From assembly GCA_034522055.1 (NCBI GenBank), contig JAXHLS010000002.1, positions 2,232,001 to 2,296,000 of the forward strand: 64,000 nucleotides of DNA. Reading direction: 5' to 3'. Under the pieces are notes generated by a model. That model made no database searches. It had not been told where the DNA came from and was given only the letters and a program-made list of their open reading frames with translations. The position numbers and the translations under genes are program-made. This DNA is from Gammaproteobacteria bacterium. Lineage in GTDB: Bacteria; Pseudomonadota; Gammaproteobacteria; JAABTG01. Shown here in pieces: positions 1-64,000 of the stretch; positions within the stretch are counted from its first letter, which is position 1, and every line of letters starts with the position of its first letter.

Positions 1-113
1 AGTCCCTCACGGAGATCAAGGACGTACTGGCCTCACGCGGACTGTCCCTGGGGATGCGCCTCGAGGCGTGGCCGCCGCCCGGATTGTACGACGAAGGCAA
101 GGAACGCGCCTGA
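1..113 (+). CDS. rpoA: RNA polymerase alpha subunit, C-terminal end (partial)
   Basis: The window opens inside a reading frame whose first full codon is at position 3 and which ends with TGA at 111-113. The last residues include [18 protein letters not shown], the end of the alpha C-terminal domain that contacts UP-element DNA and activators. The family is known to have rpoA directly before rplQ, as here (44 bp gap). Only about 36 residues are present; the rest lies to the left of the window. Confidence 0.9.
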
Positions 114-157
114 AGCGCGAGCCCCCCCACCCTTTACTGATCTAGAGGATCACCCCA

Positions 158-553
158 ATGCGTCATCGTAAGAGCGGACGCCAGCTCAACCGGAACAGTT
201 CCCATCGCGATGCCATGTATCGCAACATGAGCGCATCCCTGTTTCGCCATGAGTTCATCACCACCACCCTGCCCAAGGCGAAGGAATTACGCCGTGTCGC
301 CGAGCCGCTGATCACCCTGGCCAAGGAAGATAGCGTTCACCATCGGCGCACGGCCTTTTCCCGGCTGCGCGACAAGGAGGTGGTGGGTAAGCTGTTCAAG
401 GAACTGGGACCGCGTTACCAGGACCGGCCGGGTGGTTACCTGCGGATCCTCAAGGCCGGTTTCCGTTCGGGTGATGCGGCCCCCATGGCCGTGGTGGAAC
501 TGGTTGACAGGCCCATGGATGAATCGGATAGCGGAGTCGCCGATCGCGATTGA
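158..553 (+). CDS. rplQ: 50S ribosomal protein L17
   Basis: This 131-residue protein begins [20 protein letters not shown], the L17 N-terminal signature, and contains the typical [20 protein letters not shown] stretch. L17 is a structural protein of the large ribosomal subunit near the exit tunnel. The length fits the family, with a short variable C-terminal tail. A ribosome binding site AGAGGA at 144-149 lies 8 bp before the ATG. It is the last gene of the alpha operon, and an intrinsic terminator follows 25 bp after its stop. Confidence 0.97.
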
Positions 554-577
554 TTCATTCGGGACGGGCGGATCGAC

Positions 578-608
578 GAAAAAGGCCGGGCATGAGCCCG
601 GCCTTTTT
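578..608 (+). terminator. Intrinsic terminator of the alpha operon
   Basis: GGCCGGGC at 584-591 pairs perfectly with GCCCGGCC at 596-603 around a 4-base loop. An A-run precedes the stem and five T follow it (604-608), so the site may work in both directions. It lies just after rplQ and ends the ribosomal/RNA polymerase operon. Confidence 0.9.
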
Positions 609-724
609 GCGTTCAGGCTTCGGTTATGCGGCCGCAAAAGGTTATGGTTGCTATGGCCGGTGGGGCGCCGCCCCCAAGCGGGCCGAAGCAATGGAGGCGA
701 GGGCGGATCAATCGGGCCGACAGG

Positions 725-2380
725 GTGAGCGACGACAACACCATAGACCATTGGCGTGAACGGCTGCGCGGCACCCGCCTGCCACCCCTGGCGCGCGTGA
801 CGGCGGCGGCCGCCGAGACCCCGGACGGGACCGCTACCGAACGATGGGCACGCCTCTATGCCCGCGATGTCTTCCTCTCTGCTGAGGTCTTCAGACTGGC
901 CAACGAGCGCGCGGGTACGCACATCGTCCGTCTCGAGCAGGCCCCCGTCATCATCGGACAGGAGCGCTTCATCGCTCTTGGGCGCAGCGCCGAAACCGTC
1001 GAGGACCAGCTGACGGGGGAGGATCGGGAGGCCTTGATGGCGGCCCTCAGGTGCGCCGTCATTGCCGCCAGGCTCGCCGGGATGTGGGCGACGACCCTGG
1101 GTTTCCGGGTGCCGGACGAGTTCTATTTCAGTGCCCTGTTCGAAAGACTAGGGGAACTCCTTATCCGTTACTTCGCTCCCGCCACGGCACGCCGGGTGGA
1201 CGAGGGCCTGGGCAAGGGCCGTCCGTGGCATGGGACGGAGGCGGAGGTACTGGGTTTTCACCAGCGCGACCTCGGCCTGGCCCTGGCACGGGACTGGGAC
1301 CTGCCCCAGCTGTTGCTCGAGGAGTCGTTGGGGGAGGCCGTGATGGTGGGTAAGGCGGGCCTCGTCCACGGTGCCGTGGATGTCGCTGCCTGTATAGGGG
1401 TGGCCGATGGCGAGGCGCGACTCACGGCATTGCTCGAGGAACTGGGTGCACGCTGGGACCGTTCGCCCCAACACCTGGCGGAGGATGTATTCATCTGCGC
1501 ACGGGATTGTGCCCGCGACGCCCTGGCCTGGTACCCGCGGGCCCACGATGGCCGCTACGTTGAGTTATATCCACGCCCTCACGTGTGGCGTCCATCCCCT
1601 CCTGCCACGGCGCCGGCGCACCATCAGGGTCTTGCACCGGCCACCTCAGCGTCCCGCGCTAGCCGGCCCGGGTCAGAGAACCACGCACCCGTGCAGCCCG
1701 CATCGCCGCATCCCAAGGGGTCGGAAGGGGCAGCCACGGCGGCGAAACCGCGGGTCGCCCCACGTGCCGCCGCACAACCCATCCCGGCAGCACCCACCCG
1801 GCCCGCGCCCCGTCCACCGCCCGAGTCGCCACTATCCGGGGCACCCGCCGCGGCAACTCCGTCCCCGCCCTCCGGGCCCGCGCGGCCCACGTCATCGCCA
1901 GCCGCCGCCGCGCCGGAGACCACCAACGATGTGATCTCCAGGGTGGTGCATCAGATCGTCACGGCCACTCGTCTCGAGCGCTGTCTATTCCTGGTGGTCG
2001 ATCGCAAGAAAGGGGAGGTAGTGGTGCGCCATCACGCCGGCCTCGCCGAGGATTCGCCCCTAGGGCACCTGTCGATAGGGTTGGGTGATGGCAACCTGTT
2101 CGCCCTCGTGATGCGGAAACCCGCCGTGTTATGGGTGGATGCGGCAAAGCGCCGTCGCTTCCAGGGTGCCATCAAGGAGCCCCTGAGGGCGCTCACGCCG
2201 GCAGGCGAGTTCCTGGTGGCATCCCTGTTCATCAAGGGGCGGCCCCTGGGCTTGTTGTATGCCGATGGGGAATCCTCGCTGACCGCGGCCCATCTCAACA
2301 ACTTCAAGAAGGCCCACGGCTACCTGGTGCGCCACCTCGATGACCTGGCGTCCCGGCGCATGGCCCAGCCCCGGGGGTGA
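725..2380 (+). CDS. HDOD-domain signalling protein with Pro/Ala linker and GAF-like C-terminus
   Basis: About 551 residues from the GTG at 725. The frame is open back to ATG 626, but that start would sit almost on the upstream terminator, so the GTG is preferred; neither has a strong ribosome binding site. Residues about 20-260 look like an HDOD domain, a helical module related to HD hydrolases that usually lacks metal-binding residues and is found in bacterial signalling proteins. Residues about 292-400 are a low-complexity Pro/Ala/Ser linker. The last 150 residues (LERCLFLVVDRKKGEVVVRH onward) resemble a small GAF-like sensor fold. The output is unknown. The next gene starts 4 bp after the stop, so the two are probably co-transcribed. 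Confidence 0.65.
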   Translation: MSDDNTIDHWRERLRGTRLPPLARVTAAAAETPDGTATERWARLYARDVFLSAEVFRLANERAGTHIVRLEQAPVIIGQERFIALGRSAETVEDQLTGEDREALMAALRCAVIAARLAGMWATTLGFRVPDEFYFSALFERLGELLIRYFAPATARRVDEGLGKGRPWHGTEAEVLGFHQRDLGLALARDWDLPQLLLEESLGEAVMVGKAGLVHGAVDVAACIGVADGEARLTALLEELGARWDRSPQHLAEDVFICARDCARDALAWYPRAHDGRYVELYPRPHVWRPSPPATAPAHHQGLAPATSASRASRPGSENHAPVQPASPHPKGSEGAATAAKPRVAPRAAAQPIPAAPTRPAPRPPPESPLSGAPAAATPSPPSGPARPTSSPAAAAPETTNDVISRVVHQIVTATRLERCLFLVVDRKKGEVVVRHHAGLAEDSPLGHLSIGLGDGNLFALVMRKPAVLWVDAAKRRRFQGAIKEPLRALTPAGEFLVASLFIKGRPLGLLYADGESSLTAAHLNNFKKAHGYLVRHLDDLASRRMAQPRG

Positions 2381-2384
2381 TGCG

Positions 2385-3146
2385 GTGACCCGTGCCGTTC
2401 CGTCGCCCCGCCCGGTGTTCATGGTGACCGACTTCGGGCCCTGCGGCCCCTATCTCGGCCAGATGCACATCGCTCTTGTCCGTACCGTCCCGGGTCTGCC
2501 GGTGGTGGACCTGATCAATGACATGCCGCGTTTCAGTCCCCGGCCCGCGGCCTACCTGCTGGCCGCCCTGGCGGCGGCGGAGCTGGAACCCGCGGTGTTC
2601 CTGGCGGTGGTGGACCCGGGGGTGGGCACTCCCCAGCGCCGGCCCGTGGTGGTGCGGGCGGGACGCCATGCCTTCGTAGGGCCGGACAACGGCCTTTTCA
2701 ACGTCATCGCCCGCCATCATCCCGAGGCCGAACGGGCCCTCATCGAGTGGCGCCCGCCGGCCCTGTCGGACAGCTTTCACGGCCGTGACCTCTTCGCCCC
2801 GGTGGCGGCGCGTCTTGCCGCAGCGCAGAGCGTCGCGACCACCCCCCTGCCATGGCAGGACCATGAACTCACAGACTGGCCGGGAGACTGGCCGGCGGTG
2901 GTCTACGCGGACGGCTACGGCAACCTCATGACCGGCCTGCGGGCGGCGGGAGTGCCACCCTCGGCCCGCATCGGGGCGGGTGGCCGGGAACTCACCCGGG
3001 CCCGCACCTTCGGCGAGGTGCCCGCGGGCAGCCCCTTCTGGTATGGCAACTCCAGCGGCCTGGTGGAGCTTGCTGTCAACGGTGGCAGCGCGGCGGCGGA
3101 GCTGGGGCTCGCGCCGGGCGATGCGGTGAGGGTGGTGGGGGGGTGA
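2385..3146 (+). CDS. SAM hydrolase / SAM hydroxide adenosyltransferase family (DUF62)
   Basis: A 253-residue protein containing VFMVTDFG, AVVDPGVGT, FVGPDNGLF and DSFHGRDLFAPVAA, the conserved blocks of the DUF62 family related to SAM-dependent fluorinase and chlorinase. Characterised non-halogenating members hydrolyse S-adenosylmethionine to adenosine and methionine; whether this one does is inference. The start is set at GTG 2385, with GGGGGTGA just upstream overlapping the stop of the HDOD gene; the longer frame from 2340 overlaps that gene without homology. A homopurine tract and heptamer repeats follow the gene. Confidence 0.85.
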   Translation: MTRAVPSPRPVFMVTDFGPCGPYLGQMHIALVRTVPGLPVVDLINDMPRFSPRPAAYLLAALAAAELEPAVFLAVVDPGVGTPQRRPVVVRAGRHAFVGPDNGLFNVIARHHPEAERALIEWRPPALSDSFHGRDLFAPVAARLAAAQSVATTPLPWQDHELTDWPGDWPAVVYADGYGNLMTGLRAAGVPPSARIGAGGRELTRARTFGEVPAGSPFWYGNSSGLVELAVNGGSAAAELGLAPGDAVRVVGG

Positions 3147-3192
3147 TGGTTTGCTGGGGAATGGGGAAAAGGGAAAAGGGGAAAAGGGAATG

Positions 3193-3234
3193 GTGAGTGG
3201 TGAATGGTGAATAGTGAATAGTGAATAGTGAAAA
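3193..3234. repeat. Heptamer tandem repeat, six units of GTGAAT(A/G)
   Basis: Six consecutive 7-bp units (GTGAGTG, GTGAATG, three GTGAATA, GTGAAAA) lie between the SAM hydrolase gene and the convergent gatB. They are preceded at about 3164-3190 by a GGGAAAA-type purine tract. The same heptamer recurs at 6214-6262 between gatC and gatA. Confidence 0.95.
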
Positions 3235-3237
3235 GCA

Positions 3238-4674
<1,437 letters not shown>

Positions 4675-4712
4675 TTCTCAGTCTGCTCCGGGTTGGGGTG
4701 ACGCTGAAGTAA

Positions 4713-6167
4713 TCAATCGAATCCCGGCGGCGTCCGCCGGTGCCAGTCCGTTTCCTGTTGAAAACGATGGGCGATGCCGAGCAGCCGCCCCTCATCGAAG
4801 TAGTTGCCTACCATCTGCAGTCCCACGGGCAGGCCGTCCACCAGGCCGGCCGGTACCGACAGGGCGGGCAAGCCGGCCAGGTTGGCGGCGATGGTGTAGA
4901 TGTCCGACAGGTACATGGCCACCGGGTCGCTGGTCTTCTCGCCGATGCGGAAGGCGGGCGCGGGGGCGGTGGGGCCCATGATCACGTCCACCTCGTCGAA
5001 GGCGCGGCGGAATTCGTCTTTGATGAGCCGGCGCACCTTCTGGGCCTTGAGATAATAGGCGTCGTAATAGCCTGCGGACAGGGCGTAGGTGCCCACCAGG
5101 ATGCGCCGTTTGACCTCGGCGCCGAAGCCCTCACCGCGGCTGCGCTTGTAGAGATCCTCCAGGTTCACCGGTGCCTCGCAGCGGTAGCCGAAGCGCACGC
5201 CGTCGAAGCGCGACAGGTTGGAGGAGCACTCCGCCGGCGCCACCACGTAGTAGGCAGGCACCGACAGCAGGCTGCTGGCGAGGCTGATCTCCCTGACCGT
5301 GGCGCCGGCGGCCTCGAACACGGCCACGGCGCGGTGGACGGCCCCCGCCACCCCCTCGTCGAGGCCCTCACCGAAGTGCTCCCGGGGCAGGCCGATGCGC
5401 AGCCCCTTCAGGGGTTGATCCAGCAGGGCGGGATAGTCCTCGAGGGGCTGATCCAGGCTGGTGGAGTCCCGTTCGTCGAAGCCGGCCATGGCGGCCAGCA
5501 GCCACGCGGCATCGGCCGCGCTGCGGGTCAGAGGCCCGGCCTGGTCGAGGCTGGAGGCGAAGGCGATCATGCCGTAGCGGGACACCCGTCCGTAGGTGGG
5601 TTTCAGCCCGGTGATGCCGCACAGGGCCGCCGGCTGGCGTATGGAGCCGCCGGTATCCGTGGCCGTGGCCGCCGGCACCAGGCGCGCCGCCACCGCCGCC
5701 GCCGAGCCGCCCGAGGAGCCGCCGGGCACATGGTCCGTATGCCATGGGTTGTGGACGGGTCCGTAGTAACTGGTCTCGTTGGAGGATCCCATGGCGAACT
5801 CGTCCATGTTGAGCTTGCCCAGCATCACCATGCCGGCCGCCGCCAGGCGCGCCACCACCGTGGCGTCGTAGGGGGAGACGAAATTGTCCAGCATCCGCGA
5901 GCCACAGGAGGTGCGCACGCCGCGGGTGCAGAAGATGTCCTTGTGGGCCATGGGGATGCCCGTCAGGGGGCCACCCTCGCCGCGGGCGCGGCGGCCATCC
6001 GCCGCCCGGGCCTGCTCCAGGGCGCCTTCAGGGGTCACGGTGATGAAACTGTTGAGGGTTTTGTCGAGGCCCTCGATGCGTGCGAGGAAGTGGCGGGTGA
6101 GTTCCTCGCTGGAGACCTCCCGGTCCTGCAGGGCGGCGGATAGTTCGGCGATGGATTTATCGTGCAT
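4713..6167 (-). CDS. gatA: Asp-tRNA(Asn)/Glu-tRNA(Gln) amidotransferase subunit A
   Basis: A 484-residue amidase-signature enzyme. The Ser-cis-Ser-Lys triad region is visible as [11 protein letters not shown] (Lys), then [17 protein letters not shown] and [18 protein letters not shown] (serines). It releases ammonia from glutamine and channels it to GatB. It sits between gatC and gatB, all on the minus strand. The 112-bp gap to gatC is long for this operon and is partly filled by seven heptamer repeats. No clear Shine-Dalgarno is seen before the ATG at 6167. Confidence 0.97.
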
Positions 6168-6213
6168 GGATCGGGGGAGATGGCCGGGGTTGGGGACGAG
6201 GGGCGTCGGACTG

Positions 6214-6262
6214 GTGAATGGTGAATGGTGAATAGTGAATGGTGAATAGTGAATGGTGAATA
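6214..6262. repeat. Heptamer tandem repeat, seven units of GTGAAT(A/G)
   Basis: Seven perfect-length units alternate GTGAATG and GTGAATA inside the gatC-gatA gap. It is the same family as 3193-3234, so the repeat occurs in two of the three non-coding gaps around gatAB. Copy number could change by slippage without affecting a reading frame. Confidence 0.95.
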
Positions 6263-6279
6263 GGGGGCGCGTTTGGGGG

Positions 6280-6585
6280 TTACTCGATCACCTTGGGGAC
6301 CAGGTACAGGCCGTTCTCCAGCGCGGGTGCGCCGGCCTGGAACAGGTCGCGCTGGTCCTCTTCGGTCACCACATCGGGTCGCAAGCGCTGCACGGCATCC
6401 AGCGGGTGGGCCAACGGTAACACATCGGCGGTGTCCTCCCGGGCCATCTCATCCACCAGGTCAAGGATATTGGAGAGGTCGCGGACATAATCCGGAATAT
6501 CGACCTCATCGATGGCGATGCGGGCCAGATGGGCGATGTTCTCCACGTCGTGTCTGTCTAGGGCCATGGTATGGTTTTCTGTCAT
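6280..6585 (-). CDS. gatC: Asp-tRNA(Asn)/Glu-tRNA(Gln) amidotransferase subunit C
   Basis: A small protein of 95-101 residues containing [15 protein letters not shown] and [19 protein letters not shown], typical of GatC, the belt-like subunit that stabilises the GatA-GatB contact. Two starts are possible: ATG 6585 ([15 protein letters not shown]) or ATG 6567 (MALDRHDVE). The second matches the usual N-terminus better, and neither has a good ribosome binding site. First gene of gatCAB, divergent from mreB across about 230 bp that must hold both promoters. Confidence 0.93.
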
Positions 6586-6694
6586 CAGAGTGTGGGACCG
6601 GCCCGGTTACCGGCCCGCAGGATGAAACGCCGCCCTTGCCCGCAACCCGGGCCACTGCTAAATTAGCGCGGCCTAACGCACGTGACAGCTTTAA

Positions 6695-7864
<1,170 letters not shown>

Positions 7865-7974
7865 CCCCTCCCCTTGGACTCGCCCGCGGCGGCAGTCTTC
7901 AGGCCCCTGGGCCGGCACGCCTCCGGCCATTCCAGTACCCTGACGCACCCGGTCTTCGCAGCGGGAGGTGCCGT

Positions 7975-8841
7975 CTGATCAGAAGCGAGAAAACCCTGTT
8001 TACCCGCGGCCCGGCCCTGAGCGTGCGGCTGGCGGTGTTCGTGCTGCTGTCGGTGCTGCTCATGACCCTGGATCGCCTCCATCAGCTGGAATTCGTCAGG
8101 GCGGGGCTCGGCGTGATGCTCTATCCGGTGCAGATGGCGGTGCATGTGCCCCTGCAGGCGGGGACCTGGGTCTACGACACCTTCTCCCTGAGGCGCTTCC
8201 TGGCAGAGGAGAACCAACGCCTGCGCCGCGAGCAGCTGGCCATCGAGGTTCGGCTCGGCCGTTTCGAGGCCCTGGAGGCCGAGAACCGCCGCCTGCGTAA
8301 TCTGCTGGACTCCTCCGTCAAGGTGGGCGAACAGGTGCTCATCGCCGAGGTGGTGGCGGTGGATCTGGATCCCTTCAGCCGCCAGATCCTGCTGAGCAAG
8401 GGTGCGCGGTCGCGGGTCTATGCCGGCCAGCCCATCATCGACGCCAACGGTGTTATGGGGCAGGTGGCCCATGTCAACCCCCTGACCTCGGCGGCGCTCC
8501 TGATCACCGATCCGGGCCATGCCCTGCCGGTGCAGATCAACCGCAACGGCCTGCGTTCGGTGGCCGTGGGGACGGGGGCGGCCGGCAGCCTCGCCCTCCA
8601 GTATCTGCCCAACAATGCCGACGTGCAGGTGGGGGACCTGGTGGTGACCTCCGGGCTGGGGGGGCGTTTCCCCTCCGGCTATCCGGTCGGCACCGTGACC
8701 TCGGTGACGACGGATGCCGGGCGCCCCTTCGCCGATGTGGTGGTGGAGCCGTCGGCCCAGCTGGAGCGCAACCGGGAGGTGCTGCTGGTGTGGCCGGCCC
8801 ATGTGCCTATCACCCCCCCCGGCGAAGACGGGGAGGGATGA
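7975..8841 (+). CDS. mreC: Rod-shape-determining protein MreC, apparent non-AUG start
   Basis: MreC is a bitopic inner-membrane protein whose periplasmic beta domains scaffold PBP2-RodA. The first obvious start (GTG 8023) cuts off conserved N-terminal sequence: the frame reads LFTRGPALSVRLAVFVLLS from about 7999, matching the usual FSRGPSLxxRL of MreC. Upstream in frame there is no ATG, GTG or TTG near a binding site, but GGGAGG at 7963-7968 precedes CTG 7975 and ATC 7978 by 6 and 9 bases. A CTG or ATC start giving about 288 residues is proposed. A coiled coil follows the membrane segment (EENQRLRREQLAIEVRLG). The stop overlaps the mreD start. Confidence 0.93.
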   Translation: MIRSEKTLFTRGPALSVRLAVFVLLSVLLMTLDRLHQLEFVRAGLGVMLYPVQMAVHVPLQAGTWVYDTFSLRRFLAEENQRLRREQLAIEVRLGRFEALEAENRRLRNLLDSSVKVGEQVLIAEVVAVDLDPFSRQILLSKGARSRVYAGQPIIDANGVMGQVAHVNPLTSAALLITDPGHALPVQINRNGLRSVAVGTGAAGSLALQYLPNNADVQVGDLVVTSGLGGRFPSGYPVGTVTSVTTDAGRPFADVVVEPSAQLERNREVLLVWPAHVPITPPGEDGEG

Positions 8842-9326
8842 TGATTGCGCGGCCGCGGGGCGGCGTGGCGCTGGTGCTCACCTTTGTCATCGCCTTCATG
8901 CTCATGATCCTGCCCCTGCCGGCCCTGGCCGAGCCGTTGCGCCCGGCGTGGGTGACCATGGTGCTGGTGTACTGGGCCATGGCGGTGCCCCAGCGGGTGG
9001 GGGTGAGCTGGGCCTGGTTCACGGGGCTGCTCAAGGACGGCGTGGCGGGTACGTTGCTGGGGCAGTATGCCCTGGGTCTGGCTCTGGTGGCCTTCATCGT
9101 CATCAAGTTGCATCAGCGCCTGCGGGTGCTGCCGCTGTGGCAGCAGGGGGTGGGCGTGTTCGTGCTGGTGTTGCTGGAGCAGAGCCTGTTCCTGTGGACC
9201 CGCGGCATCCAGGGTCTGCCCACCCCGTGGTTGCTGGTGCTCGGGCCGGCCGCCGCCAGTGGCGTGGTGTGGCCGTGGGTCTTCATCATCCTGCGGGACG
9301 TGCGGCGTCGTTACCGCATCGAATGA
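8838..9326 (+). CDS. mreD: Rod-shape-determining membrane protein MreD
   Basis: A 162-residue, very hydrophobic protein with about five predicted membrane helices, beginning MMIARPRGGVALVLTFVIAF. MreD is the polytopic partner of MreC. Two adjacent ATGs (8838, 8841) follow GGGAGGG and overlap the mreC stop, so translation is probably coupled. The motif LLKDGVAGTLLGQYALGLAL corresponds to the conserved region where E. coli MreD has GLWVD.LG. Length fits the family. Confidence 0.93.
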   Translation: MMIARPRGGVALVLTFVIAFMLMILPLPALAEPLRPAWVTMVLVYWAMAVPQRVGVSWAWFTGLLKDGVAGTLLGQYALGLALVAFIVIKLHQRLRVLPLWQQGVGVFVLVLLEQSLFLWTRGIQGLPTPWLLVLGPAAASGVVWPWVFIILRDVRRRYRIE

Positions 9327-9404
9327 GGGCCTTCGCCGGCCTGCGTTTGGCCTGACCTCTCGCGACCCGTAATATCCCCCCATGTCTGGTGAACCCGTGC
9401 GGTC

Positions 9405-11285
9405 ATGACCCCCTCCATTGCCCTCAAGGACAAGGTCCGGGAAGACGCCGTGGTGAGGGGCCGGTTGCTGGCCGCGGTGGCCGGCATCCTGGTGCTGCTG
9501 GTGCTGTTGGTGTGGCGGTTGACGGATCTGCAGGTGGTGAGTCACCAGCACTTTATCACCCAGTCCGAGAATAACCGGGTGAAGATCGTCCCGGAACCGC
9601 CCATTCGCGGTCTCATCTATGATCGCAATGGCGTATTGCTGGCCCAGAACACCCCCTCTTACACCCTCGAACTGGTGCCCGAGGCGGTATCCGACCTGGA
9701 TGCGACCCTCGATGCCTTGGGTGATGTGGTGGAGATATCGGCGCAGGACGTGGAGCGTTTCCGGCAGCTCGCCAGTCGCAAGCGTTCATTCGAGAGTATT
9801 CCCCTGAAGTTTCGCCTCAGTGACGAGGAGGTGGCGCGTTTCGCGGTTAATCGCCACCGTTTTCCCGGCACCGACATCCAGGCCCGCCTCACCCGCCACT
9901 ATCCCCTCGGTGAGGTGACGGCCCACGTCGTGGGTTATGTGGGCCGGCTCGACGAGGCGGCCCTGCAACGGGTGGACCCCGTCCAGTACAGCGGCACCAG
10001 CCACGTGGGCAAGACCGGGGTGGAACGCTCCTACGAGAAGGTACTCCACGGTATCGTGGGCTACCTGCACGTGGAGAACAACGCCCAGGGCCGGCGCCTG
10101 CGGGTGCTGGAGCGGGTCTCGCCCAGCCCCGGCAGCGACCTGTTCCTGCATCTGGATGCCGCCCTCCAGCGGGAGGCCCTCGCCGCCCTGGGGGACCATA
10201 CCGGGGCGGTGGTGGCCATCGATCCCAACAACGGCGGCTTGCTGGCCCTGGCCAGCAAGCCCGGCTACGATCCCAACCTGTTCGTCAACGGCATCGATAC
10301 CGAGTCCTACGCCGACCTCAGCGGCTCGCCCCTGCGGCCCCTGTTCAACCGCGCCATCCGCGGGCAATATCCGCCGGGCTCCACCATCAAGCCCATGATG
10401 GGTCTCGCCGGCCTGGAATACGGGGTGGAACTCGCCACCGGTCATACCTTCTGTCGCGGCTGGTATCAGCTCCCCAACAGCTCCCACCGTTACCGCGACT
10501 GGAAGCGGACCGGCCACGGCAAGGTGGACCTCAACTGGGCCATACTGCGCTCCTGTGACGTCTACTTCTATGAGATGGCCCATGCCCTGGGCATCGATCG
10601 CATGCATGAGTTCATGACCCGCTTCGGCTTCGGCGTCCGCACCGGCGTCGATATCGCGGGAGAGGCGGCAGGCCTGATGCCCAGTAAGGACTGGAAGCGG
10701 GCCGCGCGCCACAAGCCCTGGTATCGGGGCGAGACCCTCATCACCGGCATCGGCCAGGGCTTCATGCTCGCCACCCCACTGCAACTGGCCCAGGCGACGG
10801 CCATCGTGGCCAATCGCGGCCGTATCCTGCGGCCACGCCTGGTGCAGTCCTTCGGCGATCCGGACCAGGAAGGGGTCTTGGAACCGGCACCGGCGCCCGG
10901 GTCCCTTGGGTTGCGGGATGCCGCCTTCTGGCGCCCTATCGTCTCCGCCATGGAGGATACGGTCCACACCCCCCGGGGCACCGCCCATCGTATCGCCGAC
11001 GGCCTGTCCTATCGCATGGCCGGCAAGACCGGCACCGCCCAGGTGTTCGGCCTGGCCCAGGACGAGGAATACGACGCCGAGAGCCTGAAGCGCGAGTTGC
11101 GGGACCATGGCCTGTTCATCGCCTTCGCGCCGGTGGACCAGCCGCGCATCGCCGTGGCCGTGGTGGTGGAGCATGGTGGCGGCGGATCCACGTCGGCGGC
11201 ACCCATCGCGCGGCGGGTCATCGACCACTACCTGGCCCGTGAACTGCCCGCCGCCATGGACATGGCCGGGGAGCCGGCGAGCTGA
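9405..11285 (+). CDS. mrdA: Penicillin-binding protein 2 (elongasome transpeptidase)
   Basis: A 626-residue class B PBP. After a single N-terminal membrane segment (LLAAVAGILVLLVLLVWRLT) come the pedestal domain and the transpeptidase domain with all three motifs: SxxK as STIKP near residue 326, SxN-type as SCD in LRSCDVYFYEMA, and KTG as AGKTGTAQ near 542. It crosslinks lateral-wall peptidoglycan with RodA, whose gene overlaps by one base. Its place after mreBCD is the standard order. Confidence 0.97.
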   Translation: MTPSIALKDKVREDAVVRGRLLAAVAGILVLLVLLVWRLTDLQVVSHQHFITQSENNRVKIVPEPPIRGLIYDRNGVLLAQNTPSYTLELVPEAVSDLDATLDALGDVVEISAQDVERFRQLASRKRSFESIPLKFRLSDEEVARFAVNRHRFPGTDIQARLTRHYPLGEVTAHVVGYVGRLDEAALQRVDPVQYSGTSHVGKTGVERSYEKVLHGIVGYLHVENNAQGRRLRVLERVSPSPGSDLFLHLDAALQREALAALGDHTGAVVAIDPNNGGLLALASKPGYDPNLFVNGIDTESYADLSGSPLRPLFNRAIRGQYPPGSTIKPMMGLAGLEYGVELATGHTFCRGWYQLPNSSHRYRDWKRTGHGKVDLNWAILRSCDVYFYEMAHALGIDRMHEFMTRFGFGVRTGVDIAGEAAGLMPSKDWKRAARHKPWYRGETLITGIGQGFMLATPLQLAQATAIVANRGRILRPRLVQSFGDPDQEGVLEPAPAPGSLGLRDAAFWRPIVSAMEDTVHTPRGTAHRIADGLSYRMAGKTGTAQVFGLAQDEEYDAESLKRELRDHGLFIAFAPVDQPRIAVAVVVEHGGGGSTSAAPIARRVIDHYLARELPAAMDMAGEPAS

Positions 11286-12382
11286 TGCACTCCCGCCAGA
11301 CCCTGCCTCAGCGTTTTCACCTCGACGTCCCGCTGCTGCTCGCTATCCTGGTGCTGGCGGGGATCGGCCTGGTGGTGCTCTACAGCGCCGGCGGCGAGGA
11401 TCCGGAGCTGATCGTCAAACAAGGCTTGCGCTTCCTGCTGGCCCTGGGGTTGATGCTGCTGGTGGCCCAGATCGCCCCCCAGCATCTGGCCTTCTGGGCG
11501 CCGTGGTTCTATGCCGGCAGCCTGGTGCTGCTGATCCTGGTCCTGGCGGTGGGGGATGTGGGCAAGGGTGCCCAGCGTTGGCTGGATCTGGGATTTATGC
11601 GCTTTCAGCCCTCGGAGATGGTGAAGGTGGCGGTGCCCGCCATGGTGGCCTGGTATCTGTCGGAACGCCCCCTGCCCCCCAGCCTGCCACGCCTGCTGGT
11701 GGCCGCGGCCCTCATCGTGGTGCCCACGGCCCTCATCGCCAAACAGCCGGACCTCGGCACCTCGTTGCTGGTGGCGGCGGCCGGTGTCTTCGTGCTCCTG
11801 GTGGCCGGCATGTCCTGGCGCCTGATCCTGGCCATGGGCGCCTTGTGCGCGGCGTTCTTGCCGGTGCTGTGGTATTTCTTCATGCGCGACTACCAGCGTC
11901 AGCGGGTGCTCACCCTCCTCAACCCCCAGAGCGACCCCCTGGGGGCCGGCTACCACATCATCCAGTCCAAGATCGCCGTGGGGTCCGGCGGCGTGTTCGG
12001 CAAGGGCTGGCTCAATGGCACCCAGTCCCAGCTGGATTTCGTGCCCGAGCGCGCTACCGACTTCATCTTCGCGGTCTTCAGCGAGGAGTTCGGCCTGGTG
12101 GGTTCCCTGGGGCTGCTGGCCCTCTATCTGTTCATCGTGGTACGCGGCCTGTTCCTCGCCGCCGAGGCCCAGGAGACCTTCGGCCGCCTGCTGGGCGCGG
12201 GGCTGGTACTTACCTTCTTCGTCTATGTGTTCGTCAACATCGGCATGGTGACCGGGCTGCTGCCGGTGGTGGGGGTGCCCCTGCCCCTCATCAGCTACGG
12301 CGGCACCTCCATGGTGACCTTGATGCTGGCTTTTGGCATCCTCATGTCCGTCCACAGCCACCGGCGGTTACTCTCCGACTGA
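11285..12382 (+). CDS. rodA: Peptidoglycan glycosyltransferase RodA (SEDS family)
   Basis: A 365-residue polytopic membrane protein with SEDS landmarks: GDVGKGAQRWLDLGFMRFQP, SEMVKVAVPAMVAWYLS, KQPDLGTSLLV (with the conserved catalytic Asp region) and PLPLISYGGTSMVTLMLAFG. RodA polymerises glycan strands from lipid II together with PBP2. The ATG overlaps the mrdA stop, so translation is coupled. Length is normal. Confidence 0.97.
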   Translation: MHSRQTLPQRFHLDVPLLLAILVLAGIGLVVLYSAGGEDPELIVKQGLRFLLALGLMLLVAQIAPQHLAFWAPWFYAGSLVLLILVLAVGDVGKGAQRWLDLGFMRFQPSEMVKVAVPAMVAWYLSERPLPPSLPRLLVAAALIVVPTALIAKQPDLGTSLLVAAAGVFVLLVAGMSWRLILAMGALCAAFLPVLWYFFMRDYQRQRVLTLLNPQSDPLGAGYHIIQSKIAVGSGGVFGKGWLNGTQSQLDFVPERATDFIFAVFSEEFGLVGSLGLLALYLFIVVRGLFLAAEAQETFGRLLGAGLVLTFFVYVFVNIGMVTGLLPVVGVPLPLISYGGTSMVTLMLAFGILMSVHSHRRLLSD

Positions 12383-12384
12383 CA

Positions 12385-13212
12385 TTGAGCGCGCCGACCT
12401 CAACGGTATTCCCCCGCGGCCCGCGCCCGGCCCTGGGCCTCGTATTGGCCCTGGTCACCCTGCTGGCGGCCTGCGGCGTGGTGGAGGAGCAGGATCGGGC
12501 CCCGAGCCGGCCTCCTGCCGATATCATGAGCACGCCTGATGCTGTGCCCCGGCCCGAGCCCAGGAGCCGTTACGGCAACCCGCGCTCCTACGAAGTGCTG
12601 GGCAGGCGCTACCAGGTGATGGACGGCGCCGAGGGCTACGTGGAGCGGGGCATCGCCTCCTGGTACGGCGAGAAGTTCCAGGGCCGCCACACCTCCAGCC
12701 GGGAGATCTACGACATGTACGCCATGACCGCGGCCCACAAGTCCCTGCCCCTGCCCACCTACGTCCGGGTAACCAATCTGGAGAACGGGCGCCAAGTGGT
12801 GGTGAAGGTAAACGATCGCGGCCCGTTCCACGCCAATCGCATCATCGACCTCTCCTACGCCGCCGCCGCGAAGCTGGGGATCCTGCGCCAGGGCACCGGC
12901 CTGGTGGAGGTACGCGCCCTGACCGGCGCCGGGCGCGCGCCTTCCCCGCCGCTTCTGCGCCAGGCGGCGAGGGACGGCCTGGCGCTCTACCTGCAGGTGG
13001 GCGCCTTCACCGAGCGGGAGAACGCGGCCCGCCTGAAGACCCGCCTTCACTCCTTCTCGCCCGTGCCCGTGCGTGTGGTCGAGGCCCTGGCCGGCAGCGG
13101 TCGAGTCCATCGCGTGCAGCTGGGGCCGGTGCAAGGCGTCACCGCCATGGACGATCTGGCGGCCCTGGTGTCGAGCCGCGGCATCCGGGACATGCACGTG
13201 GTGGTGGAATAA
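12385..13212 (+). CDS. rlpA: RlpA lipoprotein, septal-ring lytic transglycosylase family
   Basis: No ATG precedes the lipoprotein signal; TTG 12385 starts MSAPTSTVFPRGP and a signal ending in the lipobox LLAAC, giving 275 residues. The double-psi beta-barrel domain follows (RGIASWYGEKFQGRHTSSRE to DRGPFHANRIIDLSYAAA), then a C-terminal SPOR domain (YLQVGAFTERENAARLKTRL) that binds denuded glycan. In Pseudomonas RlpA cleaves such strands. The start lies 2 bp after the rodA stop and lacks a strong binding site, so translation probably depends on rodA. It ends the elongasome run before a repeat cluster. Confidence 0.93.
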   Translation: MSAPTSTVFPRGPRPALGLVLALVTLLAACGVVEEQDRAPSRPPADIMSTPDAVPRPEPRSRYGNPRSYEVLGRRYQVMDGAEGYVERGIASWYGEKFQGRHTSSREIYDMYAMTAAHKSLPLPTYVRVTNLENGRQVVVKVNDRGPFHANRIIDLSYAAAAKLGILRQGTGLVEVRALTGAGRAPSPPLLRQAARDGLALYLQVGAFTERENAARLKTRLHSFSPVPVRVVEALAGSGRVHRVQLGPVQGVTAMDDLAALVSSRGIRDMHVVVE

Positions 13213-13700
13213 GCGTGGGGTGTCGGGCTGAAGCCCGACCTACAGCCCGACCTACAAAAAGCGTAACCGCGAAAGACGCGAAATGACGCGAAAAGGGAGA
13301 AGGACAGAGGCGTAGGTCGGCTGCTCTTGGCAGCCGACGGAAACTCGGCGCTTTGCGGGCGCGGATGTCGGTTGCCGAGAGCAACCGACCTACAGATTGC
13401 TTGACAGGAAACGGAGTATCTACAGCCCGACCTACAAAAAGCGTAAGCGCGAAAGACGCGAGTGACGCGAAAAGGGAGAAGGTCAGGGAGGAGTGGCCGT
13501 TTGAAAAGGCGCAGCGGATCCACCGTTTCGGCGTCGGCAGAGCGGACGCACGGGTGGTAATCTTTTCCCATTTCCCCTTTGCCCTGGCCCGGATGTAGGT
13601 CGGGATTCATCCCGACATTAAACCCACCGCGCATACCACAGGCCGGGCCGGAGCCATCCGCCAGCTGTCGGGCTGAAGCCCGACCTACAGCCCGACCTAC
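13213..13700. repeat. Cluster of palindromic and A-rich interspersed repeats
   Basis: This gene-free stretch holds at least five imperfect palindromes sharing the GTAGGTCGG edge: GTCGGGCT/AGCCCGAC at 13222-13239 and 13667-13684, GTCGGCTG/CAGCCGAC at 13315-13337, GTCGGTTG/CAACCGAC at 13367-13389, and GTCGGGAT/ATCCCGAC at 13599-13616. Between them are GCGAAAGACGCGAAA segments (13269-13295, 13449-13475). A module at about 13429-13573 recurs almost unchanged at 25639-25784, and 13295-13362 recurs at 25804-25871. No convincing coding sequence was found. The remainder to 13808 is the upstream region of the carboxypeptidase gene. Confidence 0.93.
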
Positions 13701-13808
13701 CAATTGGTTGAAACCGGGTGATTGTCGAGTCGTCCGTGACATGGCGGATACGACCTTACTCTACGGGCAAGGGTGGTGGTTCCTTGACAGGCCCGGGGGC
13801 TGTATCTA

Positions 13809-14984
13809 ATGTCCCTTGCCTTGCATCCACAGGAGGCCGGACCCCTGAATATCCCCACGCGCATACCCTTCGCCCTGTTTTTCGCCGCACTCATGCTGTG
13901 GTCCACCGCCCACGCGGCCACGCCGCGCGCCCCGGATGTCGCCGGCACCTCCCACGTGCTCGTGGACTTCCATAGCGGGCGGGTGCTGAGCGCCAAGGAG
14001 CCCGATCTGCGGGTGGAGCCGGCCAGCCTCACCAAGATGATGACTACCTATGTGGTGTTGCGGGAACTCGAGCGCGGCGCCGTGTCCATGGATGACGAGG
14101 TGCTGGTGAGCGAGAAAGCGTGGCGCATGATCGGCTCGCGCATGTTCATCGAGGTGGGGAAACGGGTATCGGTGGAGGACCTGCTGAAGGGGGTGATCAT
14201 TCAGTCCGGCAACGACGCCAGCGTGGCCCTGGCGGAGCACGTGGCGGGCAGCGAGGAGTCCTTCGCCGACCTCATGAACCAGACGGCCAAACGGCTGGGT
14301 CTCGAACACAGCCATTTCGTCAACAGCACCGGCCTGCCCCACGAGGACCATTACACCACCGCCGCCGACATGGCCCGGCTGGCGGCGGCCCTGATCCGAG
14401 ACTTTCCCGAGCACTACAGTTGGCATGCGGTGAAGAGCTTCACCTACAACGATATCGCCCAGAACAACCGCAATCGGCTGCTGTGGCAGGATGACAGCGT
14501 CGATGGCGTCAAGACGGGCCATACCGAGGCCGCGGGATACTGCCTGGTGGTCTCGGCCAAACGCGAGGGCATGCGTCTCATCTCCGCGGTCATGGGGACC
14601 AGCAGCCAAAACGCCCGCACGGTGGAAACCCGCAAGCTGCTCAACTGGGGGTTCCGCTTTTTCGAGACCCGCAGGCTGTATGGCGCCGGCGAAGAGCTGT
14701 CGCGGATCCGGGTGTGGAAGGGAGAGCCCGCCGAGGTGCCCGCCGGTCTGGCCCATGATCTCCATGTCACGGTGCCGCGGGGACGTTTCGAGGCGGTCGC
14801 GGCCGAGATGACCCTGGATGGCGAGGTATTGGCCCCGGTGACCCGGGGCCAGCGCTTGGGGCTGGCGCGGGTGCGTCTCGGTGACGAGGCGCTGGCCGAA
14901 GCGCCCCTGGTGGCCCTTGGGGCCAGCGCCGAGGGTGGGCTGTGGACCCGCCTGGTTGACCATGTCCGCCTCATGATGCAATAG
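13809..14984 (+). CDS. dacC: D-alanyl-D-alanine carboxypeptidase (PBP5/6 family)
   Basis: A secreted serine carboxypeptidase that trims the terminal D-Ala of peptidoglycan pentapeptides. Motifs: SxxK in PASLTKMMTTYV (near residue 72), SxN in QSGNDASVALAE (near 133), KTG in VDGVKTGHTEAAGY (near 235), then the C-terminal beta domain and a final amphipathic helix (WTRLVDHVRLMMQ) for membrane attachment. The signal peptide ends WSTAHA. Start is ambiguous: ATG 13809 has only a weak site, whereas a perfect AGGAGG (13831-13836) precedes an in-frame CTG at 13845. The next gene starts 3 bp after the stop. The symbol could equally be dacA. Confidence 0.93.
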   Translation: MSLALHPQEAGPLNIPTRIPFALFFAALMLWSTAHAATPRAPDVAGTSHVLVDFHSGRVLSAKEPDLRVEPASLTKMMTTYVVLRELERGAVSMDDEVLVSEKAWRMIGSRMFIEVGKRVSVEDLLKGVIIQSGNDASVALAEHVAGSEESFADLMNQTAKRLGLEHSHFVNSTGLPHEDHYTTAADMARLAAALIRDFPEHYSWHAVKSFTYNDIAQNNRNRLLWQDDSVDGVKTGHTEAAGYCLVVSAKREGMRLISAVMGTSSQNARTVETRKLLNWGFRFFETRRLYGAGEELSRIRVWKGEPAEVPAGLAHDLHVTVPRGRFEAVAAEMTLDGEVLAPVTRGQRLGLARVRLGDEALAEAPLVALGASAEGGLWTRLVDHVRLMMQ

Positions 14985-14987
14985 CCC

Positions 14988-15836
14988 GTGACGGCCGTGG
15001 TTTACGTCAACGGCGAGTTCGTGCCCCCGGAGCGGGCCGTGGTGCCCATCCTCGACCGGGGTTTCATGTTCGGTGACGGTGTCTACGAGGTGATTCCGGC
15101 CTACGGGGGCTGCCTGTTCAGGCTGCCGCAACATCTCGACCGGCTGGACCGCAGCCTCGCGGCCATCCGCCTGGACAACCCCCTGAGCCGGGAGGCGTGG
15201 CGGACGGTGCTGGCGGAATTGCTGCGCCGTAATGGCGGCGGCGACCGTTCCGTATATCTGCAAGTGACCCGTGGCACGGCACCGCGGGACCATGTGTTCC
15301 CCGCCGGCGTCCGGCCCACGGTGGTGGCCCAGTGCACCCCCATGGCGGCGCTACCCGCGCAGGGCGTGGCGGCCATCACCGCCCCGGACATGCGCTGGGA
15401 ATCCTGTAACATTAAGGCCATTACCCTCCTGCCCAACGTCCTGGTGCGCCAGCAGGCCCGGGAGGCCGGGGCCTACGAGGCCATCCTGCACCGCGCGGGA
15501 AGGGTGACGGAGGGGGCGGCGAGCAACGTCTTCGTGGTCCATGGCGACGAGGTGGCCACCCCCCCCAAGGGCCCCCACCTGCTGGCGGGCATCACCCGGG
15601 ACCTGGTCATGGAGTTGTTGCAGGCCGCGGGCCGGCCGTGCCGGGAGCGCGAGGTGCAGGTGGCGGAACTCGCCGGCGCCGACGAGATCTGGCTCACCAG
15701 CTCGACTCGGGAGGTGATGGCCGCGACGCGGCTGGACGACAGGCCCGTAGGCGAGGGGACGGCGGGGCCGCGCTGGCGGGAGGTGAATGCCCTCTATCAG
15801 GCCTGCAAGGCGGACATCGACCGCTGGTGTGGGTGA
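14988..15836 (+). CDS. dat: D-amino acid aminotransferase
   Basis: A 282-residue fold-type IV PLP enzyme starting at GTG 14988 (VTAVVYVNGEFVPPERAVVP). Family blocks are LDRGFMFGDGVYEVIPAYGG, CNIKAITLLPNVLVRQQARE with the PLP lysine, and EGAASNVFVVHGDEVATPP. It interconverts D-alanine and D-glutamate with 2-oxoacids, supplying D-amino acids for the wall; a branched-chain aminotransferase-like or aminodeoxychorismate-lyase-like activity cannot be excluded from sequence alone. The tight coupling to the carboxypeptidase gene supports a cell-wall role. Confidence 0.85.
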   Translation: MTAVVYVNGEFVPPERAVVPILDRGFMFGDGVYEVIPAYGGCLFRLPQHLDRLDRSLAAIRLDNPLSREAWRTVLAELLRRNGGGDRSVYLQVTRGTAPRDHVFPAGVRPTVVAQCTPMAALPAQGVAAITAPDMRWESCNIKAITLLPNVLVRQQAREAGAYEAILHRAGRVTEGAASNVFVVHGDEVATPPKGPHLLAGITRDLVMELLQAAGRPCREREVQVAELAGADEIWLTSSTREVMAATRLDDRPVGEGTAGPRWREVNALYQACKADIDRWCG

Positions 15837-15870
15837 CATCCCGGTATCTGAATAATGGAGGGCGATGACC

Positions 15871-16350
15871 ATGAGTGATGCAGCGGAACAGCAGGAGGAG
15901 GGGCGGTTCACCTTCGAACTGGAGCAGACCGAGGGCTACGAGTTCAAGGTGCTGTTCGATCGCAAGAAGCTGTCCGCACTGACCCTGGACGAACCCCCGC
16001 CCCTGGGAGAGGGCAACGGTCCCAACGCCTCGCGGCTGCTGGCGGCGGCGGTGGCCAACTGCCTGTCGGCCAGCCTCATCCATTGCATCTACAAGGGGGA
16101 TGTGCCGGCGGCGGCCATCCGCACCCGCGTCACCTGCCGGCTGGTGCGCAACGAGAAAAAGCGCCTGCGCATCGGTGGCCTGGAGGTGCGTCTACAACTC
16201 GGTGAGGATGCCGCCAGAGCGAATCGGCTGGCACGTTGCCTGGACCTGTTCGAGGATTTCTGCGTGGTCACGGCCAGCGTCCGCCAGGGGGTGCCCGTCA
16301 CCGTCGAGGTGGTGGACCATGAAGGCAACACCCTGAAGCGCAGCGATTGA
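15871..16350 (+). CDS. OsmC family protein
   Basis: A 159-residue protein with OsmC/Ohr-type features: a first block with NASRLLAAAVANCLSASL, whose Cys is the conserved thiol, and a later FEDFCVVTASVRQGVPVTVE block with the second Cys. Such proteins reduce organic peroxides or protect thiols. The ribosome binding site decides the start: GGAGGG at 15857-15862 is 8 bp from ATG 15871 (MSDAAEQQEEGR) but only 2 bp from ATG 15865. Same strand as dat with a short gap. Confidence 0.82.
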   Translation: MSDAAEQQEEGRFTFELEQTEGYEFKVLFDRKKLSALTLDEPPPLGEGNGPNASRLLAAAVANCLSASLIHCIYKGDVPAAAIRTRVTCRLVRNEKKRLRIGGLEVRLQLGEDAARANRLARCLDLFEDFCVVTASVRQGVPVTVEVVDHEGNTLKRSD

Positions 16351-16390
16351 CCCATGCCGCCGCCCGCTGGGCCCTGCTACACTTCTGTCG

Positions 16391-16640
16391 TATTATCCTA
16401 AAGCTTATAAAAACAGCCGGCGCCCATCGCCAAGCGATGAAGGTCACCGTGGCGGAGCCAGGGGCCGACGGACGCCGGATACCGTTATAACGCATACCAG
16501 AGAGGAGCGACGTCCGGAGCGCTCTCCGGGTCAGGGGATGACCGCCAACCGGATTCCCCGCGTCCTGCCGGGGAACCATGGGGCCGGGACGGAGGGCGTC
16601 CCGCGCGGGGCCGCTATGGGCTGCCAGGTCCCTGCCGGTG
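16391..16640 (+). other. Gene-free leader with several potential RNA hairpins
   Basis: Between the OsmC gene and the next membrane-protein gene there is no coding signal but several perfect short stems: CATCGC/GCGATG with a CAA loop (16425-16439) nested inside CCGGCG/CGCCGG, CCGGAG/CTCCGG with a CGCT loop near 16513-16528, and CCCCG/CGGGG near 16556-16576. TATTAT at 16391-16396 could be a -10 box, although no good -35 is seen. It may be a structured 5' leader. I could not match it to a known riboswitch class. Confidence 0.35.
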
Positions 16641-16676
16641 GAAGAGGGGGTGGTTCGCGGATGCGCTGAATGTCCT

Positions 16677-17168
16677 ATGACCGGCGATAATACCGAGCAC
16701 ACTGACACCACACCGGCCTCGGGCCGCGGCGGTCTCTACGCGCGTCTCAGTCATGCCCTGGAATGGCTGTTTCTCGATTTCCCCTATCTCCTGTTCAGTC
16801 CCGGCGGTTTGCTCCATGGCCTGTTGCGGGGACTGGGTCGTGGTTTGCTGGCCTTGCCACGGGGCCTGGCGCGGGCCCTGTGGTGGTTGCTCGGGCTGGC
16901 CTTCGGATGGCAGAAGCCCTTCTGGGTGTGGCTGGCCCGGGTCACCGGCGTGACGGCCCTCGGCCGGGTCTACGTCCAGTTGGAGAAGCCCGCGCGAATC
17001 ATCTTCTGGGTGCCGGTGATGCTGGCCGGCGGCTTGTTGCAGAACCTCATCGGGGGCCTCGTGCCGGTGCTCTTGGTCGCCGTCCTGTTCATCTATTTCA
17101 ACAAGTTCGTGGTGCGGGACGAGGACAAGTTGCAACTCCAGGAACTCGGCAAACGCCATCCCAACTGA
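16677..17168 (+). CDS. Small polytopic membrane protein, function unknown
   Basis: About 163 residues from ATG 16677 (MTGDNTEHTDTTPASGRGG); an upstream in-frame GTG at 16650, directly behind GAAGAGGG, is an alternative start. The protein has hydrophobic segments around LFLDFPYLLFSPGG, GLLALPRGLARALWWLLGLA and IIFWVPVMLAGGLLQNLIGG, ending in a basic/acidic cytoplasmic tail (NKFVVRDEDKLQLQELGKRH). I do not recognise a family. It converges on the minus-strand gene at 17197. Confidence 0.6.
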   Translation: MTGDNTEHTDTTPASGRGGLYARLSHALEWLFLDFPYLLFSPGGLLHGLLRGLGRGLLALPRGLARALWWLLGLAFGWQKPFWVWLARVTGVTALGRVYVQLEKPARIIFWVPVMLAGGLLQNLIGGLVPVLLVAVLFIYFNKFVVRDEDKLQLQELGKRHPN

Positions 17169-17196
17169 GTCGCCGCCCGCTCCCGGGGGGGCGCCG

Positions 17197-18480
17197 TCAG
17201 CGGTACAGGGCGAGGGCGTCGATGCGGGCCTCGATGTCCTCGGCCACGCGGCGGTAAGCGGGCGAGTCCACCGCTTGGTAGCGCCGCCGGAACGCCTCCG
17301 CCGCGAGGAATTCCTCCAGGCCCGTGAGGTCCGGCAGCAGTTGGTCCCCGCTGATGCCGGTGGCCACTCGGGCCTGGATGTCACGGGCCCGGGCGGCCGG
17401 GCCGGTGGCCAGCTCGGCGAATCGCACACCGGCGCGGTCCGCGGCGAGATCGGTGAAACTGAAGCCGCTGCCATGCCTCGAGTCGTCCAGTTCCTTCAAC
17501 AGGCCTACGGCATCCGCCACACTGCCGCCGCCCGCCGCGGCGATGCCCGCGGATATCAGAAAATGCTGGGCCAGGTCCTGGCGTTCGCCCAACACCGGTA
17601 TGAGCCGGGCAGGCCGGGCCGCCGCCGGCTCGGCGTCCAGCAGACGCGCCACATCCACGCCCTGGATATAGAGCGCCAGCACGGTGAGCGCCGAACGGTT
17701 CTCCTGGGCGGGATCGTTGCCTCCGAGGCTGCGGTTTTCCGCCAGCCGAAACAGGGGGCCGAGCAACGCCTCCAGCGCCACCCGCCGGCCTGCCAGATCC
17801 TTGGTCACCTCCGCGAGGCGCCGCTGATAGGCCAGCAGCCGCGGCTGCTCGCCGGCGGGCAGCAGTAATCCGCGGCCGACGGCACGGGCCTGATCCACCA
17901 GTTCCGGCTGCCATTGATAGACCAGTTGGAGTCTGTCCCGGTCCACGCGGATGCCGTTGATGGCCGCCAGGGTGTGACGGTAGGCGTCGTGGTGCCACAG
18001 CACGTGGTGTCCCCCCTGGAAGGCCAGGTTGGCCAGGGCGGCGGGGATGGATACCGGCCCGAGGCGTGTCGTGGTGAGACGCGGCCGGCCTGCTGCCATG
18101 TCCAGATGGGCGGTCAGGTTGAGATACCGGCCGAAGGGGTTGCGGGGCACCTCCACGGTGGCCACGGCGATGATACGGCCATCCTGCAGACTCAGGTGAA
18201 CACTGCCCGGCACCAGACGTGCGGCGGCATAGCGTAACAGCAGGTTCAGTTCGGTTGCCCCGAGGCTCAGGGTGCGGATCTCGCCTGCCTGCAGGCGCCG
18301 CGGATCATGGGACTTCATGAGTCGCCTGGCGCGCTCCACGTCGCCCGAAGTGAAGGCCTCCTCGTAGACCACCGCGGGAGTGGACTCGAGGGCGGCCAGC
18401 ACCACCACCACCGGCAGGAGCACGGCGAGAATGATGACAAGCAACAATGCCCTGCCTACAAGACCCATGGTTCGGCTCAT
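17197..18480 (-). CDS. Membrane-anchored periplasmic protein, function unknown
   Basis: About 427 residues from ATG 18480 (MSRTMGLVGRALLLVIILAV); ATG 18468 is an alternative. One N-terminal membrane helix is followed by a soluble region with no catalytic motif that I recognise. The stretch YAAARLVPGSVHLSLQDGRI and the later GIAAAGGGSVADAVGLLKEL look like a conserved but unnamed family. The longer frame to 18618 would overlap the methylase gene. It starts 31 bp after that gene's stop on the same strand, so the two may be co-transcribed; a link in function is not evident. Confidence 0.65.
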   Translation of the reverse strand: MSRTMGLVGRALLLVIILAVLLPVVVVLAALESTPAVVYEEAFTSGDVERARRLMKSHDPRRLQAGEIRTLSLGATELNLLLRYAAARLVPGSVHLSLQDGRIIAVATVEVPRNPFGRYLNLTAHLDMAAGRPRLTTTRLGPVSIPAALANLAFQGGHHVLWHHDAYRHTLAAINGIRVDRDRLQLVYQWQPELVDQARAVGRGLLLPAGEQPRLLAYQRRLAEVTKDLAGRRVALEALLGPLFRLAENRSLGGNDPAQENRSALTVLALYIQGVDVARLLDAEPAAARPARLIPVLGERQDLAQHFLISAGIAAAGGGSVADAVGLLKELDDSRHGSGFSFTDLAADRAGVRFAELATGPAARARDIQARVATGISGDQLLPDLTGLEEFLAAEAFRRRYQAVDSPAYRRVAEDIEARIDALALYR

Positions 18481-18511
18481 CTCCGGGGGCGAGGACGCGG
18501 GCGCGGTGGCC

Positions 18512-19345
18512 TCAGACGTTTCTCGACGCCAGTATCTCCCGTGCCGGGGATCGGTCCCCGGTGCGGCTGATGGAGCGCCGTCCGTCGAGAAAACGCAGTT
18601 CGAAGCCGAGGTCGCCATATAGTTCCACCACCCGTTCGGTGGCCTGATTGGAGGCCACTACCGGGCCATCGTGGGCCGCCAGCCACTCGGCCAGGGCCAC
18701 CTGGCGCTCCCACGGAAAGCCGTCCCGGGCATACTGCCGGAAGGGCACGTCGTAGGGCGGGTCGGCGTAGATGAAATCGTCGGGCTCCAGGTCGAGGGCG
18801 GTGAAGTCGGTGGCCCTGAAGGACCAGGGTGCCAGCAGGGGGGCGTAGGCGGTGAGGTCGCGGCGGTAATTGATGGCCGTGTGGCGGCCGAAAGGCACGT
18901 TGAATTCACCCCGACTGTTGAAGCGGCACAGGCCGTTGTAGCCCGTGCGGTTGAGGTAGTAGAAGAGTTCCGCGGCCTTTCTGTTGCGCCTGCCCCGTCC
19001 CGCCACCAGGCGGTTGAACTCGTCGCGGTGCCGGTAGTAGAGGTCTGCCTCGTTGCGCATGGGGATGGTGATCCTGAGCCCCTTCTGGAGCCAGAGATAG
19101 AAATTCACCGCGGCGTCATTGATATCGTTGAGCAGCGCCTGGCGCGGCGCGAGGCCCAGGGCGATGGCGAGCCCGCCGACGAAGGGTTCCACCAGTCGCC
19201 GTTCCTCGTGGCGGCGCCACAGGGGCTCCAGATGGGGTATCAGCCAGCGCTTGCCGCCGGCCCATTTGAGGGGCGGTGTAAGAGAGGCGGGCGTTGTCGT
19301 GGCGGGGCGACGGGGCCGCGCGCTGGCTGTTCCAGAATCAGGCAC
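18512..19345 (-). CDS. dam: DNA adenine-N6 methyltransferase, Dam-like (D12 class)
   Basis: A 277-residue methylase with N-terminal LKWAGGKRWLIPHLEPLW (SAM-binding KWAGGK), LVEPFVGGLAIALGL and the catalytic DPPY in FIYADPPYDVPF near residue 196. Length and motif order match Dam/T4Dam, which methylate A in GATC; the specificity here is inferred. The LVEPFVGGLAIAL block, with GG and no GAGS, is closer in pattern to T4Dam than to E. coli Dam. No restriction partner is adjacent, so it is an orphan methylase. Confidence 0.88.
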   Translation of the reverse strand: MPDSGTASARPRRPATTTPASLTPPLKWAGGKRWLIPHLEPLWRRHEERRLVEPFVGGLAIALGLAPRQALLNDINDAAVNFYLWLQKGLRITIPMRNEADLYYRHRDEFNRLVAGRGRRNRKAAELFYYLNRTGYNGLCRFNSRGEFNVPFGRHTAINYRRDLTAYAPLLAPWSFRATDFTALDLEPDDFIYADPPYDVPFRQYARDGFPWERQVALAEWLAAHDGPVVASNQATERVVELYGDLGFELRFLDGRRSISRTGDRSPAREILASRNV

Positions 19346-19530
19346 GCTCTGAGGCTCGTGGAATCGAGGGCATATGGTAGCTCATCGGGCTCGCCATGGG
19401 GGCGCTTGCCCGGTCCATACCCGGCAGGCCCACACCGGGCGGGTGTACGTGGGGCAAAGCGGGGCGCTGATTTGACAATGTACCCGCTGCGGCTGCTAGG
19501 GTATTCGTTTTATCCGACAATGGAGTCCCC

Positions 19531-20097
19531 ATGCGTAATCTTATCTTCGCGGTTCTGACGGTGTTGCCCCTGTTCGTGATCGTGCCTGCGGTGCAGGCCC
19601 AGAACCAGTCCGCTCTGCCCCCCGGCCTCGAGGAGGAGTTGAGGCAGCTCAAACAGGAGATCGACGCCCTCAAAGGCCAGGTGGCGGCCATCCAGCGCCA
19701 GGCCCTCGAGTCCCATCCCGATCTGGCACAGCAGCGCGAGGATCTCGCCCGCCTCATCCGGGATACCGCCGATGAGCGGGGCTTCGACGCCACTGCGTCC
19801 AAGCAACGCCTGGAGGAGTTGCAGCAACGCTATAAGAGCGGTGATCTGTCGCCCCAGGAGAAGCAGCAGGTGGCCAGTGAGTTCGAAAGTGAACGGGAGG
19901 CCCTGCAGAACGCCCAGCAGCAGATCCTGAAGGACGAAAACGTGGTTGCCGCCCGCGGCCGGTTTGCCAAGGACATATCGGCGGCCATGGCCGAGGAGGA
20001 TCCGCGGGCCGAGGCCCTGATAGAGGAGCTGAAGGCCCTCACCGAGGAGTTCCGCCAGGCCCTCATGGCCGCCCTGCAGCGCCAGCGCGGCGGCTGA
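19531..20097 (+). CDS. Periplasmic coiled-coil protein, function unknown
   Basis: A 188-residue protein with a clear signal peptide (MRNLIFAVLTVLPLFVIVPA, cut after VQAQ). The mature part is almost entirely charged helix: EEELRQLKQEIDALKGQVAA is a heptad-rich coiled coil, and later LEELQQRYKSGDLSPQEKQQ and DPRAEALIEELKALTEEFRQ continue it. No cysteines or enzyme motifs are seen. It is a single gene facing away from the methylase. Confidence 0.7.
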   Translation: MRNLIFAVLTVLPLFVIVPAVQAQNQSALPPGLEEELRQLKQEIDALKGQVAAIQRQALESHPDLAQQREDLARLIRDTADERGFDATASKQRLEELQQRYKSGDLSPQEKQQVASEFESEREALQNAQQQILKDENVVAARGRFAKDISAAMAEEDPRAEALIEELKALTEEFRQALMAALQRQRGG

Positions 20098-20113
20098 GGC
20101 GACTGGCCCTTCT

Positions 20114-20146
20114 GGCGCATCCTCGGCGCATCCCCGGCGCATCCCC
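20114..20146. repeat. 11-bp tandem repeat, three copies of GGCGCATCC(C/T)C
   Basis: GGCGCATCCTC followed by two copies of GGCGCATCCCC lies in the short gap between the coiled-coil gene and the convergent efflux pump gene. It is a minor local repeat with no evident role. Confidence 0.85.
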
Positions 20147-20197
20147 GGCGCGCCACCGCGGCCCCGTCCATCCTGGGGTCAGGTCTGCGTTATTGCA

Positions 20198-23100
20198 TTA
20201 GGGTGCTGCCTCTGCCGGCGTTCCCGGCAGGTGCCGCCTGATGGCGCCCGCGGCGCTCTCGTGGATGGAGAGCAGGGCCGGGATCACCAGTAGCACCAGC
20301 ACCGTGGCGAATCCGAGTCCGAAGGAGATGGACACCGCCATGGGGATGAGGAACTGGGCCTGGAGGGAGGTCTCGAAGAGCAGGGGTGTCAGCCCCGCGA
20401 TGGTGGTCAGGGAGGTGAGCAGCACGGCTCGCAGGCGCTGGCAGGCGGCCTCCACGATGGCCTCTCCCACGGGCATGTGCTCCGTTTCCCGCAGGCGCTT
20501 GTAGAAGCTGATGAGGATGATGGAGTCGTTGACCACGATGCCCGACAGGCCGAACAGGCCGAACAGGGACAGGATGGTGAGGTCGATGCCCATGAGGAAA
20601 TGCCCGGTGAGGGCCCCCACCAGGGCGAAGGGGATGGTGGCCATGATCACCAGGGGCCAGCCCCAGGATGCGAATACCCAGGTGAGGATCACGTAGATCA
20701 GGGACAGGGCGAGGATACCGCCGGTGGCCATGTCGGCCAGGGTCTCCCGCTGGTCCGCGGCCCGGCCCTCGAGGGTATAGTCCACGCCGTAGCGGCTCTG
20801 GACCTCCTGCAGGATGCCGTCCTCCAGGGCCGCGCGTACCAGGTTCTCGTTGGCCACCCGCTTGTCCACGTCGCCGTAGACCTGGGCGGCGCGTTTGGCC
20901 TGGGCGTGGCGCAGGGCCTCGAAGCTGCGCCGGGATTCCAGGGTGACCACCGCCGGCAGGGGCAGGGCATCGCCGTTGGGCAGGGTGATCTGCAGGGACT
21001 CGAGGATGGCGAGGTTGTTGCGTTCCTCGTTCGGCAGTACCACCCGTACCTCCACCTCGTCGTTGCCCTGGTGATAGATCTGGGCGATGCGGCCATCGAA
21101 GGCGGCGCGCAATTGCCGGCCCACCTGTTCTATGGACAGCCCCACGGCGCGGCCCCGCGGCGTCAGGCGGTAGATGAGCTGCTCCTGGCCCCACGGCATG
21201 TCATCCTCCACCGCGCTTACCCCCTCCATGGCCGCCAGGGCGTCCTGTACCTCGAGGGATGCCGCCTTGAGCTGCTCGGGCGTGCCGCCCATGAGCCGCA
21301 CCTCCACGTCCCGCCCCGGCGGCCCGGTGCGCCGCGAGGCGATGGCCAGGTTCTCCAGGCCCGGGGGTGTGTCCACCCGGGCCTCCCAGGCGTGGATGAA
21401 GTCCTCGTTGCGCACCGTGCGGGCGTCGGAGGAGACCAGTTCCACCAGCACCGCGCCGAACTGGTCGCCCCGCTGGGCCGGCTGGCCACCCTGGGAGACC
21501 AGGCTGCCGTGCTGGCTGTGAGCCGTCACCACCAGGGGCTCGGCGAACTCCGCCTCGGTCTCGTAGAGGGCTTGTTCGAGGTGGGCGAGGAATGCCTCGA
21601 CCCGGTGTTCCGGGGTGCCCGACGCGAAAGAGGCGTTGGCCGTGATGACGTTGGCCTCCACCGCGGGGAAGAAGGTGAAGGGCACGCGTCCTCCGACCAC
21701 TAGGCCGATGGACAGCAGCAGCAGGGTGGCGGCCCCCGCCAGGGTGGTCCAGCGGTACTCCACGGCGGCGCCCACCAAACGTCGAAAGTGGTGGTCGCGG
21801 AAGCGGTTGAACAGCCGATCAAGGCGCTGCCGGGTTCGCCCCGGCTCGGCGTGGTGGATATGGCGGAAGGCATGGCGCAGGTGACCGGGGAGGATCAAAA
21901 AACTCTCCACCAGGGAGGCGGCGATGACGCAGATGATGACCAGGGGGATGTCGAAGAGGATGTTGCCGATGACGCCCCCCACCATCATCAGGGGAATGAA
22001 GGCCGCGATGGTGGTGAGGGACGATGACATCACTGGCGCCAGCATGCGTCGCGCCCCGCCCTCCGCCGCCTCCAGGGAGGCCTCGCCGAACTGGTAATGG
22101 GCCAGGGCGTCCTCCCCCACCACGATGGCATCGTCGACGATGATGCCGAGTGCCATGATGAGGGCGAACAGGCTGATCATGTTGATGCTGCCTCCCACCG
22201 CGTAGAGCACTGCCAGGGTGGCCATGAAGGAGATGGGTATGCCTACGGCCACCCAGAAGGCGACGCGACTGTTGAGGAACAGGAACAGGATGGCGAGCAC
22301 CAGCACCAAGCCGCCGAGGCCGTTCTTCACCAGCAGGAAGATGCGTTGCTTGATGAGCTGCCAGCTCTCGTCGAAGGCCTCCAGTTCGATGCCGGGGGGC
22401 AACTCGTGGCGCTTTTCCTCCAGCCATTCATTGAGGATACGGGCGGATTCCAGGGAATCGGCGGTCTCCGAGCGCAGGGCCTGGAGCACCACGGCGGGCC
22501 GGCTCGCCATCGCCAGGGAGACCTGGCCGTCCTGGGGGCGCTTCTCGATACGGGCGATGTCCCCGAGGCGAATGAGGCCGCCATCCTCGGTGGCGATGAT
22601 GGGCAGGTCCGCGAATCCCGCCTCACTGCGGCGCTGGTCCAGGCTGCGTAACTGGCGCGCCGTGTCGTCCCTGCCCACGGTGCCCGCCGGCAGGTCCTGG
22701 CTGGCATCCCGGACCCGGGTGGCGATGTCGTCCAGGGACAGGTTGAGCTCCCGCAGCCGCACCGTGGGCACCTGGATGGCGATCTCCTGCTCCGGCAGGC
22801 CGCTGATCTCCACCTTGGCGATGCCGCGGTCCAGGAGTTCCCGCTCCATGCGGTAGACTAGCGGGCGCAACTCTTCGAGGTCCCGCGGGCCCGATACCAG
22901 GATGCGTGCCACCGGCTCGTAGCGTACCACCAGGGACACCTCGGGCTCTTCGGCGTCGCTGGGCAGATTGCGCACCAGGCCCACCCGTTCCTTCACCAGG
23001 TCGAGGGCCGGGCCCATGTCCGTGCCTTCGTGATACTCGAGGGTGATGGAGGCGGCGCCGTTGGCGGAGGTGGAGGTGAGGTTCTTCAGGCCATCCACGG

Positions 23101-23329
23101 TGCGCAGCTCCTGCTCCATGGGGTCCGTGATGGCCCGCTCCACGTCGTCGGCGCTGGCACCCGTCCACACCACGCGTACGGTGATGACATCGAGGGCGAA
23201 GGTCGGGAAGAACTGGGTGTTGAGGCGCATCAGGGACACCGTCCCCACCAGGAACATGACCAGCATGAGCAGGTTGGAGGCCACCCGATGCTGGGCGAAC
23301 AGGCCGATGATGTCCTTCCTGTGGGCCAA
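20198..23329 (-). CDS. RND efflux pump, inner-membrane permease
   Basis: A 1043-residue AcrB-like permease: first membrane helix VASNLLMLVMFLVGTVSLMR, two large periplasmic loops, and the TM4 proton-relay signature IIVDDAIVVGEDALAHYQFG with the paired Asp of drug and lipid pumps rather than the metal-pump pattern. The start is TTG 23329, 10 bp after the stop of the adaptor gene, with GAGG overlapping that stop. No outer-membrane factor gene is nearby, so a TolC homologue elsewhere must complete the complex. Substrate unknown. Confidence 0.92.
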   Translation of the reverse strand: MAHRKDIIGLFAQHRVASNLLMLVMFLVGTVSLMRLNTQFFPTFALDVITVRVVWTGASADDVERAITDPMEQELRTVDGLKNLTSTSANGAASITLEYHEGTDMGPALDLVKERVGLVRNLPSDAEEPEVSLVVRYEPVARILVSGPRDLEELRPLVYRMERELLDRGIAKVEISGLPEQEIAIQVPTVRLRELNLSLDDIATRVRDASQDLPAGTVGRDDTARQLRSLDQRRSEAGFADLPIIATEDGGLIRLGDIARIEKRPQDGQVSLAMASRPAVVLQALRSETADSLESARILNEWLEEKRHELPPGIELEAFDESWQLIKQRIFLLVKNGLGGLVLVLAILFLFLNSRVAFWVAVGIPISFMATLAVLYAVGGSINMISLFALIMALGIIVDDAIVVGEDALAHYQFGEASLEAAEGGARRMLAPVMSSSLTTIAAFIPLMMVGGVIGNILFDIPLVIICVIAASLVESFLILPGHLRHAFRHIHHAEPGRTRQRLDRLFNRFRDHHFRRLVGAAVEYRWTTLAGAATLLLLSIGLVVGGRVPFTFFPAVEANVITANASFASGTPEHRVEAFLAHLEQALYETEAEFAEPLVVTAHSQHGSLVSQGGQPAQRGDQFGAVLVELVSSDARTVRNEDFIHAWEARVDTPPGLENLAIASRRTGPPGRDVEVRLMGGTPEQLKAASLEVQDALAAMEGVSAVEDDMPWGQEQLIYRLTPRGRAVGLSIEQVGRQLRAAFDGRIAQIYHQGNDEVEVRVVLPNEERNNLAILESLQITLPNGDALPLPAVVTLESRRSFEALRHAQAKRAAQVYGDVDKRVANENLVRAALEDGILQEVQSRYGVDYTLEGRAADQRETLADMATGGILALSLIYVILTWVFASWGWPLVIMATIPFALVGALTGHFLMGIDLTILSLFGLFGLSGIVVNDSIILISFYKRLRETEHMPVGEAIVEAACQRLRAVLLTSLTTIAGLTPLLFETSLQAQFLIPMAVSISFGLGFATVLVLLVIPALLSIHESAAGAIRRHLPGTPAEAAP

Positions 23330-23339
23330 GGTCTCGGCC

Positions 23340-24611
23340 TCAGGTCCCGGCCGCGGCGACGCCCGGGTCGGGCGCCGCCTCTTCGCGTACTGTCGTCACC
23401 TGCAGGCCGGACACCGCGTTGGGAAGCTGGGTTACCACGACCCGGTCGCCGCTGCGCAACTCTGTGCTGGTGATCAGTACCAGCAGTTCACCCGAGGCCA
23501 GGGCGCGATCGCCGCGATGGGTCACATCCACCGATTCCATGCGGCCGTCAACGACCCGGTAGACGCGGTCCATGCCGTAGAGGGCGTCCCGGGGCAGTAG
23601 AAAGGTGTCGTCCACCGGCGGCAGGAGAAGGTCCACGGTCACGGTCTGGCCAACGGGTAGCCAGTCATGGTTATCCGGCACCTTCAACAGCGCGTCGAGG
23701 CCACCGCTGCCCGCTACCACCCGGCCCGCCAGGCGGTCGAACTCCAGGGGAATGGTCTGGTCGCCGATGTGTGCCACGGCATGGAGGGAATGATCCGAGG
23801 CGGTGGCGCGATCCAGGGTATGTTGATGGCGGGATGGCACCTGGGCTCGGACCTCGAGGCGGTCCCGGTCGAACATCTCCAGCAGGCCGTCCCCCGCGCG
23901 CACCCGATCCCCCGGTGCCACCAGGGTGGCGGTGATGCGGCCGTTGAAAGGCGCGCGGATGCGGGTGCGTTCGAGGTCGAGACGACTCTGCTGCAGCTGG
24001 GCCTCGACGCGGGCCAGCTGGGCCCGCAGCCGGGCGAGGCGGGCGTCATGCTCGGCGATGGCCAGGCGTCGCTGCACCAGGCTGAGTTGCCGAAGGTTCT
24101 GGTTCTGCAGCGCGTCATCCACGCCGGCCTCGGTCCCCACGTTGCGGGACTTCAGATCCTGTGCCCGTTCGACGGCGCGCCGCGCCAGGGTCAACAGCGC
24201 CTGCTCCTCTTGCAGGGCATCAAGATCCGCCTCATAACGCAACTCCTCGAGGCGTATCTGGGCCTCCATGTCCGCCCGCTCGGCCTCCCGTTGGGTCACC
24301 GTCAATCGGTAGTCGTCATCTTCGAGGGTCATCAGCACATCGCCGCCCGCCACCCGTTGCCCCTCGAGGACCTCGAGGGTTTCGACGTAGGCCGCCACCG
24401 CGGCCGTGAGGCGCGCGGAGTAGGGCGATTCCACGCGGCCGAGCAGGTGCAGGCCCGGCCGGTAGGCCCCCAGCCGGGCCTCCACCACGGCCACCGGCCA
24501 GTTGCGTTCCGAGGGCTCGGGTGGCGCGTTCTCCGGCCGGGTGGATTTCAGGGCCATGAAACCCGCCACGCCGACCAGTAACAGGAGAACAGGGAGCAGT
24601 ACTTTGCGCAT
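23340..24611 (-). CDS. RND efflux periplasmic adaptor (membrane fusion protein)
   Basis: A 423-residue HlyD/AcrA-type adaptor with an N-terminal anchor (MRKVLLPVLLLLVGVAGFMA), a barrel-sandwich half VETLEVLEGQRVAGGDVLMT, a long coiled-coil hairpin (residues about 110-205, rich in Gln, Glu, Arg and Leu) and the second lipoyl half RIRAPFNGRITATLVAPGDR. It links the permease gene 10 bp downstream to an outer-membrane channel. Reading upstream of the ATG, no Shine-Dalgarno is seen on the coding strand. The 274-bp gap to the divergent SYLF gene should hold its promoter. Confidence 0.92.
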   Translation of the reverse strand: MRKVLLPVLLLLVGVAGFMALKSTRPENAPPEPSERNWPVAVVEARLGAYRPGLHLLGRVESPYSARLTAAVAAYVETLEVLEGQRVAGGDVLMTLEDDDYRLTVTQREAERADMEAQIRLEELRYEADLDALQEEQALLTLARRAVERAQDLKSRNVGTEAGVDDALQNQNLRQLSLVQRRLAIAEHDARLARLRAQLARVEAQLQQSRLDLERTRIRAPFNGRITATLVAPGDRVRAGDGLLEMFDRDRLEVRAQVPSRHQHTLDRATASDHSLHAVAHIGDQTIPLEFDRLAGRVVAGSGGLDALLKVPDNHDWLPVGQTVTVDLLLPPVDDTFLLPRDALYGMDRVYRVVDGRMESVDVTHRGDRALASGELLVLITSTELRSGDRVVVTQLPNAVSGLQVTTVREEAAPDPGVAAAGT

Positions 24612-24885
24612 GATGATTCAAGGAGAACCGATGGATGGGGCGCATCTTGCCATGTTCGGCGGGTATGCGAAGCCTTATCTTTACGCACCCGGCGCCCCGG
24701 CGGATCGATTATTATAAGATTTTGCTTAAGGAGCTTCGAGGAGAAGTTTAGCCCTGGGGCTCAACGGTATCCCTTCGACCGAGTTCACGCACGGTAACTT
24801 CCTGCGCCCACGAATTTTTGCCGCATGGCCCTATGGGTTATCCTCGGAGGTCGGAACACCCCGTGACTCACAGAGGATTACCCGC

Positions 24886-25443
24886 ATGAATATAGCCCTC
24901 ACCCCAGCCGTAGCCCGCATCGCTCTGGTATTTCTCCTTTCCCTGGGTGTTGCCCCCCAGACTCTGGCGGCCAGCGCCCAGGAGATCGATATCAGGGTGG
25001 ATGCCGCCCTGGAGCGTTTCAAGGACGAGGTCAACGGCGGTGGCACTTTCATCGAGAAGGCGGAAGGGCTCCTGGTGTTTCCGGACATCATCAAGGCCGG
25101 CATCGGCATCGGTGGCGAGTATGGTGAGGGCGCCCTGCGCATCGGCGGCGAGACGGTTCAGTACTACAGCACGGCGGCCGCTTCCATCGGCTTCCAACTG
25201 GGGGCCCAGCAGAAGACCGTGATTCTCGTCTTCCTCGACCAGGAAAAGCTGAAGGAATTCCGTGCCAGCGATGGCTGGGAGGCCGGCGTGGACGGCTCGG
25301 TGGCCCTCATCGAATGGGGTGCGGGCAAGAACATCAATACGGTGGAGATCGACAAGCCCATCGTGGGCTTCGTGTTCAACAACAAGGGCCTGATGTACAA
25401 CCTGACCCTGGAAGGCACCAAGATCACCAAGATCGACCGTTGA
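24886..25443 (+). CDS. SYLF-domain (YSC84-like) secreted protein
   Basis: A 185-residue protein with a signal peptide ending TLAASAQ, then the SYLF pattern: DAALERFKDEVNGGGTFIEK, GLLVFPDIIKAGIGIGGEYG, TVILVFLDQEKLKEFRASDG and FNNKGLMYNLTLEGTKITKI. Eukaryotic SYLF domains bind phospholipids; bacterial members are secreted and poorly characterised. It is a single gene, followed directly by the TTAA-bounded repeat element. Confidence 0.85.
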   Translation: MNIALTPAVARIALVFLLSLGVAPQTLAASAQEIDIRVDAALERFKDEVNGGGTFIEKAEGLLVFPDIIKAGIGIGGEYGEGALRIGGETVQYYSTAAASIGFQLGAQQKTVILVFLDQEKLKEFRASDGWEAGVDGSVALIEWGAGKNINTVEIDKPIVGFVFNNKGLMYNLTLEGTKITKIDR

Positions 25444-25456
25444 GAAGGGCGGGTTA

Positions 25457-25585
25457 TTAACGTGAAAGTCGCGAAGCACGTTCTCCCCCTCTCCCTCTGG
25501 GAGAGGGACGGGGTGAGGGAACGAACATGGCGATACGCGCTCCGCTTTCATCATTTCGGGTGGCGCGTATCGCCATGAGAGTTAA
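25457..25585. mobile_element. TTAA-bounded two-hairpin element, copy 1
   Basis: A 129-bp element starts and ends with TTAA and carries two potential hairpins: CCCTCTCCC/GGGAGAGGG near 25487-25508, and a long arm pair in which GGCGATACGCGC (from about 25529) matches GCGCGTATCGCC (ending about 25574). A second copy with about 90% identity lies at 39074-39201. Size, structured ends and absence of a reading frame resemble a MITE or other non-autonomous element; mobility is inferred. Confidence 0.75.
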
Positions 25586-26240
25586 CTACGAAATATGCGA
25601 AAGACGCGCAAAGAGTTTGAATGTCGGGATGAATCCCGACCTACAAAAAGCGTAACCGCGAAAGACGCGAAAAGACGCGAAAAGGGAGAAGATCAGGAAG
25701 GAGTGGCCGTTTGAAAAGGCGCAGCGGATCCACCGTTTCGGCGTCAGCAGAGCGGACGCACGGGTGGTAATCTTTTCCCCTTTCCCATTTCCTATTTCCC
25801 CTGGGGAGAAGGACAGAGCCGTAGGTCGGCTGCTCTTGGCAGCCGACGGAAACTCGGCGCTTTGCGGGCGCTGTAGGTCGGGCTGTAGGTCGGGCTTCAG
25901 CCCGACAGCCAACGCTGGCGGGTGGTACCGACCCGGCGCGAGGTATGCGCGGCGGGTTTGATTGTCGGGATGAATCCCGACCTACATCCGTGCCGCAGGA
26001 ACGGGCGGTGGGGTGGTGTGCAGGTCGGGCTGTGGGTGGGGCTGTAGGTCGGGCTTCAGCCCGACAGCCGGCGGGTGGTACCGACCCGGCGCGAGGTATG
26101 CGCGGCGGGTTTGAATGTCGGGATGAATCCCGACCTACATCCGTGCCCAAGGAATGGGCGGTGAGAGGTGTTGTGTAGGTCGGGCTTCAGCCCGACAGCC
26201 TGCTTCTTTTTTCGCGCCTTTCGCGTCTTTCGTAGTTAAA
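25586..26240. repeat. Repeat island: palindromes, tandem units and shared modules
   Basis: Bounded on the left by CTACGAAATATGCGAAAGAC and on the right by an inverted match ending GCGTCTTTCGTAGTTAA. Inside are GTCGGGAT/ATCCCGAC palindromes (25623, 25964, 26117), GTCGGGCT/AGCCCGAC (25889, 26048, 26179) and GTCGGCTG/CAGCCGAC (25825). Two tandem units of about 130-160 bp begin near 25883 and 26042. Modules at 25639-25784 and 25804-25871 duplicate parts of 13295-13573. A minus-strand frame here (25641-26150) is a by-product of the repeats and is not called as a gene. Confidence 0.93.
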
Positions 26241-26260
26241 AGGGTTTCTTGTCAAACGCC

Positions 26261-27520
26261 TCACTGGCGCTTCATGGCGTCGAAGAACTCGCCGTTGTTC
26301 TTGGTCTGCTTGAGGCGGTCCATGAGGAATTCCATGGCCTGGACGTCCTCCATGGGGTGGAGGAGCTTGCGCAGGATCCAGATCTTCTGCAGCAGGTCCG
26401 GCTTGATCTGCAATTCCTCCCTGCGGGTGCCGGAGCGATTGATGTTGATGGCCGGGAAGATGCGCCGCTCGGCGATCTTGCGCTCCAGGTGGATCTCCAT
26501 GTTGCCGGTGCCCTTGAATTCCTCGTAGATCACGTCGTCCATGCGCGAGCCGGTGTCCACCAGGGCGGTGGCGACGATGGTCAGGCTGCCGCCTTCCTCG
26601 ATGTTACGGGCGGCCCCGAAGAAGCGCTTGGGGCGTTGCAGGGCATTGGCATCGACGCCGCCGGTGAGCACCTTGCCCGAGGCCGGAATCACGGTGTTGT
26701 GGGCTCTGGCGAGGCGGGTGATGGAATCCAGCAGGATCACCACGTCGAGTTTGTGCTCCACCAGGCGCTTGGCCTTCTCGATGGCCATGTCCGCCACCTG
26801 GACGTGGCGGGTAGGGGGTTCGTCGAAGGTGCTGGAGATGACCTCGCCCCGCACCGAGCGCTGCATCTCGGTGACCTCTTCCGGCCGTTCGTCGATGAGC
26901 AGCACCATGAGGTAGGCCTCGGGATGGTTGGCCTCGATGGAATGGGCGATGCTCTGGAGCATCATGGTCTTGCCGGATTTCGGCGGGGATACGATGAGGC
27001 CGCGTTGTCCTCTGCCGATGGGAGACGCCAGGTCGATGATACGCGGGGTCAGGTCTTCGGTGGTGCCGTTGCCCAGTTCCAGCTTGAACTGCTGGTTGGG
27101 AAACAGGGGCGTGAGGTTCTCGAACAGGATCTTGTTCTTGGCACTCTCGGGGGCATCGAAGTTGATCTCCGAGACCTTCAGCAGGGCGAAGTAGCGCTCG
27201 CTGTCCTTGGGCGGTCGTATCTTGCCCGAGATGGTATCGCCGGTACGCAGGCTGAAGCGCCGGATCTGGCTGGGAGAAACGTAGATGTCGTCGGGGCCGG
27301 CCAGATAGGAACTGTCGGCGGACCTGAGAAAGCCGAACCCGTCCTGGAGGATCTCCAGTACACCATCGCCGAATATGTCCTCTCCTTTCTTCGCATGGGC
27401 CTTGAGGATGGCGAAGATCACATCCTGCTTGCGGTTCCGGGCCATGCCCTCGATGCCCATGGCATCGGCCATCTGGATCACTTCGGATGCGGATTTTTTC
27501 TTGAGTTCGGTCAGATTCAT
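26261..27520 (-). CDS. rho: Transcription termination factor Rho
   Basis: A 419-residue hexameric RNA helicase, exactly the E. coli length when started at ATG 27520 ([20 protein letters not shown]). It shows the cold-shock-like RNA-binding domain ([20 protein letters not shown]), Walker A SPPKSGKT near residue 180, Walker [16 protein letters not shown] and the R-loop region. It ends factor-dependent transcripts. The frame is open further upstream but without homology. On the coding strand the bases just before the ATG read CCTCCTTTGTC, so there is no Shine-Dalgarno. Confidence 0.98.
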
Positions 27521-27832
27521 GACAAAGGAGGATGTAGTGGGAGAAGGACTGGAAAAGGGAATTGGTTGACCCTGGGCCGGGGATGCGGCGCAGGCCGACG
27601 ATAGCCGCCTCACGCGGTGATTTTCGATCTGGTTCAGTTCAGGTAAGCACCCGCCACCCATGCGGCTGTGATCCGCATTACGTTTGACCGGAGTCAGATA
27701 CTGGAAATCTACTGGGCGTGGCCCGGTGGGTGAGGGCGCGTAACGATACTGCTTTGTAAAACTAGCATGTGTATGGGTTGGAGTCCAGCATTTGTGCCGC
27801 TTCGGAGGCCCCATGGCGGGGGCGCTGTCCCG
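27521..27832 (-). promoter_or_regulatory. Rho upstream region, about 312 bp without a gene
   Basis: This gap between trxA and rho (both minus strand) probably holds the rho promoter and 5' leader. One clear stem, ATGCGG/CCGCAT with a 7-base loop, lies at 27660-27678. I see no coding sequence and no convincing -35/-10 pair. In E. coli the rho leader is the site of autoregulation by Rho-dependent attenuation; the same is possible here but not shown. Confidence 0.4.
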
Positions 27833-28159
27833 TCACAGATTGCTGTCCAGAAACGCCGACAGTTGGGATTTCGATACGGCGCCCACCTTGGTGGCTTCCA
27901 CGTTGCCGTTCTTGAACAGCATCAGGGTGGGGATCCCCCGTATACCGTAGCGCGGCGGGGTGCCCGGGTTCTCGTCTATATTGAGTTTGGCCACCGTCAA
28001 CCGGTCGGCGTACTCGTCGGCGATCTCCTCGAGCAGAGGGGCGATCATCTTGCAGGGCCCACACCACTCGGCCCAATAGTCGATCAGCACCGGCTTTTCC
28101 GACTTGATCACTGATTCCTCGAAAGTGCCGTCGGTCACCGAAATGATTCGATCGCTCAT
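27833..28159 (-). CDS. trxA: Thioredoxin 1
   Basis: A 108-residue thioredoxin from ATG 28159 ([20 protein letters not shown]) with AGGAGA about 12 bp upstream. The active site WCGPCK is at about residues 32-37, followed by the cis-Pro loop [11 protein letters not shown]. It keeps cytoplasmic protein disulfides reduced and serves ribonucleotide reductase. Divergent from rhlB and upstream of rho, the conserved trxA-rho order of gammaproteobacteria. Confidence 0.97.
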
Positions 28160-28261
28160 GTTCTGACTCGTTCTCCTAAAGCGTGAAGTTGAAAGTGTGG
28201 TATGAATAATACCGGTAATGCAAGACCGATCTTGCCCGAGTTCATGTATGCTGACGCGCTT

Positions 28262-29566
28262 ATGAGCGAAAACCACCTGACCAATACCCGATTTTCAGAC
28301 CTCGAGCTGAAGCCGGTACTGCTCGAGGGCGCCGCAGACGCCGGTTTCGAGTTCTGTACCGAGATCCAGGCCCAGACCCTGCCGCTGGCCCTCGCCGGCA
28401 AAGACGTGGCCGGCCAGGCCCAGACCGGAACCGGCAAGACCGCCGCGTTCCTGCTGGCCATCATGCAGGAGTTGCTGAGGGCCGACTCACCCGATGCCGG
28501 AGGTAATCCGCGGGCCCTGGTGCTGGCGCCCACCCGGGAGCTGGCGGTGCAGATTGCCAGGGATGCCCAGGTACTCGGGGCCCATTCGGGCCTGCGCATC
28601 CAGGTGGTCTACGGCGGCGAGGGCTATGAATCCCAGCGCGAGCGGTTGCGCGAGGGCGTGGACCTGCTCATCGGCACGCCAGGCCGCCTTATCGACTACT
28701 TCAAACAGCACATCTTTAACCTCCGCCATATCCAGGTGGTGGTGCTGGACGAGGCGGACCGCATGTTCGACCTCGGCTTCATCAAGGACATCCGCTTCCT
28801 GTTCCACCGCATGCCTGCCCCGGGAGAGCGCCTCAACATGCTGTTCTCCGCCACCATGAGCCACCGGGTGACGGAACTGGCCTACGAGCACATGAACAAC
28901 CCGGAGGTGGTGAATGTCTCCCCCGAGGGCAAGACCGCCGACCGGGTCAACCAGGTCCTCTACCACGTCTCCAGCGAGGAGAAGATCCCGCTCCTCATCG
29001 GCCTGATGCGCCGCATGAACCCGCAGCGCAGCCTGGTGTTCGTCAACACCAAGCGCCAGTCGGAGAGGCTGGAGGACTATTTCAAGGTCAACGGCATCGA
29101 CGCGGCGGTGATCTCGGGGGACGTGCCCCAGCGCAAGCGGTTGCAGTTGCTGGAGAAGTTCCAGGCCGGGCAATTGCCCGTGCTGGTGGCTACCGACGTC
29201 GCGGCCCGCGGGCTCCATATCGAGGACGTGAGCCACGTATTCAACTTCGACCTGCCCCAGGACGCGGAGGACTATGTCCACCGCATCGGCCGTACGGCGC
29301 GCGCCGGCGCCAGCGGCGACGCGGTGAGTCTGGCCTGCGAGACCTATGTCTACTCGTTGCCGGAGATCGAGGACTACATCGGTGCCAAGATCCCGGTGGA
29401 GCCCATTACCGGGGATCTCCTGGTGGATCCCATCAGGCCTCCGCGCCGTCCTCCGCGCAAGCGTCCGGGCGGGCCCGGTGGTGGCCGTCCTCGGGGTGGC
29501 CGGCCGGGCGGAGGTGGACGCGGCGGCCGGGGCGGGCCGTCCGGCGGGAATCCGGGATCGGAGTAG
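28262..29566 (+). CDS. rhlB: DEAD-box ATP-dependent RNA helicase RhlB
   Basis: From ATG 28262 ([20 protein letters not shown]) this is a 434-residue DEAD-box helicase: Q-motif [20 protein letters not shown], motif I AQTGTGKT, motif II DEAD in [16 protein letters not shown], and motif [12 protein letters not shown]. The N-terminus matches E. coli RhlB, a degradosome helicase, better than other DEAD proteins; an upstream ATG (28202) would add a non-conserved 20 residues. The last 45 residues are an Arg/Gly/Pro-rich tail ([19 protein letters not shown]) likely to bind RNA or RNase E. Divergent from trxA. Confidence 0.92.
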
Positions 29567-29602
29567 CGGTGGCAGGGTCTTTTGATTACCCTCCCCCCCA
29601 TC

Positions 29603-29728
29603 ATGCGCAGATTCATTGCCACCCTGATGTCCCTCTGCCTCTTGGCGGTGCTGCTGGCCGGTTGTGGACAAAAGGGCCCGTTGTACTTCCCGGACGAAGA
29701 CGAGGAGCGCAAGCAGGTCTCGTCCTAG
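29603..29728 (+). CDS. lptM: Small lipoprotein LptM (YifL family)
   Basis: A 41-residue lipoprotein starting MRRFIATLMSLCLLAVLLAG with lipobox LAGC and the invariant post-cysteine motif GQKGPLYFP. E. coli LptM (YifL) has the same CGLKGPLYFP start and promotes assembly of the LptDE LPS translocon. The place just upstream of lysA is the usual one for this family. Acidic tail PDEDEERKQVSS. Confidence 0.9.
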   Translation: MRRFIATLMSLCLLAVLLAGCGQKGPLYFPDEDEERKQVSS

Positions 29729-29859
29729 GGGCCGGCCCTGCGGCGCGCCCGGGAATGTCGCCCCGAGATTAGGCCGCGGCGGGGTGGCCCGATGATCCGG
29801 GCGGAAGAAATCTGCAAGCCCTTTGAAGAGCCCTCCACAGCGACACGCCACACATCACC

Positions 29860-31110
29860 ATGGATCATTTCAAGCCCAGAGACGGCGTGCTGCACGCCGA
29901 GGACGTGGATCTGGTGGATCTGGCCGCCCGCTACGGCACCCCGTGTTACGTCTACTCCAGGGCCACCATCGAACGCCACTGGCGGGCCTATGACGAGGCC
30001 CTGGCAGGGATGGACCACCTGGTGTGCTACGCGGTGAAGGCCAATTCCAATCTGGCGGTGCTGGACCTCCTGGCACGCCTGGGTTCGGGCTTCGATATCG
30101 TCTCGGGCGGCGAGTTGTCCCGGGTGCTGGCGGTGGGTGCACCGGCCGAACGCATCGTCTTCTCCGGGGTGGGCAAGACGGCCTCGGAAATGCGCCAGGG
30201 CCTCGCGGCCGGCATCGGCTGCTTCAACGTGGAATCGCGGGCGGAGCTGGTGCGCCTCGACGGCGTGGCGACGCAGATGGGACTGCGAGCGCCGATATCC
30301 GTGCGCGTGAACCCCGATGTGGATCCTGGGACCCATCCGTATATCGCCACCGGCCTCAGGGAGAGCAAATTCGGTGTGCCCATGGAGGAGGCCCTGGCGC
30401 TCTATCTCGAGGCCGCCGCCATGCCCGGCATCCAGCCCGTGGGGGTGGATTGCCATATCGGCTCCCAGCTGGTCTCCACTGCGCCCTTCGTCGCTGCCCT
30501 GGAGCGGGTGCTGGCCCTGGTGGACAGACTGGCGGAGGACGGCATCGCCGTCGAGCACCTGGATGTGGGCGGCGGCCTCGGCATCGGCTACCAGGACGAG
30601 CGACCGCCGACCCCGGCGACCCTGGTAGAAGCCCTGCGGCCCCGGCTGGCGGGTCGCCGGCTGCGCCTGCTGATGGAGCCGGGGCGTTCCATCGCGGGCA
30701 ACGCAGGGCTCCTGCTCACCCGGGTGGAATACCTGAAGAGTCATGGCGACCACCACTTCGCCGTGGTGGACGCGGCCATGAACGACCTGGCCCGCCCGAG
30801 CCTGTACGGGGCCTGGCAGGCCATCGAGCCGGTGGTGCCGCGGTCCTCGGCGGTCCGTTTCTATGACGTGGTGGGGCCGGTGTGCGAGACCGGTGACTTC
30901 CTGGGCAAGGGCCGGTCTTTGGCCCTGGCCCCCGGCGATCTGCTGGCGGTGCGGGGCGCCGGCGCCTACGGCTTCACCATGGGCTCCAACTACAACAGCC
31001 GCCCGCGCCCCCCCGAGGTGATGGTGGATGGCCCCCGCACCCACCTCGTGCGCCCGCGGGAGGAGGTGACGCACCTGTTCGCCACCGAGACCACCCTGCC
31101 CGCGGATTGA
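29860..31110 (+). CDS. lysA: Diaminopimelate decarboxylase
   Basis: A 416-residue PLP enzyme (alanine racemase-like fold, type III) catalysing the last step of lysine synthesis, meso-diaminopimelate to L-lysine. The PLP lysine is in CYAVKANSNLAVL near residue 59; other motifs are HIGSQL, DVGGGLGIGY, EPGRSIAGNAG and the active-site Cys region GPVCETGDF. It follows lptM as usual, but dapF, its common neighbour, is absent downstream, where a repeat-bounded element lies. Confidence 0.97.
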   Translation: MDHFKPRDGVLHAEDVDLVDLAARYGTPCYVYSRATIERHWRAYDEALAGMDHLVCYAVKANSNLAVLDLLARLGSGFDIVSGGELSRVLAVGAPAERIVFSGVGKTASEMRQGLAAGIGCFNVESRAELVRLDGVATQMGLRAPISVRVNPDVDPGTHPYIATGLRESKFGVPMEEALALYLEAAAMPGIQPVGVDCHIGSQLVSTAPFVAALERVLALVDRLAEDGIAVEHLDVGGGLGIGYQDERPPTPATLVEALRPRLAGRRLRLLMEPGRSIAGNAGLLLTRVEYLKSHGDHHFAVVDAAMNDLARPSLYGAWQAIEPVVPRSSAVRFYDVVGPVCETGDFLGKGRSLALAPGDLLAVRGAGAYGFTMGSNYNSRPRPPEVMVDGPRTHLVRPREEVTHLFATETTLPAD

Positions 31111-31135
31111 CCTCTTTGCCGCTTTCAAAGAAGAA

Positions 31136-31363
31136 AACTACGAAAGACGCGAAATACGCGAAAGTAAAAACGAGGATATTGGTGGAGAAGGTCATGAGCC
31201 GCTGGTCCGGGGAGCGCCAACCTTGGGGCGTGATGATGCCCACAAACGGCCGTCCCACGGTGGCCCGCTACCTTCTTACCGGTCCGATCGGATAAATGCT
31301 CGCCGGCCCGTTTTGCGATCCTGACATCAAACAAGTTTCGCGTCTTTCGCGTCTTTCGTAGTT
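31136..31363. repeat. 228-bp element bounded by 28-bp inverted repeats
   Basis: The left edge AACTACGAAAGACGCGAAAT (31136 onward) and the right edge ending GCGTCTTTCGTAGTT (31363) are inverted copies of one another. The same edge motif bounds the repeat island 25586-26240, and its GAAAGACGCGAAA core recurs at 13269 and 13449. The interior shows no convincing coding sequence. It resembles a small non-autonomous element, or an insertion site for one, between lysA and the next operon. Confidence 0.8.
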
Positions 31364-31464
31364 GATCTTGGTTTTTGATCAATGACCCGCACAAAGAGGG
31401 TCTGAAGTTAGGCGGCCGGTCACGCTACAATAATCAATCACCATCAGGTAAGTTCTCCAGAACC

Positions 31465-32505
31465 ATGTCCCAGCGTAAGGCCGTTGCTCTCATCTCCGGT
31501 GGCCTCGATTCCATGCTCGCCGCGCGGGTGATCATGGATCAGGGGGTGCATGTGGAGGGGATCAACTTCTTCACCGGCTTCTGCGTCGAGGGCCACACCC
31601 ACGCCATCCGCAGGAAGGACCGCAGCCGGCCGAAGCGCAACAATGCCCTGTGGGTGGCGGAACAACTGGGGATGCGGCTCCATATCGTGGACATCGTGGA
31701 GGAATACAAGGACGTGGTCCTCAACCCCGCCCATGGCTACGGGGCCCATCTGAATCCCTGCCTGGACTGCAAGATCTTCATGGTGAACAAGGCCCTGGAA
31801 TGGGTGGAGGACCACGGCTTCGATTTTATCATCACCGGCGAGGTCATCGGCCAGCGGCCCAAGTCCCAGCGCAAGGACACCATGCCGGTGGTGGCCCGGG
31901 AGTCGGGGGCCGACGATCGGCTGCTGCGGCCCCTGTGCGCCCGCAACCTGGAACCCACCCGACCGGAGCTGGAGGGCTGGGTGGACCGCGAGGCACTGTT
32001 CAGTTTCACCGGTCGCAGCCGCAAGCCCCAGATGGCCCTGGCCCGGGAGCTGGGCTTTTACGACTATGCTCAGCCGGCCGGGGGCTGCTGTTTCCTCACG
32101 GACGAGCACTATGCCGTCAAGCTCGCGGACCTGTGGGCCAGCCGCCACCGGCGGGACTACGACCTGGATGACATCATGCTACTCAAGGTGGGCCGCCATC
32201 TGCGGCCCCGTCCCGCCTTCAAGCTCATCGTGGCCCGGGAAGAGGGCGAGAACAATTTCCTGCGCGGGTATCGCAAGCGCTTCGTCCACATGGAACCGGT
32301 CAGCCACCCCGGGCCCCTGGTGCTGGTGGACGGCGAGCCCGGTGAGCAGGACCTCCGACTGGCGGCCCGCATCACCGGTCGTTTCAGCCAGGGACGGGAT
32401 GCCGCCATGGTGACGGTGGAGGTGACGGATCGGGCAGGGACTAGGCGCACCTTCGAGGTGCCGCCCCTGGACGCCGGCGACGTGCCGCGGGAATGGTACG
32501 TCTGA
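31465..32505 (+). CDS. PP-loop ATP pyrophosphatase, MnmA/ThiI-like
   Basis: A 346-residue protein from ATG 31465 (MSQRKAVALISGGLDSMLAA). SGGLDS is the PP-loop of enzymes that adenylate a substrate, often a tRNA base, before sulfur transfer. Further Cys motifs are FCVEGHTHAIRR, CLDCKIFM and GGCCFLTDEHYA. The C-terminal part (KLIVAREEGENNFLRGYRKR) is unlike the MnmA tRNA domain. Such proteins are often labelled tRNA thiouridylase or thiamine biosynthesis protein without experimental proof. The next gene encodes a TusA-like sulfur carrier, supporting a sulfur-transfer role. Exact substrate unknown. Confidence 0.75.
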   Translation: MSQRKAVALISGGLDSMLAARVIMDQGVHVEGINFFTGFCVEGHTHAIRRKDRSRPKRNNALWVAEQLGMRLHIVDIVEEYKDVVLNPAHGYGAHLNPCLDCKIFMVNKALEWVEDHGFDFIITGEVIGQRPKSQRKDTMPVVARESGADDRLLRPLCARNLEPTRPELEGWVDREALFSFTGRSRKPQMALARELGFYDYAQPAGGCCFLTDEHYAVKLADLWASRHRRDYDLDDIMLLKVGRHLRPRPAFKLIVAREEGENNFLRGYRKRFVHMEPVSHPGPLVLVDGEPGEQDLRLAARITGRFSQGRDAAMVTVEVTDRAGTRRTFEVPPLDAGDVPREWYV

Positions 32506-32530
32506 GGCCCTATCCACCGAGGCTGCCGGC

Positions 32531-32782
32531 GTGACGGAACGGCTGGATGCCCGCGGCCTGTTCTGTCCTCTGCCGGTGATCCGCACCCAGGACCGCGTGG
32601 CCGTCATGGCCCCGGGGGAGCGGCTCGAGGTGGTGGCCACGGACCATGGAGTGCTCAACGACATCCCGGCCTGGTGCCGCATCAACGGCCACCGCGTGGT
32701 GGCGTCCCGGGACGACGGCATCGAGGTGATCCTGGTGGTGGAGGTGGGGGCATCCCCCGACGGGCCGATCCATGGCCCATGA
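32531..32782 (+). CDS. TusA-like sulfurtransferase / sulfur carrier
   Basis: An 83-residue protein starting at GTG 32531 (VTERLDARGLFCPLPVIRTQ). The CPLP motif near residue 12 is the persulfide-carrying site of the TusA/SirA/YeeD family, and the beta-alpha-beta fold pattern (ERLEVVATDHGVLNDIPAWC) fits. It follows the PP-loop gene by 25 bp and overlaps the next gene by 11 bp. Its likely role is to pass sulfur to the adjacent PP-loop enzyme; the alternative is a general sulfur-trafficking protein of a sulfur-oxidising host. Confidence 0.85.
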   Translation: MTERLDARGLFCPLPVIRTQDRVAVMAPGERLEVVATDHGVLNDIPAWCRINGHRVVASRDDGIEVILVVEVGASPDGPIHGP

Positions 32783-33944
32783 TGCGGCCGCGGCGGCGCG
32801 GGACGTCCGCTACGGTGCCACCCGGCGGGTCACCCTCGTGGGGGCGATGGCCAACCTGCTGCTGGCGGTGGCCAAACTGGTCTACGGCGTCATCGGCCAC
32901 TCCCAGGCCCTGGTGGCGGACGGTGTCCATTCCCTGTCCGATCTGTTGTCCGATGTCCTGGTGATCGCCGCCGCCAAGCACGCGTCCCAGGAGGCCGACG
33001 CCGAGCACCCCTATGGCCACGGGCGTTTCGAGACGGCCGCCACGGTGGCCCTGGGCACGATCCTCATGCTGGTGGCCGCCGGGTTGGCCTGGGAAGCGGT
33101 GGAGCGTTTGTTGGAGCCGGCCGAGCTGCTCCAGCCCCTGCCCGTGGTACTGGTGGTTGCCTTCGCCTCCATCGTCGCCAAGGAGGCCCTCTATCAGTAC
33201 ACCATGTGGGTGGCGCGCCTGCACCGTTCCGACCTCCTCAAGGCCAATGCCTGGCATCATCGCAGCGATGCCATCTCGTCGGTGGTGGTGCTGGCCGGCG
33301 TGGGTGGGACCCTGGCGGGCATGCCCTACCTGGATGGCGTGGCCGCGGTGGCGGTGGCCCTGATGGTGGCCAAGGTGGGTTGGGATCTCGCCCACACCGG
33401 TGTCCAGGAGCTGGTGGATACCGCCCTCGAGCCGGAGTTGGTGGAGGCCATCCGGAAGAAGATCCTGGAGGTGGACGGCGTGCGTGACCTGCATCTGCTG
33501 AAGAGCCGGCGCATGGCGGGGGAGGCCCTGGTGGACGTGCATATCCTGCTGGAGGACCCCTTCCTCAGCGTGTCCGAGGGGCATCAGATCAGCGAGACGG
33601 TGCGGGGGCGGCTCATCCGCGACTTCGACGACGTCACCGAGGTGATGGTCCACATCGATCCCGAGGATGACGAAGAAACGCCGGTAAACCGCCATCTGCC
33701 CTTGCGGCGGGAGCTGCTGGCCCGCCTGCGCCACCGCTGGCGGGGTATGGAAGGGGCGCATCACGTGCGCCGCGTCGGTCTCCATTATCTGAAAGGGCGG
33801 ATCCAGCTGGATATCTACCTGGACCTGGACCAACTGGCCACGGCAGAGGATCGACGGCGCCTGACGGGGCCATTGGTGCAGGCGGCCCGCGAGGATCCCG
33901 CCGTGGGCAAGGTGCGTCTCGTTTACCTGGACGCACCAAAATGA
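32772..33944 (+). CDS. Cation diffusion facilitator family transporter
   Basis: A 390-residue CDF protein. Helices near the N-terminus carry VADGVHSLSDLLSD and a later helix carries HHRSDAISS, the paired HxxxD metal sites that move Zn2+, Fe2+ or similar ions in exchange for protons. EHPYGHGRFETAA is the typical cytosolic loop. The C-terminal region is longer than in minimal CDFs, with two ferredoxin-like regulatory stretches (KKILEVDGVRDLHLLKSRRM, then HHVRRVGLHYLKGRIQLDIY). The start overlaps the TusA-like gene. The 3' end overlaps a probable NtrC site of glnA. Confidence 0.92.
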   Translation: MAHDAAAAARDVRYGATRRVTLVGAMANLLLAVAKLVYGVIGHSQALVADGVHSLSDLLSDVLVIAAAKHASQEADAEHPYGHGRFETAATVALGTILMLVAAGLAWEAVERLLEPAELLQPLPVVLVVAFASIVAKEALYQYTMWVARLHRSDLLKANAWHHRSDAISSVVVLAGVGGTLAGMPYLDGVAAVAVALMVAKVGWDLAHTGVQELVDTALEPELVEAIRKKILEVDGVRDLHLLKSRRMAGEALVDVHILLEDPFLSVSEGHQISETVRGRLIRDFDDVTEVMVHIDPEDDEETPVNRHLPLRRELLARLRHRWRGMEGAHHVRRVGLHYLKGRIQLDIYLDLDQLATAEDRRRLTGPLVQAAREDPAVGKVRLVYLDAPK

Positions 33945-33978
33945 GGCTTCATGAACCAGAGTGCACCAATGCAGGGCG
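33932..33978 (+). promoter_or_regulatory. Two NtrC-like binding sites upstream of glnA
   Basis: Site 1 (33932-33948, CGCACCAAAATGAGGCT) overlaps the end of the CDF gene, and site 2 is 33962-33978 (TGCACCAATGCAGGGCG). Against the NtrC consensus TGCACCAAAATGGTGCA they match about 12 and 11 of 17 bases, each with an intact left half-site. They lie about 70-100 bp upstream of the sigma-54 site, the usual distance for enhancers. Confidence 0.6.
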
Positions 33979-34029
33979 GTCGACGATCATCTCTCGTTAC
34001 AAGGCACTGATTTGACGCGTTCGGGGGAA

Positions 34030-34046
34030 TGGCATACATAATGCAT
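34030..34046 (+). promoter_or_regulatory. Sigma-54 promoter of glnA
   Basis: TGGCATACATAATGCAT has GG at 34031-34032 and GC at 34043-34044 with exactly 10 bp between them, fitting the -24/-12 sigma-54 pattern. It lies about 50 bp before the glnA ATG and downstream of NtrC-like sites, and ntrB-ntrC follow glnA. Confidence 0.8.
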
Positions 34047-34096
34047 TTCCCGATTTTAGGATTCTTTTCACCCCCAACCCCACTGGAGAGATTGCA

Positions 34097-35509
34097 ATGT
34101 CTGCAGATGATGTCATCACGCTAATGAAGGACAAAGATGTTCAGTTCGTCGACCTGCGCTTCACCGATACCAAGGGTAAGGAGCAGCATGTCACCATGCC
34201 CGCCAATGTCATCGTGGAAGATGATATGTTCGAGGACGGCAAGATGTTCGATGGTTCATCCATCGCCGGCTGGAAGGGCATCAACGAGTCCGACATGATC
34301 CTCATGCCCGACCCGGATTCGGCGGTCCTCGACCCCTTCACCGACGAGCCGACCCTCAATCTTCGTTGCGACGTCATCGAACCCTCCACCATGCAGGGCT
34401 ACGACCGCTGCCCGCGCTCCCTGGCCAAGCGTGCCGAGGCCTACCTCAAGTCTACGGGCATCGCCGATACCGCCTATTTCGGGCCCGAGCCCGAATTTTT
34501 CGTGCTCGACGATGTGCGTTGGGGTGCCGATATGAGCGGCGCTTTCTACAAGGTGGATTCCGAGGAGGCTGGCTGGAACTCCGAGCGCGTGTTCGATGAC
34601 GGCAACATGGGACACCGGCCCTCGGTGAAAGGCGGTTACTTTCCCGTGCCGCCGGTGGATTCTCTCCACGACCTGCGTGGGGCCATGTGTCTCGCCCTCG
34701 AGGAGATGGGCGTCGGCGTCGAGGTGCATCACCACGAGGTGGCCACCGCGGGCCAGTGCGAGATCGGTACCAAGTTCGACACCCTGGTGCGCCGCGCCGA
34801 CCAGAATCAGATCCTCAAATACGTGGTGCAGAACGTAGCCCATAGCTATGGCAAGACCGCCACCTTCATGCCCAAACCGCTGGTGGGTGACAACGGCAAC
34901 GGCATGCACGTGCATCAGTCCCTGGCGAAAGGCGGCGAGAACATCTTCGCCGGCGATCAGTATGGTGGCCTGTCGGAGACCGCTTTGTACTACATCGGCG
35001 GCATCATCAAGCACGCCCGGGCCCTCAATGCCTTCACCAACGCCTCCACCAACAGCTACAAGCGTCTGGTGCCCGGCTTCGAGGCCCCGGTGATGCTGGC
35101 CTATTCGGCCCGCAACCGCTCCGCCTCGGTGCGTATTCCCTATGTGTCGAGCCCCAAGGCGCGGCGCATAGAGGTGCGTTTCCCCGATTCCACCGGCAAC
35201 CCGTATCTGTCCTTCGCGGCCATGATGATGGCGGGCCTGGACGGCATCCAGAACAAGATCCACCCAGGCGATGCCATGGACAAGGACCTTTATGACTTGC
35301 CGCCGGAGGAGGAGAAGGCCATTCCCCAGGTGTGCTTCTCCCTGGATTGTGCCCTCGAGGCCCTGGACGCCGACCGGGAGTTTCTCACCGCGGGGGGCGT
35401 TTTCACCGACGACCTCATCGATGGCTACATCACCCTGAAACAGGCCGACATCATGCAGCTGCGCATGACCACCCATCCGGTGGAGTTCGACATGTACTAC
35501 AGCCTGTAG
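34097..35509 (+). CDS. glnA: Glutamine synthetase, type I (beta)
   Basis: A 470-residue GS that makes glutamine from glutamate, ammonia and ATP. It begins [20 protein letters not shown] and shows the Asp-50 loop [31 protein letters not shown], and [18 protein letters not shown]. The adenylylation-site tyrosine is in [11 protein letters not shown] near residue 399, so the enzyme is of the class controlled by GlnE; glnE itself is not in the window. Expressed from the sigma-54/NtrC promoter upstream, and followed by a terminator. Confidence 0.98.
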
Positions 35510-35544
35510 CAGGCCATCCGCGGCCACGCCGCGCTGCCCCATCG

Positions 35545-35576
35545 ACGCCCCCGCCAGCCGGGGGCGTTTTATTTTT
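35545..35576 (+). terminator. Intrinsic terminator after glnA
   Basis: ACGCCCCC (35545-35552) pairs with GGGGGCGT (35560-35567) around a 7-base loop, followed by TTTTATTTTT. It lies 35 bp after the glnA stop and separates glnA from the ntrBC part of the locus. Confidence 0.92.
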
Positions 35577-35655
35577 GGCCGGGGCGTCCGGAGAGCCTGC
35601 CGCGCGGTGGGGGCCTCGATTGCCGGCCTCCCACCCTTCGGCTATGCTCGTGCTC

Positions 35656-36177
35656 ATGAAGGCATTTTTCGTCGTGCTCCTGTTATTGCCGGCCCTCGCC
35701 CTGGCGGCCGGGTCCAAGGTCTACCGCTGGGTGGGACCCGATGGTGCCACCGTATTCTCCGACGAGGCCCGGCCGGGCGCGGAAGAGGTGGAGATACCGC
35801 CGGTGCAGACCATGCCGGCCCTCGAGGCCCCGCGTGCGACCGCCCCCGACGATGGGAAGGGGCCCACGGAAGAGGCCGCTTACCAGAGCTTCTCCTTCGT
35901 CGCGCCGCAACAGGATCAAGGGGTACGTGCCAACAACGGTGTCGTCGGCGTGCGCATGACCCTGGAACCCCCACTGCGGGCGGGCCACAGCATCGCCGTC
36001 ACCCTGGATGGTGAGCCCATGGGCGGCAACGCCCCCCTGAGCTTCCAACTGCCCGCCCTGGATCGGGGCACCCACACCATCGAGGCCGAGGTGGTGGATG
36101 CCACGGGCGAGTCCGTTATCAGCGCCGGCCCCATCACCTTTCACGTGTTGCGGGCCGCCCTGGGGGGTGGTCCGTAG
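35656..36177 (+). CDS. DUF4124-domain periplasmic protein
   Basis: About 173 residues with a signal peptide (MKAFFVVLLLLPALALAAGS); ATG 35644 is an alternative start. The mature N-terminus KVYRWVGPDGATVFSDEARP is the DUF4124 pattern, a short beta domain common in gammaproteobacterial envelope proteins. The C-terminal part (TLEPPLRAGHSIAVTLDGEP) looks like an Ig-like beta sandwich. It sits between glnA and ntrB, a conserved place in related genomes, but a role in nitrogen control is not known. Confidence 0.8.
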   Translation: MKAFFVVLLLLPALALAAGSKVYRWVGPDGATVFSDEARPGAEEVEIPPVQTMPALEAPRATAPDDGKGPTEEAAYQSFSFVAPQQDQGVRANNGVVGVRMTLEPPLRAGHSIAVTLDGEPMGGNAPLSFQLPALDRGTHTIEAEVVDATGESVISAGPITFHVLRAALGGGP

Positions 36178-36200
36178 CGTCGGTAAAGTCGGCTTCAATC

Positions 36201-36230
36201 CTTACCGGGCCTTACCGGGCCTTACCGGGG
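36201..36230. repeat. 10-bp tandem repeat, three copies of CTTACCGGG(C/G)
   Basis: Three adjacent copies lie just after the DUF4124 gene. The rest of the gap to ntrB (36178-36490) contains the NtrC-like site at 36363 and no gene. Confidence 0.85.
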
Positions 36231-36362
36231 GCTGGCACGGTCGCAGCCCGTTGCATGCCTGCGCCGGGCCTCTTCATTATGCTCCTGGGGCGGAACGGAT
36301 CGCCCATCGATTCCTGACGTTCTCATCCGGGTGTCGCCGGCTCGCCCCTGCATCCCCGCGAA

Positions 36363-36379
36363 TGCACCATAATAGAGCA
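36363..36379 (+). promoter_or_regulatory. NtrC-like operator upstream of ntrB
   Basis: TGCACCATAATAGAGCA matches 14 of 17 bases of the NtrC consensus and is more symmetrical than the glnA sites. In E. coli NtrC represses the glnL (ntrB) promoter from such a site, so autoregulation is the simplest reading. Confidence 0.65.
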
Positions 36380-36490
36380 AGTGTCCCGTGATACCTGCCG
36401 GACGTGACCCCCATTGGAGCCGTTAGCCTCATCACGGCGGACAGTTTGGATGCGGCGAGCATGGTCCGTTTCTTGCTTAATACAGGGACA

Positions 36491-37558
36491 GTGAACAAGA
36501 AATATCTGCTTGCCATTCTGGAGACGCAAACCACGGCCGTGTTGCTGTTCGACTCGCGGTTGCGGCTTCTGTTGGCCAATCCGGCGGCCGAGGGTCTGCT
36601 GCAGACCAGCGAGAAGAAGATCAAGGACATGCGACCCAAGGATATCTTCGCCGATTCCGCCAAGTGGGAGGGCTCCCTGGACTGGGCCTTATCCTCCCGC
36701 CGTCCCTTTTCGGAGCATGGACTCCAGTGCCGGCGCGCCAACGGCGATACCATTACGGTGGACTGCGTGGTGACCCCCACTCAGGTCCATGACGGCGAGG
36801 ATGGACTGCTGGTGGAACTGATTGAGGTGGATCGCCACCATGCCATCTCCCGGGGCGAGCAGACCCTGGCCCAGCACGAGACCACCTACGCCATGGTGCG
36901 GGGTCTGGCCCATGAGATCCGCAATCCTCTGGGGGGCTTGCGGGGCGCCGCCCAACTGCTGGAGCGGGAACTGGACAACCCCGAGTTGCTGGAATTCACC
37001 CAGGTCATCATCGGCGAGGCTGACCGCCTCCAGGGGCTGTTGGACCGCATGCTGGGTCCCCGCAGCGTGCCCCAGAAGCGTCCCTTCAACGTGCATCAGG
37101 CCACGGATCGGGTATGCACCCTGGTGCGGGCCGAGGTGCCCGATGGCGTCATCATCCAGAGTGATTACGACCCCAGCATTCCGGAGGTGGAAGCGGATCC
37201 GGACCTGCTGATCCAGGCCCTGCTGAATATCGTGCGCAACTCCGCCCAGGCCATCCGGGGCAGCGGCCGAGACGGCTGTATCACCGTGCGCACCCGGGTG
37301 GAGCGGCAGGTGACCATCGGCGGGCGGCGCCATCGCCTGGCGATTCGCCTGCAGGTGATTGATAACGGCCCCGGCATTTCCGAGGAGATGATGGACAAGA
37401 TCTTCTATCCCATGGTTTCGGGCAGGGCCGGGGGGTCCGGCCTCGGCTTGTCCATCGCCCAGAATCTGATACATCTGCACGGCGGCTACATCGATTGTGA
37501 GAGCGTCCCCGGCAATACCGTGGTGACGGCCTGGTTGCCCCTGGAGAACGACCAATGA
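36491..37558 (+). CDS. ntrB: Nitrogen regulation sensor kinase NtrB
   Basis: A 355-residue cytoplasmic histidine kinase if started at GTG 36491 (VNKKYLLAILETQTTAVLLF); a GTG at 36404 would add 29 residues that look non-conserved. PAS domain first, then the phospho-acceptor in GLAHEIRNPLGGLRGAAQLL, N-box NIVRNSAQAI, G1 DNGPGI and G2 GGSGLGLSIAQNL. With PII it phosphorylates or dephosphorylates NtrC in response to nitrogen. The stop overlaps the ntrC start. Confidence 0.95.
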   Translation: MNKKYLLAILETQTTAVLLFDSRLRLLLANPAAEGLLQTSEKKIKDMRPKDIFADSAKWEGSLDWALSSRRPFSEHGLQCRRANGDTITVDCVVTPTQVHDGEDGLLVELIEVDRHHAISRGEQTLAQHETTYAMVRGLAHEIRNPLGGLRGAAQLLERELDNPELLEFTQVIIGEADRLQGLLDRMLGPRSVPQKRPFNVHQATDRVCTLVRAEVPDGVIIQSDYDPSIPEVEADPDLLIQALLNIVRNSAQAIRGSGRDGCITVRTRVERQVTIGGRRHRLAIRLQVIDNGPGISEEMMDKIFYPMVSGRAGGSGLGLSIAQNLIHLHGGYIDCESVPGNTVVTAWLPLENDQ

Positions 37559-38967
37559 ATACCCCGGAACGCGTTTGGGTCATCGACGACGACCGCTCCA
37601 TCCGCTGGGTGCTGGAACGAGCGCTACGCCACGAAGGCATGCAGGTGACCAGCTTCGAGAGCGGCAGCGGCGTGCTGGAGCGCATGGCCCGGGAACGACC
37701 CGACGTGGTGATCTCGGATATCCGCATGCCCGACCTCGACGGCCTGGAACTGCTGTCCCGGGTCACGGCGCGTTTTCCCGAGGTCCCGGTGATCATCATG
37801 ACCGCCTACTCGGACCTCGACAGCGCGGTGTCGGCCTATGAAGGCGGGGCCTTCGAATACCTGCCCAAGCCCTTCGATGTGGACGATGCGGTGGAACTGG
37901 TGCGCCGCGCCGCCGCCCGTCGCAACGCGGGTGCGGAGGAGTCGGGCGGCACGTCCGATGGCGCCCTCGAGGGCCTCGAGATCATCGGCTCGGCCCCGGC
38001 TATGCAGGAGGTCTTTAGAGCCATCGGCCGCCTCGCGCGCTCCTCGGTGACGGTACTCATCACCGGCCAGTCGGGCACCGGCAAGGAGCTGGTGGCCCAC
38101 GCCCTGCACCGCCACAGTCCGCGTAAGGAATATCCCTTCATCGCCCTGAATACCGCCGCCATCCCCCGCGACTTGCTGGAGTCGGAGCTGTTCGGCCACG
38201 AGCGTGGCGCCTTCACGGGGGCCGCGGCCCAGCGCCGCGGGCGTTTCGAACAGGCCCATGAGGGCACCCTGTTCCTGGATGAGATCGGCGACATGCCGGC
38301 GGAACTCCAGACCCGCCTGCTGCGGGTGCTGGCGGACGGCGAGTTCTACCGGGTGGGCGGCGCCACGCCCATCCGGGTGGACGTGAGGGTCATCGCCGCC
38401 ACCCACCAGAACCTGGAGCAGCGGGTCAAGGACGGTGTGTTCCGCGAGGACCTCTATCATCGCCTCAACGTCATCCGTATCCACGTGCCGCCCCTGAAAG
38501 AGCGGCGGGAGGACATCCCCGGCTTGGCGGCGCGCTTCCTGGACAGCGCGGCCGAGGAACTGGGGGTGGAGCCGAAGCGCCTGTCCGCCGAGACCGAATC
38601 CTACCTGTCCTGCCTCGACTGGCCGGGCAACGTCCGCCAGCTCGAGAACACCTGCCGCTGGCTCACCGTGATGGCCTCGGCCGAGGTCATCGTGCCCGGC
38701 GACCTGCCGCCGGAACTGCGGGGTCAGGAGGCGGAGACGGAGCGGGAAGAGGACTGGGAGGAGAACCTCACCCGCTGGTGTGAGCGCCATATATCCCTCG
38801 GCGACAGCGCCCTGCGGGACGAGGCGGTGCCACGCTTCGAGCGCACCCTGCTCAAGGTAGCGTTGCGCCACACCCACGGCCACCGCCAGGCCGCCGCCCG
38901 ACTGCTGGGATGGGGTCGCAACACCCTCACCCGCAAGCTGAAGGAGCTGCAGCTGGACGAGCTTTGA
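37555..38967 (+). CDS. ntrC: Nitrogen regulation response regulator NtrC
   Basis: A 470-residue sigma-54 activator: receiver domain with phospho-Asp in [12 protein letters not shown] (near residue 54), AAA+ domain with Walker A GQSGTGKE, the sigma-54-contacting ERGAFTGA loop and Walker [12 protein letters not shown], and a C-terminal Fis-type helix-turn-helix ([20 protein letters not shown]). It binds the TGCACCA-type sites upstream of glnA and ntrB. ATGA overlap with ntrB. An inverted repeat without a T-tract follows. Confidence 0.97.
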
Positions 38968-39006
38968 TGGTGCGGTCGGAGACCCGCCCCGGCCATGGGC
39001 CGCATG

Positions 39007-39033
39007 GGAAGCGCCGAATTATTCAGCGCTTCC
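39007..39033. repeat. Inverted repeat after ntrC
   Basis: GGAAGCGC (39007-39014) pairs with GCGCTTCC (39026-39033) around an 11-base loop. There is no T-run, so a strong intrinsic terminator is unlikely. It lies 40 bp after the ntrC stop. The rest of 38968-39295 is mostly the TTAA-bounded element. Confidence 0.7.
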
Positions 39034-39073
39034 GACTTCTGATATTGTCTTTCCGCTTGGCTCCCAACCATAC

Positions 39074-39201
39074 TTAACGTGAGAGTCGCGAAGCACGAAC
39101 TCCCCCTCTCCCTCTGGGAGAGGGATGGGGTGAGGGAACGAACATGGCGATACGCGCTCCTCTTTCATTATCTTGGGCGCGCGTATCGCCATGAGAGTTA
39201 A
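39074..39201. mobile_element. TTAA-bounded two-hairpin element, copy 2
   Basis: A 128-bp copy of the element at 25457-25585: same TTAA ends, same CCCTCTCCC/GGGAGAGGG hairpin and same GGCGATACGCGC/GCGCGTATCGCC arms. Differences between the copies are concentrated in the loop between the long arms. Same orientation as copy 1. No reading frame. Confidence 0.75.
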
Positions 39202-39295
39202 ACAGAGACCGGCGCACGAGGCGTCGGTGGTTCCCGGCCACGGCACCGGTGCCGGGCAGGCAGGCCACGGGCACGGGTGCGACGCGGAGGCGGAT

Positions 39296-39508
39296 ATGTT
39301 TCTGAAGGAAAGGAGTACAGGGCACATGGTGGAGGTTCTCCAGACGGAGGAGCTTTTCGACCCGTACCAGACCCGGGTGACCGGCCGTTACAACACCGGG
39401 GAAGAGCTACCCGATCCCGGCCCCTTCGACAAAGGGGGCCTGGTGTTCCTGTCTGGCGAGGCCCTGCCCCGTTGCTGGGTGGACCCCCACTATCGGGAAG
39501 CCGGTTAG
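39296..39508 (+). CDS. Small conserved-looking protein of 70 residues
   Basis: ATG 39296 is preceded by GGAGG (39286-39290) at ideal spacing and gives MFLKERSTGHMVEVLQTEEL followed by FDPYQTRVTGRYNTGEELPD, ending PRCWVDPHYREAG. No signal peptide or membrane helix. The balanced composition and good ribosome binding site support a real gene. Position before ppx recurs in my recollection of related genomes, but I cannot assign a function or confirm that here. Confidence 0.7.
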   Translation: MFLKERSTGHMVEVLQTEELFDPYQTRVTGRYNTGEELPDPGPFDKGGLVFLSGEALPRCWVDPHYREAG

Positions 39509-39688
39509 GCGCGTGGTGAACGGTGGAGGGGAGGCGGTTCCGCCATCCCACTCCACCGTCCGGCCCCACTCTCGGCCCAGGGGCAGGGAGCGACGGGGAG
39601 GGGAGCGCACATCCTTCCGGCAGGCGCTTCCTAAGCGTGGGCTTTGCGGTTAACCTTGCCGCGCCTTTCCCTATCGGATCTCTGCCCC

Positions 39689-41212
39689 ATGGCCGGTGAG
39701 TCCCGCTCTTTTCAGGTTGACGCCGCACCCTCGCCCACCATCGCCGCCGTCGATCTCGGTTCCAACAGTTTCCACATGATCATCGCCGAGGTGCAGGATG
39801 GCCATGTGCGGGTGGTGGATCGGCTGCGCGAGCAGGTGCAGCTCGCCGCCGGCCTCGACGCCAGGGGGTTCCTCGACGATACCGCCGTGACCCGTGCCGT
39901 GGCCTGCCTGGAACGTTTCGGCCAGCGCGTCCACGAACTGCCCCGGGGTGCGGTGCGGGCGGTGGGCACCAACACCCTGCGCACCGCACGTAACGCCGCC
40001 GAGTTCATGCACCGTGCCCGCAAGGCCCTCGGCCACCCCATCGACATCATCGCCGGCCGCGAGGAGGCCCGGCTCATCTACCTGGGGGTCGCCCACAGCC
40101 AGGCCGACGACAGCGGCACCCGCCTGGTGATGGACATCGGGGGCGGCAGCACGGAATTCATCATCGGCGAGCGCTTCGAGACCCGTCATCGGGAGAGCCG
40201 CTACATGGGCTGCGTCTCCTATACCCGCGACTACTTTCCCGATGGCCAGATCACGGAGGCGGCTATGGTCAGAGCGGAGATCGCCGCCCGCCTGGAACTG
40301 GAGAGTATCGAGGGCCGCTTCAGACGCATCGGTTGGGACCATGCCATCGGTGCCTCGGGCACCATCAAGGCGGTGCGCTCGGTGCTGGAGGCCAACGGTT
40401 GGAGCGACCACGGCATCACCCGCAAGGGTCTCGGCAAACTGCGCCGCGCCCTGGTCAAGGCAGGGGCCGTCGAGGCCCTGAACATGGAGGGGCTGGGCAA
40501 GGAGCGGGCACCGGTGTTTCCGGGGGGCGTGGCCATCCTCAACGCCACCTTCGAGGCCTTGGGGCTCGAGCGCATGGAGGCCTCCGACGGGGCCCTGAGG
40601 GAAGGCCTGCTCTACGACCTGCTGGGGCGGATCCGCCATGAAGACGTGCGGGAGCGCACCATTCGTCAGATGGTCAAACGCTTCGACCTGTCGGCGAAGT
40701 TCGCCCGCCGGGTGGCGGACACCGCCGACTACTGCCTGCGGCAGGTGCGGGTGCCGTGGGAGCTCGAGGGCGAAGAAGATGCCAATAGCCTGCGCTGGGC
40801 CGCGCTGCTCCACGAGATGGGTATGGCCGTGGCTCACAACCAGTACCACAAGCACGGGGCCTACATCGTGCGCCACGCCGACATGCCCGGCTTCTCGCGC
40901 CAGGAACAGGCCTTCCTGGCGGCCCTCATACGCGGCCACCGGCGCAAGTTCCCCAAGGGGGAACTCCAGGAACTGGCCGGCGTGCGCACGGACACCGCCA
41001 AGCGCCTGTGCATCCTGCTGCGTCTGGCCATACTCATGAACCACGCCCGCAGCAAGCAGACCTTCCCGGAGTTCCGGCTGCTGTCCGGCACCAGCAGCCT
41101 GGAGGTCATATTCCCCGGCGGTTGGCTGGTGGAGCATCCCCTCACGGCGGCCAATCTGGCCCAGGAGGCGGAGTACCTCAAGGCCGTCAAATTCAAGCTG
41201 GAATTCCGTTGA
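39689..41212 (+). CDS. ppx: Exopolyphosphatase (Ppx/GppA family)
   Basis: A 507-residue protein from ATG 39689 (MAGESRSFQVDAAPSPTIAA). Sugar-kinase/actin-type fold: AAVDLGSNSFHMIIAEVQDG, GTNTLRTARN, AGREEARLIYLGV and VMDIGGGSTEFIIGERFETR with the catalytic and phosphate-binding residues. The C-terminal HD-like helical domain has RWAALLHEMGMAVAHNQYHK. It releases phosphate from polyphosphate ends; GppA-type pppGpp hydrolysis is the alternative, but length and the HD-like domain favour Ppx. Converges on hemB. Confidence 0.92.
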   Translation: MAGESRSFQVDAAPSPTIAAVDLGSNSFHMIIAEVQDGHVRVVDRLREQVQLAAGLDARGFLDDTAVTRAVACLERFGQRVHELPRGAVRAVGTNTLRTARNAAEFMHRARKALGHPIDIIAGREEARLIYLGVAHSQADDSGTRLVMDIGGGSTEFIIGERFETRHRESRYMGCVSYTRDYFPDGQITEAAMVRAEIAARLELESIEGRFRRIGWDHAIGASGTIKAVRSVLEANGWSDHGITRKGLGKLRRALVKAGAVEALNMEGLGKERAPVFPGGVAILNATFEALGLERMEASDGALREGLLYDLLGRIRHEDVRERTIRQMVKRFDLSAKFARRVADTADYCLRQVRVPWELEGEEDANSLRWAALLHEMGMAVAHNQYHKHGAYIVRHADMPGFSRQEQAFLAALIRGHRRKFPKGELQELAGVRTDTAKRLCILLRLAILMNHARSKQTFPEFRLLSGTSSLEVIFPGGWLVEHPLTAANLAQEAEYLKAVKFKLEFR

Positions 41213-41267
41213 ACCGCGACCTCCGTTGCAGCCGCCCGGCTTCAGGCCATGGGGCCCGGCAGGAGGC

Positions 41268-42314
<1,047 letters not shown>

Positions 42315-42986
42315 TTATTCCTGGTGGCCGCGCCCGGGTGCGGTCCTGGCGGTGGCCGCCTCGGGATAGAGGCGCTTGGCCAGGCGGATGAACTCGAAGG
42401 CAGCCTTGCCCTGGCGCTCCAGCTCGAATACCGCGAGGCCTTCGCTGAAGGATCGGCGGAACATGGTGCGCTGGCCGAGACGGCGCTTCAGCACCGTGGC
42501 GCCGGGGAGGGAGGCGAGGGCCTCCTCGGCCTCGTCCGATTCACGTACGGAATGGTGGGTGTCGGCACGGTTGATGAAGGTGAGGATCTCCGGCCGGGCA
42601 TCGGGATTGAGGGCCTCGGCGATGATGTTGAGAAAGCGTTGGGTGGACCACACGTCGGCCTGACTCGGTCCCACCGGAATAAGAATACGGTCGGCCATAT
42701 TGATGGCCTGGCGCATGGCCCACAGGTTGGAAGCTCCCACATCCACGAGGACTTCTCCGCTGTGACCCTTGAGCACGGTGCCGGGGTCGTTCTCTGCGCG
42801 ATAGATGGGCACCTCCGGGAGGATGTTCTCCTCGCGCCTGACCTCGCCGACATCGCTCAAGGTGGCCTGGGGATCGAGATCGAAGGCGACGACCTCTACC
42901 TTGGCATGGGCCAGCCACACGGCGAGATTGAATGCCACCGTACTCTTGCCCGAGCCACCCTTCAGGTTGCCGACGACCGTAATCAT
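42315..42986 (-). CDS. ParA/MinD-type P-loop ATPase, orphan
   Basis: A 223-residue protein starting MITVVGNLKGGSGKSTVAFN, with the deviant Walker A KGGSGKST including the signature lysine, and Walker A' EVVAFDLDPQATLSDVG. There is no N-terminal DNA-binding domain and no adjacent parB, so it is not the main chromosome-partition system. Such small orphan ParA proteins can position other cellular cargo. It lies 33 bp upstream of hemB on the same strand and has GGGTAGG as a plausible binding site. Confidence 0.85.
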   Translation of the reverse strand: MITVVGNLKGGSGKSTVAFNLAVWLAHAKVEVVAFDLDPQATLSDVGEVRREENILPEVPIYRAENDPGTVLKGHSGEVLVDVGASNLWAMRQAINMADRILIPVGPSQADVWSTQRFLNIIAEALNPDARPEILTFINRADTHHSVRESDEAEEALASLPGATVLKRRLGQRTMFRRSFSEGLAVFELERQGKAAFEFIRLAKRLYPEAATARTAPGRGHQE

Positions 42987-43053
42987 CTACCTACCCCATA
43001 GTCGTGAGTTGTGTTTTTGGGTGACATGCCGAGCCGTTATCGGCGACCCTTCG

Positions 43054-43680
43054 TCAACGCCGGCCCTGGGGGGCACGTTGGGGCATTTCTATCTGCTCGT
43101 AGCCGGCGGGGATCTCGAAGAGATCCGCCGGCTGGGGGCCCACCTCGATGGCGTTGAGTTCCCTCACCATGCCACTGGGACCCTCGCCGCGGATGGGGAT
43201 GCGCAGTTCCTTGTCGAACCACTCCGTCCACTCCACCGCTTGCTGGCTCCGGCCCTGGCCGGGGGCGACGAAACGCCATTTCTCGGCCTCCCGCCCATTG
43301 ATCTTCTCGACGCCGAGGCGGGTACACTGCAGGCTGTTGGCGTCCTGCAGGCAGGGGCTGCCCGGTTCGTCGGGCAGCGGCGGCTCCTGGCGGCCGCCGG
43401 CAGCCGCGGGCTCACCGGAAAACTCCACGTATTGCTTTTTCTTGGGGTTCAACAGCCAGGTGATGTTGCTGGACTTGTCGTGGATCCGGATACGCTCTTC
43501 CCCCTTGATGGAGGTTTCCTCGCGCATGTTGTCGCCGCTGACGTAGAGCTTGGACGTCATGTCCGGTTGGTTCGGTGCCTTCTGCACCATGGTGGCGGAA
43601 AATTCCGCGGCGAGGGCCGCGGGCGCGAGGCCGGTCAGCCATAGGGCCATGATTCCAAGCAATCCATAACGCATTTTCAT
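43054..43680 (-). CDS. DUF4412-type periplasmic protein
   Basis: A 208-residue protein with a signal peptide ending PAALAAEF. The mature part (FSATMVQKAPNQPDMTSKLY, EERIRIHDKSSNITWLLNPK) has the repetitive beta-strand character of DUF4412/LolA-like proteins that may bind lipids. There is one Cys pair (SPCLQDANSLQC). AGGTAGG precedes the ATG. Probable first gene of a run with the ParA gene (67 bp gap). Function unknown. Confidence 0.72.
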   Translation of the reverse strand: MKMRYGLLGIMALWLTGLAPAALAAEFSATMVQKAPNQPDMTSKLYVSGDNMREETSIKGEERIRIHDKSSNITWLLNPKKKQYVEFSGEPAAAGGRQEPPLPDEPGSPCLQDANSLQCTRLGVEKINGREAEKWRFVAPGQGRSQQAVEWTEWFDKELRIPIRGEGPSGMVRELNAIEVGPQPADLFEIPAGYEQIEMPQRAPQGRR

Positions 43681-43766
43681 ATTTCCTACCTTTTAGAGTC
43701 TGGGTCAGACCGCAGCGGGTGAGTCCTTCGTATGCCGGTGGAGGTTATCCGCCGGCTGGACGCAAT

Positions 43767-43837
43767 GGCACCATCCCGTTTGATTCCATTCTAATGTTAA
43801 GGCTTTCAACAATCATCCGTTGCCCTGAGATGGTGCC
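43767..43837. promoter_or_regulatory. Spaced inverted repeat flanking a probable promoter
   Basis: GGCACCATC at 43767-43775 and GATGGTGCC at 43829-43837 are exact inverted copies separated by about 53 bp. The AT-richer DNA between them is the likely promoter region of the minus-strand DUF4412 gene. The pair could be a looping operator or a large stem; no regulator is identified. Confidence 0.4.
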
Positions 43838-43851
43838 GTCTCGGCGCGGAC

Positions 43852-44373
43852 TCAGTAGGGTGCCGGCATGCCGGGTAAGGGGGGTACGCCGCCCCAGGGC
43901 CCGGTCCCGTACCCGGGGACGGGACCGGAGGGGTAAGCGGGGGCAGGGCCATAGCCGGGGTACGCCGGCATGCCACCTCCCCACGGGGTAACCTCGTCGC
44001 GCCGCCGCGTGCTCTCTCTCTCACGGGTCTGGCGTTCCTGATCGCTGCGGCTGCCGGTGTCACCCCATGGGCGGTCCGACCAATCGGACCATGGGTTGTA
44101 GGTCTTGCGTCGCTGTTCCTGTTTCTGTTGCGGTGGAGGGTTGCGCAAACCCCAGGGCTGGCCCCCGGATCGGCGGTCACGCCATTGATCATCGGTGTCC
44201 CGCGAAGGTGCGGGGTCCACCGGGTCCAGCCACCAAGCGTCATCCCGGGATTCGGCCCAAGCCGTGCCGCCATCCTTTCCACCGCTGCCCCAGGAGCGGC
44301 CTCCATCCTCCTGCCACCATTCCCCGGCCCAGAGCGGCTGACCGACGAGCAGGGATAAGGTGACGATGGCCAT
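43852..44373 (-). CDS. Secreted Trp/Gly/Pro-rich low-complexity protein
   Basis: About 173 residues from ATG 44373 (MAIVTLSLLVGQPLWAGEWW), preceded by GGAAGGGTGAAA; an upstream ATG at 44406 lacks a site. After the signal peptide the protein is charged and Trp-rich (WWQEDGGRSWGSGG, NPWSDWSDRPWGD) and ends in Pro/Gly/Tyr repeats (GGMPAYPGYGPAPAYPSGP). It has no recognised domain. The composition suggests an unstructured envelope protein. It follows the efflux-pump gene on the same strand by 67 bp. Confidence 0.6.
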   Translation of the reverse strand: MAIVTLSLLVGQPLWAGEWWQEDGGRSWGSGGKDGGTAWAESRDDAWWLDPVDPAPSRDTDDQWRDRRSGGQPWGLRNPPPQQKQEQRRKTYNPWSDWSDRPWGDTGSRSDQERQTRERESTRRRDEVTPWGGGMPAYPGYGPAPAYPSGPVPGYGTGPWGGVPPLPGMPAPY

Positions 44374-44440
44374 TTTCACCCTTCCCACTTTCTCTTGATG
44401 CGTCACGTACAGACACGGCCGGGTATGCGCGGACAGATAC

Positions 44441-47400
44441 TCAGTCGTCGTGTCCGGACGAACCGGTTCCGAGACCGGACATGTCCTGCTTGAGGCGAAT
44501 TCCCCGCCGCTTCTTGCGGGGGCCCGAAATGTCTTCCCCCGCCGAACGGGGGTCGCGGCGCGGCGTCTGGGATGCCCCTTCTTTGCGTGCCGCGGCGGGT
44601 TGGCCCGCGCCGTTGGATGGTGGGGCCGGGGTGGCGGGCTTCTTCAGTGAGATCCGTTTCTTGCCGGGCGCCTTGGGGGCGGGCGATTTGCGCGCCGTTT
44701 GTGGGGCGTCCTGCGGGGGCGTCCCCGGCGTTGCGGCAGGGGGCGTGGATGGTTCCTCAGTGGCGGCGGGGACGGCCTCTGATAGCGCCCGCCGGGCACT
44801 TTCCGCGGCGGCCGGAACGGACTCTGGTGCCGCGCCGGATTGCCCGGTGGTGGCCGGGTCCGTGTTCTTCGGCGGGGCGGGCGCACGGTCTGCTGCCTCG
44901 GTGTCCTTTGCGGTCGGCGTCTGCGCGGTGGCCGGTGGGGTCGGGGCGGCTGCCCCGCTGTCCGGTTCAGGAGCAGCGGTGTCGGGCGCTTGGCGTTCGC
45001 GGGGGGCGGCGGCGGACCGCGGGGCCTCCTCGCCGCGTGGGGTGGGTGCCGCCGCCGGCTCGGTGCCCTGGATGCTGACCTCGGGCGGCTGCGATGGGGT
45101 TGCCTGGCCGTTGCTGTCTTCCCCGCGTTTCGGTATCAAGCGCTTGAGCAGGGCCATCAGGGCGAGGACCGCACCCCTCAACATGAACAGGGCCATGTAG
45201 CCGATGTTGGCAACCCGCTCCCGCAGGGTGGGTTTGGGCTGGGCGCGCACCGCCGATGCCGGGCTGGGCAGGGGGCGGGGATCGGGGCCGCCGCCGGTGG
45301 GACCCACCGGGTCACCTCCCCCCGGGCCACCGTGGCCGGGCGGGAAGGCCAGGGAGATGAGGGAATCGGAGGCGGCGATACAGCCCAGGGGGATGACGAT
45401 GAGGGTCAGGACCGTGGACACCATCACGCCGAAGGACAGGGAGATGGCCATGCCCTTGAAGATGGGGTCGCCCAGGATCACGCTGGAGCCGGCCACCAGG
45501 GCGAAGGCCGTGATCATGATGGGCCGGGTGCGGGTGGTGCAGGCCTGGATCACCGCCTCTTTCACCTCGGTGCCGTCACGGATGGCGTGGATGGCGAAGT
45601 CCACCAGCAGGATGGAGTTGCGCACGATGATGCCGGCTAGGGCGATCCAGCCGATCATGGAGGTGGCGGTGAACTCGGCGCCGAACAGCATGTGCCCCGG
45701 TATGATGCCCAGCAGGGTGAGGGGAATGGGGGCCATGATGAGCAGAGGCACCCTGAAATTGCCGAACTCCCACACCACCAGGATGTAGATCAACACCAGG
45801 GCGGCGGCGAAGGCGATGCCCATGTCGCGGAAGGTCTCGTAGGTGACGGTCCACTCGCCACCCCATTCGAAGCCGAGTTTCGAATCATTGGGCGGTGGCC
45901 CCGTGAAGTGACCATAGTATTGCTGGCCCTCGCCGTTCATGGCATCGCGCAGCCACTCGTAATCACGGTCCTCGCGGATCATCTTCTCCACCTGGAACAT
46001 GCCGTAGATGGGGGCGGCGAGCCGCCCGACGCTCTCGGCGGTGACATACTCCACCGCCCGCAGATCCTTGTGATAGAGGGTGGGCTGGGTGGGAACCTGG
46101 ACGAAGTGGCCCAACTCCGCCAGGGGGATGGTCTGGCCGCCGGCGGTGGGGATGGGCAGGTCACCGAGAACGCTGATCTGGGAGCGCTTGTAGAGCGGGA
46201 CCTGGATCACGATGTTGGTGGGCTCAAGCACCTTGGACTGTTTGATGTCCCCCACCTTGTAACCGCCCATGGCCATGGTGACGTTGCGGTTGATGGTGTC
46301 CACGGAGATGCCACGCCGTACCGCCTTCTCCGTATCCACCTCGAAGCGCCAGTAGCTGGAGGGCTCTTCCACGTAGCTGTAGACGTCATCCAGGTTCTCG
46401 GCCTTCTCGAACATCTCCGCCATGGCCCCAGCCATGGCGCGCCGGGCCTCGCCCGAGGGACCGTAGATCTCGGCCACCACGGTCTGCAGTACCGGTGGCC
46501 CCGGCGGCATCTCCACCACCGCGATATCGGCGCCGGTGTTGCGGATGGTGGTTCGCAGCTCGGAGTCGGGGCCGGCGATGAGTTCGCGGGTCATCACCGC
46601 CAGCTCGTGGCTGGAGAGGTCGCGTTTGGTCTTGTGGGTGAGCTGTACCTGGACCTCGGCCTGCCACGGCCTGTCCCGCAAGTAGTAGTGGCGCACCATG
46701 CCGTTGAAGTCGAAGGGCCGGGCGGTGCCCACATAGGTCTGCAGGGCCGTCACCTCGGGGATCTCGGCGCGGATGGCCTGGGCGATCTGGCGCGTCAGGT
46801 TGGCGGTCACCGGCAGGGCCGTGCCCTCGGGCATGTTGACCACCAGGCTGAACTCGGGCTTGTTGTCCAGGGGCAGCATCTTTACCGTGACCCAGGTGGT
46901 ATAGAACATGAACAACGCCAGGAACAACGCCCCCCACAGGGCGAGCCGGAACAACAGGCGCTTGCCGCGATGGTCGATGAGGGGGATGAGGACGCGCCGG
47001 AACAGGCCGTCGAGGCGGGAGGCCATGGCATGCTCCCGCTTCTCCTGGCGATGCAGGTAGGCCTGGCTGGGCTTGAGGCGCAGCGCCCACCAGGGGGTGA
47101 ACATGAAGGCCGCCAGCAGGGAGACGATCATGGCCACCGAGCCGAGCGCCGGGATGGGTTCCATGTACGGTCCCATCATGCCGCGCACGAAGCCCATGGG
47201 CAGCAGGGCGGCCACCACGGTGAAGGTGGCGATGATGGTGGGGTTGCCCACTTCCCGCACCGCATCCACCGCCACCTCGGCGCTGGTGCTGTCGGATTCG
47301 AGCCAGCGCCGGTAGATGTTCTCCACCACCACGATGGCGTCGTCCACCAGGATGCCGATGGAGAAGATGAGGGCGAACAGGGAGACCCGGTCGATGGTGT

Positions 47401-48640
47401 AGCCCATGAGGAAGGCGGCGAACACCGTGAACAGGAGGACCACGGGGATCACCAGCAGTACCACCAGGGCCGGACGCAGGGCCATGAAGGCGATCAGCAC
47501 CAGCACGAAGACGAAACCGGTGGCCTTGAAGAGCTTCATGATGAGCTCGTTGACCTTGTCGTCGGCCGTCTCGCCGTAGTTGCGGGTAACGCTGGCGGTG
47601 ACATTGCTGGGGATCAGCACCCCCTTGAGGGACTCCACCTTGTCGATGATGGAGGTAGCCACCTGGACCCCGTTGGAGCCCTCCTTCTTGGCCACTGCGA
47701 GGGTGACGGCCGGTACGCCCGCGGCCTCCTCTTCATGGTCACCGGCCGGGGCGGTGTAGTACTCCACCAGCCGGGAGGTCTGCGCTGGCCCGTAGCTGAC
47801 CTGGGCCACGTCACGCACATACACGGGCACGTCGTTGCGGGTGCCCACCACGAGCCGCGACACGTCCTCGGCGCTGCGCAGGAAAGACCCGGTGTAGACG
47901 TTGAAGAAGGTGTTCCGGGCCTCGACGTTGCCGGCCTGCTGCTCGGCGTTGGCGGTGCGGATGGTCTGGGCCACCTGGTCGAGGGTGATGTCGAAGCCAG
48001 ACAGGCGTTGGGGGTAAACGTTCACCTTCACCTGCTCGCGGCTGCCGCCCACCACGAAGCCCTGACCCGTGTCCGGGAGTTCCTTGACCTCCTGGAGGAT
48101 ATCGAGGGCCAGCTTGCGCAGCGCCGCGTCGCCGAGGTTGGCGTCCGGGGACCACAGGGTGACGGTGACCACCGGGACGTCGTCGATGCCCTTGGGCTTG
48201 ACCAGGGGTGGTCGCACCCCTGGCGGCATCTTGTCCAGGTTGGACTGGATCTTGTCGTGGACCTTGACGATGGAGGGGCCCAACTCCTCGCCCACGAAGA
48301 ACTGCACGGTGACGATGGCCTGACCGCGCTGGGAGGCCGAATAGACGTGCTCCACCCCCGGGATCTCGCTCATGATGCGTTCCAGCGGCCGGGTGGCGAG
48401 GCTGGCCACCTGGGTGGCATCGGCGCCCGGATACTGGACGAAGATGTCCACCATGGGCACGGAGATCTGGGGGTCTTCCTGGCGCGGCGTGACGGCGAGG
48501 CCGATGAGGCCCAGGAACAGCATGCCCACGAAGAGCAGCGGCGACAGGGGCGAGTTGATGAACGCCCGGGTCAGGTTGCCTGCGAGGCCCAGATGTTCCT
48601 CGTCCTGTGCTTCGTTTTTGGTCTTGTCGTGGTCTGCCAT
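44441..48640 (-). CDS. RND efflux permease with about 300-residue C-terminal extension
   Basis: A 1399-residue protein from ATG 48640 (MADHDKTKNEAQDEEHLGLA). Residues to about 1095 form a full RND permease: SPLLFVGMLFLGLIGLAV (TM1) and IGILVDDAIVVVENIYRRWL (TM4, double Asp), with the second half repeating the fold (GWIALAGIIVRNSILLVDFA). RND pumps normally end near here. This one continues through a hydrophobic segment (YMALFMLRGAVLALMALLKR, near 1150) into a Pro/Ala/Glu-rich tail that ends in basic clusters GKKRISLKK and RKKRRGIRLKQ. The tail should be cytoplasmic or membrane-associated; its role is unknown. It follows the adaptor gene, separated by a 16-bp perfect stem-loop. Confidence 0.9.
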   Translation of the reverse strand: MADHDKTKNEAQDEEHLGLAGNLTRAFINSPLSPLLFVGMLFLGLIGLAVTPRQEDPQISVPMVDIFVQYPGADATQVASLATRPLERIMSEIPGVEHVYSASQRGQAIVTVQFFVGEELGPSIVKVHDKIQSNLDKMPPGVRPPLVKPKGIDDVPVVTVTLWSPDANLGDAALRKLALDILQEVKELPDTGQGFVVGGSREQVKVNVYPQRLSGFDITLDQVAQTIRTANAEQQAGNVEARNTFFNVYTGSFLRSAEDVSRLVVGTRNDVPVYVRDVAQVSYGPAQTSRLVEYYTAPAGDHEEEAAGVPAVTLAVAKKEGSNGVQVATSIIDKVESLKGVLIPSNVTASVTRNYGETADDKVNELIMKLFKATGFVFVLVLIAFMALRPALVVLLVIPVVLLFTVFAAFLMGYTIDRVSLFALIFSIGILVDDAIVVVENIYRRWLESDSTSAEVAVDAVREVGNPTIIATFTVVAALLPMGFVRGMMGPYMEPIPALGSVAMIVSLLAAFMFTPWWALRLKPSQAYLHRQEKREHAMASRLDGLFRRVLIPLIDHRGKRLLFRLALWGALFLALFMFYTTWVTVKMLPLDNKPEFSLVVNMPEGTALPVTANLTRQIAQAIRAEIPEVTALQTYVGTARPFDFNGMVRHYYLRDRPWQAEVQVQLTHKTKRDLSSHELAVMTRELIAGPDSELRTTIRNTGADIAVVEMPPGPPVLQTVVAEIYGPSGEARRAMAGAMAEMFEKAENLDDVYSYVEEPSSYWRFEVDTEKAVRRGISVDTINRNVTMAMGGYKVGDIKQSKVLEPTNIVIQVPLYKRSQISVLGDLPIPTAGGQTIPLAELGHFVQVPTQPTLYHKDLRAVEYVTAESVGRLAAPIYGMFQVEKMIREDRDYEWLRDAMNGEGQQYYGHFTGPPPNDSKLGFEWGGEWTVTYETFRDMGIAFAAALVLIYILVVWEFGNFRVPLLIMAPIPLTLLGIIPGHMLFGAEFTATSMIGWIALAGIIVRNSILLVDFAIHAIRDGTEVKEAVIQACTTRTRPIMITAFALVAGSSVILGDPIFKGMAISLSFGVMVSTVLTLIVIPLGCIAASDSLISLAFPPGHGGPGGGDPVGPTGGGPDPRPLPSPASAVRAQPKPTLRERVANIGYMALFMLRGAVLALMALLKRLIPKRGEDSNGQATPSQPPEVSIQGTEPAAAPTPRGEEAPRSAAAPRERQAPDTAAPEPDSGAAAPTPPATAQTPTAKDTEAADRAPAPPKNTDPATTGQSGAAPESVPAAAESARRALSEAVPAATEEPSTPPAATPGTPPQDAPQTARKSPAPKAPGKKRISLKKPATPAPPSNGAGQPAAARKEGASQTPRRDPRSAGEDISGPRKKRRGIRLKQDMSGLGTGSSGHDD

Positions 48641-48704
48641 GCGAGCTGTCGTCCCGGCTGCCGGCGCTGGCCGGCGAATTCTACTCCCGGCCGCGCCTCC
48701 AATA

Positions 48705-48741
48705 ACGCGCATCGGGGAGCCCAGTGCTCCCCGATGCGCGT
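48705..48741 (-). other. Perfect 16-bp stem-loop between adaptor and pump genes
   Basis: ACGCGCATCGGGGAGC (48705-48720) is exactly complementary to GCTCCCCGATGCGCGT (48726-48741), with a 5-base loop. In the minus-strand transcript it lies after the adaptor stop and about 65 bp before the pump ATG. The sequence after the stem is TTATTGGAGG, so there is no U-tract. Likely effects are mRNA stabilisation or reduced expression of the pump relative to the adaptor. Confidence 0.85.
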
Positions 48742-48802
48742 CGGCTGGACCCTATGGCGGCCACCCTAAATCTATGTAAAAACTCGTTCCTTGCAGCCCT
48801 GA

Positions 48803-50068
48803 TCAGTAGGGGCGGCGTCCTGATGCCGGGCCCATGTCGAGGGGGGCCTGGCCTTGAATGAATATGACCTCACCGGGGCTGAGGCCTGACAGCACGGAGA
48901 CGGTCTGGGCATCCAGATACTCGCCGAGCCGTACCACCCGGAGTTCGCGACCGCCGTCGGGGTTTGCCACCTGGACCATGGGCAAGCTGCCGCGCTGGAT
49001 GAGGGCGGAGGTGGGGATGGCGATGACGTTGCGGACCAGGGAATTGTTGTCGGGGATCATGACCTCCGCGTACATGCCGGGAGCCGCCGGTGTGCCCGGC
49101 TGGATATCGAATTTCACCGTGACCGTATGGCGTTGCGGGTCCGCCATGGGAAAGACCCGGGCCACCCGCACCTTGACGGGCTTGTCGCTCACGTCGAGGC
49201 GGGCCTCCAGTACCTGCCCTTCGCGCACGGGCATCAGGCGTGCCGGCACCTCCACCTGGATCTGCAGAGAACGCACGTCCGCGAACTTCACCAGGGGCTG
49301 TCCGGGCTGCGCGGTATCCCCCTCCTCCACGAACTTATTGACGATGACGCCGTCAAAGGGGGCGATGGATTTGGCGTCGCGGAACTTGGTTTCGATCTGG
49401 CGCAACTGAGCCAAGGCCCGCTGGTAGGCATTCTGAGCCTGTTCCACCTGGGTCTGGCGGCCGTACAGATCGCTGTAGCGCTCGAGGCCGGGCGACCCCT
49501 GGCCCATCATGCTGCCCATGGGCCGGGTGAAGAACTGGTCGAAGAGCGTAGGCATGCCCATGCCGGGCATGGTGGATGGCGAGCGCGCCTGGGGGGCGAT
49601 GAGTTCCCGGGAATACTGGGTCTGGGCGTTGCGTATGCCGGCCTCGGCATCCCGCAGGGCCGCCCACGCGGCCTGCTGCTGGGCCCGGAGTTCGCTGTCG
49701 TCCAGTTCCACCAGCACCTCGCCTTCCTCGAAGTAGTCGCCTTCGGAGCCCGCGATGTTGACCACCCGGCCGGGTATCTGGGCCGCCAGGGTGACATCCT
49801 TGAAGGGTACCACGGTGCCGCCCAGGGTGACGGTGGCCTCCCGCGAGGCCTCCTGGACCACCATGGTGGGCGTGCCCTGGATGGGGGCACCCTGACGACC
49901 GTAGTAGCCACCGGGGGCCTGACCGCCGCCATAGCCCTGGTTGCCCCCGCTGCGGCCAAAGTCCTGGCGCCCGTAGTCCTGGGCGGCGGCGTCCTGGGCG
50001 GCAACGGTGAAGGCCGCACCGAGCAGGGCGGCGGTAAGTGCGAGCAGATGTGGTGAGAGGCGTTCCAT
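48803..50068 (-). CDS. RND efflux periplasmic adaptor with Met-rich hairpin
   Basis: A 421-residue adaptor with a signal peptide (MERLSPHLLALTAALLGAAF). The mature start is a Gly/Tyr/Gln-rich stretch (QDYGRQDFGRSGGNQGYGGG) of unknown role. Lipoyl halves LAAQIPGRVVNIAGSEGDYF and SIAPFDGVIVNKFVEEGDTA flank a hairpin whose tip contains TMPGMGMPTLFDQFF and RPMGSMMGQG, unusually rich in methionine. Beta-barrel and proximal domains follow. It works with the downstream permease; no outer-membrane factor is encoded here. Confidence 0.9.
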   Translation of the reverse strand: MERLSPHLLALTAALLGAAFTVAAQDAAAQDYGRQDFGRSGGNQGYGGGQAPGGYYGRQGAPIQGTPTMVVQEASREATVTLGGTVVPFKDVTLAAQIPGRVVNIAGSEGDYFEEGEVLVELDDSELRAQQQAAWAALRDAEAGIRNAQTQYSRELIAPQARSPSTMPGMGMPTLFDQFFTRPMGSMMGQGSPGLERYSDLYGRQTQVEQAQNAYQRALAQLRQIETKFRDAKSIAPFDGVIVNKFVEEGDTAQPGQPLVKFADVRSLQIQVEVPARLMPVREGQVLEARLDVSDKPVKVRVARVFPMADPQRHTVTVKFDIQPGTPAAPGMYAEVMIPDNNSLVRNVIAIPTSALIQRGSLPMVQVANPDGGRELRVVRLGEYLDAQTVSVLSGLSPGEVIFIQGQAPLDMGPASGRRPY

Positions 50069-50123
50069 AGCGGGTCGTCGGAGGTCCAGGGTCGGGCCGA
50101 ACGTGGCGTGGAGGGAGGTCCTG

Positions 50124-50519
50124 TCAGACCCGGCCCATTACGGAGAAGCTCTTGACGAATGGGCCCGCCATGCGCGGATCCTTGGCCATGGCCTTGTAGT
50201 CACCAACGGCGAACTTGAGTTTTCCGGTCATGTAGGCGGAGCCCAGGGACATCATATTGACCCCTTTCTCCTTCCATTTGTTCCAGGTATCCGGACTGGC
50301 GCGCAGGTCCCAGTTCAGAGTCTCGCCGGCGTAGGCGGCGGCGCGGGTGACTCGGCCGTTCTCCACCACGATGACGCCGCGGGGCTCGGCCTCGCCCTCG
50401 AAGCCATAGCCGATGTTGGAGTCGAAGCCGATCTCACCGAGGGCCCCGGCGAGTTCGGGTTCGTTGTTCCAGGCTTCTTGAAAACCCTGCATCCACTCTG
50501 CGCTGAAAAGGTCCGCCAT
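50124..50519 (-). CDS. SCP2 sterol-binding-fold protein
   Basis: A 131-residue protein (MADLFSAEWMQGFQEAWNNE) with AAGGAGATG upstream. The C-terminal part, DTWNKWKEKGVNMMSLGSAY and MTGKLKFAVGDYKAMAKDPR, fits the SCP2 fold, a hydrophobic-pocket domain that binds lipids or acyl groups. It lies 55 bp before the adaptor gene on the same strand, so it is probably the first gene of the efflux operon. It could present or sense a lipid-like substrate; this is inference. Confidence 0.8.
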   Translation of the reverse strand: MADLFSAEWMQGFQEAWNNEPELAGALGEIGFDSNIGYGFEGEAEPRGVIVVENGRVTRAAAYAGETLNWDLRASPDTWNKWKEKGVNMMSLGSAYMTGKLKFAVGDYKAMAKDPRMAGPFVKSFSVMGRV

Positions 50520-50672
50520 CTGCTGTTCATCTCCTTAGACTGTTGTGAGGCTTTGGGTCACATGCCTACCTGACCGTGGCGCAACGTGGGCCGGGCCGGA
50601 GGGACGGCTTTCGATGGGTGGCCCAAGAGGGTTAAGTGACAGTGCGCCGTCGTCCCGTGGCTCCGTGGGGGA

Positions 50673-50693
50673 GGCATGCAGAATTTGCATGCC
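50673..50693. promoter_or_regulatory. 21-bp palindrome upstream of the SCP2-efflux operon
   Basis: GGCATGCA and TGCATGCC form an exact inverted repeat with a 5-bp centre (GAATT). It lies about 155 bp upstream of the SCP2 gene start in the 324-bp gap to plsC; the rest of that gap (50520-50843) shows no gene. Size and symmetry fit a dimeric repressor such as a TetR-family protein. No regulator gene is adjacent. Confidence 0.55.
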
Positions 50694-50843
50694 GGGCCGC
50701 CGACCCGGAACAAGCATACTTCAACCTCAATTTAGCGTTGATATTTAGACGGTTGGAATCCCAAAATCATTCGGAACATTAATTGATCCCGCCAACCTTT
50801 TCAATATGAACCGGGGCCAGGGACGCCGCCGCCAGCGGTGCCA

Positions 50844-51578
50844 TCACCGCGAAGCCTCCAGATGCTCCATGGTGCTTTCTATCCAGGCCTCCACGCGGTG
50901 ATTGATTTCCGTGCTGCTGAGCCCGTCGGCGAGCACCGGCGGGCCGATCACCACGCGTACCGTGCCAGGGTACTTGAAGAAGCTGTTGCGTGGCCAGCAA
51001 TGGCCGGCGTCGTGAGCCACCGGCACCACGGGGCTCCCGGTAGCGAAGGCCAGTCTGGCCCCGCCCACGTGATAGCGCCCGCGCTGGCCGGGTGCCATCC
51101 GGGTACCCTCGGGGAAGATGATCACCCAGATGCCGTCGGCCAGGCGGCGACGACCCTGTTCCAGCAGTTGCTGTCCCGCCTTGCGGCCCTGGGAGCGGTC
51201 GATGGCGATGGGACGCATGAGGAACAGCGCCCAGCCGAAGAACGGGATGCGCAGCAGCTCCCGCTTCAGCACGTAACATTGGGGCATGAACCAATGGACC
51301 AGGGCCAGGGTCTCCCAGGCGGACTGGTGTTTGGCCATGACGATGGCCGGCGTGTCGGGGATGTTCTCCACGCCCTCCACCTGCCAGCGGACGCCGCAAC
51401 AGATCCGCAGCCACCACAGGTTGAAGCGGTTCCACAGCGCCGCCCAGCGTTGGCGTCGCGCAAACGGCGCCGGGGCGAGGAGCAGGGTCCCCGTAGCGAT
51501 GATCAGGGTGGAAATGGCCTGGCCGACGAAGAACACTGTCGACCCCACCACCACGCGGACACTCAAGGAACGCCTCAT
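50844..51578 (-). CDS. plsC: 1-acyl-sn-glycerol-3-phosphate acyltransferase
   Basis: A 244-residue membrane-bound acyltransferase that makes phosphatidic acid from lysophosphatidic acid. The N-terminal anchor is VVVGSTVFFVGQAISTLIIA. The catalytic box reads KHQSAWET (near residue 82), HX4E in place of the common HX4D, a variant I recall as common in this clade; IIFPEGTRMAP is the substrate-binding motif near 156. It overlaps gmhB by 4 bp and is probably translationally coupled. Confidence 0.93.
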   Translation of the reverse strand: MRRSLSVRVVVGSTVFFVGQAISTLIIATGTLLLAPAPFARRQRWAALWNRFNLWWLRICCGVRWQVEGVENIPDTPAIVMAKHQSAWETLALVHWFMPQCYVLKRELLRIPFFGWALFLMRPIAIDRSQGRKAGQQLLEQGRRRLADGIWVIIFPEGTRMAPGQRGRYHVGGARLAFATGSPVVPVAHDAGHCWPRNSFFKYPGTVRVVIGPPVLADGLSSTEINHRVEAWIESTMEHLEASR

Positions 51579-52123
51579 GGGGCGGGCGTCTTACCGAGGA
51601 TATGGGCCACCGCCCCGGCGAGATCGTCGAACACCGGTACGGCGGTGGCCGCCGTGAACCCCTGCTCCGTCAGGCGCCCGTTGCCGGTCCGTACCAGCAG
51701 CGGGCGGGCCCCGGCGGCGCGGGCCGCGTCCAGGTCCCGCTGGCTGTCGCCGATGGCATAGACCTCGCCGAGGGCGGCCTTGAGGCGGGCGGCCACGTCG
51801 AGCAACAGGCCGGGCTTGGGTTTGCGGCACTCGCAGTGGTCTTCCGGCGTATGGGGACAGAAGAAGATGGCCTCGATGTCGCCGCCATGGATCTTCAGTT
51901 CCTCGAGCATGCGGGCGTGGATGCGATGCAGGTCCTGAACACTGAACAGGCCCCGGCCGATGCCGGCCTGATTGGTGGCCACCACCACGCGATAGCCGGC
52001 GCGGTTGAGGCACGCGATGGCGTCCAGGCTGTGGGGCAGGGGCCGCCATTCCTCGGGGCCCTTGATGTAATCCGCCGAGTCGTGATTGATGACGCCGTCT
52101 CTATCCAGGATGACGAGTTTCAT
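51575..52123 (-). CDS. gmhB: D-glycero-beta-D-manno-heptose-1,7-bisphosphate 7-phosphatase
   Basis: A 182-residue HAD phosphatase beginning MKLVILDRDGVINHDSADYI, with the nucleophile Asp in DRDG, the zinc loop CPHTPEDHCECRKPKPG and the final AIGDSQRDLDAARAAGARPL. It makes an intermediate of ADP-heptose for the LPS inner core. In many related bacteria glyS-gmhB-plsC are adjacent; here glyS is 11 kb away. Confidence 0.95.
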   Translation of the reverse strand: MKLVILDRDGVINHDSADYIKGPEEWRPLPHSLDAIACLNRAGYRVVVATNQAGIGRGLFSVQDLHRIHARMLEELKIHGGDIEAIFFCPHTPEDHCECRKPKPGLLLDVAARLKAALGEVYAIGDSQRDLDAARAAGARPLLVRTGNGRLTEQGFTAATAVPVFDDLAGAVAHILGKTPAP

Positions 52124-52481
52124 TGCGGGGGGCGCTGGAATCTTTTCTACAATTGAAAGTCTTCATTATGGCTCATGGCGGGGGCATCGGGTAACGGCAG
52201 TGAAACATGCTCCTGGCTATATTGGCCATTCGCAACGTTAGCGCTTAGGATTAGCCGGGTCCGCCTGACGCTATTTTGAAGCGGTGAGGCGGCCCTGGGG
52301 CCTCGGTCCCCGCAAGCGGGGCGCGGGGCACGTCGTCTCGGGCAGTCCCCGTAACTGCATACCGTGGCCTCAACTGTCGAGGTAGTGGAGATGCCTGGGG
52401 ATCGCGTCCCGTTGGCCGGCCGCCAATGCCGGAGGCGGGCCGGGACGCATGCGATGTGACCGGGTGGATGTCGAGGTGGTT
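52124..52481. other. Gene-free region between gmhB and HNH gene
   Basis: About 358 bp between divergent genes. It holds one short hairpin (CCCCGC/GCGGGG, about 52308-52321) and AT-richer DNA near 52140-52170 that may carry the gmhB promoter. No convincing gene, repeat family or operator was seen. Confidence 0.5.
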
Positions 52482-53063
52482 ATGGAGCAGACGTCGAAAC
52501 CGTTGATACTGGCGCTGGATAACGGCGGCCATCCCATGGGCTGGCTGCCGTGGCAGGACGCGGTGCGCCTGTATGCGCGGGAGGAGATCGTCTGGGTCCT
52601 CGGGGAGCCCGCGGTGGTCATCCGCGGCGGCACCAATCGCCTCACCGGCCTGCGTTCCGAACTCGCCATGCATACCATCGTGGCGGTGCGCGGCGCCGAC
52701 TCCCGGCGCAAACGTATCACCACCCCGGGCCTCACCAACCGCGCCCTGTTCCAGCGCGACCATCAGCACTGCATGTATTGCGGTGATCGCTTCCCCATCT
52801 CGCTGCTCACCCGGGACCACGTCAAGCCCCGTTCCCTGGGCGGCGGCGACAGCTGGAAGAATGTCGTCACCGCCTGCCGCGCCTGCAATACCCGCAAAGG
52901 CAATCAGACGCCCGAGCAGGCGCGCATGCCCTTGCTGGCCGTGCCCTACGTGCCGAGCCATGCGGAATACCTGATCCTCGCCAACCGGCGCATCCTGGCC
53001 GACCAGATGGAGTTCCTCAAGATGCATGTACCGCGCAAACGGCGCCACCTGCTTCAGGCCTGA
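52482..53063 (+). CDS. HNH endonuclease-domain protein
   Basis: About 193 residues if started at ATG 52482 ([20 protein letters not shown]), with GAGGTGG close upstream; ATG 52449 is an alternative. The HNH core is plain: [40 protein letters not shown] and [11 protein letters not shown], i.e. two CxxC zinc knuckles around the catalytic DH. Similar stand-alone HNH proteins are common in proteobacterial chromosomes and of unknown role. Not associated here with an intron, phage or restriction genes. Confidence 0.85.
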
Positions 53064-53127
53064 CGCGGATCCCCCTGGCCCCGGCGCCCACCGGCGCCCC
53101 TGGCCGGGCGGGCCATGTGCGGGGAGT

Positions 53128-54120
53128 TTACTGGCCCTGGCCGTGGAGATAGGTGCTCATGGCCGTGCCCTCGGCGCCGAGGGTCTGCACCCGGGCCACC
53201 AGATCACCTTCACACAGCAGGGGCTGGCGCCGCATCCCCGACAGCAGCCCGGACACCGGACTGGTGATGTCGGCGATGACATTGCCGTCGAAGGCGTCAT
53301 GGAGGTTGCCCAATACCTCGCCCCGGCGTACCCAGCGGCCCACCTCCAGATGACTGACGAACAGCCCCGCCCGCTGGGAGATGACGGGTACGCTGTGGTC
53401 CATGCCGAAGAAGTGCACGTCCTCCTCCGGTTCGGTGAAGCGGGTCCCGCTGAGGGCCCCCTTGTGGAGCAGGAAATTGATCAGGGCCTGGAACAGCCGC
53501 TCGCAGTGATGCAGTTGGAGGCTGCCGGCATAGCCCGCCTGGATGACGTAGTTCTCCCCTCCATGGTGACGCCAGGCGTGGCCCAGGGTGCTGGTGAACA
53601 CCCCGCTCATGGGCCGTTCCACGATGGCGGGCAGGCCGAACAGGAAGGCCCCGGTACGCTCGTCGTCATGGGGCTCATACAGCCGCACCTGAGGGAGTTC
53701 CTCGAAGTGCTCGTTGGAGCAGTGGATGTCGATGCGGTGGCGGGCCGCCAGGGTGCCGGCCATGAGGGCGTAGGCGATGCGCTGGGTGGTCTCCCCCGCC
53801 GGGTTGCCGGGGAAGGAGCGGTTGATATCCGTCTTGTCGAAGGGCCAGATGCGGCTGCCGGTGTTCACCCCCAGCACGTTGACCGCCGGGATCACCACCA
53901 CCCGGCGCTGGAGGCGGAAGTCGGCGTGCTTGCCGGCCGCTGCCAGTCGCAGCAGGTTGGCGAGGCGCGACAGCACGAAGACGCCGTTGAGTTCGTTGCC
54001 GTGGATGCCCCCCACCAGCACCACCCAGGGCAGCTTCTCGGCGCGTCCGATGTCATGGTAGGGGATGTCGAAGTCGTCCCGCGTGGGGGCGGTCATGGAA
54101 AGGAGCGAACGTTCGCTCAT
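53128..54120 (-). CDS. Succinylglutamate desuccinylase/aspartoacylase-family hydrolase (A)
   Basis: A 330-residue zinc M14-type hydrolase from ATG 54120 (MSERSLLSMTAPTRDDFDIP). Zinc ligands are in VGGIHGNELNG (HxxE) and RIDIHCSNEHF (His); TDINRSFPGNP is the Arg/Asn substrate loop. The C-terminal third (FDGNVIADITSPVSGLLSGM) is a biotinyl/lipoyl-like beta domain typical of the AspA/AstE group. Family members cleave N-acyl groups from amino acids. The start overlaps the stop of its paralogue by 4 bp. Confidence 0.85.
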   Translation of the reverse strand: MSERSLLSMTAPTRDDFDIPYHDIGRAEKLPWVVLVGGIHGNELNGVFVLSRLANLLRLAAAGKHADFRLQRRVVVIPAVNVLGVNTGSRIWPFDKTDINRSFPGNPAGETTQRIAYALMAGTLAARHRIDIHCSNEHFEELPQVRLYEPHDDERTGAFLFGLPAIVERPMSGVFTSTLGHAWRHHGGENYVIQAGYAGSLQLHHCERLFQALINFLLHKGALSGTRFTEPEEDVHFFGMDHSVPVISQRAGLFVSHLEVGRWVRRGEVLGNLHDAFDGNVIADITSPVSGLLSGMRRQPLLCEGDLVARVQTLGAEGTAMSTYLHGQGQ

Positions 54121-55082
54121 GGCGCGGCCTCCTTCCCGGCAGGGTCGCCGGTGGCGACGATGCGGGCCATCAGCGAGCCCTCGTAGACCAGGGGATACTC
54201 CCGCAGGGTGAACAGCACGCCGTCCGCCGGGGCCGTCACCTCCGCGAGTACGGCGCCGCCGAAGGGGCTGACGATGTGTCCCAGGGGGGCATCTTTGCGG
54301 ACCGCGGTCCAGTGTTCCACGGTGGGCACGAAGAGCCCCGAGGTGGAGGCGTTGAGGTAGCGCACGTTGGCGTCCGTGGCCACCAGGGGCCGGTGGTCGC
54401 AGGGGGCGAGAGGGGCATCGAGGGCGATGACGCCGAGCCCCTGCCAGGTGGCGAGCAGCCCCCGCAGCATCTGTTCGCCGTAGGCCGGCGTGACCCGCAT
54501 GCCCACCCCCAGTTCCGCCACCAGGCAGGACACCCCGCGCTGGTTGAGGCTGTGGGCCAGGGTGGCCTCGAGCACGGTGGCGGCCTCGTGGAGCCAGATG
54601 ACGTCCATGTTCATGGGGCGGGCCAGGGGCACCAGGTCCGGCGCGAAGCACTGGTTGATGCGGATCTGGGGGATCTCCCGCAGGTAGATGTTGCTGGCAT
54701 GGATGTCCACCACCAGGGCGGCACCGGCCAGGGCCGTCATCACCGCATCGGTCAGGCGCTGGGGCAGCAGGCCGTCGGCGTGGCCTGGGAAGTTGCGGTT
54801 GAGGTCCACGTCATGGGTTGGCAGGCCACGCTCCAGAGTGTCCAGACCCAGGGGGTTGACCGCCGGCAGCAGCTCCACTTGGCCCCGCAGGGCGGTGGGG
54901 TGGGCCTCCAGCCAGCGGGCCACCCGGTGGGCCACGTACAGGCCCTCCAGTTCGTCGCCGTGGATCCCGGACACCACCGCTACCCGCGGGCCGTCGCCGC
55001 CGCGATAGATGGTGCGCCGCAGGGTCAGGCGTTCGCGATAGGGCAGCTCGAGACTGAGGATCTCGTCCTGGCGTATTTCCAT
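54117..55082 (-). CDS. Succinylglutamate desuccinylase/aspartoacylase-family hydrolase (B)
   Basis: A 321-residue paralogue of the next gene: VVSGIHGDELEGLYVAHRVA gives the HxxE ligands, VVDIHASNIYLREIPQI the third, and HDVDLNRNFPGHADG the substrate loop. The C-terminal beta domain is present (GAVLAEVTAPADGVLFTLRE). ATG 55082 is taken as the start because homology begins there. Two such hydrolases in tandem, overlapping, suggest two acylated substrates or a heteromeric enzyme. It starts 23 bp after the transglutaminase gene. Confidence 0.85.
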   Translation of the reverse strand: MEIRQDEILSLELPYRERLTLRRTIYRGGDGPRVAVVSGIHGDELEGLYVAHRVARWLEAHPTALRGQVELLPAVNPLGLDTLERGLPTHDVDLNRNFPGHADGLLPQRLTDAVMTALAGAALVVDIHASNIYLREIPQIRINQCFAPDLVPLARPMNMDVIWLHEAATVLEATLAHSLNQRGVSCLVAELGVGMRVTPAYGEQMLRGLLATWQGLGVIALDAPLAPCDHRPLVATDANVRYLNASTSGLFVPTVEHWTAVRKDAPLGHIVSPFGGAVLAEVTAPADGVLFTLREYPLVYEGSLMARIVATGDPAGKEAAP

Positions 55083-55105
55083 TGCCGTGGTGGACGTCGA
55101 TGGGG

Positions 55106-55966
55106 CTACTGGGGCGTAATGCTGATCATGACGTCCGGGGCCTCGCCGTCCTCGTCGCCCTTGAAGCTGCCGCGCTGGGGAGTGGCGTCCCGCACGTCGC
55201 GGCCCACCGCCACCTTGATGTAATGGTCGTCGGCCAGCAGCCCGTGGGTGGGGTCGAAGCCCAGCCAGTCGGCCCCGGGCACCAGCACCTCCACCCACGC
55301 ATGGGTGGCGGGTGCGGCGGCGGGCTCGTCCTCGCCCGGGTAGTGATAGCCCATGACGTAGCGGGCCGGGACGTCCCAGCCGCGCACGATGGTGATGAGC
55401 AGATGGGCGAAGTCCTGGCACACCCCGGCGCGCCGCTCCAGCATCGCGGCCAGGGGGGAGTGGACCTCCGTGGCCTCTGGATCATAGCGGAATTCGTCGC
55501 CGATCCACGCCATGACGTCCTGTACCGCCTGCACCAGCGGGATATCGGCGTCGTCATGGTCGGGGCTGCCGGCCAGTTCCACGGTCGTGGCCGCGGGCGT
55601 CATGGGGCTGCGGTGGAGCACGTAGTCCCACAGCCGTGGCACGTCCCGCAGGGCATGGGCTATCCAGTCCCCCTCGCGGCGGGGGGCGAGGGCCGGAAAA
55701 TCGAAGGGATTGTCCCGCAGGCACTCCACCTCCGCCACCAGACGAGTGGTGAGATGGTCGTGGGGAGCGGTGATGCTGAAGTGATGCACCTCGTTGCCGA
55801 AGGCATCGCGATAGCGCTGGATGTCCGCCTCCGGCTCGGCATCGATGTGCGCCGTGAGGAGGCGCTGGTGGCGGTCCGTGACCGGCTCCAGGCGCAACTC
55901 GCACAAGTGCTCGCGGACCGCGGCGGGAAAACCGACGCGGGTCTGGTGGTCGATCAGATAACGCAT
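55106..55966 (-). CDS. Transglutaminase-like family protein
   Basis: A 286-residue protein from ATG 55966 (MRYLIDHQTRVGFPAAVREH). The N-terminal beta domain is followed by the papain-like core with a complete triad: Cys in RRAGVCQDFAHLL (near 182), His in ATHAWVEVLVPG (near 223) and Asp in WLGFDPTHGLL (near 237). It could cleave or form amide bonds. It overlaps the alpha-E gene by 13 bp. This protein, the alpha-E protein and the ATP-grasp protein are a known recurrent trio of unknown product. Confidence 0.88.
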   Translation of the reverse strand: MRYLIDHQTRVGFPAAVREHLCELRLEPVTDRHQRLLTAHIDAEPEADIQRYRDAFGNEVHHFSITAPHDHLTTRLVAEVECLRDNPFDFPALAPRREGDWIAHALRDVPRLWDYVLHRSPMTPAATTVELAGSPDHDDADIPLVQAVQDVMAWIGDEFRYDPEATEVHSPLAAMLERRAGVCQDFAHLLITIVRGWDVPARYVMGYHYPGEDEPAAAPATHAWVEVLVPGADWLGFDPTHGLLADDHYIKVAVGRDVRDATPQRGSFKGDEDGEAPDVMISITPQ

Positions 55967-56928
55967 TGCTCCATCCCCAGGTGGGCCTCGAAATACTCGT
56001 TCTGCAACGAGGCGTGAAGGGTGGACAACTGGTCCAGGTAATCGGTGAGGAACTCGTGCAGGCCCTCCCGCACTACTTCCTCGGGCGCGCGCGCGGTCAG
56101 CAGGGCGGACAGCCCCTCCAGGGCCCGGCACACCGCACAGTCGACCTGGGAGGTGCCGATCTCCTGGATGGCCTGGGTCATGCGGTCCACGGCGAAGTGC
56201 AGGGAACGGGGAAAGTGGCGGGAGAACACCACCAGGTCCACCACGTCCAGGGGCCGGATGCCGCCGTGGTAATGGCGCCGATAAGCCTCGAAGCCCGACA
56301 GCGACTTGAGCAGGGCGCCCCACTGGTAATAGTCCAGGGGCGAGCCCACCTGCGCGACGTCGGGCAGCAGGCGGTGGTACTTCACATCGAGGATGCGCGC
56401 CGTCATGTCGGCCCGTTCGAGGAAGGTGCCGAGCAGGTAGAAGCTGAAGGCGTCGCCGCGCAGCATGGTACTGACGGTAAGGCCGTGGAAACGCGCCACC
56501 TCGGCCCGCACATGCTTGAAGAAGACCGATTCCCGCTCCGGCGACAGGCGGTGGGTGACGTGACCGTCCACCTGCAGCCAGAATTCGTTGAGGGCCTCCC
56601 ACATCTCCTTCGAGACGCGGTCGCGGGCCACCCGGGCGTTCTCCCGCGCGCCCTTGAGGGCGGCGTAGATGGAGCCGGAGTTGCCCTTCTCCTGCACCAT
56701 ATAGCGGATCATGCGGGCCCCGGTGACGGCGCCGTCGGGAAAGATGCGCTGGTAGACCTCGTTGCCCGCCACGATGTGGAGCAGGGGCGCCCATTGCAGT
56801 TCCTCGCTGCCGGCCTCGTCGGCCTCCAGCAGGTGCGTGAGGTTGATGTCCAGCAGTCGCGCGGTGTTGTCCGTGCGCTCCAGGAAACGGGACATCCAGT
56901 AGACGGACTCGGCTATACGGCTCAGCAT
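55954..56928 (-). CDS. Alpha-E domain protein (DUF403)
   Basis: A 324-residue all-helical protein starting MLSRIAESVYWMSRFLERTD, the alpha-E signature, with repeated LLGTFLERADMTARILDVKY later. No catalytic residues are established for the family. It is nearly always encoded with the circularly permuted ATP-grasp protein, as here (5 bp gap), and probably forms a complex with it. It overlaps the transglutaminase gene. Confidence 0.9.
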   Translation of the reverse strand: MLSRIAESVYWMSRFLERTDNTARLLDINLTHLLEADEAGSEELQWAPLLHIVAGNEVYQRIFPDGAVTGARMIRYMVQEKGNSGSIYAALKGARENARVARDRVSKEMWEALNEFWLQVDGHVTHRLSPERESVFFKHVRAEVARFHGLTVSTMLRGDAFSFYLLGTFLERADMTARILDVKYHRLLPDVAQVGSPLDYYQWGALLKSLSGFEAYRRHYHGGIRPLDVVDLVVFSRHFPRSLHFAVDRMTQAIQEIGTSQVDCAVCRALEGLSALLTARAPEEVVREGLHEFLTDYLDQLSTLHASLQNEYFEAHLGMEQCVI

Positions 56929-56933
56929 GCCCG

Positions 56934-58382
56934 TCAGTCCGCCAGCACCCAGGTGTCCTTGCTGCCGCCGCCCTGGGAGGAGTTCACCACCAGGGAGCCC
57001 TTGGTCATGGCGACGCGGGTGAGGCCCCCGGGCACCACGTCGATGTCCTCGCCGTAGATGATGAAGGGGCGCAGATCCAGATGCCGGGATTCGAGCTCGC
57101 CGTCCAGGTAACAGACGTGGCGGGATAGCGGCACCACCGGTTGGGCGATGTAGTTGCGCGGGTCCTCGTTGATGCGGCGGGTGAAGTCACGGCGCTGCTC
57201 CGGGGTGGAGGCGGGGCCCATGAGCATGCCGTAGCCACCCGACTCCGCCACCGCCTTCACCACCATGCCTTCCAGTTGGGACAGCACCAGTTCCCGGTCA
57301 TGGGGATCGGTCATCTGGTAGGTGGGCACATTGGCGAGGATGGGGGTCTCCCCCAGGTAGTAGCGGATGATCTCCGGCACGTAGGCGTACACCGCCTTGT
57401 CGTCGGCGATGCCGGCCCCGGGGGCGTTCACCAGGGCCACGTTGCCGGCGCGCCAGGCGTTCATGATGCCCGCCACCCCCAGCGCCGAGTCGGCGCGGAA
57501 GCACAGGGGGTCCAGGAACTCGTCGTCCACCCGGCGGTACACCACGTCCACGCGCTTGAGGCCGCGCGTGGTCTTGAGGTGGACCACGTTGTTCTTCACC
57601 ACCAGGTCGCGCCCCTCCGCCAGCTCCACGCCCATCTCCTTGGCCAGGAAGGTGTGCTCGAAGTAGGCCGAGTTGTAGATGCCGGGGGTGAGCACCACGA
57701 TCTCCGCCGCGTCGGCGCCCCGCGGCGACAGGTGGCGCAGGGCCTTCAGCAGCAGATCGGGATAATGCTCCACCCGCCGCACCCGGTAGTGGGCGAAGAA
57801 CTCCGGCAGGATGCGACGCTCGACGATGCGGTTCTCGATCATGTAAGACACCCCCGAGGGGGTGCGCAGGTTGTCCTCCAGCACCAGGTAGCGGCCCTCG
57901 ATGTCGCGTATGAGGTCCACGCCGCTGATGTGGGTGTAGATGTCGTGAGGCGGGTCGACGTCCAGCACATGGCGCTGGAAATCCTTGCCCTTGTAGATGA
58001 GTTCCGCCGGGATCACGCCATCCTTGATGATGCGCTGGCCGTGGTAGATATCCTTGAGGAACAGGTTCAGCGCGCGGATGCGCTGGCGCAGGCCGGCCTC
58101 CAGCAGATCCCATTCGCGGGCCGGGATGATGCGGGGCAGCAGGTCGAAGGGCCACACCCGCTCGATGCCCTCTTCGGAATCGTTGTAGACGGTGAAAGTG
58201 ACCCCTTCCGTGTGCAGGGCGAGGTGGGCATCCCGGGCCTTCTCCGCCAGCAGGTTCTGGCCGGCGCGGCGGATGTGCTCCCACAGCGGGCGGTAGTGGT
58301 CCCGCGGCTGGAAGTCGTCCAGATAGAACTCGTGGTAGGGCATGGCCCGGGCAGGTGCGGGTGATTGTAATCCGGCGAACAT
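56934..58382 (-). CDS. Circularly permuted ATP-grasp protein (DUF404/DUF407)
   Basis: A 482-residue protein from ATG 58382, with AAGGAGAGG just upstream. Blocks include LFLKDIYHGQRIIKDGVIPA, GVDLIRDIEGRYLVLEDNLR, VVLTPGIYNSAYFEHTFLAK and KAVAESGGYGMLMGPAST, the latter with the glycine-rich nucleotide loop. ATP-grasp enzymes join a carboxylate to an amine through an acyl phosphate; this class is predicted to make peptide-like amides. It heads the tight run with alpha-E, transglutaminase and the two M14 hydrolases. Confidence 0.9.
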   Translation of the reverse strand: MFAGLQSPAPARAMPYHEFYLDDFQPRDHYRPLWEHIRRAGQNLLAEKARDAHLALHTEGVTFTVYNDSEEGIERVWPFDLLPRIIPAREWDLLEAGLRQRIRALNLFLKDIYHGQRIIKDGVIPAELIYKGKDFQRHVLDVDPPHDIYTHISGVDLIRDIEGRYLVLEDNLRTPSGVSYMIENRIVERRILPEFFAHYRVRRVEHYPDLLLKALRHLSPRGADAAEIVVLTPGIYNSAYFEHTFLAKEMGVELAEGRDLVVKNNVVHLKTTRGLKRVDVVYRRVDDEFLDPLCFRADSALGVAGIMNAWRAGNVALVNAPGAGIADDKAVYAYVPEIIRYYLGETPILANVPTYQMTDPHDRELVLSQLEGMVVKAVAESGGYGMLMGPASTPEQRRDFTRRINEDPRNYIAQPVVPLSRHVCYLDGELESRHLDLRPFIIYGEDIDVVPGGLTRVAMTKGSLVVNSSQGGGSKDTWVLAD

Positions 58383-58622
58383 GGACCTCTCCTTGGGGCA
58401 GCGGGTGCCAAGTGGGATCCTATTTGCATAGCGCGTGCCAGTTCCCGTGCCGGGCGATGACCCGAAATTTCGGTGCCCTGGGCCTGCCGGCGGGAGCGCG
58501 GTGCACCATTCGGATGCGATCCGGCATGAGAGGGGGCGCTCCGACGCGTCACTTTGGTGCGCCCGCTCCCCCGTCACGCGCCGCCGCCCGGCCACGCGGG
58601 CCAGGGGCGGGTCATGGTGCCG

Positions 58623-59348
58623 TTACGGTCCGGTGGCGGTGGCGCTGCGGGCGAGATAGACGGTCTGGGTGAAGGGGCGGTCCTGCAATGGGTTGTGGAA
58701 GGTCACCGGTTCCGCGCGGGCGGTGGCGAAGACCTCTTCCAGACGGGCGGTGAACGACGGGTCGGGGCGGTCGTTGGACCATAGGCCGAAGACGCCGCCG
58801 GGCCGGATGTGGGCGGCGAGGGCGCGCAGGCCCGCGGGACGATAGAAGCCGCTGCTGCGGTCATCGAGGAGCGCCGCGGGCGAGTGGTCGATGTCCACCA
58901 GCACGGCATCGAAGCGGCGCCCGGGCGCGTCCGGGTCGAAGCCGGCGCCGGCGGCCATGGCGAAGAAGTCGCCGTGCACCAGGCGGCAGCGCCTATCGGC
59001 CACCAACTCGGCGCCGAGGGGCAGCAGGCCGTTGCGGTGCCAGTCGATCACCGGCTCCAGCATCTCCACCACCAGCAGGGAGCTTACCGATGCGTGGGCC
59101 AGCACCGCCTGTGCCGTGTAGCCGAGCCCGAGGCCTGCGACCACCACCTCGAGCCGGTCCCCCGCCAGGGTTGCGAGTGCGAGTCGGCCCAGGGCGACCT
59201 CGGACGCGGTGAACAGGCTCGACATGAGGAACTCGTCGCCGAGCTTGATCTCGAACACATCGACGCCGAGAGACAGCTGCCGCCGCCGCAGGCTCAGGGC
59301 GCCGATGGCGGTGGGCCGATAATCCAGTTCCTCGAACAACAGACTCAT
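58623..59348 (-). CDS. Spermidine synthase-like methyltransferase-fold protein
   Basis: A 241-residue protein from ATG 59348 (MSLLFEELDYRPTAIGALSL). The Rossmann core is clear: LEVVVAGLGLGYTAQAVLAH (glycine-rich loop), LLVVEMLEPVIDWH (acidic end of strand 2) and RFDAVLVDIDHSPAALLDD. This matches spermidine-synthase-like proteins that may transfer aminopropyl or methyl groups; the usual polyamine-binding residues are not clearly retained. It is 240 bp upstream of the ATP-grasp gene on the same strand. Upstream bases show no good ribosome binding site. Confidence 0.78.
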   Translation of the reverse strand: MSLLFEELDYRPTAIGALSLRRRQLSLGVDVFEIKLGDEFLMSSLFTASEVALGRLALATLAGDRLEVVVAGLGLGYTAQAVLAHASVSSLLVVEMLEPVIDWHRNGLLPLGAELVADRRCRLVHGDFFAMAAGAGFDPDAPGRRFDAVLVDIDHSPAALLDDRSSGFYRPAGLRALAAHIRPGGVFGLWSNDRPDPSFTARLEEVFATARAEPVTFHNPLQDRPFTQTVYLARSATATGP

Positions 59349-59649
59349 GGGGTATGCCCGTCCCTTCGGGACCTCGTCAGTGCGTGTCCTGCGTGGCGCC
59401 GCGGTGCCGGCCGCCGCCTCGAAAGCGGACCTTGGCCCCCGGCAGCGCTGCCCGGCGCGACGGGCCCAGGCGGCCCATCGGCGATCATCGGTATCCACCG
59501 CTTCGGGTGACCCTCATCTCCGGCGGCCAGGATTGATTTTTCCCGCTTGTTGTCAAGAATACATGAACTCACTGCCGCGACCGGATATTCTGCGATGGTG
59601 CTCGGACAATCGGGCGGCGGCATGACAACTCACGCAAGGAGAACCGGCG

Positions 59650-59865
59650 ATGGATAATCCGCGAAGGACCCAGTCCTTCTGGGCCTGCCTCATGGGCCTG
59701 TGCGGCCGCTACAAGGCCCTTTCCCTGGGCCACCGGGTGATCGTGCTGACGGTCCTCATCTGGGCCGCCCAGGCCATCCCCAAGTGGACCGTCGCCATAC
59801 TCGCAGACGGCGAGACCGCGGCCGCCATCATGGCCGTCTTCGTCCCGCCGCCACCGCTCCTGTGA
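59650..59865 (+). CDS. Small membrane protein of 71 residues
   Basis: ATG 59650 follows AAGGAGA at good spacing and gives MDNPRRTQSFWACLMGLCGR, then one or two hydrophobic segments (LGHRVIVLTVLIWAAQAIPK, AAAIMAVFVPPPPLL). No homologue is recognised. The 230-bp gap to the next gene has no coding signal. It faces away from the spermidine synthase-like gene. Confidence 0.55.
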   Translation: MDNPRRTQSFWACLMGLCGRYKALSLGHRVIVLTVLIWAAQAIPKWTVAILADGETAAAIMAVFVPPPPLL

Positions 59866-60095
59866 GGGGCCCGGGGCTCGCCCGAAAGAAAGCGAGATGA
59901 AGCGCGTACGCAGGCGCACGCGGGAAGGCGCCGCGTGCCCATACGGCACCGCGTCCACCGGTGCCCTGCCAGCCGTCCGGTGCTTGCCGTCCCGAGGGAT
60001 CACGCGTCTGAGAAGGGTGCGGCCTGTTGCACGCCGCGGCCAAGGCGGTTGCACTATAGATGGGCTCCTGAGATCTCGCGATCAAGAATACGCCT

Positions 60096-60824
60096 ATGAC
60101 CAACATGCAGGTCCCCCTCATCGGCGTCACGGCGGCAAACGATCCTGCCGTGCCGGGCCATTACATCCTGCGCTGGGACTACGTGCGCGGAGTGGAGGCG
60201 GCGGGTGGCATCGCCGTGATTCTGGCTCCCACTCGCCCCTCCCGCCTGGCTCCTATCCTCGACCGGCTGGATGCCGTGGTGCTCTCGGGGGGGCTGGATG
60301 TGAGCCCGCAGATGTATGGTGGTGGGGACCACATCACGATCCACGGCTCCAGCCTGGAGCGGGATGAGTTCGAGGCGGAATTGATCTTGAAGGCCCTGGA
60401 ACGGGACCTGCCACTGTTGGGGATCTGCCGGGGCATGCAGATGATGAACGTCGTCAGGGGCGGTGACCTCATTCAGGACATCCCCAGCGCGGTGGAAGGC
60501 GCCGTATCCCACAACCAACCCGGACGTCCCCGCGACGCCATCGTCCACAGCGTCTCCATCCACGAGACCAGCCGGCTGTACGACATCGTCGGGCGCTCGC
60601 GGATCGATGTGAACAGTTTTCACCACCAGGCCATCGGCGCCGTAGGCGAGGGCATGGTGGTGACCTCGCGATCTACAGACGGGGTGGTGGAGGGGGCCGA
60701 GATCCCGGGTTACCGATTCGTAGTGGGTATCCAGTGGCATCCCGAAACCTTGTGGCCCCTGGGTCCTCCCTTCGCGTCCATATTCGACGCCCTGGTGCGG
60801 GAGGCGGGGGTGTCCTCGGGCTGA
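60096..60824 (+). CDS. Gamma-glutamyl amide hydrolase, peptidase C26 / class I GATase fold
   Basis: A 242-residue protein (MTNMQVPLIGVTAANDPAVP). The nucleophile Cys is in LLGICRGMQMMNVVRGG near residue 111, and the His-Glu pair is in GIQWHPE near 213. This is the PuuD-like family that hydrolyses gamma-glutamyl amides such as gamma-Glu-GABA. Given a nearby ATP-grasp ligase and deacylase cluster, it could act on the same class of amide. Transcribed alone on the plus strand. Confidence 0.88.
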   Translation: MTNMQVPLIGVTAANDPAVPGHYILRWDYVRGVEAAGGIAVILAPTRPSRLAPILDRLDAVVLSGGLDVSPQMYGGGDHITIHGSSLERDEFEAELILKALERDLPLLGICRGMQMMNVVRGGDLIQDIPSAVEGAVSHNQPGRPRDAIVHSVSIHETSRLYDIVGRSRIDVNSFHHQAIGAVGEGMVVTSRSTDGVVEGAEIPGYRFVVGIQWHPETLWPLGPPFASIFDALVREAGVSSG

Positions 60825-60837
60825 ACCGGGGGGAGTC

Positions 60838-61392
60838 TCAGCCGCCGCCCTCGCAGAGCTGGTGCATCTGGTGGGCGATGGCGGCATGGCCCGCGCGCGT
60901 GGGGTGGATGTCGCGGCCGTCGAAGTGGTCGGGGGTGAGCCAGGCACTGGTGTCCGCGAATATCACCGAGCGGCCGACGCAGGCCATGCGGATGATGCCG
61001 TTGAGCATGGGCACTGCCACGTTCGCCTGCTCGTTACGGCCGCCGAAGGGATCGGCGTAGAGCATGACCACGGTGAGGGGGTGCTCCAACGCGTCCAGCA
61101 CCGTGCGTAGATTGTTGATACCCCGTACCACGCTGTCGGCGGTCACTCGGCCCTCCAATACCGCGATACGCGCGTCGTTGCCGAGCAGGGACACCACGAC
61201 GGCTTCCGCGGAGGTTCGGCGGGCACGCGTCAATACCCCCCCCTCATCGCCGGCCCACTGGGCGGCCGTACTGCCGCTCAGCCCCTGGCGGTGGCCGGCG
61301 GCGATGCCCATCAGCGCCGGCCAGCCCGCGTCCCGGCCCGTGTCGGCCTCCCGAGCCGCCGCCCACGAGTCACCTATAACCAGGATTTCCAT
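60838..61392 (-). CDS. SGNH/GDSL-type hydrolase
   Basis: A 184-residue protein from ATG 61392 (MEILVIGDSWAAAREADTGR). It has block I GDSW (Ser), the conserved Asn block as LLGNDARIA, and the catalytic Asp/His in DIHPTRAGHAAIAHQMH. These enzymes hydrolyse esters or remove acyl groups. No signal peptide. It converges on the C26 gene (13 bp apart) and follows the acyltransferase gene on the same strand. Confidence 0.85.
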   Translation of the reverse strand: MEILVIGDSWAAAREADTGRDAGWPALMGIAAGHRQGLSGSTAAQWAGDEGGVLTRARRTSAEAVVVSLLGNDARIAVLEGRVTADSVVRGINNLRTVLDALEHPLTVVMLYADPFGGRNEQANVAVPMLNGIIRMACVGRSVIFADTSAWLTPDHFDGRDIHPTRAGHAAIAHQMHQLCEGGG

Positions 61393-61414
61393 CACCCTCA
61401 CCCGGAGAAGTGCG

Positions 61415-61455
61415 GGCGATATGCGCTCCTCTCGCCTGGAACGGTGCCTATCGCC
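61415..61455. repeat. Decayed fragment of the TTAA-bounded element
   Basis: GGCGATATGCGCTCCTCT here matches the left arm of the long hairpin in the elements at 25457 and 39074 with one change, and TATCGCC at 61449-61455 followed by ATGA matches the right arm. The outer TTAA ends and the first hairpin are missing. It lies in the gap between the SGNH and acyltransferase genes. Confidence 0.6.
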
Positions 61456-61462
61456 ATGATCG

Positions 61463-62221
61463 TCAGGCCATGGCCAGGCCGGGGGTCATCCGTACAGGGT
61501 AGGGCGGCCTGCCACCTTGAGAGGGGCGTTTTTGCGTCTTCAGGTCGGATGACAGCGCCGAATAGGGCACGTAGCCAGGGCTGATGTGAAAATGGGGGTC
61601 GATGGTCCGGGTGGTCGAGCATAAGCCTTCCCAGAAGGGCTCCACGTCGATGATGTAAGGTTGCCGTATACCTCGGAAATCGCATGGTTCTCCGAGTGCT
61701 CGCATGGGCAGGTGGAAGCGTTTGAGGATGCGTGCCAAGGCGGGGACTGACATCCACAGGGCATGCTCGAGGCCGTGTTCGGTATTGAGCGTATAGGCGG
61801 CGCGGAACAAACCGAAAATGATCTCCGGAATGCGCTGTTGCCCGGACTCGTCGTCGTAACCCTGCCGCTGGGTCTGCTTCGCTCCATTGCGGACGATCCC
61901 GAGCCTGGATATCTCGCCGCAGCGGTTCCAGGCTATGGCCGTGGAGGCGTGGCTGCAGAGGCTGCAATGGCTCTGGATGGGAAAGGGCTGCGGGTCCGGC
62001 AGGATCAGCCGCATAGCGGCCACCCAGGCACCGGTGGCGCGGGCGCGCACGATGAGGTGGCGGGCCCTGTCGTCGGCGGCATCCCGCTCCTGGCGGTCGG
62101 GGAACTGGTGGTGCGGCTCGAAGCTGCGCTCCTCACAGTAGATGCGGTAGCGCAGGCGATGGTGAATGGCGCGGGCCTCCGCCGTGTCTGCCAGGAACGT
62201 CTCGTATCGGTCATCGAACAT
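61463..62221 (-). CDS. PEP-CTERM/exosortase-associated N-acyltransferase (GNAT fold)
   Basis: A 252-residue protein (MFDDRYETFLADTAEARAIH) with features of the acyl-homoserine-lactone-synthase-like acyltransferases found with exosortase systems: RLRYRIYCEERSFEPHHQFP, AAMRLILPDPQPFPIQSHCS, EISRLGIVRN and the later ALWMSVPALARILKRFHLPM. The usual role is unknown but linked to PEP-CTERM protein sorting or exopolysaccharide export. No exosortase, PEP-CTERM protein or EPS gene is in the window, so it is an isolated member. About 530 bp of gene-free DNA lies upstream. Confidence 0.8.
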   Translation of the reverse strand: MFDDRYETFLADTAEARAIHHRLRYRIYCEERSFEPHHQFPDRQERDAADDRARHLIVRARATGAWVAAMRLILPDPQPFPIQSHCSLCSHASTAIAWNRCGEISRLGIVRNGAKQTQRQGYDDESGQQRIPEIIFGLFRAAYTLNTEHGLEHALWMSVPALARILKRFHLPMRALGEPCDFRGIRQPYIIDVEPFWEGLCSTTRTIDPHFHISPGYVPYSALSSDLKTQKRPSQGGRPPYPVRMTPGLAMA

Positions 62222-62753
62222 TCGTCGTCGGGCTCCCTGACGTCGCTACCCGGTGGCGGTACACACGGCCTGATGAATCTATTTCCCGCAGAAGGCCAGC
62301 GCTCATCGGTGATGCGAGGGCAGCAATGAAAATGGTTTGTGGGAACGGGTCTGAGTCTACGTCGTTAGCGTGCTGCAAACACGGTCAAGGTTGCTACCCA
62401 ATAAACGTGACGTCAATCACGGATTGAAGCTTGACAATGCATTTTACGCCAAAACGAAGAATGTGAGTCTTTGGCAAGCTAGAGGGCCTTGCCGGTGTTT
62501 TGGCCCACCAGGGGAGGGGATAAGGCAAGGGTTTCAGCAACCTGGCAGAGGTTTCGCTCAATTTGCTTGAATCATCAAGAAGGCAATTCCTATATGATGG
62601 GGGCGGCGACGAGGGTATGCCGGATTCCTCAGGGGGTGGCTACCCGGTATGCGAAAACATTTAGTCAGGCGCCGAAGTATGCCGTAACCCGCGCGTTTCG
62701 CGAGGGTCTCGGTCGGTCTCGGTGACACCGTGTGGCGCAGCTTTTTGGATCGC
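62222..62753. other. Gene-free region, AT-richer than its surroundings
   Basis: About 530 bp between two minus-strand genes. It holds a small hairpin GGCAAG/CTTGCC near 62473-62493, the palindrome TGACGTCA near 62407, TTGACA at 62431 without a matching -10, and a strong sigma-54-like site at 62543. Short frames present here have poor coding character. A plus-strand frame of about 43 codons near 62594-62725 is the only one placed downstream of the sigma-54-like site. Confidence 0.5.
62543..62558 (+). promoter_or_regulatory. Sigma-54-like promoter facing a gene-free stretch
   Basis: TGGCAGAGGTTTCGCT matches the sigma-54 consensus TGGCACRNNNNTTGCW at all but two defined positions, and GG and GC are exactly 10 bp apart. 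It points right, toward 62559-62753, where no annotated gene lies on the plus strand. Confidence 0.5.
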
Positions 62754-63107
62754 TCAGGTATCGCGGAACTCGGATACTCGGATGCGGCCGTTGACCATGC
62801 GGGATTCGCGCTCCATGAGCTTTTCCATCTTGTCCCAGAAGGCGGCCTTGAGGTCGAAGTCGGCGGCGATGGCGGTGCCCATCACCAGGATCATCAGGTC
62901 CGCTACCTCCTCGGCCAGCTTGTGGGTGTCCTTGCCCTTGGTGACGCATGACGAGATCTCCCCCAACTCCTCGGCCATGAGGGCCACCCGGTAGGCCAGC
63001 TCCTCGCCGCCGGTGTTGCGGAAGTCGTGCTTGTCATGGAAGGCCTGGACGGCCGCCAGCATGGCATCGTAGGAATCACGGTCGGTCTCGGATGCCTGGT
63101 CGTTCAT
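62754..63107 (-). CDS. MazG-like nucleotide pyrophosphohydrolase
   Basis: A 117-residue all-alpha protein (MNDQASETDRDSYDAMLAAV). Metal-binding acidic residues appear as VALMAEELGEISSC (ExxE) and KLAEEVADLMILVMG (ExxD), the MazG/dUTPase-superfamily arrangement. It would hydrolyse non-canonical or excess NTPs; the substrate is not predictable. It lies 65 bp after glyS on the same strand and may be co-transcribed with it. Confidence 0.85.
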   Translation of the reverse strand: MNDQASETDRDSYDAMLAAVQAFHDKHDFRNTGGEELAYRVALMAEELGEISSCVTKGKDTHKLAEEVADLMILVMGTAIAADFDLKAAFWDKMEKLMERESRMVNGRIRVSEFRDT

Positions 63108-63172
63108 GGCGTTGAACCTCGGGTGGTGTTGCCCTGGGCCCGCGGCAGGCGGGACCCCGGGCCGGCGGCGGC

Positions 63173-64000
63173 TCAGTCTTGGAGCCGCGAGATATCGGCG
63201 GTGGCCAGGAACAGTCCCCCCAGGCGGTTCAGGAGGGCGAGGCGGTTGTTGCGCACCGCCGGGTCGTCGGCCATCACCATCACCTGGTCGAAGAAGGTGT
63301 CCACGGTTGCCCGCAGGGTGGCGAGACGGGCCAGGGCCGTGGCGTAGTCGCCGGCCTCCAGCAGCGGGGCCACGGTGGTGGCGGCCTCCTCGGTGGCGGC
63401 GGCCAGGGCGCGCTCGGCGGGATCCTGGAGCAGGCCCACGTCCACGTGGTCCGGGGGCTTGACGTCAGCCTTGCGCAGGATGTTGTGGATACGTTTGTTG
63501 GCTCCAGCCAGGACCTCCGCCTCGGGCAGGGTGCGGAAACGGGTGACGGCGTCGATGCGGGCATCGAAGTCGGCCACCCGGGCGGGGGCCACGGCGGCCA
63601 CGGCCTCGAATACATCGGCGCCGACGCCGGCCTCCAGGTACAGGCCCTTGAGGCGCTCAAGCATGAAATCGTACACGGCGTCCACGGTGTCGGCCTCGGT
63701 GACGAGGTCTCCCAGGCCGGCCCGCGCCTGCTCCAGCAGGCCCCGCAGCTCCAGGGGCAGGCCCTCCTCGCGCAGCATGCGCAGGGCGCCCAGCGCCGCG
63801 CGGCGCAGGGCGAAGGGGTCGCGGTCGCCGGTGGGGCGCTGGCCGATGCCGAAGATCCCCACCAGGGTGTCCAGGCGCTCGGCCAGGGAGACGGCGCGGC
63901 CGGTGACGGTCCCGGGCAGGCGGTCGCCGGAGAAGCGGGGCATGTAGAACTCGTCCATGGCCGTCGCCAGCTCGGCGGGCTCGCTGTCCCGCAGGGCCTG
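63173..64000 (-). CDS. glyS: Glycine-tRNA ligase beta subunit, C-terminal part (partial)
   Basis: The frame runs off the right edge of the window; upstream of the first visible ATG it continues QALRDSEPAELATAMDEFYM. Motifs FYMPRFSGDRLPGT, AERLDTLVGIFGIGQRPTGD and DPFALRRAALGALRMLREEG, with the C-terminal helical anticodon-binding region (DQVMVMADDPAVRNNRLALL), identify GlyS of the alpha2beta2 glycyl-tRNA synthetase. glyQ should lie just beyond the window. Confidence 0.96.
   Translation of the reverse strand, partial: QALRDSEPAELATAMDEFYMPRFSGDRLPGTVTGRAVSLAERLDTLVGIFGIGQRPTGDRDPFALRRAALGALRMLREEGLPLELRGLLEQARAGLGDLVTEADTVDAVYDFMLERLKGLYLEAGVGADVFEAVAAVAPARVADFDARIDAVTRFRTLPEAEVLAGANKRIHNILRKADVKPPDHVDVGLLQDPAERALAAATEEAATTVAPLLEAGDYATALARLATLRATVDTFFDQVMVMADDPAVRNNRLALLNRLGGLFLATADISRLQD

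Follow-up and report, generated by a model that had tools for sequence, protein, structure and literature searches.

A conserved basic tip on the C-terminal tail of an RND efflux permease, proposed as the partner peptide of a ParA-family ATPase

The window analysed, a stretch of 64,000 nucleotides of gammaproteobacterial DNA, contains a gene run in which an RND permease gene lies between the gene for its periplasmic adaptor and genes encoding a small protein, a DUF4412 protein, a ParA-family ATPase and HemB (Table 1). The permease carries the ACR_tran domain and adjoins an RND_mfp adaptor, as found for HAE1-like RND efflux permeases, and it scores under every curated cut-off of the NCBIfam models RND_permease_1/2, TIGR00914 and TIGR00915 (e.g. 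426.4 bits against 1250 for RND_permease_2). The DUF4412 protein has a counterpart in many tailed loci and matches VioE structures weakly (E 0.06). Small low-complexity proteins rich in W, Y, G, P and R were observed between the pump and ParA in nine of the thirteen relatives examined (L002, L004, L010, L013, L014, L023, L050, L054 and L076), several of which show repeated YRFR(P)-like motifs and an N-terminus that, judged by eye, is signal-like.

Table 1. Features of the permease gene run, in window positions
Feature	Position	Strand	Evidence and remarks
RND permease gene	48712..44441	minus	1423 aa, single open frame
RND permease core, HAE1-like pump, about residues 25-1106	45395..48640	-	Pfam ACR_tran (PF00873) 7e-145; best solved chain 6vej, RND efflux transporter
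Post-TM12 hydrophobic helix, residues 1163-1192	45137..45226	-	AlphaFold2 helix; hydrophobic segment in 85/101 tip-bearing tails
Disordered Ala/Pro-rich linker, residues 1193-1399	44516..45136	-	Low pLDDT, no secondary structure; variable length and sequence among relatives
Internal basic cluster KKRISLKK, residues 1351-1358	44639..44662	-	Omega 0.056 against L002; similar cluster in 14/91 tails
Tip motif RRGIRLK, residues 1402-1408, proposed ParA-partner peptide	44489..44509	-	101/104 tailed relatives; shuffle expectation 0.28
Membrane-fusion (periplasmic adaptor) protein, just upstream of pump	48803..50068	-	TIGR01730 RND_mfp 163.9 bits against cut-off 94.9
Small W/G/P-rich protein, probably secreted (by eye), same gene run	43852..44406	-	Hydrophobic N-terminus
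DUF4412 protein, same gene run	43054..43680	-	PF14371, 4.9e-08; between pump and ParA in many relatives
ParA-family ATPase, proposed tip partner	42315..42986	-	Pfam CbiA, AAA_31, MipZ; KGGSGKST signature; fold nearest ParF 4dzz
HemB	41268-42281		Downstream in same gene run

The first-pass annotation had described a permease running about 300 residues past its usual end. The IPLGC sequence that ends TM12 begins at residue 1107, and the extension beyond TM12 amounts to about 310 residues, in which a helix of 30 residues is followed by about 200 residues of disordered linker and then by a basic tip. In an AlphaFold2 model covering residues 900-1423 and built from 36 sequences, a single confident tail helix was predicted (block pLDDT 83-89, 70 in the last block), after which all blocks have a pLDDT of 54 or less with no secondary structure up to the C-terminus. 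No domain was found in a Pfam search of the tail, and its DNA had no match in the plasmids searched. Two basic clusters, also recorded earlier, were located at residues 1351-1358 (KKRISLKK) and 1400-1408 (KKRRGIRLK), the latter containing the RRGIRLK tip 15 residues before the permease end.

Relatives of the pump were collected by similarity (the best 80 of 331, most of which have such a tail), by ParA or by the tip, which was one of six probe peptides; the set is thus non-random. In 121 of the 159 loci examined the pump ORF extended to TM12, in 117 of these it also had its stop, and 111 remained after removal of identical ends. In this biased set, the tail was present in 104 of the 111 non-redundant complete ORFs and the tip in 101 of the 104 tailed relatives, 76 of them with exact RRGIRLK. 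Together with the single open frame and with purifying selection relative to L002, this agrees with the earlier view that the frame is continuous and the extension real, and a sequencing error is a very unlikely source of the tail as judged from these comparisons. Tails range from 113 to 398 aa (median 248) and the tip lies 0-30 residues before the stop; shuffling the last 100 residues gave a mean of 0.28 loose and zero exact tip matches per round. Three tailed relatives do not show the tip. Two (L066 and L069, Thioploca and Thiomargarita drafts) have degenerate tips, and the third (L134) was scored so because its frame is broken in the assembly, a tip lying in another frame; its genome, G072, is counted among those with a tip below.

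The linker drifts fast in sequence while the tip stays. Many linkers are rich in KKA/KKP repeats and their basicity is variable, the window tail having a net charge of +4 after the helix. Relative to L002, which is 85% identical, omega was 0.34 for the tail and 0.094 for the core, with values of 0.056 for the 18 codons around KKRISLKK and 0.19 for the last 40 codons. Clusters resembling KKRISLKK, of the form KKR(P)S(A/T)LKK, are confined to a minority of the tails (14 among the 91 that a first extraction gave), and the widely conserved part of the tail is the RRGIRLK tip and not KKRISLKK. Searching the own genome with the tip DNA pattern returned one match, the permease gene itself. The fast drift of the linker is what would be expected of a neutral low-complexity extension of no function, but the tip and the internal cluster are strongly constrained and the tail persists in many families and also beyond the class, which makes this explanation barely credible.

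A membrane-like segment had been placed near residue 1150. The hydrophobic helix exists, slightly further on (residues 1163-1192), but is unlikely to be a single-pass transmembrane segment judging from its distribution and flanks. A Kyte-Doolittle average of at least 1.2 over 19 residues was observed in 85 of the 101 tip-bearing tails, which would suit a thirteenth transmembrane helix that leaves the tail in the periplasm and ParA irrelevant to it. However, the remaining 16 tails bear the tip without the helix, the flanks are positive on both sides (mean net charge +1.6 before and +2.8 after), and the C-terminus of an AcrB-type core is cytoplasmic; we regard such a topology as very improbable. 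The helix is probably in-plane or re-entrant instead, because the tip is identical with or without it and the C-terminus of the core should be cytoplasmic.

The ATPase encoded downstream contains the deviant Walker A signature KGGxGK[S/T] as KGGSGKST, with K9, G10, G11, G13, K14, S15 and T16 invariant in 21 of 21 sequences, and its AlphaFold2 model (pLDDT 83.8) has the ParA/MinD family fold. The closest solved structure is ParF (4dzz), with a Z-score of 23.9 and an rmsd of 2.8 over 199 residues, and MipZ and Soj are also near. No membrane-targeting C-terminal helix was apparent by eye, and for this reason the modelled ATPase seems closer to the nucleoid-binding ParF/ParA type than to membrane-binding MinD. 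Outside the window, the same genome holds a ParA-like gene with a ParB (C2:2332609-2334400, about 37 kb from the window end) and a further ParA-like ATPase of 35% identity (C2:2308390). This ParB (ParB_N, HTH_ParB and ParB_C by Pfam) starts MVAKKRGLGRGLDALLG, a sequence reminiscent of KKRRGIRLK, as a resemblance only.

Across 369 genomes of the class, an ortholog of the ATPase (E <= 1e-55) was found in 63, in one copy each. The tip was sought with a 21-base DNA pattern, which matched 53 genomes, 46 of them encoding exact RRGIRLK; the pattern is noisy, since its reversed form still matches 22 genomes. Exact RRGIRLK occurs in 37 of the 63 genomes with ParA against nine of the 306 without, with 297 having neither (Fisher, about 2e-25), the 37 being pattern matches of which a part was read as pump ORFs. 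Counted by family, the one way in which kinship was handled, the exact tip accompanies ParA in 21 of 31 families against eight of 151 without it (7e-14). In 27 of the 37 genomes the tip and ParA share a contig, always on the same strand and with ParA 0.2-4.6 kb downstream. They lie on separate contigs in the other ten, so that the co-occurrence holds without visible linkage; six of these ten were read, five as tailed pumps (L168-L171 and L236) and one as a free-standing tail (G132).

All 26 genomes with ParA and no exact tip were read, and 18 carry a variant such as RRGIQLK, RRGIKLK, RRGIRLN or RRGIRIK. With variants included, a tip is found in 55 of the 63 ParA genomes, although variants were sought in ParA genomes only and variant-tip pumps without ParA could be undercounted. 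Among the eight ParA genomes in which no tip was seen, six run into contig ends, and the stretches read in the other two (G058 and G249) contain no pump. Of 39 ParA regions outside the class, 20 were fetched, picked on ParA and diversity alone; the tip was found in 15 of these 20 genomes, directly or through a second fetch, and in exact form in all 11 readable complete pumps.

The nine genomes with an exact tip and no ParA ortholog were all fetched as candidate counter-examples and were largely set aside, as in seven the match falls outside a pump ORF and in G100 a weaker ParA (8.7e-52) falls just short of the cut-off. G104 (88% complete) stands as a true exception, with a tailed pump and no ParA detected.

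At loci with at least 3 kb of downstream flank, ParA was found downstream of 51 of 59 tip-bearing pumps against none of five tailless ones. Eight tip-bearing pumps account for the difference: ParA lies slightly farther away for L067 and L075 and on another contig for L043, L047 and L061, none was detected for L059 and L080, and L081 was outside the search. In the draft genomes of L059, L080, L077 and L066, which may be incomplete, no such ParA was found at E <= 1e-10. Their tips are exact in L059, RRGIQLK in L080, altered to RRGMELK in L077 and degenerate in L066. The RGIQLK variant of L080 accompanies ParA in other genomes, and L059 and L080 weigh against a link between tip and ParA, because tip decay does not explain them. 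The Thioploca, Thiomargarita and Thiotrichaceae drafts L066, L069, L077 and L080 all keep the tail, the ParA search having covered L066, L077 and L080.

Tailless paralogs were found in Thiocystis, Thiorhodococcus and related drafts (L065, L068, L070, L071, L073 and L074). In a FastTree phylogeny of the core, these six group together in a single clade (support 1.0) that falls within the tailed pumps, and on account of this nesting the tail was probably lost once in that clade. Neither ParA nor DUF4412 was found beside them (L073 having 96 bases of downstream flank). In the five genomes whose tailless paralog has enough flank, a tailed copy adjoining ParA is present as well; a search for ParA in the sixth (L073, G014) found none. 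The contrast between tailless and tailed pumps is thus one evolutionary event, which weighs against the strength of the ParA link. We also considered the tip as a mark of every pump relative and rejected it, given this nested clade and given that distant RND paralogs in G300, G404, G474 and G552 likewise end without a tail.

The tail of G132 is a separate protein of 349 aa (L172:2977-4023, minus strand) with its own hydrophobic N-terminus; it ends in KRRGIRLK plus eight residues and adjoins ORFs for W/Y/G-rich proteins. With the tip removed, its linker scored 144 against the fused tail of L171, compared with a maximum of 97 in 500 shuffles, a relation that exceeds composition. This genome has a single pump match at E <= 1e-25, a tailless RND encoded on the opposite strand at a distance of about 130 bp. 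This free-standing tail suggests, at the level of sequence, that the tail is a separable module.

The cell probably uses the tail to place or control the pump, and our preferred explanation, which we hold with reasonable though not high confidence, is that the tip is the partner peptide of this ParA and the pump its cargo. A tether to the cytoskeleton, RNA or another partner had been suggested from the first reading of the tail; tethering is supported here, and the gene context and co-occurrence indicate a ParA/MinD-family ATPase, a partner that had not been named. The tip is proposed as the partner peptide because of the ParF-like fold and signature of the ATPase, the published pattern of basic disordered partners and the resemblance to ParB. 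According to the accessible parts of PMC10241942, partners work, or have been suggested to work, via a disordered N-terminus of positive charge, and according to those of PMC9178275, ParB is believed to use an arginine finger of its N-terminal region to stimulate ParA. The tip is basic, conserved and placed in a tail predicted to be disordered, yet it is C-terminal. The permease would therefore bring its own ParA-partner peptide, with the cytoplasmic tail as a flexible tether and the tip near its end. RRGIRLK would dock on the ATP-bound dimer of the ATPase and probably stimulate ATP hydrolysis, as basic disordered partner N-termini do or may do for other ParA/MinD ATPases, and the ATPase would spread, position or cluster the pump relative to the nucleoid, with three tails per trimer. 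In the fuller picture, trimeric efflux pumps would have three ParA-activating tips each, a dedicated ParA would pattern them on the nucleoid or tether them to it, and the tail would serve as a portable docking tag that also occurs on a separate membrane anchor (L172); in our estimation this picture has about an even chance of being correct.

Operon neighbours co-occur for many reasons, which weighs against reading the ATPase as the partner of the tip. The shared gene run and the conserved tip would fit equally well if the ParA, gated by the tail, acted in assembly or activity of the pump complex and not as a positioner; BcsQ is thought to play such a role for cellulose synthase. The fold, however, is nearest to ParF, MipZ and Soj, which pattern surfaces, and there is no hint of assembly in the sequence, so that an assembly factor appears unlikely, if worth keeping in mind. 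The basic linker and tip might instead bind DNA, RNA or ribosomes directly and anchor the pump to the nucleoid without ParA, in the manner of the histone-like domains through which PhaF and PhaM connect granules to DNA. Many linkers carry the KKA/KKP repeats, bacterial histone-like DNA tethers are described in the accessible parts of PMC13052382, and the L059 and L080 exceptions add to the PhaF precedent. Against these stand the variable basicity of the linker and a nearly fixed seven-residue motif, with G, I and L in it, that is inherited with one ParA ortholog; we consider direct anchoring quite unlikely, and the linker could add DNA affinity alongside the ParA route.

No report of a ParA-positioned transporter, of such an RND tail or of DUF4412 was found in the open-access literature searched, outside which most subscription journals lie. 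According to the accessible parts of PMC10241942, the great diversity of partners is why many ParA/MinD ATPases are called orphans, and the cargos include DNA, the divisome, microcompartments, flagella, chemotaxis clusters and conjugation machinery, with one ATPase tied to nitrogen metabolism; the words transporter, efflux and RND are absent from its main text. Partner, motif and cargo can here be read, as a proposal, from the sequence for an efflux pump, a cargo that goes unnamed in the accessible parts of PMC10241942, PMC9178275 and PMC13052382. The matching of orphan ParA proteins to what they move thereby becomes directly testable, using a peptide of seven residues, and there may be a spatial coupling between the nucleoid and a transport machine of the envelope. 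If the proposal is true, envelope transport would join DNA, carboxysomes, chemotaxis arrays and flagella among the things organised by ParA-type gradients, and orphan ParA proteins could be assigned to their cargo by searching for conserved C-terminal tips on membrane machines.

The pump shares its core domain and adaptor neighbour with HAE1/AcrB-type RND permeases and differs from them in its C-terminal tail of about 310 residues. MmpL3-type proteins are RND-superfamily transporters with a long cytoplasmic C-terminal tail like that proposed here, and we know of no ParA link for their tails. The ParF-ParG system of plasmid TP228 provides the closest solved fold of the ATPase (4dzz, and 5u1g, a ParA-ParB complex, with a Z-score of 22.5), whereas the partner there is a centromere-binding protein and identity is about 22%; the ParG tail reportedly works by way of an arginine finger-like motif. 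The histone-like nucleoid tethers PhaF, PhaM and AlgP resemble some of the Lys/Ala/Pro-rich linkers found here, but the Pha tethers, which position granules, are without ParA homology in the accessible parts of PMC13052382, in contrast to the conserved short tip inherited with ParA. As far as PMC10241942 was accessible, the ParA/MinD positioning systems with protein cargo (McdAB, PpfA/ParC and FlhG) have, as is proposed here, a dedicated ATPase beside the cargo genes and a basic disordered terminal partner peptide; here, unlike in those systems, the cargo would be an inner-membrane RND pump and the peptide its own C-terminal tip. The conserved tail system is probably a new variant of the ParA cargo systems.
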